A DNA stretch of 48,056 nt, from the NCBI GenBank assembly GCA_015066095.1, contig SVPC01000011.1, positions 1 to 48,056 on the forward strand. Direction: 5' to 3'. Every line of letters begins with the position of its first letter. The first letter of the stretch is position 1. Of the stretch, positions 1 to 48,056 are shown in pieces. The notes beneath the pieces are model-generated. The model saw only the letters and a program-made list of their open reading frames with translations. It searched no databases and had not been told where the DNA came from. The DNA is from Oscillospiraceae bacterium. GTDB lineage: Bacteria; Bacillota; Clostridia; Oscillospirales; Acutalibacteraceae. A program made the position numbers and the translations under genes.

Positions 1-48
1 CGCGTAAAATTAATTGGTCAATTAAAGGATTTTGTATTGATATATTAA
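1..48 (+). CDS. possible 3' end of a gene cut by the window edge
   Basis: Frame 1 is open from the window edge for 15 codons and ends in TAA at 46-48. The residues (RVKLIGQLKDFVLIY) look like a plausible C-terminus but are too few to identify. About 110 bp of AT-rich DNA and a strong terminator follow, as expected behind a gene. It could equally be non-coding. Confidence 0.2.
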   Translation, partial: RVKLIGQLKDFVLIY

Positions 49-162
49 CAAGCGTCATTTTTTTGCCAACTTTTTTCTTTGCATTCTCGTATTTGTATAA
101 TACATTAAGTTAAATAAAAGAAAAATCTCGGTTTTTAACCAGTTCTTTTTCGGACACGAATG

Positions 163-206
163 ACAAACGAAAATCCGTTCACGAAAGTGGACGGATTTTT
201 GTTTGT
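163..206 (+). terminator. strong intrinsic terminator, probably bidirectional
   Basis: A long stem pairs ACAAACGAAAATCCGTTC (163-180) with GGACGGATTTTTGTTTGT (189-206) around the loop ACGAAAGT. T-rich or A-rich flanks on both sides would let it work on either strand. It probably ends the gene lying off the left edge. Confidence 0.7.
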
Positions 207-271
207 ATCATTTACTATTCATTTTTCATCATTCATTATTCATTAACAGGGAACGGATTTTCGAACATTAA

Positions 272-382
272 CACAGGGGACGGTTCTCTGTGTTGTGTCT
301 ATAAGACAAATTTGCAGATTAACAGGTGTGAGTTTTGGGACTGTGAGAAAATTCTAAAGTGCACAGAGAACCGCCCCCTGTG
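272..382. repeat. REP-like inverted repeat pair
   Basis: A 21-bp segment at 272-292 (CACAGGGGACGG...) recurs in reverse complement at 362-382 with one mismatch. Each arm is itself nearly palindromic (CACAG...CTGTG). The arms are about 70 bp apart. Similar short phrases are scattered between genes in many Clostridia and resemble REP elements moved by Y1-type RAYT transposases; that link is inferred, and no transposase gene is in the window. Confidence 0.55.
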
Positions 383-434
383 CACCCCCCTGTGCACCCC
401 CCTGTGCACCCCCCCTGTGCACCCCCCTGTGCAC
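374..434 (+). repeat. short tandem repeat, 12-13 bp unit
   Basis: The unit CCCCCCTGTGCA repeats without spacers. The palindrome GTGCAC (an ApaLI site) occurs at 380, 392, 404, 417 and 429, giving periods of 12, 12, 13 and 12 bp. The array starts inside the second REP-like arm, so it probably grew by slippage from the end of that arm. Confidence 0.85.
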
Positions 435-438
435 TAGG

Positions 439-470
439 AAAACGTCCATTTTTTTGGGCGTTTTTTTCGT
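439..470 (+). terminator. intrinsic terminator with no upstream gene
   Basis: AAAACGTCC (439-447) pairs with GGGCGTTTT (456-464) around a T-rich loop, followed by a run of seven T. No gene ends just upstream, so it may terminate an untranslated transcript through the repeats or be part of the repeat element. Confidence 0.5.
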
Positions 471-599
471 TTTTAAGACGTTTTTTATGCCAAATGGGTG
501 AGTTTGACCGAAAAACGCTCTTGAAACATAAAAATATACAAGTTTGAATCTTAAAATGATGTTTTAAATATAAAATATGCAACTTTGAACAAATGCCTA

Positions 600-628
600 T
601 TTAAATGAATCGAAAAGTATGATATAAT
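600..628 (+). promoter_or_regulatory. weak sigma-A-like promoter before the histidine kinase
   Basis: A good -10 box TATAAT sits at 623-628, and 17 bp upstream is a poor -35 TTTAAA (600-605). The leader to the start codon would be about 85 nt and contains a TATATATATATATC tract. The poor -35 would suit an activator-dependent promoter, which is an inference. Confidence 0.35.
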
Positions 629-720
629 TTAAATATGAGTGAGAGAGAACTATATATATATATCAAGGTATAACGTTTGTAGATAATTTCGTGAAAAAAT
701 ATCTGAGATAAGGAGTTGAG

Positions 721-2568
721 ATGATGGGAGAAAAACAAACCAAGTTTCGTTTTTTTAATTCAACAACACTAAAGATAGTTGGAGCTGTACTGATAATTTT
801 CTTGGCAATTGCTCTGTTGTGGCACGGCAATGCAAACAGTATGCAAGCTATGCCTGCTTTGGTGGCTAGGGTATATTTCGACGGTGAGTACCGTATTGCC
901 GACGGTGAGTGGCAGAAAATTGTAAAAGGGAATCATATTTCTTCTACTGAAGGAGATGTGACCCTGCGAGGCAATTTCCATATGCTCACACCGGATGGTG
1001 AGTATGTTGGCATTTACAGTGACAACATTCCGATTGCTCTTTATACAAATCATATTAATCTGACGTTTTATGAGGGCAAAAATGAGCCATTTATAACAGA
1101 TGTGGAAAATCCTTTATACGGAGATTCTGCTTGTCACGAGGATTGGACTGCTTATGTGCTTACAAGCGGAAGCGAAGAGCCGATCGAGATTCTTATTCAT
1201 AATCCCCATAGTTTTGGTAACGAAACCGCCATTGACGAGATGCTGTCCCGCACGGCTTTATGGACGGATATTGAGTTTGAAAAAGGCGTTTTTGAAAGTG
1301 GGAAAACCCAAAGAGATATCGGTTTATTGTTTGCTATCATTTCTCTTATCGTTTTAGGAACGGCTTTGTTCTCAACACTGATACATATAAAAAACAGTAA
1401 GATTCTTTGGTTGTTCGGCATCGTAATTTTGTTCGCCGGCACATACCTGTCTTATAGTGCAGAAGGCGTTTCCTTCTGGAGCGAATCCGTTGTATCCAAT
1501 ACGACGATTTTGGGCTGCTCAATGATGTTCTATATGCTCTTCCTTTATATTGCGCTTGTGCACTTTCTGAAAGGTACGAAAACAATTGGTACAATCACCG
1601 TTGTTCTTCTCGGTTTTGTTAACGCAGTGCTTCTTGTTTTGCCTATCTTAACGGATATGTTGTTTTATAATTTGTGGCTTTACTGGGCTGCTGCGCAAAT
1701 TCTTGCAAACATCATTCTTCTTGGTTGCCTTATACGAGAGTTCTTTGTTACAAAAGGAAAAGAGCGATGGATTTATATCGGTTCGATTTTGCCGCTTATC
1801 TCTTTCGGCTTTGATGTTATTATGACAGACCTTGGATTATGGAAGGGCGGACTTGCGTCTAAATACATTTTTGTTGTTTTCTTTATTGCTGCAATGGTTG
1901 CGGTGCTTAAAGTTATACCAAACAGCATCAACGCTCTGGCTTTAGCCAAAGAATTGGAAACCGAGAAAATCGTATTAAACGCTCAGCTTACCGAAAGCAG
2001 AGTTTCTACTATGATGAGTCAAATTCGTCCGCACTTTATTTATAATACTCTCGGCAGTATTGAACAGCTTTGTAATATTGAGCCACGGAAGGCAGGAGAA
2101 CTCGTTCATAATTTTGCGAAATATCTGAGAGGTAATTTCGGAGAACTGGATAATCCAAAACCGATTTTAATGTCGCAAGAAATGGAACACGTACACCATT
2201 ACATTAGTATTGAAAATGTGCGTTTTCCGGATATGACCTTCTCATTTGAGATGAATTCAGACGATTTTCATATTCCTGCACTTACCATTCAGCCAATTGT
2301 AGAAAATGCGATCAAACATGGACTTATGAAATTGCAAAAAGGCGGTACAATCCGTGTAATCTCCTATGAGACCGATACCCATTACTGCGTTACGGTGGAG
2401 GATGACGGTGTAGGCTTTGATACGGGTGTCTTGCTTGACGAAAGAAAACACGTGGGAATCCGTAATATTCGCGGAAGATTAAAGGCGATGGTAAATGGCA
2501 CCCTTGAAATCGAAAGCACTCAGGGTGTTGGCACCAAGGTCTTGATATCGATTCCTAAGGGGGCGTAA
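721..2568 (+). CDS. sensor histidine kinase, LytS/YehU type with multi-TM sensor
   Basis: Membrane sensor kinase of 615 residues. One N-terminal membrane helix (about 17-35) is followed by an extracytoplasmic domain (to about 195), then a block of seven predicted helices (about 200-415), an arrangement like 7TMR-DISM receptors. The cytoplasmic part is a His_kinase (LytS family) dimerisation/phosphoacceptor segment containing RPHFIYN, with the likely phosphorylated His at 438, then a GHKL ATPase with the N-box PIVENAIKHG and the G-boxes DDGVGFD and GIRNIRGR. AAGGAG at 710-715 is 5 nt from ATG 721 and 8 nt from ATG 724, so the second ATG may be the true start. The response regulator begins 3 nt after the stop, so the two are a co-translated two-component pair. 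The ligand is unknown. Confidence 0.88.
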   Translation: MMGEKQTKFRFFNSTTLKIVGAVLIIFLAIALLWHGNANSMQAMPALVARVYFDGEYRIADGEWQKIVKGNHISSTEGDVTLRGNFHMLTPDGEYVGIYSDNIPIALYTNHINLTFYEGKNEPFITDVENPLYGDSACHEDWTAYVLTSGSEEPIEILIHNPHSFGNETAIDEMLSRTALWTDIEFEKGVFESGKTQRDIGLLFAIISLIVLGTALFSTLIHIKNSKILWLFGIVILFAGTYLSYSAEGVSFWSESVVSNTTILGCSMMFYMLFLYIALVHFLKGTKTIGTITVVLLGFVNAVLLVLPILTDMLFYNLWLYWAAAQILANIILLGCLIREFFVTKGKERWIYIGSILPLISFGFDVIMTDLGLWKGGLASKYIFVVFFIAAMVAVLKVIPNSINALALAKELETEKIVLNAQLTESRVSTMMSQIRPHFIYNTLGSIEQLCNIEPRKAGELVHNFAKYLRGNFGELDNPKPILMSQEMEHVHHYISIENVRFPDMTFSFEMNSDDFHIPALTIQPIVENAIKHGLMKLQKGGTIRVISYETDTHYCVTVEDDGVGFDTGVLLDERKHVGIRNIRGRLKAMVNGTLEIESTQGVGTKVLISIPKGA

Positions 2569-2570
2569 TA

Positions 2571-3350
2571 ATGATTGCAATAGCAGTTGATGACGAAATA
2601 TTAATGCTTGGCGCTTTGGTAGCAGCAATTAAAGCTTCCCCCGATATCTCTGAAGTTTCTCAGTTTTCCGCCTGTGATGAGGCCCTTGCCTTTGTAAAAG
2701 AAAATTCGGTTGACGTTGCCTTTTTGGATATTAATATGCGTGGTATGGGTGGACTTGCACTTGCAGAAAAGATTTGCAGTGTCTGTCCCGATTGCAAAAT
2801 CGTATTTTGTACCGGATATGAGGAATATGCTATTCCAGCATTTAAGCTCCACGCTTCCGGATACTTAATGAAACCTGTATCGGCCAAAGATGTGCAGGTG
2901 GAGATTGATAATATCAAAGGCATTCGTCAAAGAGAAAAGCCACTTACCGTAAAATGCTTTGGTAATTTCGAGGTCTATGCTAAGGGAGAAAAGCTTACAT
3001 TCAAACGTTCAAAAACAAAAGAGTTGTTTGCCTTTTTGATTGACAGAAACGGTGCAGGGGTTAAGGTTGCGGAAATAGGGGTTGCACTCTGGGAAAACGA
3101 TAAAGAGCAAAAGAACCAAAACTATATCCATCAATTATTTCGTGATATGCGCCAAACCCTTGAAGCAATTGGTATGGAAGAAATTTTCGAGAGAAACAAC
3201 TATCTCTATTCTGTAAATCCCGAGAAAATTGATTGTGATTATTATAGTTATTTAAAAACCGGAAAGCCCGAATTTATCGGTGAGTATATGTCCCAGTACA
3301 GCTGGGCGGAAGGAACTTGCGGATTGCTTTGGGAGAGAAAATCTAAATAA
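2571..3350 (+). CDS. response regulator with SARP/OmpR-like winged-helix output
   Basis: Partner of the upstream kinase. The REC domain covers about residues 1-120 with the acidic pocket VDDE and phosphoacceptor Asp53 (FLDINM); FCTGYEEY carries the switch Thr and LMKPV the conserved Lys. The C-terminal half begins KPLTVKCFGNFEVY, the usual opening of a Trans_reg_C/SARP-type DNA-binding domain, and continues through FKRSKTKELFAFL and NYIHQLFRDMRQTL. The trailing BTAD-like helices are very short. This output differs from the LytTR domain most often paired with LytS-type kinases. A terminator follows at once, so the pair forms its own transcription unit. Confidence 0.85.
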   Translation: MIAIAVDDEILMLGALVAAIKASPDISEVSQFSACDEALAFVKENSVDVAFLDINMRGMGGLALAEKICSVCPDCKIVFCTGYEEYAIPAFKLHASGYLMKPVSAKDVQVEIDNIKGIRQREKPLTVKCFGNFEVYAKGEKLTFKRSKTKELFAFLIDRNGAGVKVAEIGVALWENDKEQKNQNYIHQLFRDMRQTLEAIGMEEIFERNNYLYSVNPEKIDCDYYSYLKTGKPEFIGEYMSQYSWAEGTCGLLWERKSK

Positions 3351-3361
3351 CAAGCTTGGAA

Positions 3362-3388
3362 AAAGCCGTCGTTTCGACGGCTTTTTTT
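3362..3388 (+). terminator. intrinsic terminator after the two-component pair
   Basis: A perfect stem AAAGCCGTCG (3362-3371) / CGACGGCTTT (3375-3384) with a 3-nt loop is followed by a T run. It lies 12 bp after the response-regulator stop. Confidence 0.9.
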
Positions 3389-3526
3389 ATTGGTTTGTAA
3401 GAGGTTTGTCATACCATAAAAGTTATAATAAAATGGAAAATAGACTAAGTGTCATGCTTGTTAAGGTTTTAATTTGTTGTTAGGGCAAAATAAAATAAAA
3501 AATTTTCTTTGAAAGGGCGAATTATC

Positions 3527-4207
3527 ATGATTAAAAACAGAACAGCGCAATTAATTTATCAAACCATTTACCTTACACTTGGGCTTGTTGGTTTTGTTGC
3601 AAGCCTTGGAATCTTTGACAACATCAATACGATTCGTTGGGATTTCTACGTTCACTTTACTAACATCAGCAATTTTCTGTGCATTGGTGTTATGCTTACT
3701 GCGCTTATTCAAACGGCAAAGAAGAAAGAAGACAGCTTTGTTTCTGCTGCTCCTGTTCTCAAGTTTATCGGAATGCTCGGCATTTTGCTTACTTTCCTTG
3801 TGTTCAATATTATGCTCGCCGGCGCTGAAGGTCGTGATCCCCAGGCAAACTGGCGTATCGGCAGCCTGTGCTTCCACGTAGTTCTTCCTATTATGTACAT
3901 AGCTGACTGGTTCTTATTCTATGAGCGTAAAAACGCTAAGTGGTATTATCCCATCGCTTCTATTGCATTCCCGCTTGTTTATGTAATTTTCCTTCTTGTT
4001 CAGGCGATTATTTTGAAGTTCGATTCTTCTATCCTTATTCCTACTACAACCACGCCCCTTATCTACCCTTACTTCTTTGTAAACCTTGATACTCAAGGTG
4101 TTTACGGTGTTCTTATGTGGATAGGCATTCTTTCTGTGGCATTTGTCGTAGTGGGATTCTTGTTCTTTGGACTTGATAAACTTCGCAAGAAAAAATTTGA
4201 TAAATAA
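3527..4207 (+). CDS. Pr6Pr family integral membrane protein
   Basis: A 226-residue protein that is nearly all membrane helices (six or seven). Features typical of the Pr6Pr family are visible: YVHFTNISNFLC near the start, HVVLPIMYIADWFLFYERK in the middle, and a conserved YPYFFVN segment before the last helices. The family has no firmly known function. ATG 3527 is preferred over the in-frame TTG 3509 because GAAAGGG at 3511-3517 is a ribosome site placed for the ATG. The next small membrane gene follows 18 nt later with its own AAGGAG, so the two are probably co-transcribed. Confidence 0.75.
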   Translation: MIKNRTAQLIYQTIYLTLGLVGFVASLGIFDNINTIRWDFYVHFTNISNFLCIGVMLTALIQTAKKKEDSFVSAAPVLKFIGMLGILLTFLVFNIMLAGAEGRDPQANWRIGSLCFHVVLPIMYIADWFLFYERKNAKWYYPIASIAFPLVYVIFLLVQAIILKFDSSILIPTTTTPLIYPYFFVNLDTQGVYGVLMWIGILSVAFVVVGFLFFGLDKLRKKKFDK

Positions 4208-4225
4208 GAAAAGGAGAAAACTGTT

Positions 4226-4564
4226 ATGAAAAAAGATTTGATTTTTACTCCTACTATGTTGCTTATTGGTGTTCTGCTGTTTTTACTTAGAGCAACCGGT
4301 ATGACTGCACATATTGCTATTTCTGTAGTCGGTATTTTGGTTTTGATTGCCTATACCGTTTTAACCAAAAAGGACTGGAAAATTCCTGCACTTGAAATTA
4401 TTATGAGGGCGTTTTACGGTATAGCTTTGATTACCGGTATTGTGATTATGAATGTTCATGGCATTGCCGCACTTTCCGTCATCCATAAAGCAAGTGCTGT
4501 TTTGTTTATGGCATTGATTATCGTTTTATTTATCCATAAGGCGGTAACAAATAAAAAGGCTTAA
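4226..4564 (+). CDS. small four-helix membrane protein of unknown function
   Basis: 112 residues, with about four hydrophobic helices separated by short charged loops (TKKDWKIP, HKAVTNKK). Histidines lie near helix ends (HIAIS, NVHGIAAL, VIHKASA, FIHKAV), which is reminiscent of small haem-binding membrane proteins, but no motif is decisive. It follows the Pr6Pr gene at a short distance with a clear AAGGAG site and is probably in the same operon. Confidence 0.7.
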   Translation: MKKDLIFTPTMLLIGVLLFLLRATGMTAHIAISVVGILVLIAYTVLTKKDWKIPALEIIMRAFYGIALITGIVIMNVHGIAALSVIHKASAVLFMALIIVLFIHKAVTNKKA

Positions 4565-4599
4565 TTTTTAGTTCAAGATATGTTGTATATGGTGTAGAT

Positions 4600-5268
4600 A
4601 TGGATAAATTAGTAAGAAAAATTGAAATTCCGCTTGCAAAGAAAGCCATAGAGAAAGCGGGACTATATATTGTACAGAAAAAGGATCTGGCTCGTTTGGC
4701 TGAGGTTGCGGCTGACGCCTATCAGGATTACCCATTGCACAATTGGTTCACTAAGGGTAAATACGACGAAAAGGCTTCCAAGCTGATTATGCAGATTTCT
4801 CTTAAAACTATGACGGAGGATGCAGTAATTTACGCCGATAGTGAAGAAATTAACGGTTTTGCGGTTTGGCTGCCCTTTGGTTTTACGGGCAGCAAAACCC
4901 TTCCGTTTCTAATGAATGGCGGGCTGAGCCTGATACTGCACTCAGGCCTTGGTATTATCGGTAGACTTTTAACCTACGAAACCTATGCAATGAATTTGAA
5001 AAAAGAGTTTACCGAAAATTACGATTGGTACTTATATAATCTTTCCATTAAAAAAGATTCGCAAGGCAAGGGTATTGCCAGTAAATTGATGCGTCCTATG
5101 CTACAGTTTTGCGATGACGAACGTATGGTGGCCTATCTGGAAACCAACAAAGAGGCAAACGTTGGACTTTATCGGCATTATGGGTTTGATCTAGTGAAAG
5201 AAGAGCAAATCCCGAAAAGCACCGTCACGCATTATGCGATGGTGAGAGAGCCGATTTATAAAGAATAA
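4600..5268 (+). CDS. GNAT family N-acetyltransferase
   Basis: 222 residues. The acetyl-CoA-binding core is seen near residues 145-170: NLSIKKDSQGKGIASKLM contains the conserved Q-x-x-G-x-A pyrophosphate loop and follows the beta-4 strand (WYLYNLSI). The C-terminal YLETNKEANVGLYRHYGFD is the usual GNAT motif B. The substrate cannot be told from sequence. No strong SD precedes ATG 4600. The gene sits 35 nt behind the small membrane gene and is likely transcribed with it. Confidence 0.85.
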   Translation: MDKLVRKIEIPLAKKAIEKAGLYIVQKKDLARLAEVAADAYQDYPLHNWFTKGKYDEKASKLIMQISLKTMTEDAVIYADSEEINGFAVWLPFGFTGSKTLPFLMNGGLSLILHSGLGIIGRLLTYETYAMNLKKEFTENYDWYLYNLSIKKDSQGKGIASKLMRPMLQFCDDERMVAYLETNKEANVGLYRHYGFDLVKEEQIPKSTVTHYAMVREPIYKE

Positions 5269-5362
5269 CAATTTGATAGTTTCCGACTTTACAGATACCT
5301 ATGCTGCAGAAGAAAAATAATTTAATATCGAAAACCGGTTAAATAAAATGGAGGCAAATAAA

Positions 5363-5590
5363 ATGAAAAAAGAAAAGAAAGAATTGATTAAAAAGTTCAA
5401 GGTAGTAATTGAAGATTTATTGGATAACTACGAAGAATATACAGACGAAGAAAAAGCACAAATCAAAGAAATCTTCCAAAAAGTTGCGGATCTAAATGCA
5501 ATTTTAGATAAATACGATATTGATGTAAAACTTGACTGGGAAGAATACTCAGCAGCTTATTGCCATTTTTTTGGTATGATGCTTTATTGA
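5363..5590 (+). CDS. small charged protein of unknown function
   Basis: 75 residues, rich in Lys and Glu, predicted mostly helical (EELIKK-type repeats, DNYEEYTDEEKAQIKEIFQKVADL), ending in the aromatic stretch YSAAYCHFFGMML. ATG 5363 is chosen because TGGAGGC (5349-5355) is a good ribosome site 7 nt upstream; an upstream in-frame ATG at 5348 overlaps that site. I recognise no family. It lies 34 nt before the 319-residue membrane-anchored protein and may be co-expressed with it. Confidence 0.65.
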   Translation: MKKEKKELIKKFKVVIEDLLDNYEEYTDEEKAQIKEIFQKVADLNAILDKYDIDVKLDWEEYSAAYCHFFGMMLY

Positions 5591-5624
5591 TAAATAGACA
5601 ATTATATAGAAAGGAGCTTTGATA

Positions 5625-6584
5625 ATGCCAAAAAAACAAAAAAAGTTTGCCGATGACGGCTGGGCTATTTGGGTAGATGGTGATGATACAAGTACGGTCT
5701 ATATTAACGATTGGCTTAATCCAAAAGGAAAATGCCATGTAGATATAGCAGTTCGTATACGAGGCATAAAATCCAGCAAGTTTTTACATGTTTATGTCCC
5801 GTTTGTTGTTTCTCGGGATGAAATTGAAGATGTATCTTTGCTTTTTAACGATACAAAAATTTTGCAGGCAACCTTTAGTGCAGCCTGCATTGTAGACTAC
5901 AAAAAAAATGAGCATACTTCGGAGATAGCGTATAACGGAAAGACGGTAGATATTGTACATATCAGTACCTTGGAATATGAAATCGTGGCGTTATCAACCG
6001 GTACACTAATCAGTGTTGATTTGGATAAATTAAAAGCTACACTTGATAACGATGAGGCTTATTTCATTTGGCGTATGCCACATAAATCATTGGACGAAAT
6101 TTTTAAACCACGCGTAGATGTTGGAAATGCAATGAGCAGACTTAGGGATTTGATTACAACTCCTGTAGTTTCGGAAAAATACGGTTACTCTATTCGCATT
6201 AACGAAGCAAGACTTTTGCCGGAAGAGATTACAAGAATCGGTATATTCCACCGTCAAAAATTAAAGAAAGCGGTTATTACCCTTTCTATTGATGAAAGTT
6301 ATGAACTTAATGACGGGGGTTGCTATCGAATTCGTCGCTTGGAAGAAAATTTATATAAAGACTATCTTCCAAAGAGTTATAAACACGAGGATGTTATCAC
6401 CTATCAATGGAATCAAAATCGAGAGCATAACCAGCAAGGACAATTTAATTTCTATTATAACCTATCGAAGGATTCGGTAAGTAAAAGCAGTATGTTTTTG
6501 TATATGGTCCTTCTTTTGGCGATTAGTATTTTTGGCGATCTTTTAGCAGAGTTAGTTAAAACCTTGATACGCATGTTTATATAA
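5625..6584 (+). CDS. unrecognised protein with a C-terminal membrane anchor
   Basis: 319 residues. The first 280 or so are soluble and mixed alpha/beta, with no motif I know. A single hydrophobic helix near the C-terminus (MFLYMVLLLAISIFGDLL) would anchor it, possibly as a tail-anchored protein with its bulk in the cytoplasm. ATG 5625 has AAGGAG at 5611-5616 with 8 nt spacing. Its stop is only 9 nt before the sensor-phosphatase start, so it is probably the first or second gene of the partner-switching operon and could be a regulator or target of it (inferred from position only). Confidence 0.75.
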   Translation: MPKKQKKFADDGWAIWVDGDDTSTVYINDWLNPKGKCHVDIAVRIRGIKSSKFLHVYVPFVVSRDEIEDVSLLFNDTKILQATFSAACIVDYKKNEHTSEIAYNGKTVDIVHISTLEYEIVALSTGTLISVDLDKLKATLDNDEAYFIWRMPHKSLDEIFKPRVDVGNAMSRLRDLITTPVVSEKYGYSIRINEARLLPEEITRIGIFHRQKLKKAVITLSIDESYELNDGGCYRIRRLEENLYKDYLPKSYKHEDVITYQWNQNREHNQQGQFNFYYNLSKDSVSKSSMFLYMVLLLAISIFGDLLAELVKTLIRMFI

Positions 6585-6593
6585 AGGGGTGGT

Positions 6594-9434
6594 ATGATGA
6601 GATTAATTATTCCAATATTACTTAATTGCCTCCTCGTTATTTTAGTTTACCTCATTGATAAGTATACCCTTGCAAAAAAACTCCCCTATATAGCAAAGCA
6701 AATTATCATTGGCCTTTTGTTTGGTGGAGTTTCCGCCTTTGCGTCGAGTTTTGGTGTGGAATGGCTTGGCACAACTGTCAATGTTCGTGATGCGGCACCT
6801 CTTTCGGCGGGTCTTATTTTTGGTGCACCCGCCGGCATTATTTCCGGTCTTATTGGAGGACTGTATCGTTGGTTCTCTGTATATTGGGGAGGCGGTATGT
6901 ATACACGGCTTGCCTGCAGTCTCGCAACCATTCTTGCCGGATTTATGGCTGCAGGTCTCAGAAAGCTGATGTTTGACAACAAAAAGCCCACTTGGAGTTA
7001 CGGCATATGTATTGCTGTGGTGTGCGAAGTTATCCATATGATTCTGATATTCTTGACAAATATGGATAATTCTTCCCAAGCCTTTGAATTTGTCAAGGGT
7101 GCCACTGCTCCTATGATGTTGGGCAACTCCGTGGCTGTTGGGGTATCTATCATTTTGGTTTCTCTTTTTAGTCACGAGCGCTTTTTTAGAAAGAAAACTT
7201 CCGAAGGCATCGCCCATACTTTTCAGCGAAGACTTCTTAGCTGCATTGTAATTGCATATCTTATTACCAGCACCTTTACTCTTATCCTCCAGAATGGAAT
7301 GGCGCAGATTGAAACACAAGAAGTGTTTACTGTTGCTATCAATGACGTTGAGGCAGCTGTAAGAGAGAAATCCAACCGCCAACTTCTTGAAATTGCAGAA
7401 CAGGTTAAGAAGGAATATGAAAAAGACACAAAGGTATCCTTGTCCGATCTTACTAAAAAATACGATATTAAAGAAATAAACGTTGTTGCTCCGGGTGGCT
7501 TAATTACAAATTCCACAGAAGCGGATGTTATAGGCAACTATGATATGAATAGCAAGGCTCAATCCAAAGAATTTGTAGATACGCTTAGAGTTCAGGATTC
7601 TTTCGTACAAGAGTATTCGCCCAGAGGCAAGGATGAATCTGTGTGGAGAAAATATGCGGCTGTGAATCTTACAGACGGTGGATTTATTCAGGTGGGCTAC
7701 GACGCCGAGCAGTTTCATAAAATGCTCAATGAATTTGTAATTGATGTTACCAAGAATCGTCATGTCGGAACTAGCGGTTTTGTAGCAGTACTTGATGAAC
7801 AGCTTTGCATGGTTATTGATAACGACTACTCAGGCAAGTATGTCTCTTCAATCGGCATTAATCCCCCAAAAGAGATGATACAGGGGCAAACCGCTACCGC
7901 TCTATATAATGCCGACGTTGTAGACGGTATCAGTAATTTGAGTGCAGAATATATGTATGTATTCAAGTTCGTTGAGGGCTATTGTCTGATTGCGGCTATG
8001 CCGGTGGATGAGGCTATGTTTATGCGTGATGCTTCTATGCTGACAAGCGTTTTTATGCAGGTGATTATTTTTGCGACCCTATTCGTATTTATTTACTTAC
8101 TCATTAAGCGCGTTATCATTAATAATCTAAAAAAAATCAACGATACCCTTGCACGGATTACAGATGGTGACCTGAGTGTAACTGTCGATGTGCGTTCCAA
8201 CGTGGAATTTGCTTCGCTGTCAGACGATATTAACTCCACAGTTGCTACCTTAAAACGGTATATCGCCGAAGCCGCTGCACGCATTGATAAAGAGCTTGAA
8301 TATGCTAAACAAATACAGCTTTCGGCACTGCCCACAAACTTCCCTGAAAATGAAGAATATGGCATCTATGCCGAAATGATCGCCGCAAAAGAAGTCGGCG
8401 GAGACTTTTACGATTTTTACAAGTTAAATGATACAACCGTGGCTTTCCTTGCTGCCGACGTTTCCGGCAAAGGAATTCCTGCTGCAATGTTTATGATGAC
8501 TGCCAAGACCATTATCAAAGACCTTGCAGAAAGCGGTATGTCTGTAAATGATATCTTCACAAAGGCAAATGAAAAGCTTTGTGAAAACAATGAGTCGGGC
8601 ATGTTTGTAACGGCTTGGATGGGAATTTTGGACCTGACTACCGGCAACGTACAGTTTGCCAACGCAGGTCACAATCCGCCCCTCTTAAAGCGTGCAGACG
8701 GTTCGTTTGAATATTTAAAGACTCGTGCGGGGTTCGTTCTTGCCGGTATGGAGGGCGTTCGTTACAGAGTCGGCGAAATCACACTAAACGAAGGCGACCG
8801 ATTGTTCTTATACACAGACGGTGTACCGGAGGCTACAAACATAGATAATAAACTTTACGGTGAGGATAGTCTGTTATCCTTTATGAACCAGAATGCTTCT
8901 ATGGAAGCTACTAAACTTTTACCGGCACTAAAAGCCAATATCGACGAGTTTGTGGGTGAAGCACCACAGTTTGATGATATTACCATGCTAATGTTTGATT
9001 ATAACCTTAAAAAAGGAGGTGAGCATATGACGAATAAAACTTTCCCTGCCAAAACCGAATCGTTATCTGAGGTTCTTAGGTTCGTAGAGGAAACTCTTGA
9101 GGGCTTTGAATGTCCTATGAAAATCCAAACGGCAATCTGTGTCGCCATTGAAGAAGTGTTCGTCAATGTTGCTCACTATGCCTACCCGCAAGGCGAAGGG
9201 GATATGTCACTCCATATTGGTTTTGACGACCAAAGCCGTGCTATTACCTTCCGTATGACTGATAAAGGCGTTCCTTTTGATCCACTTAAGAAACCGGATC
9301 CCGATATTACTTTATCGGCTGAAGACCGTGAAATAGGTGGTCTTGGCATCTTTATCGCCAAGAAAACAATGGATTCGCTTAGTTACTCCTATGAAACCGG
9401 CGAGAACATTCTAACTATGACTAAAAAGATATAA
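6594..9434 (+). CDS. RsbU/SpoIIE-type PP2C phosphatase with 5TM sensor, fused to an RsbW-like ATPase
   Basis: 946 residues. Order: a LytS-type 5TM domain (about 1-195; NVRDAAP and AGLIFGAPAGIISG are typical), a helix near 220, an extracytoplasmic sensor (about 235-480), another helix, a HAMP-like linker, then a SpoIIE/RsbU PP2C phosphatase (about 575-800). Its metal-binding residues are all present: EVGGDFYD (600-607), DVSGKG (622-627), TDGVPEA and DD at 794-795. Residues 812-946 form a GHKL anti-sigma-type kinase: N-box IEEVFVNVAHYAYP, G1 DKGVPFDP, G2 GGLGIFIAKK. So one polypeptide carries both the kinase and the phosphatase of a partner switch. A strong SD and in-frame ATG at the domain junction could also make the ATPase alone. 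ATG 6594 or 6597 may be the start. Confidence 0.9.
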   Translation: MMRLIIPILLNCLLVILVYLIDKYTLAKKLPYIAKQIIIGLLFGGVSAFASSFGVEWLGTTVNVRDAAPLSAGLIFGAPAGIISGLIGGLYRWFSVYWGGGMYTRLACSLATILAGFMAAGLRKLMFDNKKPTWSYGICIAVVCEVIHMILIFLTNMDNSSQAFEFVKGATAPMMLGNSVAVGVSIILVSLFSHERFFRKKTSEGIAHTFQRRLLSCIVIAYLITSTFTLILQNGMAQIETQEVFTVAINDVEAAVREKSNRQLLEIAEQVKKEYEKDTKVSLSDLTKKYDIKEINVVAPGGLITNSTEADVIGNYDMNSKAQSKEFVDTLRVQDSFVQEYSPRGKDESVWRKYAAVNLTDGGFIQVGYDAEQFHKMLNEFVIDVTKNRHVGTSGFVAVLDEQLCMVIDNDYSGKYVSSIGINPPKEMIQGQTATALYNADVVDGISNLSAEYMYVFKFVEGYCLIAAMPVDEAMFMRDASMLTSVFMQVIIFATLFVFIYLLIKRVIINNLKKINDTLARITDGDLSVTVDVRSNVEFASLSDDINSTVATLKRYIAEAAARIDKELEYAKQIQLSALPTNFPENEEYGIYAEMIAAKEVGGDFYDFYKLNDTTVAFLAADVSGKGIPAAMFMMTAKTIIKDLAESGMSVNDIFTKANEKLCENNESGMFVTAWMGILDLTTGNVQFANAGHNPPLLKRADGSFEYLKTRAGFVLAGMEGVRYRVGEITLNEGDRLFLYTDGVPEATNIDNKLYGEDSLLSFMNQNASMEATKLLPALKANIDEFVGEAPQFDDITMLMFDYNLKKGGEHMTNKTFPAKTESLSEVLRFVEETLEGFECPMKIQTAICVAIEEVFVNVAHYAYPQGEGDMSLHIGFDDQSRAITFRMTDKGVPFDPLKKPDPDITLSAEDREIGGLGIFIAKKTMDSLSYSYETGENILTMTKKI
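9014..9029 (+). promoter_or_regulatory. strong internal Shine-Dalgarno and in-frame ATG
   Basis: AAGGAGGTGA followed by GCAT and ATG (9027) lies inside the phosphatase-ATPase gene and is in frame with it. It sits exactly between the PP2C domain, which ends at about 9005, and the ATPase domain. It is as good an initiation site as any in the window. It would give a 135-residue RsbW-like protein. Confidence 0.6.
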
Positions 9435-9449
9435 AGGAGATATAGCTGT

Positions 9450-9746
9450 ATGACTATTGAAATCAAGAAAAATCAGGAAGAAACCATCATCGAGATTGTA
9501 GGAAGACTCGATACCATCACTGCCCCCGCGCTTGATAAAACCATTAACGAGGACATCGGAGATACTAAAAACCTTGTTCTTGATGTAAAAGGCATGGAGT
9601 ACATCTCCAGCGCAGGACTTCGAGTGCTTCTTTCTGCACAGAAGAAAATGCAAAAGATTGGCTCTATGAAAGTAACGGGTGTTTGCGAAGAGGTTATGGA
9701 AGTGTTTGAAATGACCGGATTTGCCGACATTTTGGTGATTGAATAA
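9450..9746 (+). CDS. STAS-domain anti-sigma factor antagonist-like protein
   Basis: A single 98-residue STAS domain of the SpoIIAA/RsbV type. The conserved loop GMEYISSAGLRVLL carries the serine that the cognate GHKL kinase phosphorylates (Ser54 by alignment to SpoIIAA). AAAGGAGA lies upstream of ATG 9450, 15 nt after the phosphatase-kinase stop, so the likely kinase and phosphatase for this STAS protein are encoded by the gene before it. Its stop overlaps the next start (TAATG). What it binds in its unphosphorylated form is unknown, because no sigma-factor gene is nearby. Confidence 0.9.
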   Translation: MTIEIKKNQEETIIEIVGRLDTITAPALDKTINEDIGDTKNLVLDVKGMEYISSAGLRVLLSAQKKMQKIGSMKVTGVCEEVMEVFEMTGFADILVIE

Positions 9747-10312
9747 TGGAACTTGTAAGCGAGGCTATCGCATTTGCAGTGAAGGCTCACGACGGAATGC
9801 GACGCAAAAAAAGTGATGCCCCATACATCCTGCATCCAATGGAAGCAGCAGTTATTGTTGGCACGATGACAGATGACCAGAATTTGCTCGCTGCAGCCGC
9901 TCTCCATGATGTTGTGGAGGATGCGGGTATTACCACCCAGGAAATTGAAGAGAGATTCGGCAGACGCGTACGGGAACTTGTGGAGTCTGAAACCGAGGAT
10001 AAGCGAGCTGACTTGCCGCCTGAATCGACCTGGCGTATTCGTAAAGAAGAATCTCTAGAGGTGCTTAAAAATACAGATGACATCGGTGTACTGATGGTAT
10101 GGCTTGGCGACAAACTTGCCAATATGCGTGCCATCTACCGTGATTTCAAGGTGGAGGGCGAAGCGATGTGGCAGCGATTTAATCAAAAGGATGTAAATCA
10201 GCAGGCTTGGTATTACCGCTCAATTGTTAAATTGACCGAGCGTTTATCTAACACTTCGGCGTGGCTCGAATACAAAACACTTACAGAACTCGTATTTGGA
10301 AAAGGAGAATAA
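9746..10312 (+). CDS. HD-domain hydrolase, MESH1/SpoT-like (p)ppGpp hydrolase family
   Basis: 188 residues covering just the hydrolase domain of RelA/SpoT proteins. The metal ligands are visible: His30 (YILHPMEAA), His54-Asp55 (AALHDVVED) with the following Glu58/Asp59, and Asp122 (LGDKLANMRAI). No synthetase, TGS or ACT domain is present. Family members remove the 3'-pyrophosphate of (p)ppGpp or act on related phosphorylated nucleotides. The start overlaps the STAS stop by 1 nt, so it is translationally coupled to a partner-switching component. That makes control of the enzyme by STAS binding an attractive but unproven idea. Confidence 0.85.
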   Translation: MELVSEAIAFAVKAHDGMRRKKSDAPYILHPMEAAVIVGTMTDDQNLLAAAALHDVVEDAGITTQEIEERFGRRVRELVESETEDKRADLPPESTWRIRKEESLEVLKNTDDIGVLMVWLGDKLANMRAIYRDFKVEGEAMWQRFNQKDVNQQAWYYRSIVKLTERLSNTSAWLEYKTLTELVFGKGE

Positions 10313-10316
10313 ACAA

Positions 10317-11489
10317 ATGAATGTTACTTTTCGTGTAGATAAAGATATTCTGTATATTGCTGTCGAAGGAAGAATTGATGCTTCCAATGCGGCTGAAGCA
10401 GAAGAAAAGATTTTCAGTATTAAAAATGATAACCCGGGAAAGCATACCGTTGTTGACGCGGATAAATTGGAGTACATATCTTCTGCAGGATTGCGTGTGA
10501 TTTTAAGGCTGAGAAAAGAAGAACCTAAGCTTGCTATTATTAACGTAGCATCGGACGTTTACGAGGTTTTCGATATGACCGGCTTTACCGATATGGTTAC
10601 AGTTGAAAAAGCATATCAGAGAATGAGCGTCCAGGGTTGTGAATTCATTGCAAAGGGCGCTAATGGTGCCGTTTATCGCTACGACGATGAAACCATCCTC
10701 AAGACCTATTTTGCAAAGGACGCTCTTCCTGAAATTAAGCAAGAACGTGAAAACGCAAGAAAGGCATTCGTTCTCGGCATCAATACCGCAATTCCTTACG
10801 GCATCGTTCGTGTGGATGACGGCTATGGTACAGTTACGGAGCTTTTAAATGCAGTCAGCGTAACTAAGCTAATTCGCAACAACCCCTATGATATGTCTGA
10901 AGCGGCGAAATATTACATTGATATGCTTAAAAGCATTCACGCTATTAAGGTGGAAGACGGCGAAGTTCCCGATATGAAGGAAACTGCTCTTGCTTGGGCA
11001 GATTTTGTGGCTCCTCATCTTACTGAAGAACAAGGCAAAAAGCTTCGTGCTTTAGTCGAAGCTGTTCCTAAGCAGAACACACTGATGCACGGTGACTATC
11101 ACACCAATAACATTATGGTACAAAACGGCGAACCTTTGCTCATCGATATGGATACTCTTTGTATGGGACACCCTGTATTTGAACTAGGTTCTATGTTTAA
11201 TGCATTTATCGGCTATTCTGAGCTTGATCATCAGGTAACAATGAATTTCTTTGGATACACCCACGAATCGGCAGAAAAATTCTGGGATATGTCTCTTAAA
11301 ATGTATCTTGGCACTGATGATGAAGAGGTATGCAGGAGCGTTGCAGAAAAGGCAATGATCATCGGTTATACCCGTATGCTTCGTCGTGCTATTCGCCGTC
11401 CTGAAGAGGTAGACAGTCCTGCAAAAATAGCAAGATGCAAAGAAATGTTGGCAACTCTGTTGAGTAGAGTTGATACGTTAGTCTTTTAA
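10317..11489 (+). CDS. STAS domain fused to an APH/choline-kinase-like phosphotransferase
   Basis: 390 residues in two parts. Residues 1-100 are a STAS domain with KLEYISSAGLRVIL (candidate phosphoserine Ser56), a close relative of the stand-alone STAS protein two genes upstream. Residues 105-390 form an aminoglycoside-phosphotransferase-like kinase: GANGAVY loop (114-120), ATP-binding Lys129 (ILKTY), catalytic HGDYHTNN with Asp260, and Mg-binding Asp277 (LLIDMDT). The substrate is unknown and need not be an antibiotic; relatives act on small alcohols and sugars. ATG 10317 follows AAAGGAG (10301-10307); an upstream in-frame TTG 10296 overlaps the HD gene. Last gene of the operon. Confidence 0.88.
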   Translation: MNVTFRVDKDILYIAVEGRIDASNAAEAEEKIFSIKNDNPGKHTVVDADKLEYISSAGLRVILRLRKEEPKLAIINVASDVYEVFDMTGFTDMVTVEKAYQRMSVQGCEFIAKGANGAVYRYDDETILKTYFAKDALPEIKQERENARKAFVLGINTAIPYGIVRVDDGYGTVTELLNAVSVTKLIRNNPYDMSEAAKYYIDMLKSIHAIKVEDGEVPDMKETALAWADFVAPHLTEEQGKKLRALVEAVPKQNTLMHGDYHTNNIMVQNGEPLLIDMDTLCMGHPVFELGSMFNAFIGYSELDHQVTMNFFGYTHESAEKFWDMSLKMYLGTDDEEVCRSVAEKAMIIGYTRMLRRAIRRPEEVDSPAKIARCKEMLATLLSRVDTLVF

Positions 11490-11503
11490 TTATGGTGAAA
11501 ATA

Positions 11504-11752
11504 CTATTCATATTCTGCATCAATTTCAAACATATCAGCAGACCTCGGAGTATACCTGCAGCACAGACACACCTGCTCTGTATATGGAGACCTGTCGGAT
11601 AAGATGATCCGCAGATAATATTTGCTTATGTTTTTGAGTGTCTTGCTGTTACCGACTGTTTTCAAACCAAAGTCCCACATACTGAAATGTTTATGGTTTA
11701 TTGCTTTGGTCCGCTTTATATACTTATGGGGCTGGGGTACATATTTTGGCAT
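11504..11752 (-). pseudogene. possible remnant of an unidentified gene
   Basis: 82 codons from ATG 11752. The translation has a balanced composition (HKHFSMWDFGLKTVGNSK, YYLRIILSDRSPYTEQVCLC) that looks more like protein than a chance frame, and base composition is less AT-rich than the surrounding intergenic DNA. No ribosome site and no recognised domain. It could be a fragment of a transposon or other accessory gene. The terminator at 11765-11792 lies just upstream of its start. Confidence 0.25.
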
Positions 11753-11764
11753 TAGTAAATCAAA

Positions 11765-11797
11765 AAAAGATACTGCGTCGGCAGTATCTTTTTATTA
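11765..11797. terminator. bidirectional intrinsic terminator
   Basis: AAAAGATACTGC (11765-11776) pairs perfectly with GCAGTATCTTTT (11781-11792) around GTCG. It has a T tail on the plus strand and a T tail on the minus strand. It probably marks the end of the partner-switching operon 270 bp upstream. Confidence 0.85.
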
Positions 11798-11875
11798 TTC
11801 TGCGATAATTTCTATTGTTTTTTATAGCAAAATATGATAGTATAAATATATATGTGCTTTTGGAGGTGGGTAAAA

Positions 11876-12655
11876 ATGCGAATACTGGCGATAGGCGATG
11901 TTTGCGGTTCAATAGGTTGTGAGTATGTGCGCAAAAGTTTACCCGATTTAAAACGAAAAAAAGCCATAGATATGGTTATTATAAATGCAGAAAACTCGGC
12001 TGATGGTAACGGCATTACCCCGCAAAGCGCCGATTATTTACAAAAACTTGGCGCAGATGTTTTGACAGGCGGCAATCATTCGTTAAGGCGTACTGAGGTT
12101 TATGAATATTTAGACCAAAATGATTCTGTTTTACGACCGCACAACCTTGCCGACGCACAAAACGGCAAAGGCTATTGTCTTGTTGATTTTGGTAGAGTGC
12201 AGGTTGCGGTAATAAATTTGAGTGGTAAGATTTATCTTGAACGCTTGGGTTCTGAATGTCCTTTTGCCGCCGCCAATATGCTAATAGAAAAGGCAAGGGA
12301 AGATGGTGCTAAAATTATAGTGGTTGATTTTCATGCCGAAGCCACAAGTGAAAAAAGAGCATTGGGTCTTTATTTAGATGGTAAAGTGTCTGCTTTTTTC
12401 GGCACACACACCCATGTGCAGACTGCTGACGAGCAGATACTTCAAAACGGTACGGGTTATATTACCGATATTGGTATGACAGGACCTATTGATTCGGTTT
12501 TAGGTGTTAAAAAAGAGATTATTATCAACAGACTTAAATCTAACGATATGTCCAAGTTTGAACTGGCAGATGGCGAATGTATGCTTTGCGGTTGCATTTT
12601 TGATGTTGACGAGCAGAGCGGTAAAACAGTTAATATAGAAAGAATTTGTATATAG
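11876..12655 (+). CDS. ymdB: YmdB-family 2',3'-cyclic nucleotide phosphodiesterase (TIGR00282)
   Basis: 259 residues, the normal length for YmdB. Metallophosphoesterase motifs are in order: AIGDVCGSIG (first Asp), NAENSADGNGIT, GGNHSLRR (metal-binding NH), VDFHAEATSEKRALG and GTHTHVQTADE. Family members hydrolyse 2',3'-cAMP and influence biofilm/motility choice in Bacillus. The usual TLGNH-type segment reads TGGNHSLRR here, a slight divergence. ATG 11876 has TGGAGGTGGG ten bases upstream; an in-frame GTG at 11852 is upstream of that site and rejected. Next gene starts 7 nt later. Confidence 0.88.
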   Translation: MRILAIGDVCGSIGCEYVRKSLPDLKRKKAIDMVIINAENSADGNGITPQSADYLQKLGADVLTGGNHSLRRTEVYEYLDQNDSVLRPHNLADAQNGKGYCLVDFGRVQVAVINLSGKIYLERLGSECPFAAANMLIEKAREDGAKIIVVDFHAEATSEKRALGLYLDGKVSAFFGTHTHVQTADEQILQNGTGYITDIGMTGPIDSVLGVKKEIIINRLKSNDMSKFELADGECMLCGCIFDVDEQSGKTVNIERICI

Positions 12656-12662
12656 AGTAGAG

Positions 12663-14264
12663 ATGAATATGAAAAAAATTATTGCTCTTATTTTGGCTTT
12701 GGCGTTACTTGTTACACTTTGCGGTTGTGGGGAAGATACTTCGTCAGAATCCTCAAATCCACAGTCCGAAAAGGACCAAACACAGTATAAAAATTCGATG
12801 ACACTTTTATACTCAGCGGCCGATTCGTTTAATCCTTATGAGGCTTCTACCGATATAAACCGTCAACTTTGCAAACTTTTGTATGAACCTCTTATTAAAA
12901 CCGATAATAATTTTAAGGCGCATTACAGTATTGCAAAAAGCGTAAAAACGGTTAAAAATGTTTGTACAGTAGTCATTAAAGATGTAAAATTTTCGGATAA
13001 TACCACACTTACAGCGGACGATGTGGTTTATTCTTATAAATTGGCTAAAAAATCTGCCACTTCGTATGCTTCAAAACTTTATGAGGTTGAGTCGGTTGCT
13101 GCCAAAGACAGTAAAACTGTGGTGTTTACGCTAAAAAAGAATGACCCTTATTTTGTAAATGTGCTTGATTTTCCGATTATTAAAGCAGGAAGCGAAAAGA
13201 AAAAAGACTCTGACAGTGTTAAGTTTCCGCCTGTGGGGGCCGGTAGATATAAACTGAACGATGAAAACACAACCCTTTTGCAGAATGAAAATTATTACGG
13301 TCAAAAGGGTAGTGTGGTTACTATAAATCTTATCAATGCGCCCGATAATGAGTCGATATCCCATTATGTGGAAATCGGCGCTACCGATATGTATTTCAGT
13401 GATATTTCAGATGGTACAATCTACCGTATGAGCGGCACTAAAACCGATATAAATCTTAATAATTTGGTATATATCGGTATAAATCACAAAAACGGCAAAC
13501 TGGCACTTAATCAGTTGCGTCAGGCACTTTCCAGCGGAATAAACCGCCAAAAGATTTGTAAAGACGCTTTTTATAATAATGCACTTGCAGCTACAGGATT
13601 TTTTAACCCTTTGTGGGAAGAAACAAAATCGGTGCAAAATATACAAATTACATCAAATTCGCAAATAACTGTTGAGAATTTGAAAGAAATAGGTTATAAT
13701 GTATTGGATAAGGATGGCAAACCGAAAACAAAACTTAAGTTTTCGTTGCTTGTAAATAAAGAAAATAAGGCGCGTGTTAGCGCGGCAAACCTTATCTCCG
13801 CACAATTAAAAGAGTATGGTATTAGCATTACCGTACGAAAAGTTTCGTATAAAGAGTATAAGAGTATGCTCAAAAAGGGCCATTTTGATTTATATTTGGG
13901 TGAGGTTAAAATCACCGAAAATATGGATTTGTCAGAACTTGTAAGTTCGGGCGGCTCGGCGGCTTTTGGTATAAAGAAGCCAAAGTCTTCAAAGGAAGAT
14001 ACAGAAGCAAACGAAAAAGACGAAACAGAAGAAACGCAAGACACAGCAGAAAGTTTAGACTGTGCTAAAATTATAAAAGGCTTCTACAAGGGCAAAAATT
14101 CTATAAATGATGTTGCGGTAACCTTGCAAAGCGATATGCCCATAATTCCTGTTTGTTATCGTATGGGTGTTCTGTTTTCTGATGAAAATATTGAAAAGGT
14201 TAATATAGCTTCTTTAAGTGATATTTATTTTTCAATACAATCATATAAATTTAAATCTGAATAG
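12663..14264 (+). CDS. ABC transporter substrate-binding lipoprotein (SBP family 5, peptide/nickel type)
   Basis: 533 residues. The signal peptide ends in a lipobox LVTLCGCG, with the lipid-modified Cys near residue 20. A Ser/Glu-rich linker follows, then an OppA/DppA-like fold: NPYEASTDINRQLCKLLYEPLIK, LTADDVVYSYKLAKK, PPVGAGRYKLN and a late LRQALSSGINRQKICK are typical. An acidic low-complexity insert (about 440-465, KSSKEDTEANEKDETEE) is unusual. No permease or ATPase genes adjoin it, so it is an orphan binding protein or a receptor. Starts at 12663 or at ATG 12669; the ribosome site is weak. Confidence 0.85.
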   Translation: MNMKKIIALILALALLVTLCGCGEDTSSESSNPQSEKDQTQYKNSMTLLYSAADSFNPYEASTDINRQLCKLLYEPLIKTDNNFKAHYSIAKSVKTVKNVCTVVIKDVKFSDNTTLTADDVVYSYKLAKKSATSYASKLYEVESVAAKDSKTVVFTLKKNDPYFVNVLDFPIIKAGSEKKKDSDSVKFPPVGAGRYKLNDENTTLLQNENYYGQKGSVVTINLINAPDNESISHYVEIGATDMYFSDISDGTIYRMSGTKTDINLNNLVYIGINHKNGKLALNQLRQALSSGINRQKICKDAFYNNALAATGFFNPLWEETKSVQNIQITSNSQITVENLKEIGYNVLDKDGKPKTKLKFSLLVNKENKARVSAANLISAQLKEYGISITVRKVSYKEYKSMLKKGHFDLYLGEVKITENMDLSELVSSGGSAAFGIKKPKSSKEDTEANEKDETEETQDTAESLDCAKIIKGFYKGKNSINDVAVTLQSDMPIIPVCYRMGVLFSDENIEKVNIASLSDIYFSIQSYKFKSE

Positions 14265-14274
14265 GAGTGTTTTT

Positions 14275-14625
14275 ATGATATCTTACGATACAAGATTAGG
14301 TAAAGTTGTTTTAAGCGAAACCTATCTTTCCAAACTTATCGGCGACGAAGTGACTTCTTGCTTTGGCGTTGTAGGTATGGCTCCCAAAGGAAAAAGACAA
14401 AAACTTTTTAATAAACTTTCGAAAGAAGAAAAGGTTGATACCGGTATAAAGGTTATCGGCGACACGGATGCTCTTTCGGTTGAAATTCATATAGTTGTAA
14501 CATACGGTATGAATATCAGCGCTATTGCTAAAAGCATTACCGAAAAGGTTACCTATGTTGTTAAGGAAGCCACAGGTATTGATGTGGATAAAGTTACCGT
14601 TAAGGTTGACGGTATTAAAGAGTAG
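14275..14625 (+). CDS. Asp23/Gls24 family envelope stress protein
   Basis: 116 residues. Starts SYDTRLGKVVLSETYLSKLIGDEVTSCFGVVGMA, the family signature, and ends in TYVVKEATGIDVDKVTVKVDGI, typical of the B. subtilis YloU subgroup. Proteins of this family form membrane-associated clusters or link to cell-envelope stress. ATG 14275 has AGGAG at 14263-14267; an in-frame start at 14218 lies inside the preceding gene and is rejected. Gene order Asp23 - fatty-acid kinase - recG matches yloU-yloV-recG in Bacillus and many Clostridia. Confidence 0.9.
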   Translation: MISYDTRLGKVVLSETYLSKLIGDEVTSCFGVVGMAPKGKRQKLFNKLSKEEKVDTGIKVIGDTDALSVEIHIVVTYGMNISAIAKSITEKVTYVVKEATGIDVDKVTVKVDGIKE

Positions 14626-14646
14626 TTACTGTTTAAGGAGTGTACT

Positions 14647-16329
14647 ATGTTGATTAACGGCGATATTTTGCGCGATGCGTGGATTTCTGCGGCAAATAAT
14701 ATTAGCAACCATCGCAAAGCGGTAGACGATTTAAACATTTTCCCTGTGCCCGACGGTGATACAGGTACAAATATGTCTATGACTCTTTCCAATGCGGCAA
14801 GAGAACTTGAAAAATTAAGCGGCGCTACAGCCGGTAAAGTGGCTTCGGTTAACTCTTCGGCATTACTCAGAGGTGCTCGTGGCAACTCGGGTGTTATTAC
14901 ATCGCTTCTTTTCCGCGGTTTTGCTAAAGGTATCGGTAATGACGAGTTTGTTACCCCTAAAAATATTACAGATGCTTTTATTTGCGGTGTTGAAGCTGCT
15001 TACAAAGCGGTAATGAAGCCTACCGAAGGTACAATTCTCACTGTTGCGCGCGTTGCCAGTGAATATGCTAAAAAGGCTTTTAGTAATGGTCTTAACGAAC
15101 TTGAAATATTTGAAGCGGCTTTGGAAGGTGCAAAAACAGCTCTTGACGAAACACCCGAACTTTTGCCTGTGCTTAAAAAAGCAGGTGTTGTTGACGCGGG
15201 TGGACGCGGTTTTGTAATTATACTCGAAGGTATGCTTTCGGTATTTAAGGATGGCGTTATTATTCCTAATAATGCGGCCGCTGTTTCCGAGAGTGAAGAA
15301 GAAAGCGAAGATTCTTTCAATGCTGCAGGCGAGTTTGAGACCGAAATCACTTTCACCTATTGCACCGAGTTTATAGTAAACCGCAATAGCGAATGTGAAA
15401 AAGAACCTAACGAACTTCGTATGTTCCTTGAAACAATAGGCGACTGTGTTGTTGTGGTTGATGATGAAGAAATCATTAAGGTTCATGTTCATACCGACCA
15501 TCCCGGTAACGCAATTGAAAATGCGCTTACCTTTGGTCAACTTGTAAACCTTAAGATTGAAAATATGCGTGACCAGCATGAAAAGGCTAAACATGACGCG
15601 CAAAACACCAAGAAAAAACCCGCTAAGAGTGCTGACAGGAAAGAAACCTTTGTTCCTGTAGAGCCTACTAACCCTTATGGTTTTGTTTCTGTTTGTGCAG
15701 GTGAAGGTTTGGCTGAGTTGTTCCGTGATTTGGGTGTGGATACCATCGTTTCGGGCGGTCAGACAATGAACCCCAGTACCGATGATATTCTAAAGGCCAT
15801 TGAAGCTACCCCTGCCGAAACAGTTTATGTTTTACCTAACAATAAAAACATTATTATGGCGGCAGAACAAGCAATACCGATAAGCACCCGTAAGGTTATT
15901 GTTATTCATACAAGAACTATTCCGCAAGGTATTGCGGCAATGCTCAGTTTTGACCCCGATAGTGACGATAATGCAAATGCTATCGAAATGCAAAAGGCAA
16001 CCGAGCGTGTTGCTACAGGTCAGATAACATTTGCCGCACGCGATGCTGATTTTGATGGCTTTAAGATTAAACAGGGCGAATTGATGGCATTGCTCGGTGG
16101 CAAGGTTACCTTTACTGATACTGACCTTGAAAAGAGTGTTATAAAACTTCTTAATAAAATGGTTAAGAAAGATAGTGAGTTTATTACCGTAATTTACGGC
16201 GAAGACGTTACTATGAGTCAAGCAGGTAAGATAGAACGCCTTATAAAGGAAAAATTTGGCTCCAAGGCAGAAATTACCTTTATAAACGGCGGTCAACCGA
16301 TTTACTATTATATCCTTTCAGTAGAATAG
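14647..16329 (+). CDS. fakA: FakA-like fatty acid kinase ATP-binding subunit (DAK2/DegV)
   Basis: 560 residues, the normal FakA length. The N-terminal DhaL/DAK2 domain shows NIFPVPDGDTGTNM, with the Mg-chelating aspartates, and LLRGARGNSGVI. The C-terminal half contains the FakA-specific middle region (VHVHTDHPG) and the EGLAELFRDLGVDTIVSGGQTMNPS motif of the DegV-like C-domain. FakA phosphorylates exogenous fatty acids bound to FakB for phospholipid synthesis; no fakB is in this window. Starts 21 nt after Asp23 with an AAGGAGTG site; recG begins 11 nt after its stop. Confidence 0.92.
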   Translation: MLINGDILRDAWISAANNISNHRKAVDDLNIFPVPDGDTGTNMSMTLSNAARELEKLSGATAGKVASVNSSALLRGARGNSGVITSLLFRGFAKGIGNDEFVTPKNITDAFICGVEAAYKAVMKPTEGTILTVARVASEYAKKAFSNGLNELEIFEAALEGAKTALDETPELLPVLKKAGVVDAGGRGFVIILEGMLSVFKDGVIIPNNAAAVSESEEESEDSFNAAGEFETEITFTYCTEFIVNRNSECEKEPNELRMFLETIGDCVVVVDDEEIIKVHVHTDHPGNAIENALTFGQLVNLKIENMRDQHEKAKHDAQNTKKKPAKSADRKETFVPVEPTNPYGFVSVCAGEGLAELFRDLGVDTIVSGGQTMNPSTDDILKAIEATPAETVYVLPNNKNIIMAAEQAIPISTRKVIVIHTRTIPQGIAAMLSFDPDSDDNANAIEMQKATERVATGQITFAARDADFDGFKIKQGELMALLGGKVTFTDTDLEKSVIKLLNKMVKKDSEFITVIYGEDVTMSQAGKIERLIKEKFGSKAEITFINGGQPIYYYILSVE

Positions 16330-16340
16330 GAGTGCTTAAA

Positions 16341-18356
16341 ATGACAGCTAATACTGATATTCAATTTTTAAAGGGTGTCGGTGCTAAGAGGGCTGAAATT
16401 TTAAAATCCAAGGGCATCGACACAGTCGGTGCCCTTTTGCGCTTTTTTCCGCGTAAATATTTAGATTGGACTAAAATTACGCGTGTTGCAAGTGCACCTT
16501 TTTTTGAAAATGTATGTGTAAAGGCGACAATAACCACACCGATTGAAACCTTTGAAACCCAAAGGGGTATCAAAATTTATAAGTTTATGGCAGAGGATGA
16601 GAGCGGAAGATTTACAGTAAGTCTTTTTAATCAGTATTTTTTGGCTTCCAAACTAAATGTGGGGAGAGAGTACCTTTTTTACGGTAAGTTTGACGGCGGT
16701 TTCTTTAAACAGATGAATTCGCCCCTTATAAAAGAGACCAATTACGGCGGAATAGAGCCTATTTATACTGCTGGTAAATCAATAACATCTAAAACAATTG
16801 AAAAATTGGTTAAAAACGCTTTGTCTATGGTGCAAATGCCCGATGTATTACCCGAAAATATACGAAAGCAAAATAATCTTTGCGATATAAATTATGCACT
16901 CCAGAATATACATTTTCCAAAGACTAAAGAATCTTTTGAAAGGGCAAAACGACGTCTTGTGTTTGAAGAACTGTTTTGTTTGCAAGTGGCGCTTAATGTT
17001 ATAAAACTTAAAACCCATAAGCAAAGTGGTTGTGTTATCAAGAATAATACTTTTGAAAGTTTTCTTGGATGTTTGCCGTTTACATTAACTAATGCGCAAA
17101 AACGCGTGGTAGGTGAGTGTATTGCTGATATGCAGTCAGGCCGTCCTATGTCACGACTTATACAGGGGGACGTCGGTAGCGGTAAAACTGTTGTTGCGGC
17201 GGCACTTTGTTTTGTATCGGCTCAAAACGGTTATCAATCTGCCTTGATGGCACCTACTGAAATTTTGGCAGAACAGCACTATAAAACCCTTTTGGGTATT
17301 ATGGAAAATACGGGTATAAAGTGCGGTTTGCTTACGGGCTCACTTACAAAAACTAAAAAACTTGAAATAAAAGCCAAACTTAAAAACGGTGAGATTGATG
17401 TCATAATAGGCACACATGCGCTTATTGTAAATGATGTAGAGTTTGATAATTTGGGGTTGGTTATTACCGACGAACAACATCGTTTTGGTGCTTCTCAACG
17501 CGACAAACTTGAAAATAAGGGTGTAAATCCGCATAAGTTGGTAATGTCGGCTACACCAATACCCCAAACCCTTTCGTATATACTTTATGGCGACCTTGAT
17601 ATAAGTATTATGGATGAATATCCAAAAGGCAGGCAAAAAATAGATACTTACAGTGTAGATTCCTCATACCGCCAAAGAATTTACAAATACATAAAGAAGT
17701 TTCTCACCGACGGCAGACAGGGTTATATTGTTTGTCCATTAGTGGAAGAAAACGAGGAGTTAGAAATTACCTCTGCAAACGAATATTACGAAAAATTGAA
17801 AAACGGTGAGTTTCGGGACTATTCTTTGGGATTGTTGCACGGTAAAATGTCGGCCCGTGAAAAAGAACAGGTTATGACCGACTTTGCAAACGGTAAAATT
17901 CAGTTGCTCATAGCCACAACGGTTATTGAGGTTGGTATTGATGTTCCCAATGCGGTTATAATGCTAATTGAGAATGCCGAGCGGTTTGGACTTTCACAGT
18001 TACATCAGTTGCGCGGAAGAATAGGCAGGGGACAGTATAAATCAGATTGTATATTGATTTCGGACAGTAATTCCCCCGATACGGCACAAAGGTTAGATGT
18101 GATTAAAAATAGTAGTGACGGTTTTAAAATTGCAGATTACGATTTGGCGCTTCGGGGCCCTGGTGATTTTCTCGGCAATCGTCAACACGGTATACCCCAA
18201 ATGCGTATAGCCGATATTTTTGCAGATAAACAGGTACTGCTTGATACCGGTGCACAAGCAAAACAACTTTTGCTTTCGGACCCTACTTTGAAGCAACCTC
18301 AAAACGAGGCTTTACGCGCGGAGGTTAAAGACTTGTATTTAAAACTAAATAAGTAG
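16341..18356 (+). CDS. recG: ATP-dependent DNA helicase RecG
   Basis: 671 residues, full length. The N-terminal wedge/OB domain (GVGAKRAEILKSKGIDTVGALLRFFPRKYLDW) is followed by helicase motifs: Walker A GDVGSGKT, DEQH box (TDEQHRFG), SATPIPQTL, the C-terminal helicase block TTVIEVGIDVPNA and QLRGRIGRG, and the RecG tail LRGPGDFLGNRQHG. It remodels stalled forks and Holliday junctions. ATG 16341 is 8 nt after AGGAG; the in-frame GTG 16332 lies within that site. Last gene of the Asp23-fakA-recG unit; no terminator is obvious behind it. Confidence 0.96.
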   Translation: MTANTDIQFLKGVGAKRAEILKSKGIDTVGALLRFFPRKYLDWTKITRVASAPFFENVCVKATITTPIETFETQRGIKIYKFMAEDESGRFTVSLFNQYFLASKLNVGREYLFYGKFDGGFFKQMNSPLIKETNYGGIEPIYTAGKSITSKTIEKLVKNALSMVQMPDVLPENIRKQNNLCDINYALQNIHFPKTKESFERAKRRLVFEELFCLQVALNVIKLKTHKQSGCVIKNNTFESFLGCLPFTLTNAQKRVVGECIADMQSGRPMSRLIQGDVGSGKTVVAAALCFVSAQNGYQSALMAPTEILAEQHYKTLLGIMENTGIKCGLLTGSLTKTKKLEIKAKLKNGEIDVIIGTHALIVNDVEFDNLGLVITDEQHRFGASQRDKLENKGVNPHKLVMSATPIPQTLSYILYGDLDISIMDEYPKGRQKIDTYSVDSSYRQRIYKYIKKFLTDGRQGYIVCPLVEENEELEITSANEYYEKLKNGEFRDYSLGLLHGKMSAREKEQVMTDFANGKIQLLIATTVIEVGIDVPNAVIMLIENAERFGLSQLHQLRGRIGRGQYKSDCILISDSNSPDTAQRLDVIKNSSDGFKIADYDLALRGPGDFLGNRQHGIPQMRIADIFADKQVLLDTGAQAKQLLLSDPTLKQPQNEALRAEVKDLYLKLNK

Positions 18357-18465
18357 GAAATCAAAAGCAGATATACCGAGTGGATTTTTCTAGTATAATA
18401 AAGTGAGAGTTCTCTATTGATTCTATAACTCTTGGTTTAATTTGGATAACAAAGGGTGATAAATA

Positions 18466-19182
18466 GTGAAAAAAACTCTTTTTAAAAGGAAAGGTTTTTA
18501 TATTACAGTATCATTATTTTTAATATTTTTTGTATTGGCGGGATTACTGCTTGACTATTTTAATCTTTTACCCAAACTACACTATAAAGCAGAAGATTTT
18601 GGTATAGAAATTGTTAAAAGTCAGAGCGATTTTGACGGTGACGGCACAGATGATTATACCGATATATTGCTTGGCGCCCGTAAAGATGCCAAAAATCATC
18701 CCAATTATGACGGTAAGTATATAGATGGCGGTTACCCACCTGATGATATAGGTGTTTGTTCTGATGTAGTGTGGCGCGCTTTTAAAAATGCAGGATACAG
18801 TCTTAAAGATATGGTCGATAAAGATATCGCAGATAATATAAATGATTATCCGCGTGTGGAAAAAGCTGACCCTAATATTGATTTTAGACGGGTTAAAAAT
18901 TTGCGTGTGTTTTTCGATAAATATGCCATAAAACTTACCAACGATACCAAAAAAATCGAAGAATGGCAACCTGGCGATATTGTGATTTTCGATAACAATA
19001 AACATATCGGCATAGTGTCGGATAAACGTAATAAAGACGGTCAGGTTTATATTATTCATAACGGCGGTCAGCCAAACCGAGACGAAGATTATTTCAAGCG
19101 TACTAATGCTACGGTTGTGGCACACTACCGCTTTGATGCTACTAAGATAGATTCTGAGATTTTAAAACCATGGAAAGAATAA
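18466..19182 (+). CDS. DUF1287 family exported protein (NlpC/P60-like fold)
   Basis: 238 residues. An N-terminal membrane helix (about 12-32) anchors or exports it. A loop DFDGDGTDDYTD resembles an EF-hand/dockerin calcium site. The DUF1287 core follows: YIDGGYPPDDIGVCSDVVWRAF (candidate catalytic Cys), ADPNIDFRRVKNLRVFF, WQPGDIVIF, NKHIGIVSD (candidate His) and IIHNGG. This Cys-His layout suggests a papain-like amidase acting on the cell wall, an inference from the related fold. GTG 18466 is the start, with AAAGGGTGA at 18451. Monocistronic, ended by a terminator shared with the opposing gene. Confidence 0.85.
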   Translation: MKKTLFKRKGFYITVSLFLIFFVLAGLLLDYFNLLPKLHYKAEDFGIEIVKSQSDFDGDGTDDYTDILLGARKDAKNHPNYDGKYIDGGYPPDDIGVCSDVVWRAFKNAGYSLKDMVDKDIADNINDYPRVEKADPNIDFRRVKNLRVFFDKYAIKLTNDTKKIEEWQPGDIVIFDNNKHIGIVSDKRNKDGQVYIIHNGGQPNRDEDYFKRTNATVVAHYRFDATKIDSEILKPWKE

Positions 19183-19211
19183 AAAATGAGCCATTTAATG
19201 GCTCATTTTTA
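19182..19211. terminator. bidirectional terminator between convergent genes
   Basis: AAAAATGAGCCATT pairs with AATGGCTCATTTTT around a short loop. It starts at the last base of the DUF1287 stop codon and includes the stop codon of the opposing hydrolase, so it ends both transcripts. Confidence 0.9.
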
Positions 19212-20183
19212 GTTTTGCGAAAAAATATTTTCACTTGTTATATGTGGGTAAAATATAAGTGATTTTTCTTCAATAGGCTCGTTTTTAAGGCTTACGGCAC
19301 TTATTTGGCGGTTTTGGTAGGTTGTATAATAATAAATACATTTATCGGCATTTATACAACTGGTGTAAAGTGTTTTTTCATATTTGTTTTTATCCGTTTT
19401 GGTTAGACCGTCTATTTGGCTTACGGTTTCTAATATGTGAAAAAACTGTGATATGCCACCATTTTCATTATCTTCCGTTATAGAGTTAAGTTTGCCAAAT
19501 GAAGCCCTTACAAAGCGCGATTTTGAAGAATTATCTCCAGGTAGTCCCAAAGCCCCCATACCAAGACTGTACGGTTTTAAATTAAGCATTTTGGAAAAGC
19601 GATTTTCGGGTGGGTTAGCGGTCAGATGCATATAGTCATTAAGTCCCATAATTTGCTCTGGGAATGGCGGGTTATTGGTCAGTACCCCTACTGGGTTTTC
19701 GTAGATTTTAAGCCCATATTTTACCGATTCTAAGGTCACACAATTGTTTTTGTCGGCAATTATCCAATGCAGTTCTGAGGGCGGTAAACTGTTTGAAAAA
19801 GCACGGTCGGTAAGGTTTATTTTTTTAAGTTTAATTACGGCTTCTTTTACTGTTGCGCACTGCCCTAAAATCCAAGGTATTAGTTCGTATGATGCAATAT
19901 TTTCTTTAAGCGGTGTAGTGGCAAGATATACGGCATTACCCACAAAGTTAAGACCCGCCATACAAAGTCCTGCTTCGTTTGACGCGTCAAAATATAGTGG
20001 ATAATCATTCTTAATAATACCCGTTCCTATAATGGCATAATGCTTTTGCATAATACCCATATCGTAAAAATTAAAGGCGTAGTTGCGCGGTGTTATAACC
20101 ACACCTTGTGAGAAAGATTTTGTATAGTCTAATGTTCTTCCAAAATGAAAATCATCAGACTTATAAGTAATTGCAGTACACAA
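19209..20183 (-). CDS. choloylglycine hydrolase family (bile salt hydrolase / penicillin V acylase)
   Basis: 324 residues, an N-terminal-nucleophile amidase. The likely start is TTG 20183, because it puts Cys directly after the initiator (M-CTAITYKS), as required for the Cys2 nucleophile; the longer GTG 20192 start would bury it. Matching active-site segments are FGRTLDY (Arg16, Asp19), MAGLNF (substrate-pocket Asn), GVLTNNPPF (Asn) and SKSRFVRASF (Arg). IIKNDYPLYFDASNEAGL and GALGLPGDNSS are characteristic of bile salt hydrolases. It would deconjugate bile salts in the gut; penicillin V acylase activity cannot be excluded. No signal peptide. The SD (GGGGTGA) and start lie inside a terminator-like hairpin. 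Confidence 0.9.
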   Translation of the reverse strand: MCTAITYKSDDFHFGRTLDYTKSFSQGVVITPRNYAFNFYDMGIMQKHYAIIGTGIIKNDYPLYFDASNEAGLCMAGLNFVGNAVYLATTPLKENIASYELIPWILGQCATVKEAVIKLKKINLTDRAFSNSLPPSELHWIIADKNNCVTLESVKYGLKIYENPVGVLTNNPPFPEQIMGLNDYMHLTANPPENRFSKMLNLKPYSLGMGALGLPGDNSSKSRFVRASFGKLNSITEDNENGGISQFFHILETVSQIDGLTKTDKNKYEKTLYTSCINADKCIYYYTTYQNRQISAVSLKNEPIEEKSLIFYPHITSENIFSQN

Positions 20184-20217
20184 AAAAATCACCCCATATA
20201 TTTTGGGGTGATTTTTT
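20182..20217 (-). terminator. hairpin overlapping the hydrolase SD and start codon
   Basis: A perfect 12-bp stem (20184-20195 with 20205-20216, GGGGTGATTTTT and its complement) and a 9-nt loop are followed on the minus strand by a T run. It is an intrinsic terminator for the genes upstream on the minus strand. The 3' arm of the same hairpin is the hydrolase SD and its T run contains the first bases of the TTG start. Confidence 0.8.
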
Positions 20218-20221
20218 GAAT

Positions 20222-20362
20222 TTATACTTTTTTCTTTTTCGGCTCTTTATCGCCAAGCAGATTAAAGGTGGCGCCGCTCGTGAGCATACCTGTAAGTATA
20301 AAACAAGATGCAAGGCATAAAACCGCAGAAATAATTGTCAGTATATTGGGCTTCTTTTTAAT
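20222..20362 (-). CDS. possible small membrane protein with no clear start codon
   Basis: A reading frame ending at 20222 encodes about 47 plausible residues: a Lys-rich start (ILIKKKPN), one hydrophobic helix (ILTIISAVLCLASCFILTG) and a Lys-rich tail (KEPKKKKV). No ATG, GTG or TTG with a ribosome site precedes it after the terminator hairpin at 20376-20412; the nearest options are ATT or ATA codons. Extending the frame upstream runs through the hairpin and out of frame over the Cys-rich gene, which is unlikely. The 5' bound given is approximate. It may be a degraded gene. Confidence 0.3.
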   Translation of the reverse strand: MKKKPNILTIISAVLCLASCFILTGMLTSGATFNLLGDKEPKKKKV

Positions 20363-20375
20363 AAGAATAAAACCA

Positions 20376-20412
20376 AAGCACGGCACACTTTCAATTGAAG
20401 TGTGCCGTGCTT
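20376..20412 (-). terminator. intrinsic terminator at the end of the feo operon
   Basis: A perfect 15-bp stem (20376-20390 with 20398-20412, AAGCACGGCACACTT and complement) with a 7-nt loop sits just after the stop of the Cys-rich peptide gene on the minus strand. The following minus-strand bases TTTGGTTTTATT form a modest T tail. Confidence 0.8.
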
Positions 20413-20414
20413 CT

Positions 20415-20567
20415 CTATTTCTTAGTATTATTGCAACAGTTGTTACTGCATTGTTTGCAATATGGGCATCCAATACATTTTTTACCATATTTTTTAGAAC
20501 GAACAATAAAGCAAATGATTCCTGTTATAATAGCCAGTAAAATTAAAACAATGATTATATTTTCCAT
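20415..20567 (-). CDS. FeoB-associated Cys-rich membrane protein
   Basis: A 50-residue protein. One hydrophobic helix (IIIVLILLAIITGIICFIV) is followed by a basic stretch and a Cys cluster: KKCIGCPYCKQCSNNCC, with seven cysteines in all including one in the helix. This is the layout of the small proteins that follow feoB in many Clostridia, thought to help Fe(II) transport. Its ATG lies 2 nt after the FeoB stop with no clear SD of its own, so it is probably translated by coupling to FeoB. A terminator follows at once. Confidence 0.9.
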   Translation of the reverse strand: MENIIIVLILLAIITGIICFIVRSKKYGKKCIGCPYCKQCSNNCCNNTKK

Positions 20568-20569
20568 AG

Positions 20570-22591
20570 CTAGTTACCAGGTTTCGATATTTTTGATTTT
20601 TTATTGGTATTTAAAATTATAGATATTACAACGGCAATAATAATAATTACAGCAATTAAACCGCTAATAGCAGCTGAAACATTAAGTGGTTCGCCAACGA
20701 TTATTGTGCCGATAGTATAAACAAGATATGCTATAGTATATCCTACTGCAAGTTGGAGACCAATACCGCCCCAAAGCCATTTTGCACTCTTCATTTCGGC
20801 GTTCATAGCGCCGATAGCGGCAAAGCAAGGGGGAGTGTAAAGATTGAACATAAGGTATGCAAGAGCGGCAACTTTTGTAATTGCCATAATGCCTGCAACT
20901 TCTGTACCTGCACCTTCCATAAGGGCTAGTTCTTCAGTATCAATCAAATTTTCAAGACCCACAAAGCAAACAGCAAGAGTACCAACGACGTTTTCTTTTG
21001 CGATAAAGCCTGTAATAGCGGCGGCGGCTAACTGCCAGGAAAGAACGCCCACAATTGGAACGAGTAAATAAGCAAATGGGGAAGCAATGGAAGCGAGTAT
21101 TGATTCGTTTGCACTTTCTGCAACGCTAAAAGACCAAGTGAATGTTTGCATCAATTGTACTGTCATATTGCAAATAAGGATGATGGTTGCGGCTTTTACA
21201 ATGTAAGCCCAACCGCGACTGCACATAGACTTGAAAGCACCCCAGAAAGACGGAACCTTATATTCGGGAAGTTCTATTATAAAGAATGATTTTCTTGCTT
21301 TATAGCCTGTGATAAGATTTATAAGTAAAGCACCAAGGAAGATAAGGGCTATACCTGCAAAATACATAAGCGCACTAACCCACCAAGCATTTTCGAAAAA
21401 TGCACCTGCAAACAGGGAAATAACAGGAATTTTAGCACCACAGGGCATAAACGGGGCGAGCATTGCGGTTGCTCTGCGTTCACGCTCGTTGCGGATAGTA
21501 CGACTTGCCATAATACCCGGAACAGCACAACCAACAGTAATAACGAAAGGAATAACAGACTTGCCTGAAAGACCGACTCTTTTGAAAATCGGGTCAAGAA
21601 CAACTGCCGCACGCGACATATATCCGCAGTCTTCCAAAAGTGCTATTAGGAAGTACATAACCATAACTAGTGGTAAGAAACCAACCACAGCGACTACACC
21701 ACCAATTATACCATCAACCAGTATTGCTGAAAGAAGTGGATTTGCGTTTTTAAAAAGAACGCCTACAAATTCTTGAAAGGTTTCGAGAAGCGGTACAAGA
21801 CCGGGAATAAATTTACCACCCACTTCAACACCTTCGGCAATCCATGTGCCTAAAGTACTTTGCGATATGTAAAACACAAGGAACATAACAACAGCAAAAA
21901 TTGGAAGCCCTAGCCATTTATTTGTGAGAATATTATCAATTTTATCGCCTGTATTTCTATCTTTTGTCAAAATTTTACGGGTTTCAACTGTTTCGACAAT
22001 TGTATTTACGAACTCAAAACGCTTACGGTCAGCGATTTCAACCTGTGCTTTATCGGTTAGGTCAATATCTTCTTGTATGTAAGGTGCAGTTTGCTTTTTA
22101 TCTGCTTGTGCAACTGCTTTTTCAACCAAGGTTTTTAATCCGTCGGCTGAAGTGGAAACAGTTTTTACAACAGGACAACCGAGTTTTTTTGATAAGGCAT
22201 CAGCATCAATTTTATTACCTTTCTTTTTGCCGATATCGCTCTTATTAAGGGCTACAACAACAGGTATACCGAGTTCTAACAGTTGAGTTGTAAAGAAAAG
22301 ACTGCGGCTTAAATTATCCGCATCTACGATATTGATAATAACATCGGGATTTTCGTTCTTCACATAAGAACTTGTTATGCTTTCTTCACTGGTGAAAGGG
22401 GACATTGAATAAGCACCTGGAAGGTCAACTGCGGTAATCTGTTCACCGCTTAAATATGCCTTTTTAAGAGGGTGCTCTTTTTTGTCTACTGTAACACCGG
22501 CCCAGTTACCAACCTTTTCATTACGACCGGTCAGAGCGTTGTACATTGTGGTTTTACCTGAGTTCGGGTTGCCTGTCAAAGCAATTCGCAT
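20570..22591 (-). CDS. feoB: ferrous iron transport protein FeoB
   Basis: 673 residues. The N-terminal G domain has G1 GNPNSGKT (residues 7-14), G3 DLPGAYS and G4 NKSD. The membrane part carries two Gate/Nucleoside-recognition repeats with GCAVPGIMASRT and PCGAKIPVI, and the FeoB C-terminal block CGYMSRAAVVLDPIFKRVGLSGKS. It imports Fe(II) across the membrane. Start 22591 is preferred to 22618 because GGAGGAAACATA leads straight into the ATG. It has its own operator (22651-22666) behind a terminator that separates it from feoA, so the two can be transcribed separately. Confidence 0.96.
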   Translation of the reverse strand: MRIALTGNPNSGKTTMYNALTGRNEKVGNWAGVTVDKKEHPLKKAYLSGEQITAVDLPGAYSMSPFTSEESITSSYVKNENPDVIINIVDADNLSRSLFFTTQLLELGIPVVVALNKSDIGKKKGNKIDADALSKKLGCPVVKTVSTSADGLKTLVEKAVAQADKKQTAPYIQEDIDLTDKAQVEIADRKRFEFVNTIVETVETRKILTKDRNTGDKIDNILTNKWLGLPIFAVVMFLVFYISQSTLGTWIAEGVEVGGKFIPGLVPLLETFQEFVGVLFKNANPLLSAILVDGIIGGVVAVVGFLPLVMVMYFLIALLEDCGYMSRAAVVLDPIFKRVGLSGKSVIPFVITVGCAVPGIMASRTIRNERERRATAMLAPFMPCGAKIPVISLFAGAFFENAWWVSALMYFAGIALIFLGALLINLITGYKARKSFFIIELPEYKVPSFWGAFKSMCSRGWAYIVKAATIILICNMTVQLMQTFTWSFSVAESANESILASIASPFAYLLVPIVGVLSWQLAAAAITGFIAKENVVGTLAVCFVGLENLIDTEELALMEGAGTEVAGIMAITKVAALAYLMFNLYTPPCFAAIGAMNAEMKSAKWLWGGIGLQLAVGYTIAYLVYTIGTIIVGEPLNVSAAISGLIAVIIIIAVVISIILNTNKKSKISKPGN

Positions 22592-22650
22592 TATGTTTCC
22601 TCCTGAATTTGACTTCATATTTGCCCATACGGATAAGTTATTAAATATTG

Positions 22651-22666
22651 GTTAGCGTTGGCTAAC
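22651..22666 (-). promoter_or_regulatory. DtxR-type iron operator before feoB
   Basis: GTTAGCGTTGGCTAAC, a perfect 6-bp inverted repeat around 4 bp. The same arms recur before feoA and, with one change, before the DtxR-type regulator gene. The position 60 bp before the FeoB start, downstream of a terminator, suggests a separately repressed feoB promoter. Confidence 0.8.
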
Positions 22667-22675
22667 TGATGGTTT

Positions 22676-22701
22676 AAAAAAATAAGCCGTGGCTTATTTT
22701 T
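22676..22701 (-). terminator. terminator between feoA and feoB
   Basis: AAAATAAGCC (22679-22688) pairs with GGCTTATTTT (22691-22700) over a 2-nt loop, with T's following on the minus strand. It starts a few bases after the feoA stop. Confidence 0.75.
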
Positions 22702-22705
22702 AAAA

Positions 22706-22918
22706 TTAAACGATAATGGCTTCGGCCAATTGTTTATCAATATTATAGCGAGCATCTTTAATAGAAACGGTACAACCGCTCTTACGGTGTGCTATAACGG
22801 CAATAGTTTCTCCACTGTAGCAACCGAGTGAAAATAAAAAAGCGTTTAGTTCTTCATCATTAGTCTTGATTTCGCGTATGATATATTCAGTTCCTTCTTG
22901 TGCTTCTCTTAAATTCAT
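22706..22918 (-). CDS. feoA: ferrous iron transport accessory protein FeoA
   Basis: 70 residues, a single SH3-like FeoA domain: NLREAQEGTEYIIREI, LFSLGCYSGETIAVI (the conserved LG-x-x-x-G-x-x-I/V segment) and a final DARYNIDKQLAEAIIV. FeoA-type proteins support FeoB function. The start at 22918 has CGGAGTATGTT upstream; the longer start at 22939 lies before that site. An ideal sigma-A promoter with an overlapping iron operator drives it. Confidence 0.9.
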   Translation of the reverse strand: MNLREAQEGTEYIIREIKTNDEELNAFLFSLGCYSGETIAVIAHRKSGCTVSIKDARYNIDKQLAEAIIV

Positions 22919-22949
22919 AACATACTCCGATTGAAACAAAATTAAACTA

Positions 22950-22965
22950 GTTAGCGACGGCTAAC
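22950..22965 (-). promoter_or_regulatory. DtxR-type iron operator before feoA
   Basis: GTTAGCGACGGCTAAC, a perfect 6-bp inverted repeat around 4 bp, lies 8 bp downstream of the feoA -10 box, at the expected transcription start. Binding there would block initiation. Confidence 0.85.
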
Positions 22966-22973
22966 TGTGTAGT

Positions 22974-23002
22974 ATTATACATTATACCGCTCCAAATGTC
23001 AA
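22974..23002 (-). promoter_or_regulatory. feoA: consensus sigma-A promoter for feoA
   Basis: On the minus strand TTGACA (22997-23002) and TATAAT (22974-22979) match the consensus exactly with a 17-bp spacer. A strong promoter of this kind next to an operator is typical of a repressed iron-uptake operon. Confidence 0.88.
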
Positions 23003-23048
23003 TGGTCTTTTTGCTAAATTTTACATTATTGTAAACAATTACAATATG

Positions 23049-23064
23049 GTTAGCATCCTCTAAC
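23049..23064. promoter_or_regulatory. third DtxR-type operator, between feoA and the regulator gene
   Basis: GTTAGCATCCTCTAAC has the same arms as the feo operators with one mismatch in the second arm. It lies 44 bp upstream of the regulator -35 box and about 47 bp upstream of the feoA -35 box, so it could affect either promoter or neither strongly. Confidence 0.65.
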
Positions 23065-23107
23065 TATTTAAACCGACAAGTTGCACAAAATAGAAGTTTG
23101 GTTTCAC

Positions 23108-23136
23108 TTGTAAAATTATTTTTGTTGTGTTATAAT
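23108..23136 (+). promoter_or_regulatory. sigma-A promoter for the DtxR-type regulator
   Basis: TTGTAA (23108-23113) and TATAAT (23131-23136) with a 17-bp spacer; AAGGTGG follows before ATG 23167, leaving a short leader of about 25 nt. Confidence 0.7.
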
Positions 23137-23166
23137 ATATTTATAGTATTTTAAGGTGGTTTTTTT

Positions 23167-23538
23167 ATGACACTTAAAGAATCGGGACAAATGTATTTAG
23201 AAGCGATATATGTGCTGCTTCAAAAAAATGAGAAGATTCGTTCTATTGATGTTGGCGCATATTTAGGATATAGTAAACCATCGGTAAGCCGTGCTATTGG
23301 TATTTTGAAAAAAGGCGGATATATTACGGTTGATGAATGGGGTTATATTACGCTTGAAAGCATGGGTAAAGAGTTGGCGGAACAAATGTATGAACGTCAT
23401 ACCGTGATTTCAAATATGCTTATTGCACTAGGTGTAGATATAGAAACCGCAACCGAAGATGCCTGTCGTATAGAGCATGTAATAAGTGATAAATCTTTCG
23501 ATGCGGTTAAAAAACATTATTATGATTATAACAAGTAA
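23167..23538 (+). CDS. DtxR/MntR family metal-dependent transcriptional regulator
   Basis: 123 residues. The N-terminal winged helix (MTLKESGQMYLEAIYVLLQK, SIDVGAYLGYSKPSVSRAIGILKKGGYITVDEWGYITLE) and the metal-binding dimerisation helices (GKELAEQMYERHTVISNML, ATEDACRIEHVIS with the Glu-His pair) are as in MntR and IdeR; it lacks the C-terminal SH3-like domain, so it is of the short MntR type. Lying divergent from feoA with three matching operators in between and nearby, it most likely senses Fe(II) and represses the feo genes. A terminator follows. Confidence 0.92.
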   Translation: MTLKESGQMYLEAIYVLLQKNEKIRSIDVGAYLGYSKPSVSRAIGILKKGGYITVDEWGYITLESMGKELAEQMYERHTVISNMLIALGVDIETATEDACRIEHVISDKSFDAVKKHYYDYNK

Positions 23539-23543
23539 TTTAA

Positions 23544-23576
23544 AAGGTCTGACCGTATTGGTCAGACCTTAATTTT
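23544..23576 (+). terminator. terminator after the DtxR-type gene
   Basis: AAGGTCTGACC (23544-23554) pairs with GGTCAGACCTT (23560-23570) over a 5-nt loop, followed by AATTTTGT. It lies 6 bp after the stop. Confidence 0.85.
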
Positions 23577-23592
23577 GTGCGGAAGTTTGTTT

Positions 23593-24138
23593 TTATTTTC
23601 CTATTTTATTTAATTTTTTAAGTGGCAAACGCAAAAGCGACATAACGATTATTGCAATTACGGTGTTGGGAAGCATATAAAGACCGTTGTAAACAATTGA
23701 ATAAATAACAGGGTTTGCGATTGTCATACCTGCAATTTCGGTAGGGGAAACGATGATATAAAGGGTAACACCGCTTATAAAGTGTATTATAAATCTTACA
23801 AAACAACCAACAAAGGTTGAAAGTTCGATAGCCCAATTTTTCTGCTTGAAAATACCTGCAACACCAACTGCGGCATACGCCAAAACATAGTCAAGCAAAA
23901 TTGACGGAAGACCCCAACTAATACCACCGCCTATAAGACATTTTAAAAAGCCAAATACGGCACCCGATGCAATACCGTATATTGCACCATTTCGGTATGC
24001 CAATATAAATAGCGGTATCATTACAAGGTCAATATCACCGCCAAAGGCAGGGCCTGGGATTTCAATTGGCATAAGTGCCAACGATAGTGCTATTAAAATA
24101 GCACATTCTGTTATTTTGTAAAGATGTTTGTTTTTCAT
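23593..24138 (-). CDS. thiT: ECF transporter thiamine-binding S component ThiT
   Basis: 181 residues and about six membrane helices. Family segments: ALSLALMPIEIPGPAFGGDIDLVMIPLFILAYRNGAIYGI near the start, GGGISWGLPSILLDYVLAYAAVGVAG in the middle, and a membrane helix with VGCFVRFIIHFISGV. It binds thiamine and works with the shared EcfA/A'/T module, not encoded here. The identification is strongly supported by a TPP riboswitch just upstream. The start at 24138 follows AAAAGGAGTAAAAAA on the minus strand; an earlier in-frame start at 24174 is before that site. Confidence 0.93.
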   Translation of the reverse strand: MKNKHLYKITECAILIALSLALMPIEIPGPAFGGDIDLVMIPLFILAYRNGAIYGIASGAVFGFLKCLIGGGISWGLPSILLDYVLAYAAVGVAGIFKQKNWAIELSTFVGCFVRFIIHFISGVTLYIIVSPTEIAGMTIANPVIYSIVYNGLYMLPNTVIAIIVMSLLRLPLKKLNKIGK

Positions 24139-24212
24139 TTTTTTACTCCTTTTTGTATTTCCGCACATTTGCAATTACCTTGAGTTTTAAGATTAAGGCT
24201 TTATGGAAATAC

Positions 24213-24248
24213 AAAATAAAAAATGCCACAGGCAATGTACCTGTGGCA
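24213..24248 (-). terminator. riboswitch-controlled terminator before thiT
   Basis: TGCCACAGG (minus, 24248-24240) pairs with CCTGTGGCA (24232-24224) and is followed by TTTTTTATTTTG. It stands between the TPP riboswitch and thiT, so thiamine pyrophosphate probably shuts off thiT by premature termination. Confidence 0.88.
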
Positions 24249-24263
24249 ATACAAACGCTGTAT

Positions 24264-24356
24264 TTCCCTACGGCGGCATTATCCGCATCAGGTTATCGGT
24301 CGAAGTCATAGTAAAACGGACTTCCTCTCAGCCTGAGTTTCATCAAGCTCCCTAAT
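24264..24356 (-). ncRNA. TPP riboswitch (THI element)
   Basis: On the minus strand the conserved parts are in order: GGGAGCTTGATG, CTCAGGCTGAGAGG, then ACCTGATGCGGATAATGCCG and GCCGTAGGGAAAT. These match the TPP-binding helices of the THI box. It precedes thiT, a thiamine transporter. The leader is made from a consensus promoter just upstream. Confidence 0.96.
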
Positions 24357-24366
24357 TGCAAGTGTA

Positions 24367-24395
24367 ATTATAACACTGAAAAAACTATATGTCAA
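24367..24395 (-). promoter_or_regulatory. thiT: consensus sigma-A promoter for the riboswitch-thiT transcript
   Basis: On the minus strand TTGACA (24390-24395) and TATAAT (24367-24372) are perfect matches with a 17-bp spacer. Transcription would start about 5 nt before the riboswitch. Confidence 0.88.
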
Positions 24396-24496
24396 GCGTT
24401 TACAAAATTTTTTGGTTGTTATGAACTATTATTATAGTATATGTTTACTAATAAAACAACGCGAAGCGTTGTATATCATTGCTTTCGCAATGGATA
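24396..24496. other. intergenic stretch with two small palindromes
   Basis: No gene. It contains CAACGCGAAGCGTTG (24458-24472) and CATTGCTTTCGCAATG (24477-24492), short hairpins of unknown role lying downstream of the tRNA operon terminator. They could be remnants of a dispersed repeat. Confidence 0.4.
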
Positions 24497-24530
24497 AAAA
24501 AATTGACTTGCTTTCACAAGTCAATTTTTT
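24497..24530 (-). terminator. terminator after the tRNA genes
   Basis: A perfect 14-bp stem (AAAAAATTGACTTG and complement, 24497-24510 with 24517-24530) follows the tRNA-Tyr gene on the minus strand and gives a T-run 3' end. Confidence 0.85.
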
Positions 24531-24532
24531 GG

Positions 24533-24614
24533 TGGGAGCGGGTGGATTCGAACCACCGAAGTCGAAGACAACAGATTTACAGTCTGCCCCCTTTGGCCAC
24601 TCGGGAACACTCCC
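24533..24614 (-). tRNA. tRNA-Tyr (anticodon GTA)
   Basis: 82 nt on the minus strand, with acceptor arms GGGAGTG/CGCTCCC, the D-arm box CCCGAGTGGCC, anticodon loop CTGTAAA, a long variable arm as in bacterial tRNA-Tyr, and T-loop GGTTCGAATCC. Discriminator A. The CCA tail is encoded (24530-24532). Confidence 0.97.
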
Positions 24615-24645
24615 ATATTTAATTGTAACACTTAAAAAAGTCTGG

Positions 24646-24718
24646 AGCTGGTGGACGGACTCGAACCCCCGACCTGCTGATTACAAATCAGCTGCTCTAC
24701 CAACTGAGCTACACCAGC
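24646..24718 (-). tRNA. tRNA-Thr (anticodon TGT)
   Basis: 73 nt on the minus strand, with acceptor arms GCTGGTG/CACCAGC, D-arm TAGCTCAGTTGGTAGAGCA, anticodon stem GCTGA/TCAGC around TTTGTAA (anticodon TGT) and T-loop GGTTCGAGTCC. The CCA tail is encoded (24643-24645). Transcribed upstream of tRNA-Tyr from a shared promoter. Confidence 0.97.
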
Positions 24719-24737
24719 ATTTTTCAAGCGCCTAAAT

Positions 24738-24766
24738 AATATACCATAAATATTGTTCTATGTCAA
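24738..24766 (-). promoter_or_regulatory. sigma-A promoter for the tRNA operon
   Basis: On the minus strand TTGACA (24761-24766) and TATATT (24738-24743) with a 17-bp spacer, about 20 bp before tRNA-Thr. Confidence 0.8.
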
Positions 24767-24829
24767 GCAAAATTTTTCTTTTTTTAAAAAAGAAATTTTT
24801 AATTTATTAAAAGTTGTAATATATAATGA

Positions 24830-24863
24830 AAAGCACCCAATTTTATAGTGAATTGAGTGCTTT
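24830..24863 (-). terminator. terminator after psd
   Basis: AAAGCACCCAATT (24830-24842) pairs with AATTGAGTGCTTT (24851-24863), one mismatched pair, and is followed on the minus strand by TTCATTATATATT. It sits 2 bp beyond the psd stop. Confidence 0.7.
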
Positions 24864-24865
24864 GG

Positions 24866-25690
24866 TTATGTTAAAATCTCACCCATTTTAACAGGGGTTT
24901 CGCTATCTTTAGCGGTGGCTTCAAAAAAACGGTTGTTTATATTAACCTTATTTTTTTCTAAAAGCAATATGATGGTACTGCCGCCGTATAAAAACATACC
25001 TTTTTCATCGCCGCGCGTTACTGGGCCTTTGCCGTGGTGGTTTTTGATTTTACCCACAAGCATTGCGCCTACTTCCATTTGCAAAACAGAGCCAAAGTTT
25101 TCGGTATCAATTACCGTATATTCACGGCAGTTTTCGGTGAATATGGGGGAAGATTCGAGCGCTATCGGACGAACGGTATGCAGTTTGCCTTTTATGAAAA
25201 TGTTTTCGCCCTTTACACCGCTTACGGGGTAACAGTAGCGGTGATAATGGTTTACACAAAGCCTAAAAACAAGGCAGGTGCCGTCCTGATATTTTTTTGC
25301 GAGTGCTGTGTCATTTAGTAAAGATGGTATAGTATATTTACTTTGCTTTACTGGGATAACGGTATCATCATTAATACGGTAAGCACTTAATAGGCCGTCG
25401 CAAGGGGAAAAGAAAGTATTTTCATCTTGCGGAAATGGGCGATAACCGTCTTTTATCTTTCGGCAAAAACAATCGTTAAAGCAATCGAAATTATCGGCTT
25501 CGAAAATTGATAAATCAATGCCATTATTTTTTACAAATTTTTTGATAAGAGGTTTGGAAAGGCGCGACTCCATAAAACTGCCGCACAGTTTTGAAACCCA
25601 ACGCGCGACAAGTAGTTTTAAAACCAATCTGCCGACTATTGTGTGATATAAAAATCGCAGAGCTCCGCTTTCCTTTTTGGGATTAGGCAT
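24866..25690 (-). CDS. psd: phosphatidylserine decarboxylase
   Basis: 274 residues. The proenzyme motifs are FFSPCDGLLSAY, VFRLCVNHYHRYCYPVSG (catalytic His region), LQMEVGAMLVGKI and the C-terminal YGGSTIILLL, where Gly-Ser is the self-cleavage site that makes the pyruvoyl group. It converts phosphatidylserine to phosphatidylethanolamine at the membrane. It begins 10 nt after the pssA stop with AAGGAG, so the substrate-making enzyme is directly upstream. Last gene of the phospholipid cluster. Confidence 0.94.
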   Translation of the reverse strand: MPNPKKESGALRFLYHTIVGRLVLKLLVARWVSKLCGSFMESRLSKPLIKKFVKNNGIDLSIFEADNFDCFNDCFCRKIKDGYRPFPQDENTFFSPCDGLLSAYRINDDTVIPVKQSKYTIPSLLNDTALAKKYQDGTCLVFRLCVNHYHRYCYPVSGVKGENIFIKGKLHTVRPIALESSPIFTENCREYTVIDTENFGSVLQMEVGAMLVGKIKNHHGKGPVTRGDEKGMFLYGGSTIILLLEKNKVNINNRFFEATAKDSETPVKMGEILT

Positions 25691-25700
25691 AGCTGACTCC

Positions 25701-26393
25701 TTATCTTAAATAGTAGAAAAGTATTAACAGGGCAAATTCTAACGCGCCTATGCCTACCATTATCATTACGCCGCGAAGACCGGGCTTTGGAATGCTGAAT
25801 TTAGCTAAGAATAAAAAGCCTGTAATAAGAATAATAGGGAAATAGAAAATTGAAATGTCAATAGGGAGAATATAGCGCAAAAGCATAACTATCGGGAATA
25901 TAAGCGCCGCTGTGGTAACCGGAAGACCTGTAAACTGGCGTCTTTTACCGCCTTCTTTGCGCTGACGTTCCTCTTCGGTTACATTAAAGTAAGCTAAGCG
26001 GATAAGTGCCGCTAAAATATAAAGCACCAAAATTGCAAAAAGCAGGAAGCGTACTATCAAAAGAGGGATATTGTGTTTGTCAGAGCCGAAGATGTATGTC
26101 AAAAGTTCAGAATTATTTACAAGTGACATACCTATACAAGCCGGAAGTACACCGAATGCAATAAGGTCGGATAATGAGTCAATTTGTATACCATAATTGC
26201 GCTCTGTTTCGCTGCGGTTTTTCTTTGTGCGGGCAACAATACCGTCAAACGAATCGCAAAGACCGCAGAATAACAAGAAGAAAGTACCTAAATAGGGATG
26301 TCCGCTACCACTTAAAGTAACGAAGATACCAGTTCCTGCCGATAGTAACGACAAATAGGTTAAAATAACCGTATAATCGTAAAAACCTAACAT
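25701..26393 (-). CDS. pssA: CDP-diacylglycerol-serine O-phosphatidyltransferase
   Basis: 230 residues and about six membrane helices. The CDP-alcohol phosphotransferase signature is seen in CDSFDGIVARTKK...NYGIQIDSLSDLIAFG: the D-G-x2-A-R and G-x3-D-x3-D halves are intact but 12 residues apart, a slightly longer spacing than in the generic motif. It makes phosphatidylserine from CDP-diacylglycerol and serine, used by Psd next door. ATG 26393 lies 1 nt after the upstream membrane-protein stop, so the two are translationally coupled. Confidence 0.93.
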   Translation of the reverse strand: MLGFYDYTVILTYLSLLSAGTGIFVTLSGSGHPYLGTFFLLFCGLCDSFDGIVARTKKNRSETERNYGIQIDSLSDLIAFGVLPACIGMSLVNNSELLTYIFGSDKHNIPLLIVRFLLFAILVLYILAALIRLAYFNVTEEERQRKEGGKRRQFTGLPVTTAALIFPIVMLLRYILPIDISIFYFPIILITGFLFLAKFSIPKPGLRGVMIMVGIGALEFALLILFYYLR

Positions 26394-26394
26394 T

Positions 26395-27474
26395 TTATTT
26401 TCCCCTCTTTTTTAGTAAACAGTAGCCAATGAGTGTTGAAACGCCGCAAATAATTACACAACCATAAAAAGAAAAAGAGCGACTTAAAAGTTCAAGATTG
26501 GTGGCTTGGCTACGTTCCATTACGCTAGTGAAAGCATCAAGCATCATACCATCCGAGACACCCATGGCACCGGGTATGGGGATAATATTTGCACCTAGCG
26601 TTACGTAACCCTGCATAAACCAAAAATCAATTGCTTCAAAAAATTCTTTACCGGTTATTGCAATATACACAAACATTGTTATCGCGATTTGTGCCGCTCG
26701 TTGAAGGAAATTAAAGATAAAGCAAATAGATAAAGCTTTTTTATGTTCTACAATAAGGTCACAATGTTTGCGGTAGTTTTTCATATATACTTCTAATTTT
26801 AATAGTTTTTTATCTCTGTCACGGAAAATTTTAATTTTGCAAAGCAAATTTATAAAGAAACTGCAAATACGATGGAGCAAACGCTCGCGTTTGAGCAATA
26901 AGTAAAAGAAAATCACAAGACCCAGATGAATTAATAAACCAAAAATTATAAGTGTTTGGGATATTGTGCTAAATGATAAGAATATATCAAAACGGAAAAT
27001 CAAACATAAAATACCGATTACCACAATGCAGAGTATATAAGTGGCAACATTTGCTATTAGAATTGCTGTGGCTTTTATGCCGTCAATACCGTTTTTTATC
27101 ATAAAAAAGGCACTTGCCGGCTGACCACCTGTGGCAGATGGGGTAAGGGCGGAGAAATAAATATCCGAAGCGGAATAAATATATCCTTTCCAAAATCCCA
27201 TTTTATATCCTAAGGCTTTGCAAAGAGAGAGTATTGCTAAGGCTTCAAAAGCAATGAAACTTAGCATACTTCCAAAGGCAACCAAAAGCCAACGCCAATC
27301 AGATTCTTTTATGGCTGTCAAGAATCCTGAAAAAGAAAAGTCTTGACTTTGTAAAGCCACTATTGAAATACTTGCTACCGCGATTATTATAAACAAAACG
27401 GTGAATAACCATTGTTTTTTATCGTTTAAAGGCGTGGCTTCAACAGGTATTTTATTTTTTTGCTTTTTATACAT
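26395..27474 (-). CDS. LPG-synthase-type membrane protein (UPF0104, flippase-like)
   Basis: 359 residues and about eight membrane helices. The conserved family block SALTPSATGGQPASAFFMIK and a second LGANIIPIPGAMGVSDGMML near the C-terminus identify the lysylphosphatidylglycerol synthase transmembrane/flippase domain. There is no MprF synthase domain. Such proteins are suspected lipid translocases. Being in one operon with pssA, psd and a PAP2 phosphatase fits a lipid role. The start at 27474 (ATG) follows TTAGGTG; an in-frame GTG at 27483 overlaps that site. Confidence 0.85.
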   Translation of the reverse strand: MYKKQKNKIPVEATPLNDKKQWLFTVLFIIIAVASISIVALQSQDFSFSGFLTAIKESDWRWLLVAFGSMLSFIAFEALAILSLCKALGYKMGFWKGYIYSASDIYFSALTPSATGGQPASAFFMIKNGIDGIKATAILIANVATYILCIVVIGILCLIFRFDIFLSFSTISQTLIIFGLLIHLGLVIFFYLLLKRERLLHRICSFFINLLCKIKIFRDRDKKLLKLEVYMKNYRKHCDLIVEHKKALSICFIFNFLQRAAQIAITMFVYIAITGKEFFEAIDFWFMQGYVTLGANIIPIPGAMGVSDGMMLDAFTSVMERSQATNLELLSRSFSFYGCVIICGVSTLIGYCLLKKRGK

Positions 27475-27501
27475 TATATACACCTAATAACCTTTACGAA
27501 A

Positions 27502-28170
27502 TTATTTTGATTTTATTACGAAACGATTTATCTTTTCCATTATGCGGTAACCTTTAGCGCGACGGCTTAAAAACAAACCGATTTCGCACACTAAAATACC
27601 TGCTGGAATATCAACAATGAAATGTTGTTTTATAAATATTGTCGAGGCAAATACCAAAATGGTGAATATGCCTTGGGAAGTGATGTAATAATAGTTTTTG
27701 TTTTTCAACATCATAGCACCGCGGAAGCATAACCAACTTTCCAAACAGTGGATAGAGGGGAAAAGGTTGTACGGACGGTCTGCACTGTGTATAAAACGCG
27801 TGCCCCACTCGAAAAAGCCATTTCCTGTTACTTCAGGGATTGTTATAACTGTGGGTAAGGCTATAAAAAATATTAAGCATATAAGCTTTGCGATAATGCC
27901 TGCGGTAGTCACTTTGTAACAGGTGAGCTCATTATCTCTGCTGTGGAAAACATAACTTGCAACCCATTGTACAAACGCCAAAACATAGATTAGTACAAAA
28001 AATGGGATAGTAGGGATTTGTTCGTCTATTGATAATGACAAATTATAACGATTTATGTTTTCGGGCAGTAAAAATAAAGTTAAATAATATACTATAAAAT
28101 TAGAACTAAGCACCAAAAATAGGGGTAGTCGGGTAAATTTTGGTACAATTGTGTCTAGCAATTTTTTCAC
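27502..28170 (-). CDS. PAP2 family membrane phosphatase
   Basis: 222 residues with six membrane helices. The PAP2 motifs are RFIHSADRP (C1, partial), FPSIHCLESW (C2 PSxH) and STIFIKQHFIVDIPAG (C3, H-x3-D). It would remove phosphate from a lipid such as phosphatidate or undecaprenyl pyrophosphate, acting on the outer face of the membrane. GTG 28170 is the chosen start, as GGAG lies 8 nt before it; the longer frame from 28221 starts before that site. First gene of the phospholipid cluster. Confidence 0.85.
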   Translation of the reverse strand: MKKLLDTIVPKFTRLPLFLVLSSNFIVYYLTLFLLPENINRYNLSLSIDEQIPTIPFFVLIYVLAFVQWVASYVFHSRDNELTCYKVTTAGIIAKLICLIFFIALPTVITIPEVTGNGFFEWGTRFIHSADRPYNLFPSIHCLESWLCFRGAMMLKNKNYYYITSQGIFTILVFASTIFIKQHFIVDIPAGILVCEIGLFLSRRAKGYRIMEKINRFVIKSK

Positions 28171-28297
28171 ATAAAACACTCCAATAATAAAGGTGTAAAA
28201 TATCAAACGAATAATATACACACATTATACTGTATAAGTATACTATATTTTTCGCAAAAACGCAATACTTAATCGATATTATACTTTAAATTGGTAC

Positions 28298-28347
28298 TTG
28301 ACAAAATTAAAGACTTATTGTATTATTGTGTTAATGAAGTAATACAA
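28298..28347 (+). promoter_or_regulatory. GntR-ABC operon promoter with overlapping operator
   Basis: TTGACA (28298-28303), a 17-bp spacer and TATTAT (28321-28326) form the promoter. An inverted repeat TTGTATTA (28318-28325) / TAATACAA (28340-28347), 14 bp apart, covers the -10 box and start site. YtrA-type regulators bind such repeats in their own promoters, so this is probably the autoregulatory site. Confidence 0.75.
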
Positions 28348-28363
28348 TGAACGGGGTGAGAAT

Positions 28364-28723
28364 ATGAATTTTATATTTGATAATAATACTCCTATATATT
28401 TGCAACTTGTAAAACAACTCAAAATTCATATTGTATCGGGCAAATTAAAACCCGGTGAACGATTGCCGTCGGTCAGAGATTTGTCGCTCGAATTAAAGGT
28501 TAATCCCAATACTTTGCAAAAGTCTCTTTTTGAACTTGAAGAAATGGGGCTAATTTTCACCGAGCGTACTAATGGTAAATTTGTGACAGGGGATAGTCAA
28601 CTTATAGAAAAGTATAGAAAAGAATATGCCCATTTGCTTTGTCAAGATTTTGTTTTAAGTATGCAAGAATTGGGTTTTAGTAAGGATGAAACTATTCATT
28701 ATTTAGAAAACGGAGGTAACTGA
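28364..28723 (+). CDS. GntR family regulator, YtrA subfamily
   Basis: 119 residues. The winged helix is PIYLQLVKQLKIHIVSGKLKPGERLPSVRDLSLELKVNPNTLQKSLFELEEMGLIFTERTNGKFVTGD, followed by the short two-helix dimerisation tail that marks the YtrA subfamily. These regulators repress the ABC transporter genes next to them and are often released by cell-wall antibiotics. The ABC ATPase starts 1 nt after its stop, with GGAGGT inside the end of this gene. Confidence 0.92.
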   Translation: MNFIFDNNTPIYLQLVKQLKIHIVSGKLKPGERLPSVRDLSLELKVNPNTLQKSLFELEEMGLIFTERTNGKFVTGDSQLIEKYRKEYAHLLCQDFVLSMQELGFSKDETIHYLENGGN

Positions 28724-28724
28724 T

Positions 28725-29420
28725 ATGGAATTATTAAAATGTGTAAATTTAAGCAAACAGTTTGGCAAAAAAACTGTACTTAATAATGTAAATCTAACTA
28801 TACCGCGTGGTAAAATTATTGGACTTTTAGGTAAAAATGGTACGGGTAAAAGCACACTTATAAAACTTATGAACGACCTTTTAACACCCACCGAGGGCGA
28901 GGTGCTTATAAACGGTCAAAAGGTAGGTGTCGAGAGCAAAAAGGTTATTGCGTACCTGCCTGAACGCACCTATTTAGACAAAAGTATGACAGTAGATAGC
29001 GTAGTTAAATTTTTTGCTAAATTTTACAGTGATTTTGACACCGAAAAAGCCTATAAACTCCTTAATGATTTAGACCTTGATGTTAACCAAAAACTCACCA
29101 AAATGAGTAAAGGTATGCAAGAAAAAGTGCAATTAGTACTTGTTATGAGCCGTAAAGCCGAACTTTATATATTAGATGAGCCGTTAGGCGGTGTAGACCC
29201 TGCAACCAGAGATTATATACTCGATACTATTCTTTCAAATTTCGCAGACGGGGCTTCGGTTATCATTTCAACCCACTTGATAAGTGATATAGAACGCATA
29301 TTGGATGAGGTTATCTTTATAAATAAAGGTGAAATTGTGCTTACGGGTGCTACTGAAGAACTTCGGGGCCGCGAAGGTGAGAGCATTGATGAAATTTTTA
29401 GGAGGATGTTCAAATGCTAA
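28725..29420 (+). CDS. ABC transporter ATP-binding protein
   Basis: 231 residues, with Walker A GLLGKNGTGKST, signature segment MSKGMQEKVQLVLV (a departure from LSGGQ, usual in the YtrB-type group), Walker B LYILDEPLGGVDP and the switch His in STHLISD. Together with the regulator before it and the permease after it, it makes a drug- or peptide-type exporter of the Ytr/Bcr class. It overlaps the permease start by 7 nt. Confidence 0.93.
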   Translation: MELLKCVNLSKQFGKKTVLNNVNLTIPRGKIIGLLGKNGTGKSTLIKLMNDLLTPTEGEVLINGQKVGVESKKVIAYLPERTYLDKSMTVDSVVKFFAKFYSDFDTEKAYKLLNDLDLDVNQKLTKMSKGMQEKVQLVLVMSRKAELYILDEPLGGVDPATRDYILDTILSNFADGASVIISTHLISDIERILDEVIFINKGEIVLTGATEELRGREGESIDEIFRRMFKC

Positions 29421-30205
29421 AACATTTATTGGAATATGATTTTAAAAGCAAATTTAAAGTTCTTATAATTTTTTATGCACTGGCCACGTTTTTCGCACTT
29501 CTTACAAGAATTTTCTTCTCATTCGAAAATTCATTGGTGCTTTATATCATCGCTCAGGTTTGCAGCGGTGTGACGATTTCGATGGTATTTAACATTTTGA
29601 TAAACAATATTATGCGAATGTGGGCAAGATTCCGGACCAATTTTTACGGTGACGAATCTTATTTGACCCATACTTTGCCTGTTTCTAAAACAACCCACTA
29701 TCTTTCAAAATTTATTTGTGCGTCAGTTTCTTTTCTTGTAAGTTTTGCATTTATCGGTGTAGCGCTTTTTGTGGCATATTATTCGGAAGAAAATATACAA
29801 ATTATTAAAAGTTTGATACTGCCGTTAGCCCAGACGTATGACAGTTCAATAGGCGGTTTAATTATAGTTTTGCTTCTCATTTTATATTTAGAGTTTTTTA
29901 ATATCTTGCAGTGCGGTTTTACAGGTATTATTTTGGGCCACAGAATGCAAAGCGGCAAGGTGGGATTTTCGGTTTTGTACGGATTTATAGTATATTCTGC
30001 AAGTCAGACGGCAGTATTAGTTGCTATGTTTATAGTAGCGCTTTTTAATAACGATGCTATGAATTTGTTTGTTACTAATGAAATGGTTGATATAGGTATT
30101 TTGAAATTCTTTATAATTTTTGCAATTATTATTTATACACTTATTTCGGTAGTGCTTTGTTTTATCAATATAAAACTTTTCAAAAAGGGCGTTAATGTTG
30201 ATTGA
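29414..30205 (+). CDS. ABC transporter permease (ABC-2-like)
   Basis: 263 residues and six predicted membrane helices, with a cytoplasmic start (LEYDFKSKFK) and the segment RFRTNFYGDESYLTHTLPVSKTTHYLSKF, commonly seen in the permease partners of YtrA-controlled transporters. The substrate is unknown. ATG 29414 overlaps the end of the ATPase gene, indicating tight coupling. No clear terminator; the next promoter starts within its 3' end region. Confidence 0.88.
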   Translation: MLKHLLEYDFKSKFKVLIIFYALATFFALLTRIFFSFENSLVLYIIAQVCSGVTISMVFNILINNIMRMWARFRTNFYGDESYLTHTLPVSKTTHYLSKFICASVSFLVSFAFIGVALFVAYYSEENIQIIKSLILPLAQTYDSSIGGLIIVLLLILYLEFFNILQCGFTGIILGHRMQSGKVGFSVLYGFIVYSASQTAVLVAMFIVALFNNDAMNLFVTNEMVDIGILKFFIIFAIIIYTLISVVLCFINIKLFKKGVNVD

Positions 30206-30230
30206 CAATATATCTTTTTAAGGTTATAAT
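30202..30230 (+). promoter_or_regulatory. consensus promoter for the rhamnose mutarotase gene
   Basis: TTGACA (30202-30207) and TATAAT (30225-30230) with a 17-bp spacer. The expected start near 30237 favours the ATG at 30260 over the one at 30242, which would leave only about 5 nt of leader. Confidence 0.8.
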
Positions 30231-30259
30231 TAAGAAAAACAATGAAAAGAGTGTGTTTT

Positions 30260-30577
30260 ATGGAAAAGTATGCTTGGAAAGGTTTAATAGTTGAAGGCAG
30301 TATTGATGAATATATCAAACGCCATGATGAAATTTGGCCTGAAATGAAAGAAGTACTCGAAAAAGCAGGTATTGTAAATTACAGCATTTGGAATGTGGGG
30401 AATGAACTTTTTGGCTATTACGAATGTGAAAAGGGTGTTGAATATGCCGCAAAAGTTCAGGCGGAAAGCCCTGTTGTTGATCGCTGGAACGAGTATATGA
30501 AAGATATACTTATTATGGAGATGGACCCCGAAACCGGTGCCCAGCCAAAGCTTCGTCAAGTATTTAAGTTTAAATAG
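30260..30577 (+). CDS. L-rhamnose mutarotase family protein
   Basis: 105 residues, a ferredoxin-like RhaM fold. The signature EYIKRHDEIWPEMKEVLEKAGI contains the catalytic His, and WNEYMKDILIMEMDPETGAQPKLRQVFKF is the family C-terminus. RhaM enzymes interconvert the anomers of rhamnose. No other rhamnose genes are in the window, so its sugar is uncertain. The start at 30260 is preferred because the promoter lies so close; 30242 is an alternative. Its own promoter and terminator make it monocistronic. Confidence 0.87.
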   Translation: MEKYAWKGLIVEGSIDEYIKRHDEIWPEMKEVLEKAGIVNYSIWNVGNELFGYYECEKGVEYAAKVQAESPVVDRWNEYMKDILIMEMDPETGAQPKLRQVFKFK

Positions 30578-30580
30578 TAT

Positions 30581-30619
30581 AAAAATCGGTGGAATGGTTT
30601 TGATTCTACCGATTTTTTC
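30581..30619 (+). terminator. terminator after the mutarotase gene
   Basis: AAAAATCGGTGGAAT (30581-30595) pairs with ATTCTACCGATTTTT (30603-30617), one G-T pair, followed by a T run. Confidence 0.85.
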
Positions 30620-30647
30620 TTGACAGTATAATTTTTTGTGATAAACT
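30620..30647 (+). promoter_or_regulatory. likely promoter for the ThrE-like pair
   Basis: TTGACA (30620-30625) with TAAACT (30642-30647) at 16 bp. The -35 is perfect and the -10 is poor. Confidence 0.45.
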
Positions 30648-30709
30648 TTTAAGTAAAGATATGCTTGTTATAAAGTGTAATTTGATTATTTAAAAATAAG
30701 GGAAAAAGA

Positions 30710-31468
30710 ATGGAAAAAAATAATACATATCATTTGTTGTCATCTATTTTAAAAATACTTAAAATGATGACTGAGGCGGGAGCGGAAATCTACCGCGTAG
30801 AAGAAAGTGCAAAACTTATATTTGCTTCTTACGGTTTTGAAAACATTGATGTTTACGCCACAACATCAAATATTATAATATCGGTAGAAAGTGAAGAAAG
30901 CGGTATAAAAACCCACACAAGGCGTATAGAAAAAATAAGTACCGACATTGAAAAAATACATAAACTTAATAACTTGGTTCGCACAATTACGCAAACAACG
31001 CCCGATTATGCTTTTATAGAAAAAGAAATCGAAAAAATTGAAAATATAAAAAAATATCCTACTATTGTTAATATTGCTTTTTACGGAATAATTGCAGGTG
31101 CTTTCTATTTCTTCTTTGGTGGTAGAAATTGGTTAGAGTTTATAGTTTCTTTGTCTATCGGTCTTTGCACAGGTGTATTGAATTCGTTTTTTGATAAACT
31201 CGAATTTAATAAAATTCTTGCAAAGTTTTTGCTTTCTTTTGTGGCGGCAATAATCGCATGTGCGCTTAAAAGTTTTTCGGTTGTATCGCATTTAGAGTAT
31301 ATAATGATTGCAAATATAATGACCCTTATCCCAGGTATAGGTCTTACTAATTCGCTTAGAGATTTATTTGCAGGGGATAGTATTTCTGGTGTTTTACGTC
31401 TTATAGAAGCTGGTCTTTCGGCTTTGGCTATTGCTTGTGGCTATGTCGCAGCATCTGTGATGTTTTAA
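30710..31468 (+). CDS. threonine/serine exporter N-terminal half (ThrE family)
   Basis: 252 residues. A cytoplasmic N-terminal domain (LKMMTEAGAEIYRVEESAKLIFASYG, then the THTRRIE segment) precedes about five membrane helices with the family block MTLIPGIGLTNSLRDLFAGD. It matches the larger half (YjjP-like, PF06738) of a split ThrE exporter. The partner small half follows 11 nt after its stop. The exported substrate may be threonine, serine or an organic acid such as succinate. Confidence 0.9.
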   Translation: MEKNNTYHLLSSILKILKMMTEAGAEIYRVEESAKLIFASYGFENIDVYATTSNIIISVESEESGIKTHTRRIEKISTDIEKIHKLNNLVRTITQTTPDYAFIEKEIEKIENIKKYPTIVNIAFYGIIAGAFYFFFGGRNWLEFIVSLSIGLCTGVLNSFFDKLEFNKILAKFLLSFVAAIIACALKSFSVVSHLEYIMIANIMTLIPGIGLTNSLRDLFAGDSISGVLRLIEAGLSALAIACGYVAASVMF

Positions 31469-31479
31469 GGGGGTATTTT

Positions 31480-31923
31480 ATGTTTGATAGTGTAGCAATT
31501 ATACAGATTACAGCCTCCTTTTTTGGGACAATGGGTTTTTGTTTTCTCTTTAACATTCGTGGCAACAAACTTTGGCTTGCGGCACTGGGCGGTATGCTTT
31601 CTTGGTTGTTGTTTTTAAGTTTAGAAAGTATTGTCGCAAGTGAGGGAATAAGATATTTCTTGGTTTCTGTTTGCAGTACAATTTATGCGGAAATTTTGGC
31701 CAGAATTTTAAAAACACCTGCCACTACATTTAGTATTATAACTTTAATACCGTTAGTTCCAGGCGGTGCGCTTTATCATACAGCAACCTTTGCTATGAGC
31801 GGTGAAGCAACGCAATTTTTAGAAAAACTTATATATACGGTAGAATTGGCGTTGGCTTTATCACTTGGTATTGTTGTTGTTACGGCGGTGTTCAGATATA
31901 CTAAAAGATTTAAAAAAGTATAA
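31480..31923 (+). CDS. threonine/serine exporter small half (ThrE_2 / YjjB-like)
   Basis: 147 residues and about four or five membrane helices, with ASFFGTMGFCFLFNIRG at the start and the hallmark TFSIITLIPLVPGGALYHT, as in the PF12821 half of split ThrE transporters. ATG 31480 has AAGGGGG shortly before it; the longer frame from 31435 lies inside the upstream gene. It pairs with the preceding gene to form one transporter. Confidence 0.88.
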   Translation: MFDSVAIIQITASFFGTMGFCFLFNIRGNKLWLAALGGMLSWLLFLSLESIVASEGIRYFLVSVCSTIYAEILARILKTPATTFSIITLIPLVPGGALYHTATFAMSGEATQFLEKLIYTVELALALSLGIVVVTAVFRYTKRFKKV

Positions 31924-31941
31924 GTTATTTGCAAAATTACA

Positions 31942-31971
31942 ACCCCTTATCACAATATTGTGGTAAGGGGT
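31942..31971 (+). terminator. hairpin after the ThrE-like pair
   Basis: ACCCCTTATCACAA (31942-31955) pairs with TTGTGGTAAGGGGT (31958-31971), but only a weak T tail follows. It abuts the left end of the dispersed repeat element, so it may belong to either. Confidence 0.5.
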
Positions 31972-31972
31972 A

Positions 31973-32263
31973 AATTATAGTTTATCGTGGAGATGATTGG
32001 TATATCGTAGGGGCAAACAATGTTTGCCCGTTCAGGTGAGATGTAATTTTTCGGGAGACCAATGGTCTCCCCTACGATGTTTTTATATAGATAGCACAGG
32101 AAGCCTTCCCCTTGAGGGGAAGGGGGACCGTATTAGCGGTGGATGAGGTGTTTTAAATCAATTTTCATTGACTCCTCATCCGTCACGGCTTACGCCGCGC
32201 CACCTTCTCCCGCAGGAGAAGGCATTGGTTTGTACCATTCTTTTAACCCGATAAACTATAATT
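31973..32263. mobile_element. MITE-like dispersed repeat element with terminal inverted repeats
   Basis: AATTATAGTTTATCG at 31973-31987 recurs inverted at 32249-32263, giving a 291-bp element with perfect 15-bp ends and no gene. Inside are several hairpins: GGGCAAACA/TGTTTGCCC (32011-32029), GGGAGACC/GGTCTCCC (32051-32069), CCTTCCCC/GGGGAAGG (32104-32122) and CCTTCTCC/GGAGAAGG (32203-32222). Two blocks (CAGGAAGCCTTCCCC at 32097 and a 33-bp block at 32133-32165) recur at the right end of the window. Confidence 0.75.
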
Positions 32264-32363
32264 CATATGTGTCTATATGGTCGGGGATAAGGGGTTGAGA
32301 TTTTATTGAGTGTAAAGGCGTAATTGCCCGTCGGGGCACCCGACCTACAAACAATAATTTGTT
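32264..32363. repeat. repeat-derived intergenic stretch
   Basis: No gene. It contains GCGTAATTGCCCGTCG at 32318-32333, whose exact reverse complement lies at 47824-47839, and an imperfect GC-rich palindrome around GTCGGGGCACCCGAC. It appears to be another module of the same dispersed repeat family. Confidence 0.6.
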
Positions 32364-32723
32364 TTAAGCTTTTTGTTTCTTGAAAATTTCGGTAAGTCCC
32401 ATAATGCAAAGAAAACTGCCAAAGATTTTTTGCGTTATATCTCCACCGATATAGTCTGCTAAAAATATACCTGCAACCGCGCCAACAATTCCAAAGAGTG
32501 CAATTTTCAGGGTGATTTTCCATTTAATTTGCTTTTTTATTGAATATATTATAAGCGATAATATGCCTATAGGTATAAAAAACAATAGGTTTGTGCCTTG
32601 TGCGGTGAGCGGTTTTGTATCGGTAAAAAGAGAGAGATAGATTATCAGTATACCGCCACCTCCAAGCCCCATACTGCCGAGTATCCCTGAAAAAAGCCCT
32701 GCTAAAAGGGCGGGGATATTCAT
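32364..32723 (-). CDS. TauE/SafE-like permease, second half
   Basis: 119 residues, four membrane helices. ALLAGLFSGILGSMGLGGGGILIIYLSLF is the glycine-rich motif that starts each half of a TauE/SafE protein. A normal family member has two such halves in about 250 residues; here the halves are separate genes. Its ATG overlaps the stop of the first half (ATGA), so the two are made in equal amounts and probably assemble into one transporter for sulfite, sulfonate or another organic anion. Confidence 0.85.
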   Translation of the reverse strand: MNIPALLAGLFSGILGSMGLGGGGILIIYLSLFTDTKPLTAQGTNLLFFIPIGILSLIIYSIKKQIKWKITLKIALFGIVGAVAGIFLADYIGGDITQKIFGSFLCIMGLTEIFKKQKA

Positions 32724-33085
32724 CGGAGAAGCAGGCGTATACCTGCATAGACCATAAGAATGCCGAAGATGTTTTTAAGCCATTTTGCACTTATTTTTTT
32801 GAGCAAATAAGTGCCTATAATAGCGCCTATTAGTCCTGTGGGCATATAAATTACGGCATCGCTAAAGGTTACTAAATTTTTCAAAAGATAAACTATGGCA
32901 GATACTATTGTTATAGGTAAAATTATTGCTATTGCATTTGTGTGGCTTTCCTTTTGAGAAAAGCCGATTTTTTTAAGCAAAGGTACGGCTAACATACCAC
33001 CGCCTGCACCTAAAATGCCGTTCACAAGACCTATGCATACCCCAAAAATCGCCGTTAAGGTTTTTGATTTTAATTTAGCTTTCAT
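32720..33085 (-). CDS. TauE/SafE-like permease, first half
   Basis: 121 residues, four membrane helices, with the motif IFGVCIGLVNGILGAGGGMLAVPLLKKIGFSQKESHTNAIAIILPITIVSA typical of the N-terminal half of TauE/SafE transporters. The start at 33085 has AGAAGGAAGAA just upstream; the longer frame to 33340 runs antisense into the next gene and is rejected. It overlaps the second-half gene by 4 nt. Confidence 0.87.
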   Translation of the reverse strand: MKAKLKSKTLTAIFGVCIGLVNGILGAGGGMLAVPLLKKIGFSQKESHTNAIAIILPITIVSAIVYLLKNLVTFSDAVIYMPTGLIGAIIGTYLLKKISAKWLKNIFGILMVYAGIRLLLR

Positions 33086-33156
33086 AAATTTCTTCCTTCT
33101 GCGTTTTGTATAGTATGCCCTAAAAAGTAAATAAAAAGTAAATTTTATAAAATCGG

Positions 33157-33185
33157 TTGAAAAGTGGGGGAATATATGATAAAAT
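33157..33185 (+). promoter_or_regulatory. likely promoter for the EF-hand-like protein gene
   Basis: TTGAAA (33157-33162), a 17-bp spacer and TAAAAT (33180-33185). It lies about 25 bp before the TTG start. Confidence 0.5.
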
Positions 33186-33209
33186 TTTATGGTAAAGGAT
33201 GTGGGATAA

Positions 33210-33935
33210 TTGGCTGAAAAGCGTAATGATATTATAGAAGAACAACGAAAAGCCAGAGAAGAATTTTTAAAACTTAAAAAAATGCAACAGGGTGAGTTGA
33301 AACCCCAAGCAAAGCCGAGTGAGATTGCTGTTGTCCCCAAAACTTTTGGCGAAAAGGCTGCAAATTTTTGGTTTCATTATAAAATACATACCTTGCTAAC
33401 AATTTTTATGGTAATACTTTTGTCAGTCGGAATAACACAGTGTGCCACTCGTGAATCGTATGATTTTGAGATTATGTATTTTACCTATACTCCGGCTGTT
33501 GATGTTGAAATAGATAAGGTAGAAGAATATTTTGAAACCCTTGCGACAGATGCTGACGGCGATGGTAAAATCAATGTTTTGGTTAAAAATTGCAGTGTTA
33601 CTGATAGTAATAAAGACGCTTCACGCACTTTGACATTTTCTAAGATACAATCAATAATGGTAGCCGATTATTCGGTGGTGCTTTATGTGGTAGACCAAAA
33701 GGCGATTGATTATTTTAATAATGCGCTTGATTATTCTATTTTTGTTGAAGAACCCACACCGCTAGGTGCTGATTTTTATAAGGCAACTGAAATTGGGGGT
33801 ACAAGATTGCCCGACGGTTTAAAGGTTGGACTTAGAATAATAAAGGGAACACAATTTGAAGGCAAAGATGAAGCCGACAGGGCTTTTGAAGCAGGTAAAC
33901 AGGTTTTAGAAAAAATTAAGAAGCAAAACAGTTAA
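33210..33935 (+). CDS. membrane-anchored exported protein of unknown function
   Basis: 241 residues. A Lys/Glu-rich cytoplasmic start (NDIIEEQRKAREEFLKLKKMQ, helical) is followed by one membrane helix (LLTIFMVILLSVGITQC) and an extracytoplasmic domain of about 160 residues. That domain includes TDADGDGKINVL, a good EF-hand-like calcium loop. No family recognised. The start is TTG 33210, with AAAGGATG upstream. It is divergent from the TauE halves and has its own promoter and terminator. Confidence 0.75.
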   Translation: MAEKRNDIIEEQRKAREEFLKLKKMQQGELKPQAKPSEIAVVPKTFGEKAANFWFHYKIHTLLTIFMVILLSVGITQCATRESYDFEIMYFTYTPAVDVEIDKVEEYFETLATDADGDGKINVLVKNCSVTDSNKDASRTLTFSKIQSIMVADYSVVLYVVDQKAIDYFNNALDYSIFVEEPTPLGADFYKATEIGGTRLPDGLKVGLRIIKGTQFEGKDEADRAFEAGKQVLEKIKKQNS

Positions 33936-33955
33936 TGCTGTTTTGCTTCTTTTTT
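33919..33955. terminator. bidirectional terminator between convergent genes
   Basis: AGAAGCAAAACAG (33919-33931) pairs with CTGTTTTGCTTCT (33938-33950) and is followed by a T run. It covers the end of the exported-protein gene and ends just before the CapA stop. Confidence 0.88.
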
Positions 33956-33960
33956 AATAA

Positions 33961-35250
33961 TTATTTGAATGTTATTTCGCAACCGAGGTGCTGTTGACAT
34001 TCGGTAAGTCCGTTTTTGAGTATGGCTTCCGTACGGGAATAAGACTCTTTTAGTTTGGAACTGACATTGGAGTAATTTGTGCCGTCTATGGGGTAGATGG
34101 TATATTTCCAACCTTTATTTGAATATTTGTGTACCCAAGTGGGTATAACATCCACACTTTGAAGGCTGACTTTACCGTCCGATTTTTTTAGTGTGTAACT
34201 AAACATTACACCATCTTCGGTGTGACCTTTACGCGCACTGCTTATCAGTTCGCGTCTTTGGTTGGAAACCGCATTGCCCAAAGAATAAATACAAATGGTG
34301 GTGTGTTCGCTGCCTTCTGCACGGATAAGTTCCATAGGTTGTACCACATGTGGGTGACCGCCTATAATAATATCAACACCCATATTGCAAAGTTTTTGTG
34401 CTATGGTTTTTTGCCAGTTGTTGGCGGTCAGTTGATATTCCTCACCCCAGTGCATATAAAAGGTGATAAATTCCGCGCCGTTTTGCTTCATGCCGTCTAT
34501 TACAGATTGAGCTTGTGCATAAAATTTTTCAAGTCTTTGGTAAGAAAATGTGTTAATATAATCGTTGGCTTCGGCATTTATTGCACCGCCGTTTAAATAT
34601 TTGCGGTTGGGGTCTTTTCCTTTAGTTTCATAGGTGAAATTGACAATACCGATTTTAATACCGTTTACCTCTTTTACAAGATATTCGGGGTCGGAAAGTG
34701 TTTCTTTTGTACCCGTAAATTCCAAACCGTTTTCTTTCAAAATCCGCGCGGTGCGTTTAAGCCCTGAAAAACCTGTGTCATACGAATGGTTATTAGATGT
34801 CATAAGTAAATCTATACCGCTTTGTTTTATGTTTTGCGCTAATACGTCGGGGGTGTTAAAGTTTGGATATCCGTCATAAGGTCCTGCTTCTTTGCCACCG
34901 AATGTGAGTTCAAGATTGCCGACAGTAAGGTCGGCTTTTTGGTAGGTTGCAGCGGCTTTCTTGAAAAATGCCGAAAAATCATATCCGTTGGAGGTTTTAC
35001 CACCATCTAACTGTGGTTGGTGCACCATAATATCGCCAATGCTTAAAACTGTGGCAAAGGTATCAGGCTCTTTTTTTATTTCTTCTTTGTAAGATGATGT
35101 GTCAGATGATGTGATAACATCTGTATCACCTGAAAGCAGAGAGGCAATAGTTGTTATAAGTGCAATAGCACCTACAAGTACCAAAGCGCAAAGGCTTAAA
35201 AATATTCTTCTGCGGATAATTGCTTTTTGACGTCTTGTTCTTTTTTTCAT
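33961..35250 (-). CDS. CapA family metallophosphatase-like protein
   Basis: 429 residues. A basic N-terminus and one membrane helix (IFLSLCALVLVGAIALITTIA) anchor it outside the cell. The CapA/PGA_cap domain follows: LSIGDIMVHQPQ, LTVGNLELTFGG, FNTPDVLAQNIKQSGIDLLMTSNNHSYDTG, FITFYMHWGEEY and GVDIIIGGHPHVVQPMEL, with the conserved Asp, Asn and His metal ligands of the calcineurin-like fold. CapA proteins take part in poly-gamma-glutamate capsule making, but no capB or capC is near, so its role here is open. Start ATG 35250 with TTAGGAGC. Confidence 0.9.
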   Translation of the reverse strand: MKKRTRRQKAIIRRRIFLSLCALVLVGAIALITTIASLLSGDTDVITSSDTSSYKEEIKKEPDTFATVLSIGDIMVHQPQLDGGKTSNGYDFSAFFKKAAATYQKADLTVGNLELTFGGKEAGPYDGYPNFNTPDVLAQNIKQSGIDLLMTSNNHSYDTGFSGLKRTARILKENGLEFTGTKETLSDPEYLVKEVNGIKIGIVNFTYETKGKDPNRKYLNGGAINAEANDYINTFSYQRLEKFYAQAQSVIDGMKQNGAEFITFYMHWGEEYQLTANNWQKTIAQKLCNMGVDIIIGGHPHVVQPMELIRAEGSEHTTICIYSLGNAVSNQRRELISSARKGHTEDGVMFSYTLKKSDGKVSLQSVDVIPTWVHKYSNKGWKYTIYPIDGTNYSNVSSKLKESYSRTEAILKNGLTECQQHLGCEITFK

Positions 35251-35259
35251 AAATTGCTC

Positions 35260-35988
35260 CTAAAACAAACAAAGTGTAACGGGTAATATTATAGCCGGTA
35301 CAAAGTTCATTACTTTGATTTTTGTGATTTTTAACATATTAAGTGCTAACGCTATTATTAAAAGTGAGCCGATAACCGACATTTGTGCGATTATGTAATC
35401 GTTTAAAACAGGAGATACCACATTTGCTAAAAGGGTAAGTCCGCCCTCTATAACCAAGGTGGAAAGGGAAGCGAAAATCACCCCAATTCCCATACTGGAA
35501 GTAAGAGCGAGAGCGGCAACACAGTCAATAACCGATTTTGAATAAAGGGTCGAATTGTCACCGTTTATACCGCTGTCAATAGAGCCTACAATAGTCATAG
35601 CGCCTACACAAAAAAGCAAAGTAGCGGTAACAAACCCCTCGGCTATGTTGCTTTTTTCGTGGGCTTTGGCAAATTTTTTCTGCACAAAAGCACCAAGACG
35701 GTTTACCTGCTTGTCGAGATTGAGCAATTCGCCTATAACAGTGCCAACTGCAAAACAAACAATGATAACCAAAATATTCGCGCCCTTTTCAAAAAGACCT
35801 GTAATGCCTATGTAAAGTACGCAAAATGCCATGCCTGTCATAAGCGCATTTGTTATCTTTTCGGGCAGACCTTTTTTGAACAAAAGCCCCAAAAGTGAGC
35901 CGATAACCACTAAAATAAAATTCACTACCGCGCCACTTGTAAGCACCTTTCCAAAGGCGGTTTGTGATAATGTTTCGAGAATTTCCAA
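35260..35988 (-). CDS. DUF554 family membrane protein
   Basis: 242 residues and six or seven membrane helices. Family blocks: GAVVNFILVVIGSLLGLLFKKGLPEKITNALMTGMAFCVLYIGITG, GTVIGELLNLDKQVNRLG, and FCVGAMTIVGSIDSGINGDNSTLYSKSVIDCVAALALTSSMGIGV. Function is not known; a transporter role is usually assumed. TTG 35988 is the likely start because AGAGGTG sits 6 nt before it; the GTG at 35997 is part of that site. CapA begins 9 nt after its stop, so the two may share a transcript. Confidence 0.88.
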   Translation of the reverse strand: MEILETLSQTAFGKVLTSGAVVNFILVVIGSLLGLLFKKGLPEKITNALMTGMAFCVLYIGITGLFEKGANILVIIVCFAVGTVIGELLNLDKQVNRLGAFVQKKFAKAHEKSNIAEGFVTATLLFCVGAMTIVGSIDSGINGDNSTLYSKSVIDCVAALALTSSMGIGVIFASLSTLVIEGGLTLLANVVSPVLNDYIIAQMSVIGSLLIIALALNMLKITKIKVMNFVPAIILPVTLCLF

Positions 35989-36058
35989 ATAAAACACCTC
36001 TTACAACATATCATATACCAAAACGGCGTAAAAATCAATAGATATTTGTGGTTTTTAC

Positions 36059-36088
36059 TTGACGAAACCACTAAATATAGTATATAAT
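36059..36088 (+). promoter_or_regulatory. promoter of the topoisomerase operon
   Basis: TTGACG (36059-36064), an 18-bp spacer and TATAAT (36083-36088). GAGGAG follows before ATG 36122. Confidence 0.7.
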
Positions 36089-36121
36089 ATATAAGTATAT
36101 TTATGTTTGAGGAGTATTATA

Positions 36122-38104
36122 ATGGCAAAACCTAAGGCAGAATATGGTAACGACAGTATTAAACAACTAAAAGGCCCTGACCAGGTGCGTTTGCGCCCTG
36201 CGGTTATTTTCGGCTCGGATGGTCTTGACGGTTGTGAGCATTCAGTGTTTGAAATTATTTCTAACTCTATAGACGAGGCTCGTGAGGGTCACGGTAATAA
36301 AATAGTTATAACAAAATATTCGGACGGCTCGATTGAAGTGCAAGATTTTGGCCGTGGCGCACCTGTTGATTATAATGCAAAAGAAGAACAGTACAACTAT
36401 GTGCTTTTGTTTGAAAGTTTGTACGCCGGAGGTAAATATGATACAAACAGCGGCGGCGATTACGAATTTTCAATAGGTCTTAACGGCTTAGGACTTGCGT
36501 CCACACAGTTTTCTTCGGAATATATGGATGTTGAAATCAAGCGTGATGGTTTTAAATATAATCTGCATTTTGAAAAGGGCTACAACAAAGGCGGTCTTCA
36601 AAAGGAAGAATATACTGGCAGAGATACAGGTACGAAAATCCGTTGGAAACCCGATTTGGATGTTTTTACCGATATTGATATTCCTACCGAGTATTTTATA
36701 GACACCTTAAAACGACAGGCTATTGTAAATGACGGTCTTGTTTTCCTTTTCCGCGAACAGCAGGGTAGTCGTTTTATAAGTCAAGAAATTTCTTATAAAA
36801 ACGGTATTACCGACTATGTTAATGAAATTGTCGGTGAAGACAGAATGGCAGGTGTACAGTTCTGGCAGACCGAAAGAAAAGGTCGCGACCGCGAGGACAA
36901 GCCTGAATATAAGGTTAAAATAAATGTTGCTATGAGTTTTAGCAACAAAAACCCGATGAAAGAGTATTATCACAACTCCAGTTGGCTTGAACACGGCGGT
37001 GTTCCCGAAAAGGCAACACGCAGCGCCTTTCTTGCGATGGTGGATAATTACATTAAGCAATCGGGTAAGTATAAAAATAACGAAAGTAAAATTACTTTTT
37101 CTGATATTGAAGAATGCTTGGTTATAGTAATTTCTTCTTTTTCTACAATGACTTCTTATGAAAACCAGACTAAAAAGTCTATTACCAATAAGTTTATTTA
37201 TGAAGCGATGGTAGACTTTTTGCGCCATCAGTTGGAAGTATATTTTATAGAAAACAAGGCAGAGGCAGATAAAATTGCCGACCAAGTGCTTGTTAATAAG
37301 CGTAGCCGTGAGCGTAGCGAAAAGGAAAGAATTAACCTTAAAAAGACCTTGGCTACGGGTAACTCTATGGTTGACCGTGTGCAAAAGTTTGTTGACTGCA
37401 GAAGTCGTGATGTTGCCGAGCGCGAACTCTATATAGTTGAGGGTGATTCGGCTTTAGGTTCTTGTAAATTGGCGCGTGATGCTGCTTTTCAGGCTATTAT
37501 GCCAGTGCGCGGTAAAATTCTTAACTGCCTGAAAGCCGAGTATGAAAAGATTTTCAAAAGTGAGATTATTACTGACCTTTTGAAAGTTCTCGGCTGCGGT
37601 GTAGAGGTTAAGTCTAAGGCTAATAAAGGTCTTTCCACCTTTGACCTTAATAATCTTCGTTGGAATAAGATTATAATCTGTACCGATGCCGACGTCGACG
37701 GTTTCCACATAAGAACCCTTATTCTTACTATGATTTACCGCTTAATGCCAACGCTAATTAGCGAAGGTAAGGTGTTTATTGCCGAAACTCCGCTTTATGA
37801 AATAGGCACGAAAAAGATGACCTATTTTGCTTATGACGAAAACGAAAAACGCGATATTTTAGAGCAAATAGGCGACGAAAAGTACGATTTACAGCGTTCA
37901 AAAGGTCTTGGTGAAAACCAACCAGATATGATGAATTTGACAACAATGAATCCCGAAACCCGCCGTCTTATAAAGGTGTTGCCCGAAGATGCCGAAAGAA
38001 CAAGTGAAATGTTTGATTTGCTTTTAGGTGATAACTTACAAGGCAGAAAAGATTATATTTCTGAAAATGGCTACCTTTATATGGAAGAAGCAGATATAAG
38101 TTAA
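36122..38104 (+). CDS. type IIA DNA topoisomerase subunit B, divergent ParE-like
   Basis: 660 residues in the order GHKL ATPase, transducer, TOPRIM, C-terminal zipper. The catalytic Glu44 is kept (SVFEIISNSIDEA), and the ATP loops read DFGRGAPV (75-82, usually DNGRGIPV) and FSIGLNGLG (usually SGGLHGVG). The transducer QTK is present (NQTKKSI). TOPRIM motifs ELYIVEGDSALGS, PVRGKILN and CTDADVDGFHIRTL are intact. These departures make it a distinct subtype rather than the housekeeping GyrB. The gene for the A subunit starts 24 nt later. ATG 36122 has GAGGAG upstream. Whether it decatenates or supercoils cannot be told from the sequence. Confidence 0.85.
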   Translation: MAKPKAEYGNDSIKQLKGPDQVRLRPAVIFGSDGLDGCEHSVFEIISNSIDEAREGHGNKIVITKYSDGSIEVQDFGRGAPVDYNAKEEQYNYVLLFESLYAGGKYDTNSGGDYEFSIGLNGLGLASTQFSSEYMDVEIKRDGFKYNLHFEKGYNKGGLQKEEYTGRDTGTKIRWKPDLDVFTDIDIPTEYFIDTLKRQAIVNDGLVFLFREQQGSRFISQEISYKNGITDYVNEIVGEDRMAGVQFWQTERKGRDREDKPEYKVKINVAMSFSNKNPMKEYYHNSSWLEHGGVPEKATRSAFLAMVDNYIKQSGKYKNNESKITFSDIEECLVIVISSFSTMTSYENQTKKSITNKFIYEAMVDFLRHQLEVYFIENKAEADKIADQVLVNKRSRERSEKERINLKKTLATGNSMVDRVQKFVDCRSRDVAERELYIVEGDSALGSCKLARDAAFQAIMPVRGKILNCLKAEYEKIFKSEIITDLLKVLGCGVEVKSKANKGLSTFDLNNLRWNKIIICTDADVDGFHIRTLILTMIYRLMPTLISEGKVFIAETPLYEIGTKKMTYFAYDENEKRDILEQIGDEKYDLQRSKGLGENQPDMMNLTTMNPETRRLIKVLPEDAERTSEMFDLLLGDNLQGRKDYISENGYLYMEEADIS

Positions 38105-38128
38105 TTCTAAATTATAGGAGATAATTTA

Positions 38129-40369
38129 ATGGCACCAAGAAAGAAAAAAGAAGAAGCGCCAAAGCGTAAAAATAATGCAAATGCTTTTATAGCTGGTGCA
38201 GGTACTGTGGTGGAAACGCCGGTTACCGAAACCTTAAAAACTAATTTTATGCCCTATGCAATGAGTGTTATCGTATCCCGTGCTATCCCTGAAATAGACG
38301 GCTTTAAACCCTCGCATAGAAAGTTGCTTTATACTATGTACAATATGGGGCTTTTAAATGGTAAGACCATAAAATCGGCTAATATTGTGGGTAGAACAAT
38401 GCAACTTAACCCCCACGGTGATGCCGCTATTTACGAAACAATGGTGCGTTTGTCTGAGGGTAACGAGGCACTTTTGCACCCGTTTGTGGCTTCAAAAGGT
38501 TCATTTGGTAAGGCTTACTCGCGTGATATGGCTTATGCTGCTTCCCGTTATACTGAAGCAAAATTAGCCCCCATAGCAGCAGAATTATTTGCCGATATTG
38601 ATAAGGATACGGTTGATTTTGTAGATAACTATGACGCCACAATGAAAGAGCCTGTACTTTTCCCTGTAACATTCCCCACAATTCTTGTGAATGCTAATAT
38701 GGGTATTGCCGCAGGTATGGCAAGTTCTATTTGTCCTTTTAACCTTAAAGAGGTATGCGAAACTACTATTGCATACATCAAGGATGAAGAAATAAATGTT
38801 GCCGATACACTTTTAGCTCCCGATTTTCCAATAGGCGGTAGGCTTTTGTACAGCCGTGCCGATATGGAAAAGATTTACGAAACAGGTCGTGGCAGTTTTA
38901 AGGTAAGGGGTGTTTATAATTACGATAAGAGTGCTAACTGTATAGATATTACCGAAATTCCGCCCACCACCACTTGCGAACAGATTATTGAAAAAGTGGT
39001 AGAACTTGTAAAGTCTAAAAAGATTACCGAAATTAACGATATCCGTGACGAAACCGACCTTGAAGGTCTTAAAATTACTATCGATTTAAAACGCGGCACT
39101 GACCCCGATAAACTTATGAAAAAGATTATCAAGATGACCCCGTTTGAAGATAGTTTCTCCTGTAATTTCAATATCCTTATAGCCGGTTCACCCCGTGTTA
39201 TGGGTGTTAAGGAAATTATTGACGAATGGGTGGCATACCGTGAAGAATGTGTTCGTCGCAGAGTTTATTTTAAACTTTCAAAAGCAAAAGATAAACTACA
39301 CCTTTTAAAAGGTCTTGAAAAGATACTTTTAGACATTGATAAGGCGATAAAAATTGTACGCGAAACCGAGCAAGAGTCTGAGGTTATCCCCAATTTGATG
39401 ATTGGCTTCGGTATTGACGAAACTCAGGCAGAATATGTTGCTGAAATTAAACTTCGCCATTTAAACCGCGAATATATTTTAAAGCGCACCGCCGAAATTG
39501 AAAACCTTATAAAAGAAATCGAAGAAATGGAAAGCATACTCGCTTCCAGAACTAAGGTTAAGAAGATTATTATCAAAGAACTTGAAGGCGTTATCTCGAA
39601 ATACGGTCGTGACCGTAAAACCCAGATTATAAGCGCCGAAGCCGAAAGCGTGGATGTGGTTGAAATTGAGGTTGATAATTCGCCCGTTACATTGTTCTTT
39701 ACAAACGATGGTTACTTTAAAAAGATTACACCACAGTCGCTTCGTATGAGTGGTGAACAAAAACTTAAAGATGGTGACCAAATCATTCAAACGATTGAGT
39801 CCAATAACGCTACCGAGTTATTGTTTTTCTCGAATCGCGGTCAGGTTTATAAATCTAAAACAATAGAGTTTGCCGATTCTAAGGCGAGTGTTTTGGGCGA
39901 TTATATACCGTCTAAATTAGAGTTTGATGAGAACGAAATGGCAATTTATATGGTCGAAACTGCCGATTATTCGGGTAATATGGTATTTATTTTCGATAAT
40001 GGTAGAATTGCGCGTGTACCGCTTTCTTCTTATGTTACCAAGACTAACCGCAAAAAACTTATAAAGGCTTATTGCGAAAAGTATAATTTGCATACCATTC
40101 TTCATATCAAGGAAGATTGCGATTTGCTTTTACAGTCGTCTAACGGCAGAATGCTTATTGTAAATACCGCGTCTATTCCCGCAAAACCCACAAAGGATAA
40201 CGGCGGTATTGCGGTTATGACCCAGAAGAAAGGTCAGCGTGTTACCGATGTTTCGGTTTATAATAAGGGTACACTTGAAAGTGAGCACCGCTACCGCACT
40301 AAAAATCTTCCTGCGGCAGGCAGTAAGAAATTAGTGGGTATAGCTTCACAAGAAAAACTTGAATTATAA
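38129..40369 (+). CDS. type IIA DNA topoisomerase subunit A, divergent ParC-like
   Basis: 746 residues. A basic N-terminal tail (MAPRKKKEEAPKRKNNAN) precedes the breakage-reunion domain: YAMSVIVSRAIPEIDGFKPSHRKLLYTM, the catalytic Tyr141 in AASRYTEAKL, and a coiled-coil tower. The C-terminal part has beta-propeller-like blades (FFTNDGYFKKI, LFFSNRGQVYKSK, MVFIFDNGRIARVP, LLLQSSNGRMLIV), and no GyrA box is visible, favouring a topoisomerase IV role. The QRDR equivalents are NPHGDAAIYE: Ala99 where quinolone-sensitive enzymes have Ser83, and Glu103 at position 87. Partner of the preceding gene, with TAGGAG upstream. Confidence 0.88.
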   Translation: MAPRKKKEEAPKRKNNANAFIAGAGTVVETPVTETLKTNFMPYAMSVIVSRAIPEIDGFKPSHRKLLYTMYNMGLLNGKTIKSANIVGRTMQLNPHGDAAIYETMVRLSEGNEALLHPFVASKGSFGKAYSRDMAYAASRYTEAKLAPIAAELFADIDKDTVDFVDNYDATMKEPVLFPVTFPTILVNANMGIAAGMASSICPFNLKEVCETTIAYIKDEEINVADTLLAPDFPIGGRLLYSRADMEKIYETGRGSFKVRGVYNYDKSANCIDITEIPPTTTCEQIIEKVVELVKSKKITEINDIRDETDLEGLKITIDLKRGTDPDKLMKKIIKMTPFEDSFSCNFNILIAGSPRVMGVKEIIDEWVAYREECVRRRVYFKLSKAKDKLHLLKGLEKILLDIDKAIKIVRETEQESEVIPNLMIGFGIDETQAEYVAEIKLRHLNREYILKRTAEIENLIKEIEEMESILASRTKVKKIIIKELEGVISKYGRDRKTQIISAEAESVDVVEIEVDNSPVTLFFTNDGYFKKITPQSLRMSGEQKLKDGDQIIQTIESNNATELLFFSNRGQVYKSKTIEFADSKASVLGDYIPSKLEFDENEMAIYMVETADYSGNMVFIFDNGRIARVPLSSYVTKTNRKKLIKAYCEKYNLHTILHIKEDCDLLLQSSNGRMLIVNTASIPAKPTKDNGGIAVMTQKKGQRVTDVSVYNKGTLESEHRYRTKNLPAAGSKKLVGIASQEKLEL

Positions 40370-40392
40370 TATATATTATGTTACAATAAAAA

Positions 40393-40460
40393 ACCGCCCG
40401 AAAAGTTTTTCAGGCGGTGTCGGTACAAATGATTATTTATGCAAACGCTTTTTACCGACA
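40393..40460 (-). other. double hairpin between the topoisomerase operon and valS
   Basis: TGTCGGTA (40418-40425) pairs with TACCGACA (40453-40460), and ACCGCC (40393-40398) pairs with GGCGGT (40413-40418) through an A/T-rich extension. Only on the minus strand is the second hairpin followed by a run of T (GGCGGTTTTTTATTG), so it is a terminator for minus-strand transcription, yet no minus-strand gene lies here. A TATAAT (minus, 40461-40466) stands right before it. Confidence 0.5.
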
Positions 40461-40526
40461 ATTATATATTGTGCAGAAAAAAACAAATTATAAAAAGAAC
40501 AATTTTCCAAATTAGGAGTGTAAAAA

Positions 40527-43157
40527 ATGGCAAAAGAATTAGCCAAGCAGTATAACCCCAAGGATGTTGAAGATAGAATATATAAAACATGGCTTGACGG
40601 TAAATACTTTCACGCTAAATGCGAAGAGGGAAAGGATACTTATACAATAGTTATTCCGCCACCAAACATCACAGGTCAACTCCATATGGGTCATGCGCTT
40701 GACAATACGCTTCAGGATATTCTTATCCGTTTTAAGCGTATGCAAGGTTTTGATACATTGTGGCTTCCCGGTACCGACCACGCGTCTATCGCTACCGAAG
40801 CTAAAATTGTTGAAAAAATGCGTGAAGAGGGCATCACTAAAGAAGATATCGGCCGTGAAGGATTTTTAAAACGCGCATGGGATTGGAAAAAACAATACGG
40901 CGGCAGAATTATTGAACAGCTTAAAAAGATGGGTTCTTCTTGTGACTGGGACCGCGAGCGTTTTACCCTTGATGAAGGCTGTAATAAGGCTGTAAATGAA
41001 GTGTTTGTAAACCTTTATGAAAAGGGTCTTATTTACCGCGGTGAGCGTATTATCAACTGGTGTCCGCATTGTATGACTTCGATTTCTGACGCAGAGGTTG
41101 AGTATGAAGAACAAGCAGGTCATTTTTGGCATTTGCGCTATCCGTTCAAAGACGGTAGCGGTTATTTGGAACTCGCGACTACCCGTCCTGAAACATTGCT
41201 TGGCGATACTGCCGTTGCGGTAAACCCCAATGACGAAAGATATAAAGACATCATAGGTAAGACATTGATTTTACCGCTAGTGCACCGCGAAATCCCTGTT
41301 GTTGCCGACGATTATGTTGAAATAGAGTTTGGTACAGGTGTTGTTAAAATCACCCCTGCACACGACCCTAATGACTTTGAGGTAGGTCTTCGTCACAATC
41401 TTCCCGTTATCAATGTTATGACCGATGACGCAAAGATTACAGATGATTATCCTAAGTATGCAGGTATGGACCGCTATGAAGCAAGAAAGGCCATCGTTGC
41501 CGATTTAGAGGCAGAGGGCGCTTTAGTCCGTATTGAAGACTATACACACAATGTTGGTACTTGTTACCGTTGCAGTTCTACTGTTGAGCCTCGCGTTTCA
41601 AAGCAATGGTTTGTTAAAATGAAACCTTTGGCAGGTCCTGCTATTGATGCGGTTAAACAAGGGGATACCAAATTTGTACCACAGCGTTTTGAAAAGGTTT
41701 ATTTCCATTGGCTTGAAAATATCCGCGACTGGTGTATTTCCCGTCAACTTTGGTGGGGTCACCGTATCCCTGCTTGGTACTGTGCCGATTGTGGCGAAAT
41801 TACAGTTTCCAAGACCGAAGCCACCGCTTGTAAGCATTGCGGCAGCAAGAATATAACCCAAGACCCCGATACACTTGATACTTGGTTCTCGTCTGCTTTG
41901 TGGCCGTTTTCAACCCTTGGTTGGCCCGACGAAACCGAGGATTTAAAGCATTATTATCCCACAAACACCTTGGTTACAGGTTACGATATTATTCCGTTCT
42001 GGGTAATGAGAATGATGTTTTCAGGTATTGAGCAAACAGGTCAAGTACCTTTCGATACCGTACTTATCCACGGTCTTGTGCGTGACAGTCAGGGTAGAAA
42101 GATGTCTAAATCTTTGGGCAACGGTGTAGACCCGCTTGAAGTAATCGACACTTACGGTGCAGACGCGCTTCGTTTCTCACTCGCTACCGGTAACAGCCCA
42201 GGTAATGATATGCGTTACATTCCCGAACGCGTGGAAGCAAGTCGTAACTTTGCTAATAAGATTTGGAATGCTGCAAGATTTATTTTGATGAATCTTGAAA
42301 ATGATAATGAACTTCCGCTTGATATAAATGCTTTAGCGCTTGAAGATAAGTGGATACTTTCTAAATATAACGATTTGGTTGCTGAAGTTACCGATAATCT
42401 TGAAAAGTATGAATTGGGCCTTGCAGTTCAAAAACTATATGACTTTATTTGGGATATTTTCTGTGACTGGTATATCGAAATTTGCAAATCTCGTCTTAAT
42501 GGTGAAGATAAAAAGGCTAAGGATACTGCAAGAAGCGTACTTGTATATGTATTTACAAATACCTTAAAGCTTTTGCATCCCTTTATGCCTTTCATCACCG
42601 AAGAAGTATGGCAAGCATTACCTCATTCGGGCGATAGTATTATGATTTCCGTTTGGCCTAAATTTGAAACCAAGTTCGAATTCAAGGCAGAAGAAAACGA
42701 CTTTGAGAAGATTATGGCGGTTATTCGTGCAATACGCAACCGCAGAGCCGAAATGAATGTTCCGCCCTCTAAAAAGGCTAAGGTATTTATCGTATCAAAC
42801 GATAATAAAACTTTCGAAAGCGGTAGCGCTTATATTTGCCGTTTGGGCTTTGCTTCAAGCGTAGAAACTGCCGACAGTTTCTCGGCAGAGGGCAGTGTTC
42901 GTGTTATTACTGATGATGCTACTGTTTATATGCCTATGAAGGAACTTGTTGATGTAACTGCTGAAATTGAGCGTCTTCAAAAGGACCTTAAAAAAGCCGA
43001 AGAAGATAAAATTTTCTTTGAAAAGAAACTTAACAACCCAGGCTTTATGGCAAAGGCTCCTGCTGATTTAGTAGAAAAGCAAAAAGAGGGACTCCAAAAA
43101 GCGCTTGATAAGATAGCACTTATTAACGAGAGCATTGAAGACCTAAAGAATATGTAA
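40527..43157 (+). CDS. valS: valyl-tRNA synthetase
   Basis: 876 residues, class I synthetase. HIGH-type motif [21 protein letters not shown]; valine editing domain with [39 protein letters not shown] motif [15 protein letters not shown]-terminal coiled coil ([23 protein letters not shown]), which is characteristic of ValRS. Zinc-type Cys pairs are [10 protein letters not shown] and CADCGEIT...CKHCG. AGGAGTGT stands before ATG 40527. No T-box signature (no AGGGTGG-type sequence) is visible in the 157-bp upstream gap. Confidence 0.98.
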
Positions 43158-43166
43158 CCATTAACG

Positions 43167-43199
43167 AAAGGTGCGATAAACTTTTTATCGCACCTTTTT
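43167..43199 (+). terminator. terminator after valS
   Basis: AAAGGTGCGATAAA (43167-43180) pairs with TTTATCGCACCTTT around CTT, followed by T's. Confidence 0.92.
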
Positions 43200-43316
43200 G
43201 GGATGTAAAACACATTATCGGTACCCCGTAAAACAGGCACTGTTTTTTACGGTCTTACTTCCGATATTATATTGTGTATTTTTTATTTTTAAATACTTGT
43301 AAATTTTTGGTGAAAA

Positions 43317-44528
43317 ATGAATTATATAGAAACCTTAAATTATATAAATTCGTTGGGCAACTTTGGAAAGGAACCCACTCTTGACAGAATAAATAATGTG
43401 CTTTCGAAACTTGGCAATCCGCAAGACAGTTTTGAAGCGGTACACATAGCAGGTACAAACGGCAAAGGTTCGGTATCGGCTATGCTTTGTAATGCTTTTT
43501 GCCTTTCGGGTAAAAAAACGGGGTTGTTTATTTCACCATATATTTTAGATTTTCGTGAAAGAATTCAAATAAACGGTGAATTTATAAAAGAAACTGAACT
43601 TTGCGAATATGCGCAAAAGGTGATAGATACAGGTGTGGAACTAACTCAGTTCGAGTTTATTACGGCATTGGCTTTTCTTTATTTTAAAGAGCAAAAATGC
43701 GATATTGTAATAGCCGAAACAGGACTTGGTGGTAGGCTTGATGCTACAAATGTACTTACTAACGTTAAGGCTTGTGTTATAACCAAAATAGGTCTTGACC
43801 ATACTGAAATTTTGGGTGATACAATCGAAAAAATCACCCGTGAAAAGTGCGGTATCATTAAAAACGGCAGTGTTATTACAAGTTTTAACCAAGATAGTCA
43901 GGCGTTCACGGTTTTATCGCAGTATAACCCAATAATTCCCCAAAAAGAAAAATTACAGATAATTAAAAGTGATGCTTACGGCAATACCTTTATATATAAC
44001 GGTCATGAGTACAATACATCACTTGCGGGTGAGTATCAGATTGAAAACGCACTTATAGTAATAGAAACTGCTCAAAAATGCGGATTGGAAAATAAATTCA
44101 TAAAACAAGCTATTGCCAATACCTATTTTCCTGCAAGGATGGAACTTATAAGTGAAAAACCGCTTGTAATTCTTGACGGGGCGCATAATTCTGACGGGGC
44201 ACAGGCGCTTTCGGTTATGCTGAAGCAGTATGACGGCAAAATCACCGCTATTATCGGTATGTGTGCCGATAAAGATTGCGACGAGGTATTGAAACGCACC
44301 TTGTGTTACTGCCAAAAAGCGGTGGCGGTAGAGATTGAAAATATGCCACGCTCTTTAAAGGCTAATGACTTAAAATTATTAGCACAGCAATATTGTCCGT
44401 GTGATACGGCACAAAATTATAGCGAAGCGATAGAAAAAATTAAGGATGACGATGTGATTTTTGTTTACGGTTCGCTATATTTAGCATCTACAATAAGAGA
44501 AAAATTAAAAAATTTTTTTAAAATATAA
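43317..44528 (+). CDS. folC: folylpolyglutamate synthase / dihydrofolate synthase
   Basis: 403 residues. The Mur-ligase-type P-loop GTNGKGSV (46-53) with the family sequence LDRINNVLSKLGNPQ before it, LFISPYILDFRERIQINGEFI, IAETGLGGRLDATNV, the ITKIGLDHTEILGDTIEKITREKCGIIK block, and the C-terminal LDGAHNSDGAQAL. It adds glutamates to folates. The ribosome site is poor (GGTG before ATG 43317). The preceding gap has a small hairpin CCGTAAAA...TTTTACGG at 43227-43252. Confidence 0.95.
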   Translation: MNYIETLNYINSLGNFGKEPTLDRINNVLSKLGNPQDSFEAVHIAGTNGKGSVSAMLCNAFCLSGKKTGLFISPYILDFRERIQINGEFIKETELCEYAQKVIDTGVELTQFEFITALAFLYFKEQKCDIVIAETGLGGRLDATNVLTNVKACVITKIGLDHTEILGDTIEKITREKCGIIKNGSVITSFNQDSQAFTVLSQYNPIIPQKEKLQIIKSDAYGNTFIYNGHEYNTSLAGEYQIENALIVIETAQKCGLENKFIKQAIANTYFPARMELISEKPLVILDGAHNSDGAQALSVMLKQYDGKITAIIGMCADKDCDEVLKRTLCYCQKAVAVEIENMPRSLKANDLKLLAQQYCPCDTAQNYSEAIEKIKDDDVIFVYGSLYLASTIREKLKNFFKI

Positions 44529-44546
44529 ATAACGACAAATTTTTTA

Positions 44547-44590
44547 AGGACAAACCTTTATACTAAATTAAGGGTTTGTCCTATTTTTAT
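44547..44590 (+). terminator. terminator between folC and the spoIIA operon
   Basis: AGGACAAACC (44547-44556) pairs with GGTTTGTCCT (44573-44582) and is followed by ATTTTTATTTT. It separates folC from spoIIAA, although no obvious sigma-H or sigma-A promoter is visible between it and spoIIAA. Confidence 0.75.
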
Positions 44591-44606
44591 TTTAGAAGGT
44601 GAAAAA

Positions 44607-44918
44607 ATGGTAGAAATCAATGTTACGGGTGAAGTTGTTACGGCATATTTGTCGGGTGAACTTGACCACCACACCGCAAAGGTTATGCGCGAAATGATAG
44701 ACAATGCGATAGAACTTAATATGCCGTCGCTTTTGGTACTCGATTTTACGGGTGTATCTTTTATGGACAGTTCGGGCATAGGTCTTGTTATGGGGCGTTA
44801 CCGTAATCTGCAAAAATTGGGAGCGGTGCTTCACATAAGCGGTACATCACCTAATATATATAAGGTGATGAAACTTGCAGGAATAGAAAAATTAGCAAAA
44901 TTGGAAGGAAGGCAATAA
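44607..44918 (+). CDS. spoIIAA: anti-sigma F factor antagonist SpoIIAA
   Basis: 103 residues, a STAS domain. DFTGVSFMDSSGIGLVMGRY carries the phosphorylation site Ser56. First gene of a spoIIAA-spoIIAB-sigF set in the canonical order, which starts the forespore programme. SpoIIAB phosphorylates it; in the unphosphorylated state it takes SpoIIAB away from sigma F. AGAAGGTGAAAAA lies before ATG 44607. The next gene begins 2 nt after its stop. Confidence 0.96.
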   Translation: MVEINVTGEVVTAYLSGELDHHTAKVMREMIDNAIELNMPSLLVLDFTGVSFMDSSGIGLVMGRYRNLQKLGAVLHISGTSPNIYKVMKLAGIEKLAKLEGRQ

Positions 44919-44920
44919 AA

Positions 44921-45361
44921 ATGGTTAAAAACAGTTTTAGTATGACAATGTTTTCGCGCTCGGCTAACGAAGGGTTTGCCCGCGCGGTGGTTTCAGCATT
45001 TGCTTCGCAGTTAGACCCGACGCTCGAAGAAATAAGTGATATAAAAACCGCCGTTTCGGAAGCGGTAACCAACTGTATTGTACACGCGTACGATTCGGGC
45101 GTGGGTAAAATCTACATAACCGCAGAACTCATAGATGATAATGTTATGAAAATCAAGATAAGGGATAAAGGGCGCGGAATAGAAAATGTGCAAAGGGCAA
45201 TGGAGCCGTTATATACCACCGTGGGCGGTGAGCGTGCCGGTTTAGGTTTTGCAGTGATGATGTCCTTTATGGATAGTGTTAAGGTGCGCTCTACCGTTGG
45301 TAAGGGTACAAGCATTATTATGATTAAGAAAATCAACCGTCGCTTTAGCATAAATGGTTGA
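44921..45361 (+). CDS. spoIIAB: anti-sigma F factor SpoIIAB
   Basis: 146 residues, GHKL kinase. N-box VSEAVTNCIVHAY, G1 RDKGRGI, and the ATP-lid/G2 VGGERAGLGFAVMMSFMD; the start NSFSMTMFSRSANEGFARA is the usual SpoIIAB opening. It holds sigma F inactive and phosphorylates SpoIIAA. The last 8 nt overlap the sigF start (ATGGTTGA), which couples synthesis of the anti-sigma factor and its sigma factor. Clearly distinct from the RsbW-like domain of the phosphatase fusion at 9.0-9.4 kb. Confidence 0.97.
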   Translation: MVKNSFSMTMFSRSANEGFARAVVSAFASQLDPTLEEISDIKTAVSEAVTNCIVHAYDSGVGKIYITAELIDDNVMKIKIRDKGRGIENVQRAMEPLYTTVGGERAGLGFAVMMSFMDSVKVRSTVGKGTSIIMIKKINRRFSING

Positions 45362-46019
45362 GTTAAAGCAGAAAAGAGAAGAATTTATAGAACAAAACCT
45401 ACCGCTTGTACACTCCATTTGTAAGCGTTTTGTAGGGCGCGGTATAGAGTACGACGATTTGTATCAAGCAGGATGCATAGGACTTATAAAGGCGGTAGAT
45501 GCTTTTGATAGTACCAAAGGCTTTGCTTTTTCTACCTATGCCGTGCCTGTAATAATGGGTGAAGTGCGACGTCTTTTTCGTGACGGGGGAGCGGTTAAGG
45601 TTTCAAGAAGTGTAAAAGAACTGTATCTTAAAATAGTGCGTGAAAAATCAGTTTTGGAACAAAAACTTTGCCGAGAGCCGACTGTGAGCGAACTGGCACA
45701 AAGTTTGGGTGTAACAAGCGAAGATGTGACCGATGCTTTGTGTGCAGGAAAACCCACAGTATCGCTTACTGCACAGGATGAAGACGGTGTTAGTGAAACT
45801 GATTTGCCCTGCGAGTCGCACGAAGAGGGGGTATGTGACCGAGTTATGCTCGATAGTGCATTTAAAAATCTCGACGAAAATGAGCTTAAAATTGTTAAAT
45901 GCAGATATTATCAGGCTTTAACACAAAGTAAAACCGCAAAACTTCTCAATATGTCGCAAGTTCAAGTGTCGCGTGCTGAACGAAAAATACTGCTTAAATT
46001 AAGGGAATATATAGGGTAA
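45354..46019 (+). CDS. sigF: RNA polymerase sporulation sigma factor SigF
   Basis: 221 residues. Region 2: EEFIEQNLPLVHSICKRFVGRGIEYDDLYQAGCIGLIKAVDAFD, then GFAFSTYAVPVIMGEVRRLFRDGG (promoter melting). Region 3: REPTVSELAQSLGVTSEDVTDAL. Region 4: LDENELKIVKCRYYQALTQSKTAKLLNMSQVQVSRAERKIL. The position after spoIIAB and the length identify it as sigma F. The start overlaps spoIIAB by 8 nt. It shows that the organism can sporulate, or descends from spore formers. Confidence 0.96.
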   Translation: MVELKQKREEFIEQNLPLVHSICKRFVGRGIEYDDLYQAGCIGLIKAVDAFDSTKGFAFSTYAVPVIMGEVRRLFRDGGAVKVSRSVKELYLKIVREKSVLEQKLCREPTVSELAQSLGVTSEDVTDALCAGKPTVSLTAQDEDGVSETDLPCESHEEGVCDRVMLDSAFKNLDENELKIVKCRYYQALTQSKTAKLLNMSQVQVSRAERKILLKLREYIG

Positions 46020-46021
46020 GG

Positions 46022-46037
46022 GTTACAATATTGTAAC
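46022..46037. promoter_or_regulatory. perfect 16-bp palindrome upstream of the DUF4190-like gene
   Basis: GTTACAATATTGTAAC is a perfect palindrome starting 3 bp after the sigF stop and 11 bp before the -35 box of the next promoter. The position suits an operator. The binding protein is unknown. Confidence 0.45.
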
Positions 46038-46047
46038 GAAATACAGA

Positions 46048-46076
46048 TTGACTTTTATATTATATTTTGGTATCAT
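46048..46076 (+). promoter_or_regulatory. promoter of the DUF4190-like gene
   Basis: TTGACT (46048-46053), a 17-bp spacer and TATCAT (46071-46076), about 37 bp before the start codon. Confidence 0.65.
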
Positions 46077-46112
46077 ATACTTGTAAATATACAACAAAGG
46101 GGAGGTGTATTT

Positions 46113-46433
46113 ATGAAAGCATTATCTATCGTTGGATTAGTTTTAGGTATCTTGGCAACCGTATTCTTCTGGTTACCGATTTACAACACTATTTTCTTGG
46201 CTTGCGGTATCGTAGGTATCGTATTGTCAGCTATGGGACGCAAAAAGGCTAAGGCTGCTGGCGTTTCTGCCGGTCTTGGCACTGCTGGTTTAGTACTCTC
46301 TATCATTGGTACTTGCCTTTGCGGTATCGGTTTCTTTACATGCACTCTTTGCGCAGGCGCATTAGCTGCTTCTGAAGGTGCTGGCGAAGCTGCACTTGAG
46401 GCTGCTCTTGAAGGTGCTGACCTTTATTATTAA
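46113..46433 (+). CDS. DUF4190-like small membrane protein
   Basis: 106 residues. Two glycine-rich hairpin-like membrane segments (LSIVGLVLGILATVFFWLP, and GLGTAGLVLSIIGTCLCGIGFF) around a RKKAKAAG loop fit DUF4190-type proteins. An Ala/Glu-rich tail follows (GAGEAALEAALEGADLYY). The function is not known. GGGGAGGTG stands before ATG 46113, and the codons used are C- and G-rich for this region (GCT, GGT, CTT, ATC), suggesting strong expression, though this is an impression. Confidence 0.75.
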   Translation: MKALSIVGLVLGILATVFFWLPIYNTIFLACGIVGIVLSAMGRKKAKAAGVSAGLGTAGLVLSIIGTCLCGIGFFTCTLCAGALAASEGAGEAALEAALEGADLYY

Positions 46434-46445
46434 TCCTAAGTACAT

Positions 46446-46486
46446 AAAAATCGCCATTCTGTTTTCTTCAGATTGGCGATTTTTTG
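46446..46486 (+). terminator. terminator after the DUF4190-like gene
   Basis: AAAAATCGCCATTCTG (46446-46461) pairs with CAGATTGGCGATTTTT (46469-46484), one mismatch, followed by T's. Confidence 0.88.
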
Positions 46487-46549
46487 TTATAGCGTTGTAC
46501 ACCGTTTTTTCGGTTTTGTATATGATATTTTTTATAAGGTAGTGATAAT

Positions 46550-47758
46550 TTGTTACCTATAGTTGAGTTTTTAGGCAGGGAAATAGGCACTTATTCCATT
46601 TGTATGATAGTGGGACTTTTGGTTTCGGCTTTTTTAGCCTATCATCTTGGCAAACGCGACGGCTTTTCTTTGGAAGAAATTGTTTTTGTTGTGCTTTGGA
46701 TTGCTTTAGGTATCGTTTTAGGCGGTCATTTGCTTTACGGTATTACGCATTACGATGTGCTTGTACATATGTTTAGTAATTTATCCAAACTCGGTTTCAA
46801 GCAAATTTGGAGCACACTTGTGGCAGTCTTTGGCGGTATGGTTTTCTACGGTGGTTTTATCGGTGCGATATTTACCCTTAAAATTTATACGCGAAAGTTT
46901 AAAGAGCCAAAGAAGACCGCAATAATGGATATTTACGCCGTTTGCGTACCGCTTTTCCATTGTTTTGGCAGAATAGGTTGCTTCTTGGGTGGCTGTTGTT
47001 ATGGTGTAGAGTCTAAGTTGGGCTTTACTGTTACAGATAATCAAATAGTGCCCGATGTTAATGGTGTGCGCCGTTTACCGGTGGCTCTTATAGAGGCATA
47101 TTTCAATATTTTGCTTTTCTGCTTGCTTTTTAAAATATTCAAAAGTGAAAGATTTAAGGGCAGAATGCTTTACATTTATATGTTCTTCTATTCAATAATT
47201 CGCTTTAATATTGAGTTTTATCGTGGTGACGAAATCAGGGGTATTTGGTTTGGATATTCTACATCACAATGGATAAGTATTGTGTTGTTTGCAATATCTT
47301 TCCTTTATTTTGTTTTCCATTTAAAATCGACTTTTAAAGAGATTTTTAAAAAAGGTGACGGTAGATTACCCACAAATAAAAATATTTACAAAACGATAGC
47401 CTTATCACTTTTGACATTGGGTATTTACGGCATATATGTTATGACTTCGGTGTCACAAAATATAAATAAAGCTGTACCAAATAAAAAGCGCACGATGAAT
47501 TATTGCTTGTTGTATTTTGTTTTCACACCACTTACTTTGGGTATCGCTTTATTGGTGTGGAGATACCATTTAGCTAAAAAGTTGGATAAAGAACTTACCG
47601 ACCGTAATATAGATTATTTGTTTACAAAAGGAGATTTCTGGCTTTGGAATATTTTAGGTGTTATTGTGCTTGTCGGTCCGATTGTTTTCACTCATAAGAT
47701 ACTCAAGGCTATAAATCTTATCAATAAAGATTATAATAAGCAAAACGGATTTGATTAA
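46550..47758 (+). CDS. lgt: prolipoprotein diacylglyceryl transferase with a C-terminal DUF4234-like domain
   Basis: 402 residues. Residues 1-250 are Lgt-like: GTYSICMIVGLL, GGHLLYGI, GGMVFYGGFIGAI and the signature FHCFGRIGCFLGGCCYG (Arg141), with RLPVALIEAYFNILLF and FYRGDEIRG. Clostridia often have GRIGCFLGGCCYG in place of the classic GRIGNFINGE form. Residues about 275-395 are extra: TIALSLLTLGIYGIYVMTSVSQNINK, a second TPLTLGIALLVWRYH, and a third helix; this is the DUF4234 pattern. Lgt lipidates prolipoproteins such as the one at 12.7 kb. The start is TTG 46550, with AAGGTAG upstream. Confidence 0.87.
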   Translation: MLPIVEFLGREIGTYSICMIVGLLVSAFLAYHLGKRDGFSLEEIVFVVLWIALGIVLGGHLLYGITHYDVLVHMFSNLSKLGFKQIWSTLVAVFGGMVFYGGFIGAIFTLKIYTRKFKEPKKTAIMDIYAVCVPLFHCFGRIGCFLGGCCYGVESKLGFTVTDNQIVPDVNGVRRLPVALIEAYFNILLFCLLFKIFKSERFKGRMLYIYMFFYSIIRFNIEFYRGDEIRGIWFGYSTSQWISIVLFAISFLYFVFHLKSTFKEIFKKGDGRLPTNKNIYKTIALSLLTLGIYGIYVMTSVSQNINKAVPNKKRTMNYCLLYFVFTPLTLGIALLVWRYHLAKKLDKELTDRNIDYLFTKGDFWLWNILGVIVLVGPIVFTHKILKAINLINKDYNKQNGFD

Positions 47759-47763
47759 AACGA

Positions 47764-47797
47764 AGCAGGAGAGTATAATCTCTCCTGTTTTGTTTTT
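47764..47797 (+). terminator. terminator after lgt
   Basis: CAGGAGAG (47766-47773) pairs with CTCTCCTG (47780-47787), followed by TTTTGTTTTTG. Confidence 0.88.
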
Positions 47798-47799
47798 GT

Positions 47800-48056
47800 T
47801 AAATTATAGTTTGTCGCGTGCCGCGACGGGCAATTACGCTACGACTTTGCAAGAATTCACAACCATCCACCACGACATTATGGGAAAGGGTAAATTATAG
47901 TTTGTCGGGGAGTTGATTGTATCGCCAGGAAGCCTTCCCCAGTGGGGGAAGGGGAAGATTCCCCCACAGTGTGGGGGAAATGTCGGCAAAGCCGACAAAA
48001 GGGGACGGGTCTGTCAGACCGCGTTAGCGGTGGATGAGGTGTTTTAAATCAATTTT
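47800..48056. repeat. second copy of the dispersed repeat family, cut by the window end
   Basis: No gene. AATTATAGTTTGTCG, a one-base variant of the left-hand element's terminal repeat, occurs twice in direct orientation (47802-47816 and 47893-47907). CGACGGGCAATTACGC (47824-47839), CAGGAAGCCTTCCCC (47926-47940) and a 33-bp block at 48024-48056 are all shared with 31973-32333. About 70 bp of extra palindromes (CCCCCACAGTGTGGGGG, GTCGGCAAAGCCGAC) is inserted here. The element continues past the window. Confidence 0.75.

Follow-up and report, generated by a model that had tools for sequence, protein, structure and literature searches.

A five-gene locus of an Oscillospiraceae bacterium is probably a partner switch that acts on alarmone turnover and not on transcription initiation. 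The combination behind this reading, a recurring partner switch together with predicted alarmone enzymes, is real: gene content, gene order, co-occurrence, gene fusions, conserved motif residues and the lack of a spare sigma factor were observed directly. An alarmone output is the best reading of these data, with binding, activity and control of the two enzymes D and E being proposed. If correct, a membrane-sensor partner switch packaged with a hydrolase would connect external signals with the stringent response in a modular way, suggest a role for the kinase family TIGR02172, and yield a testable claim on how gut and rumen bacteria set growth.

Gene content of the locus and predicted function of D

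The window (the whole stretch of DNA analysed, 48,056 nucleotides) makes up a complete contig; the genome measures 1.32 Mb and is 95.5% complete. At positions 5625-11489 the window carries five tightly packed plus-strand genes, A to E, as the sequence-only reading had placed them. Gene A (5625..6584, with TTG at 5619 as a possible start) encodes an accessory protein of 319 amino acids without a Pfam match; its C-terminus is hydrophobic by eye, in line with the earlier description of an unrecognised, tail-anchored protein. Gene B (6594..9434) follows after 9 bases, and its product comprises 5TM-5TMR_LYT, HAMP, SpoIIE/PP2C and HATPase_c_2 domains (Pfam). As proposed, a 5TM-sensor, RsbU-like phosphatase is fused to an RsbW-like ATPase in a single chain, and the motif residues are conserved in the alignment. 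Gene C (9450..9746), 15 bases downstream, encodes an RsbV-like STAS protein (Pfam) with an ISSAG motif, in which the serines are candidate phospho-acceptors; both were present in 94 of 94 STAS rows. Judged by sequence, the locus has all parts of a partner switch: a phosphatase of the PP2C type, a GHKL kinase, and a STAS protein carrying a candidate acceptor serine.

The start of gene D (9746..10312) overlaps the stop of C by one base, the ATG lying within TAATG. Gene E (10317..11489) codes for a STAS domain fused to an APH-like kinase (Pfam); both features had been noted before and were reproduced. The likely start of E is ATG 10317, preceded by AAAAGGAG, which leaves a gap of 4 bases and no overlap with D; TTG 10296, the choice of the ORF lister, is an alternative. 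The best NCBIfam family of E was TIGR02172 with 119 bits, below the curated cut-off of 228.2, and E is accordingly referred to as related to this family. A terminator-like stem (consensus match only) follows at 11764..11793 on both strands. Elsewhere in the window, an ordinary TPP riboswitch and genes for tRNA-Tyr and tRNA-Thr are located at 24248-24718 on the minus strand.

D consists of an HD_4 domain alone (Pfam), with metal-ligand residues and without a synthetase domain, as in small alarmone hydrolases (SAHs). Its best PDB matches were stand-alone HD proteins of 187-204 residues (7qoe, 7qoc, 4yf1), followed by the hydrolase domains of Rel and MESH1. Residues H30, H54, D55, E58, D59, D122 and N126, which we take to be the Rel metal ligands, were invariant among relatives (all rows covering them, 46 or 47 of 47), and the ligand set predicted earlier is intact. 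We predict D to be an SAH, with (p)ppGpp as its putative substrate. HD-fold members can act on other substrates, and the genome also codes for one long bifunctional Rel, which weighs against the alarmone reading with respect to the share of D in turnover. Two neighbourhoods of plasmid-borne D relatives from 320 plasmid records, one checked by six-frame BLAST and the other by annotation and an HMM map, contained no switch genes.

Recurrence of the locus in two phyla

Within the order of the bacterium, a D-seeded search found D in 12 of 295 genomes at E ≤ 1e-38, a cut-off chosen after the score gap was seen. E adjoined D in 9 of these 12 (hypergeometric 2.2e-7, shared ancestry ignored), in line with the co-occurrence of HD and STAS-APH genes that had been put forward for checking. 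D stood without adjoining E in G267, G281 and G097, and G274 contained a shortened D-like match below the cut-off with no E nearby.

Relatives of E (E ≤ 1e-20) occurred in 34 of the 295 genomes. Mapping of 34 regions from 33 other genomes gave, together with the window, 35 STAS-APH regions, some of which end at contig ends; L065 and L066 come from the same genome. HD adjoined STAS-APH in nine regions, including G073, which was counted as positive with its HD gene split over two contig ends (B-C-D on one, E on the other). In the other 26 HD was absent, and 19 of the 35 carried a STAS-APH-RsbW single chain instead; HD is therefore one alternative partner, and its candidature as a constant part is ruled out. 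The sequence-only reading had itself named homologous loci lacking the HD and STAS-APH genes in most genomes as an argument against it, and this argument applies in part. HD was found together neither with the STAS-APH-RsbW fusion nor with a PHP gene (0/35 each). The latter was present in 14 of the 35 regions, all without HD (L039, L041-L045, L049-L052, L055, L056, L058 and L059); in 12 of them it follows the APH gene at a distance of at most 46 nt. Three PHP proteins tested were nearest to 3',5'-nucleoside bisphosphate phosphatase, with 98-106 bits far under the cut-off of 400; judged by sequence, PHP is possibly the alternative hydrolase of HD-less loci.

Several HD-less loci (L039, L042, L049-L055, L057-L060, L065) also encode c0, a conserved protein of about 200 amino acids, near STAS and usually PP2C genes (e.g. 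L058 5240-5845); c0 gave no Pfam match (two tested) and no NCBIfam match (one tested). L062 contains two tandem STAS-APH genes at 6078-10032, one of them within a 923-aa frame. MATE-HATPase fusions and a DctA-like transporter, with an N-terminus that is RsbW-like by eye, were seen at L055 6158-7915, L038 9803-11557 and L213 7634-9211; partner switches may steer transporters as well.

The closest relative of the window locus, with all five genes in order and 81% in E, was found in another family (G225), and G043 of the same genus as the window has the fusion type only (45%); horizontal transfer of the locus is therefore likely. A occurred in 3 of the 295 genomes, in one of which it sits between a GGDEF protein and SAS-HD, SAS being a synthetase that was found in a single genome of the order (1/295, G002) at two loci. 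Locus one has the order GGDEF-A-SAS-HD, with STAS and 5TM-PP2C further on, which ties the orphan protein A to alarmone enzymes; in locus two the order is STAS-HD-SAS, and a further STAS gene lies close by together with PP2C and HATPase. The HD gene overlaps SAS in both, and no APH was seen in either region. The tightly packed genes for a GGDEF protein, A, SAS and HD at L194 5556-9681 possibly form a joint c-di-GMP and alarmone unit. Upstream of the A gene of L194, the region is syntenic with window positions 721-4207, which contain genes for a large membrane protein that matches HATPase weakly and looks like a kinase by eye, for a response-regulator-like protein and for a membrane protein.

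A D-seeded scan of genome contigs covered the best 80 of 580 relatives, the basis of the Firmicutes, Bacteroidales and long-Rel counts below: 37 members of the D family, 36 long Rel and 7 others. By record titles, many of which name ruminant or gut samples, 16 of the 37 D-family loci are from Firmicutes and 21 from Bacteroidales or Bacteroidia (Bacteroidales in the following). STAS-APH adjoined D in 8 of the 16 Firmicutes loci, or in 7 when an overlapping-frame filter drops the HD frame of L093; in 8 of the 16, some ending at contig ends, no switch genes were found. SAS was absent from all 16 and from the window operon.

Among the Bacteroidales loci, 18 of 21 contained SAS, which in 17 shares the strand of D and is separated from it by less than 100 nt. 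An APH gene was likewise present in 18, adjoining or fused in 15 and on the opposite strand at a distance of about 3 kb in three; it was not found in the SAS-HD locus L101, nor in L208 of the genome survey below. At least one of STAS, PP2C and HATPase was encoded in 16 (HATPase 16, STAS 15 or, without overlapping frames, 14, PP2C 13), and all three were absent from L094, L100, L112, L114 and L117. A frequent order among the matches listed was SAS-HD-APH-PP2C/HATPase-STAS with small gaps or overlaps, and HD and APH form a single chain in six loci (L107, L111, L112, L116, L209, L210). Three Bacteroidales APH proteins scored 224.5, 227.2 and 230.7 bits against TIGR02172 (cut-off 228.2). None of the 36 long-Rel loci contained SAS, APH, STAS, PP2C or HATPase; in two of the seven other short-HD or unassigned loci, PP2C was encoded on the opposite strand, and its proximity is hence not fully specific. 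The training genes of the locus HMMs came from the very loci mapped here, and BLAST with the window proteins, which does not cover SAS, gave a similar picture. L047 and L092 carry an identical HD on equally long contigs, are probably one record, and appear in different counts and as two tree rows. Among further neighbours of the Bacteroidales loci are a K+/H+ antiporter, an Na/Pi symporter-PhoU and SsuA-like binding proteins (L106 292-1791; L209 12913-14640; L105 5331-6287), which are perhaps sensors or outputs.

The synthetase SAS is nearest to the RelQ/YjbM type. The RelA_SpoT domain was detected in 3 of 3 proteins tested (51-68 bits, cut-off 27), the nearest NCBIfam model was YjbM, and all 8 PDB matches at E ≤ 0.001 were GTP pyrophosphokinases, the nearest being small ones. 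Residues kept in 18 of 18 sequences include G82, R84, G124-Y125, S127-L128-H129, E142, Q144 and R146. In a survey of 247 Bacteroidales genomes (SAS E ≤ 1e-30, D E ≤ 1e-33, TIGR02172 APH E ≤ 1e-30), SAS was found in six, D in the same six and APH in five, all among those six, one of which (G295) was the seed genome. When the seed was left out, the hypergeometric values were 1.4e-10 for the identity of the SAS and D sets and 3.4e-8 for APH within SAS (shared ancestry ignored). All five unseeded genomes had HD in the SAS gene cluster, with APH in between in G552; APH was present in 4 of 5 and PP2C, HATPase and STAS in 4 of 5, and G408 (L208) contained SAS and HD only.

An HD tree of 66 rows was labelled for linkage to switch, APH or SAS genes (41 linked, including L094, L100, L112 and L208, which have SAS or APH only and no switch part). 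The linked Firmicutes HDs fell into a set of 18 (16 linked; 96/95) and the linked Bacteroidales HDs into a set of 25 (23 linked, four with SAS or APH only; 100/100). The label required 7 changes on the tree, compared with 20.3 after shuffling, and none of the 500 shuffles gave so low a number; therefore linkage was gained or lost more than once. The HDs of G002 lay outside both sets, near the Rel domains, on a long branch flagged as unsure by the program, and its SAS-HD may represent an independent pairing.

Proposed output of the switch and competing explanations

According to the alarmone-turnover reading, the 5TM sensor of B would determine whether the PP2C or the RsbW domain of the same chain prevails. 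The former would dephosphorylate and the latter phosphorylate two serines, one in C and one in the STAS part of E. Depending on their phosphorylation, the STAS domains would bind either the RsbW domain or the enzymes, and this choice would activate or silence both D, as a (p)ppGpp-type hydrolase, and the APH kinase of E. A switch of this kind is accompanied in Bacteroidales by a RelQ-like synthetase in addition, and would constitute a make-and-break unit there. In this scheme, we infer STAS phosphorylation, physical binding, the direction of control and the action of D on (p)ppGpp. The idea of a partner switch with enzymes in place of a sigma factor, put forward in the sequence-only reading, is supported by the neighbourhoods in two phyla, the HD-APH and STAS-APH fusions, the synthetase beside D in Bacteroidales and the lack of an unpaired SigB-type sigma factor among those detected in the genome; HD as a constant partner did not hold up.

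The strongest competitor, though an unlikely one, is that the real output lies with the APH kinase. Its product would be a phosphorylated nucleotide or another small molecule, not necessarily (p)ppGpp, which HD here or PHP in other loci would hydrolyse and whose level the switch would control. In Firmicutes it is APH and not HD that is fused to STAS, and APH is common to HD loci and PHP loci; the mutual exclusion of HD and PHP, the short distance from APH to PHP and the relation, albeit distant, of PHP to a nucleoside bisphosphate phosphatase all fit. Against this, the SAS gene beside D in Bacteroidales fits alarmones directly, and APH is missing from L101, L208 and the two SAS-HD regions of G002. 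A more specific proposal, which we regard as improbable, is that the molecule is a new nucleotide messenger with a 3'- or 2'-phosphate, produced by APH and degraded by HD or PHP. The RelQ-like synthetase would be an optional third arm, and membrane sensors would drive the cycle via STAS phosphorylation. If true, such a phosphorelay would feed straight into the nucleotide second messengers of two phyla.

It is very improbable that SAS and SAH form a toxin-antitoxin or defence-like unit guarded by the switch, the Firmicutes form being a remnant or antitoxin only. In Cellulomonas marina, FaRel has an SAH antitoxin gene at its flank (passages of PMC11782079), SAS matches the PADLOC candidate PDC-S33 at 2.1e-13, and the distribution is scattered. 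However, YjbM as the nearest NCBIfam model of SAS and the lack of a toxSAS name in any of its 8 PDB rows (E ≤ 0.001) point elsewhere, the window operon has no SAS toxin gene, and a toxin-antitoxin pair would not be expected to come with a complete sensor and switch. The five window proteins gave no PADLOC match, and a defence system was rejected on these grounds.

Six sigma factors were detected in the genome (PF04542), with SigA, SigF, SigK, SigE, SigG and SigH-like as best NCBIfam families; the SigG match is partial at a contig end, and SigF, SigG and SigH score below the curated cut-offs of those models. The earlier statement that no sigma factor gene is nearby is ruled out as worded by a spoIIAA-spoIIAB-sigF operon in the same window (44607-46019), a sporulation switch separate from the A-E locus. 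SigF itself (45354-46019) lies behind its own antagonist SpoIIAA and anti-sigma factor SpoIIAB, 33 kb away. The A-E locus contains no sigma factor gene of its own, as SigB- or SigF-type systems would, and no unpaired SigB-type sigma factor was found in the genome, in which a missed gene is possible at the given completeness. HATPase_c_2 scored above cut-off three times, in B, in SpoIIAB and in a gene on C14 whose operon looks hydrogenase-like by eye, and two more matches were below cut-off. B is without an obvious sigma partner because the detected sigma factors are SigA and types of the sporulation set, with SigF already partnered. The least probable explanation is that the switch acts on SigF in trans, with D and E merely co-transcribed. 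PP2C domains like that of B act on SpoIIAA-type antagonists, and such a target is present in the same genome, but SigF has its dedicated partners adjoining, the match of B to SpoIIE reaches only 36.8 bits against a cut-off of 490.8, and the link of D to APH recurs in Bacteroidales.

Comparison with known systems

Alarmone enzymes are tuned by ribosomes, metabolites and single binding proteins. One of the latter, the anti-sigma factor Rsd of E. coli, is to our knowledge neither a STAS nor an RsbW protein. Passages of PMC10704370 name Rsd, ACP and others as such proteins and describe stimulation of the SpoT hydrolase by Rsd, a case of an anti-sigma factor acting on an alarmone hydrolase; SpoT, however, is a long bifunctional enzyme. 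RelH of Corynebacterium glutamicum, a bacterial SAH, is a stand-alone alarmone hydrolase like D, but its abstract mentions no partner-switch genes (PMC5954133). The faRel/aTfaRel toxSAS operon likewise has SAS and SAH genes side by side, but is a toxin-antitoxin system, and the passages concerned name no sensor, PP2C, RsbW or STAS (PMC11782079).

A partner switch packaged with alarmone enzymes was not found in titles and opening lines of abstracts from the open-licence literature, and an earlier report elsewhere is possible. The open-access literature gave no paper on TIGR02172, and its only match for STAS with aminoglycoside phosphotransferase concerns fungi. The parts consulted of a 2011 RSH survey name SAH subgroups but no partner switch (PMC3153485), those of PMC7159879, which has an alarmone and STAS context, cover other conflict systems, and those of PMC10212131 point to a possible role of (p)ppGpp in SigB activation.

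The RsbU-RsbV-RsbW and SpoIIE-SpoIIAA-SpoIIAB systems share phosphatase, kinase and STAS parts with conserved motif residues with the window locus, which differs by the lack of a sigma factor and by the fusions of phosphatase to kinase (B) and of STAS to kinase (E). In the HsbR-HsbA-HsbD system, a kinase and a PP2C act on one regulator, and phospho-HsbA binds the diguanylate cyclase HsbD (PMC6482189); this system also controls the sigma factors FliA and RpoS, and the passages name no alarmone enzyme. In SiaABCD of Pseudomonas aeruginosa, the phosphorylation state of SiaC, which resembles an antagonist, depends on a PP2C phosphatase and a kinase; SiaC activates the nucleotide second-messenger enzyme SiaD (PMC8457831; PMC7647112). 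There, a diguanylate cyclase serves as the output, the phosphorylated residue of SiaC is a threonine, and no HD hydrolase, SAS or APH kinase is named in the two abstracts. For none of the pairs SiaC-SiaD, HsbA-HsbD and Rsd-SpoT is a STAS protein acting on an SAH described in the passages concerned. The route proposed here would parallel SiaABCD for c-di-GMP, with the Bacteroidales version including the synthetase.
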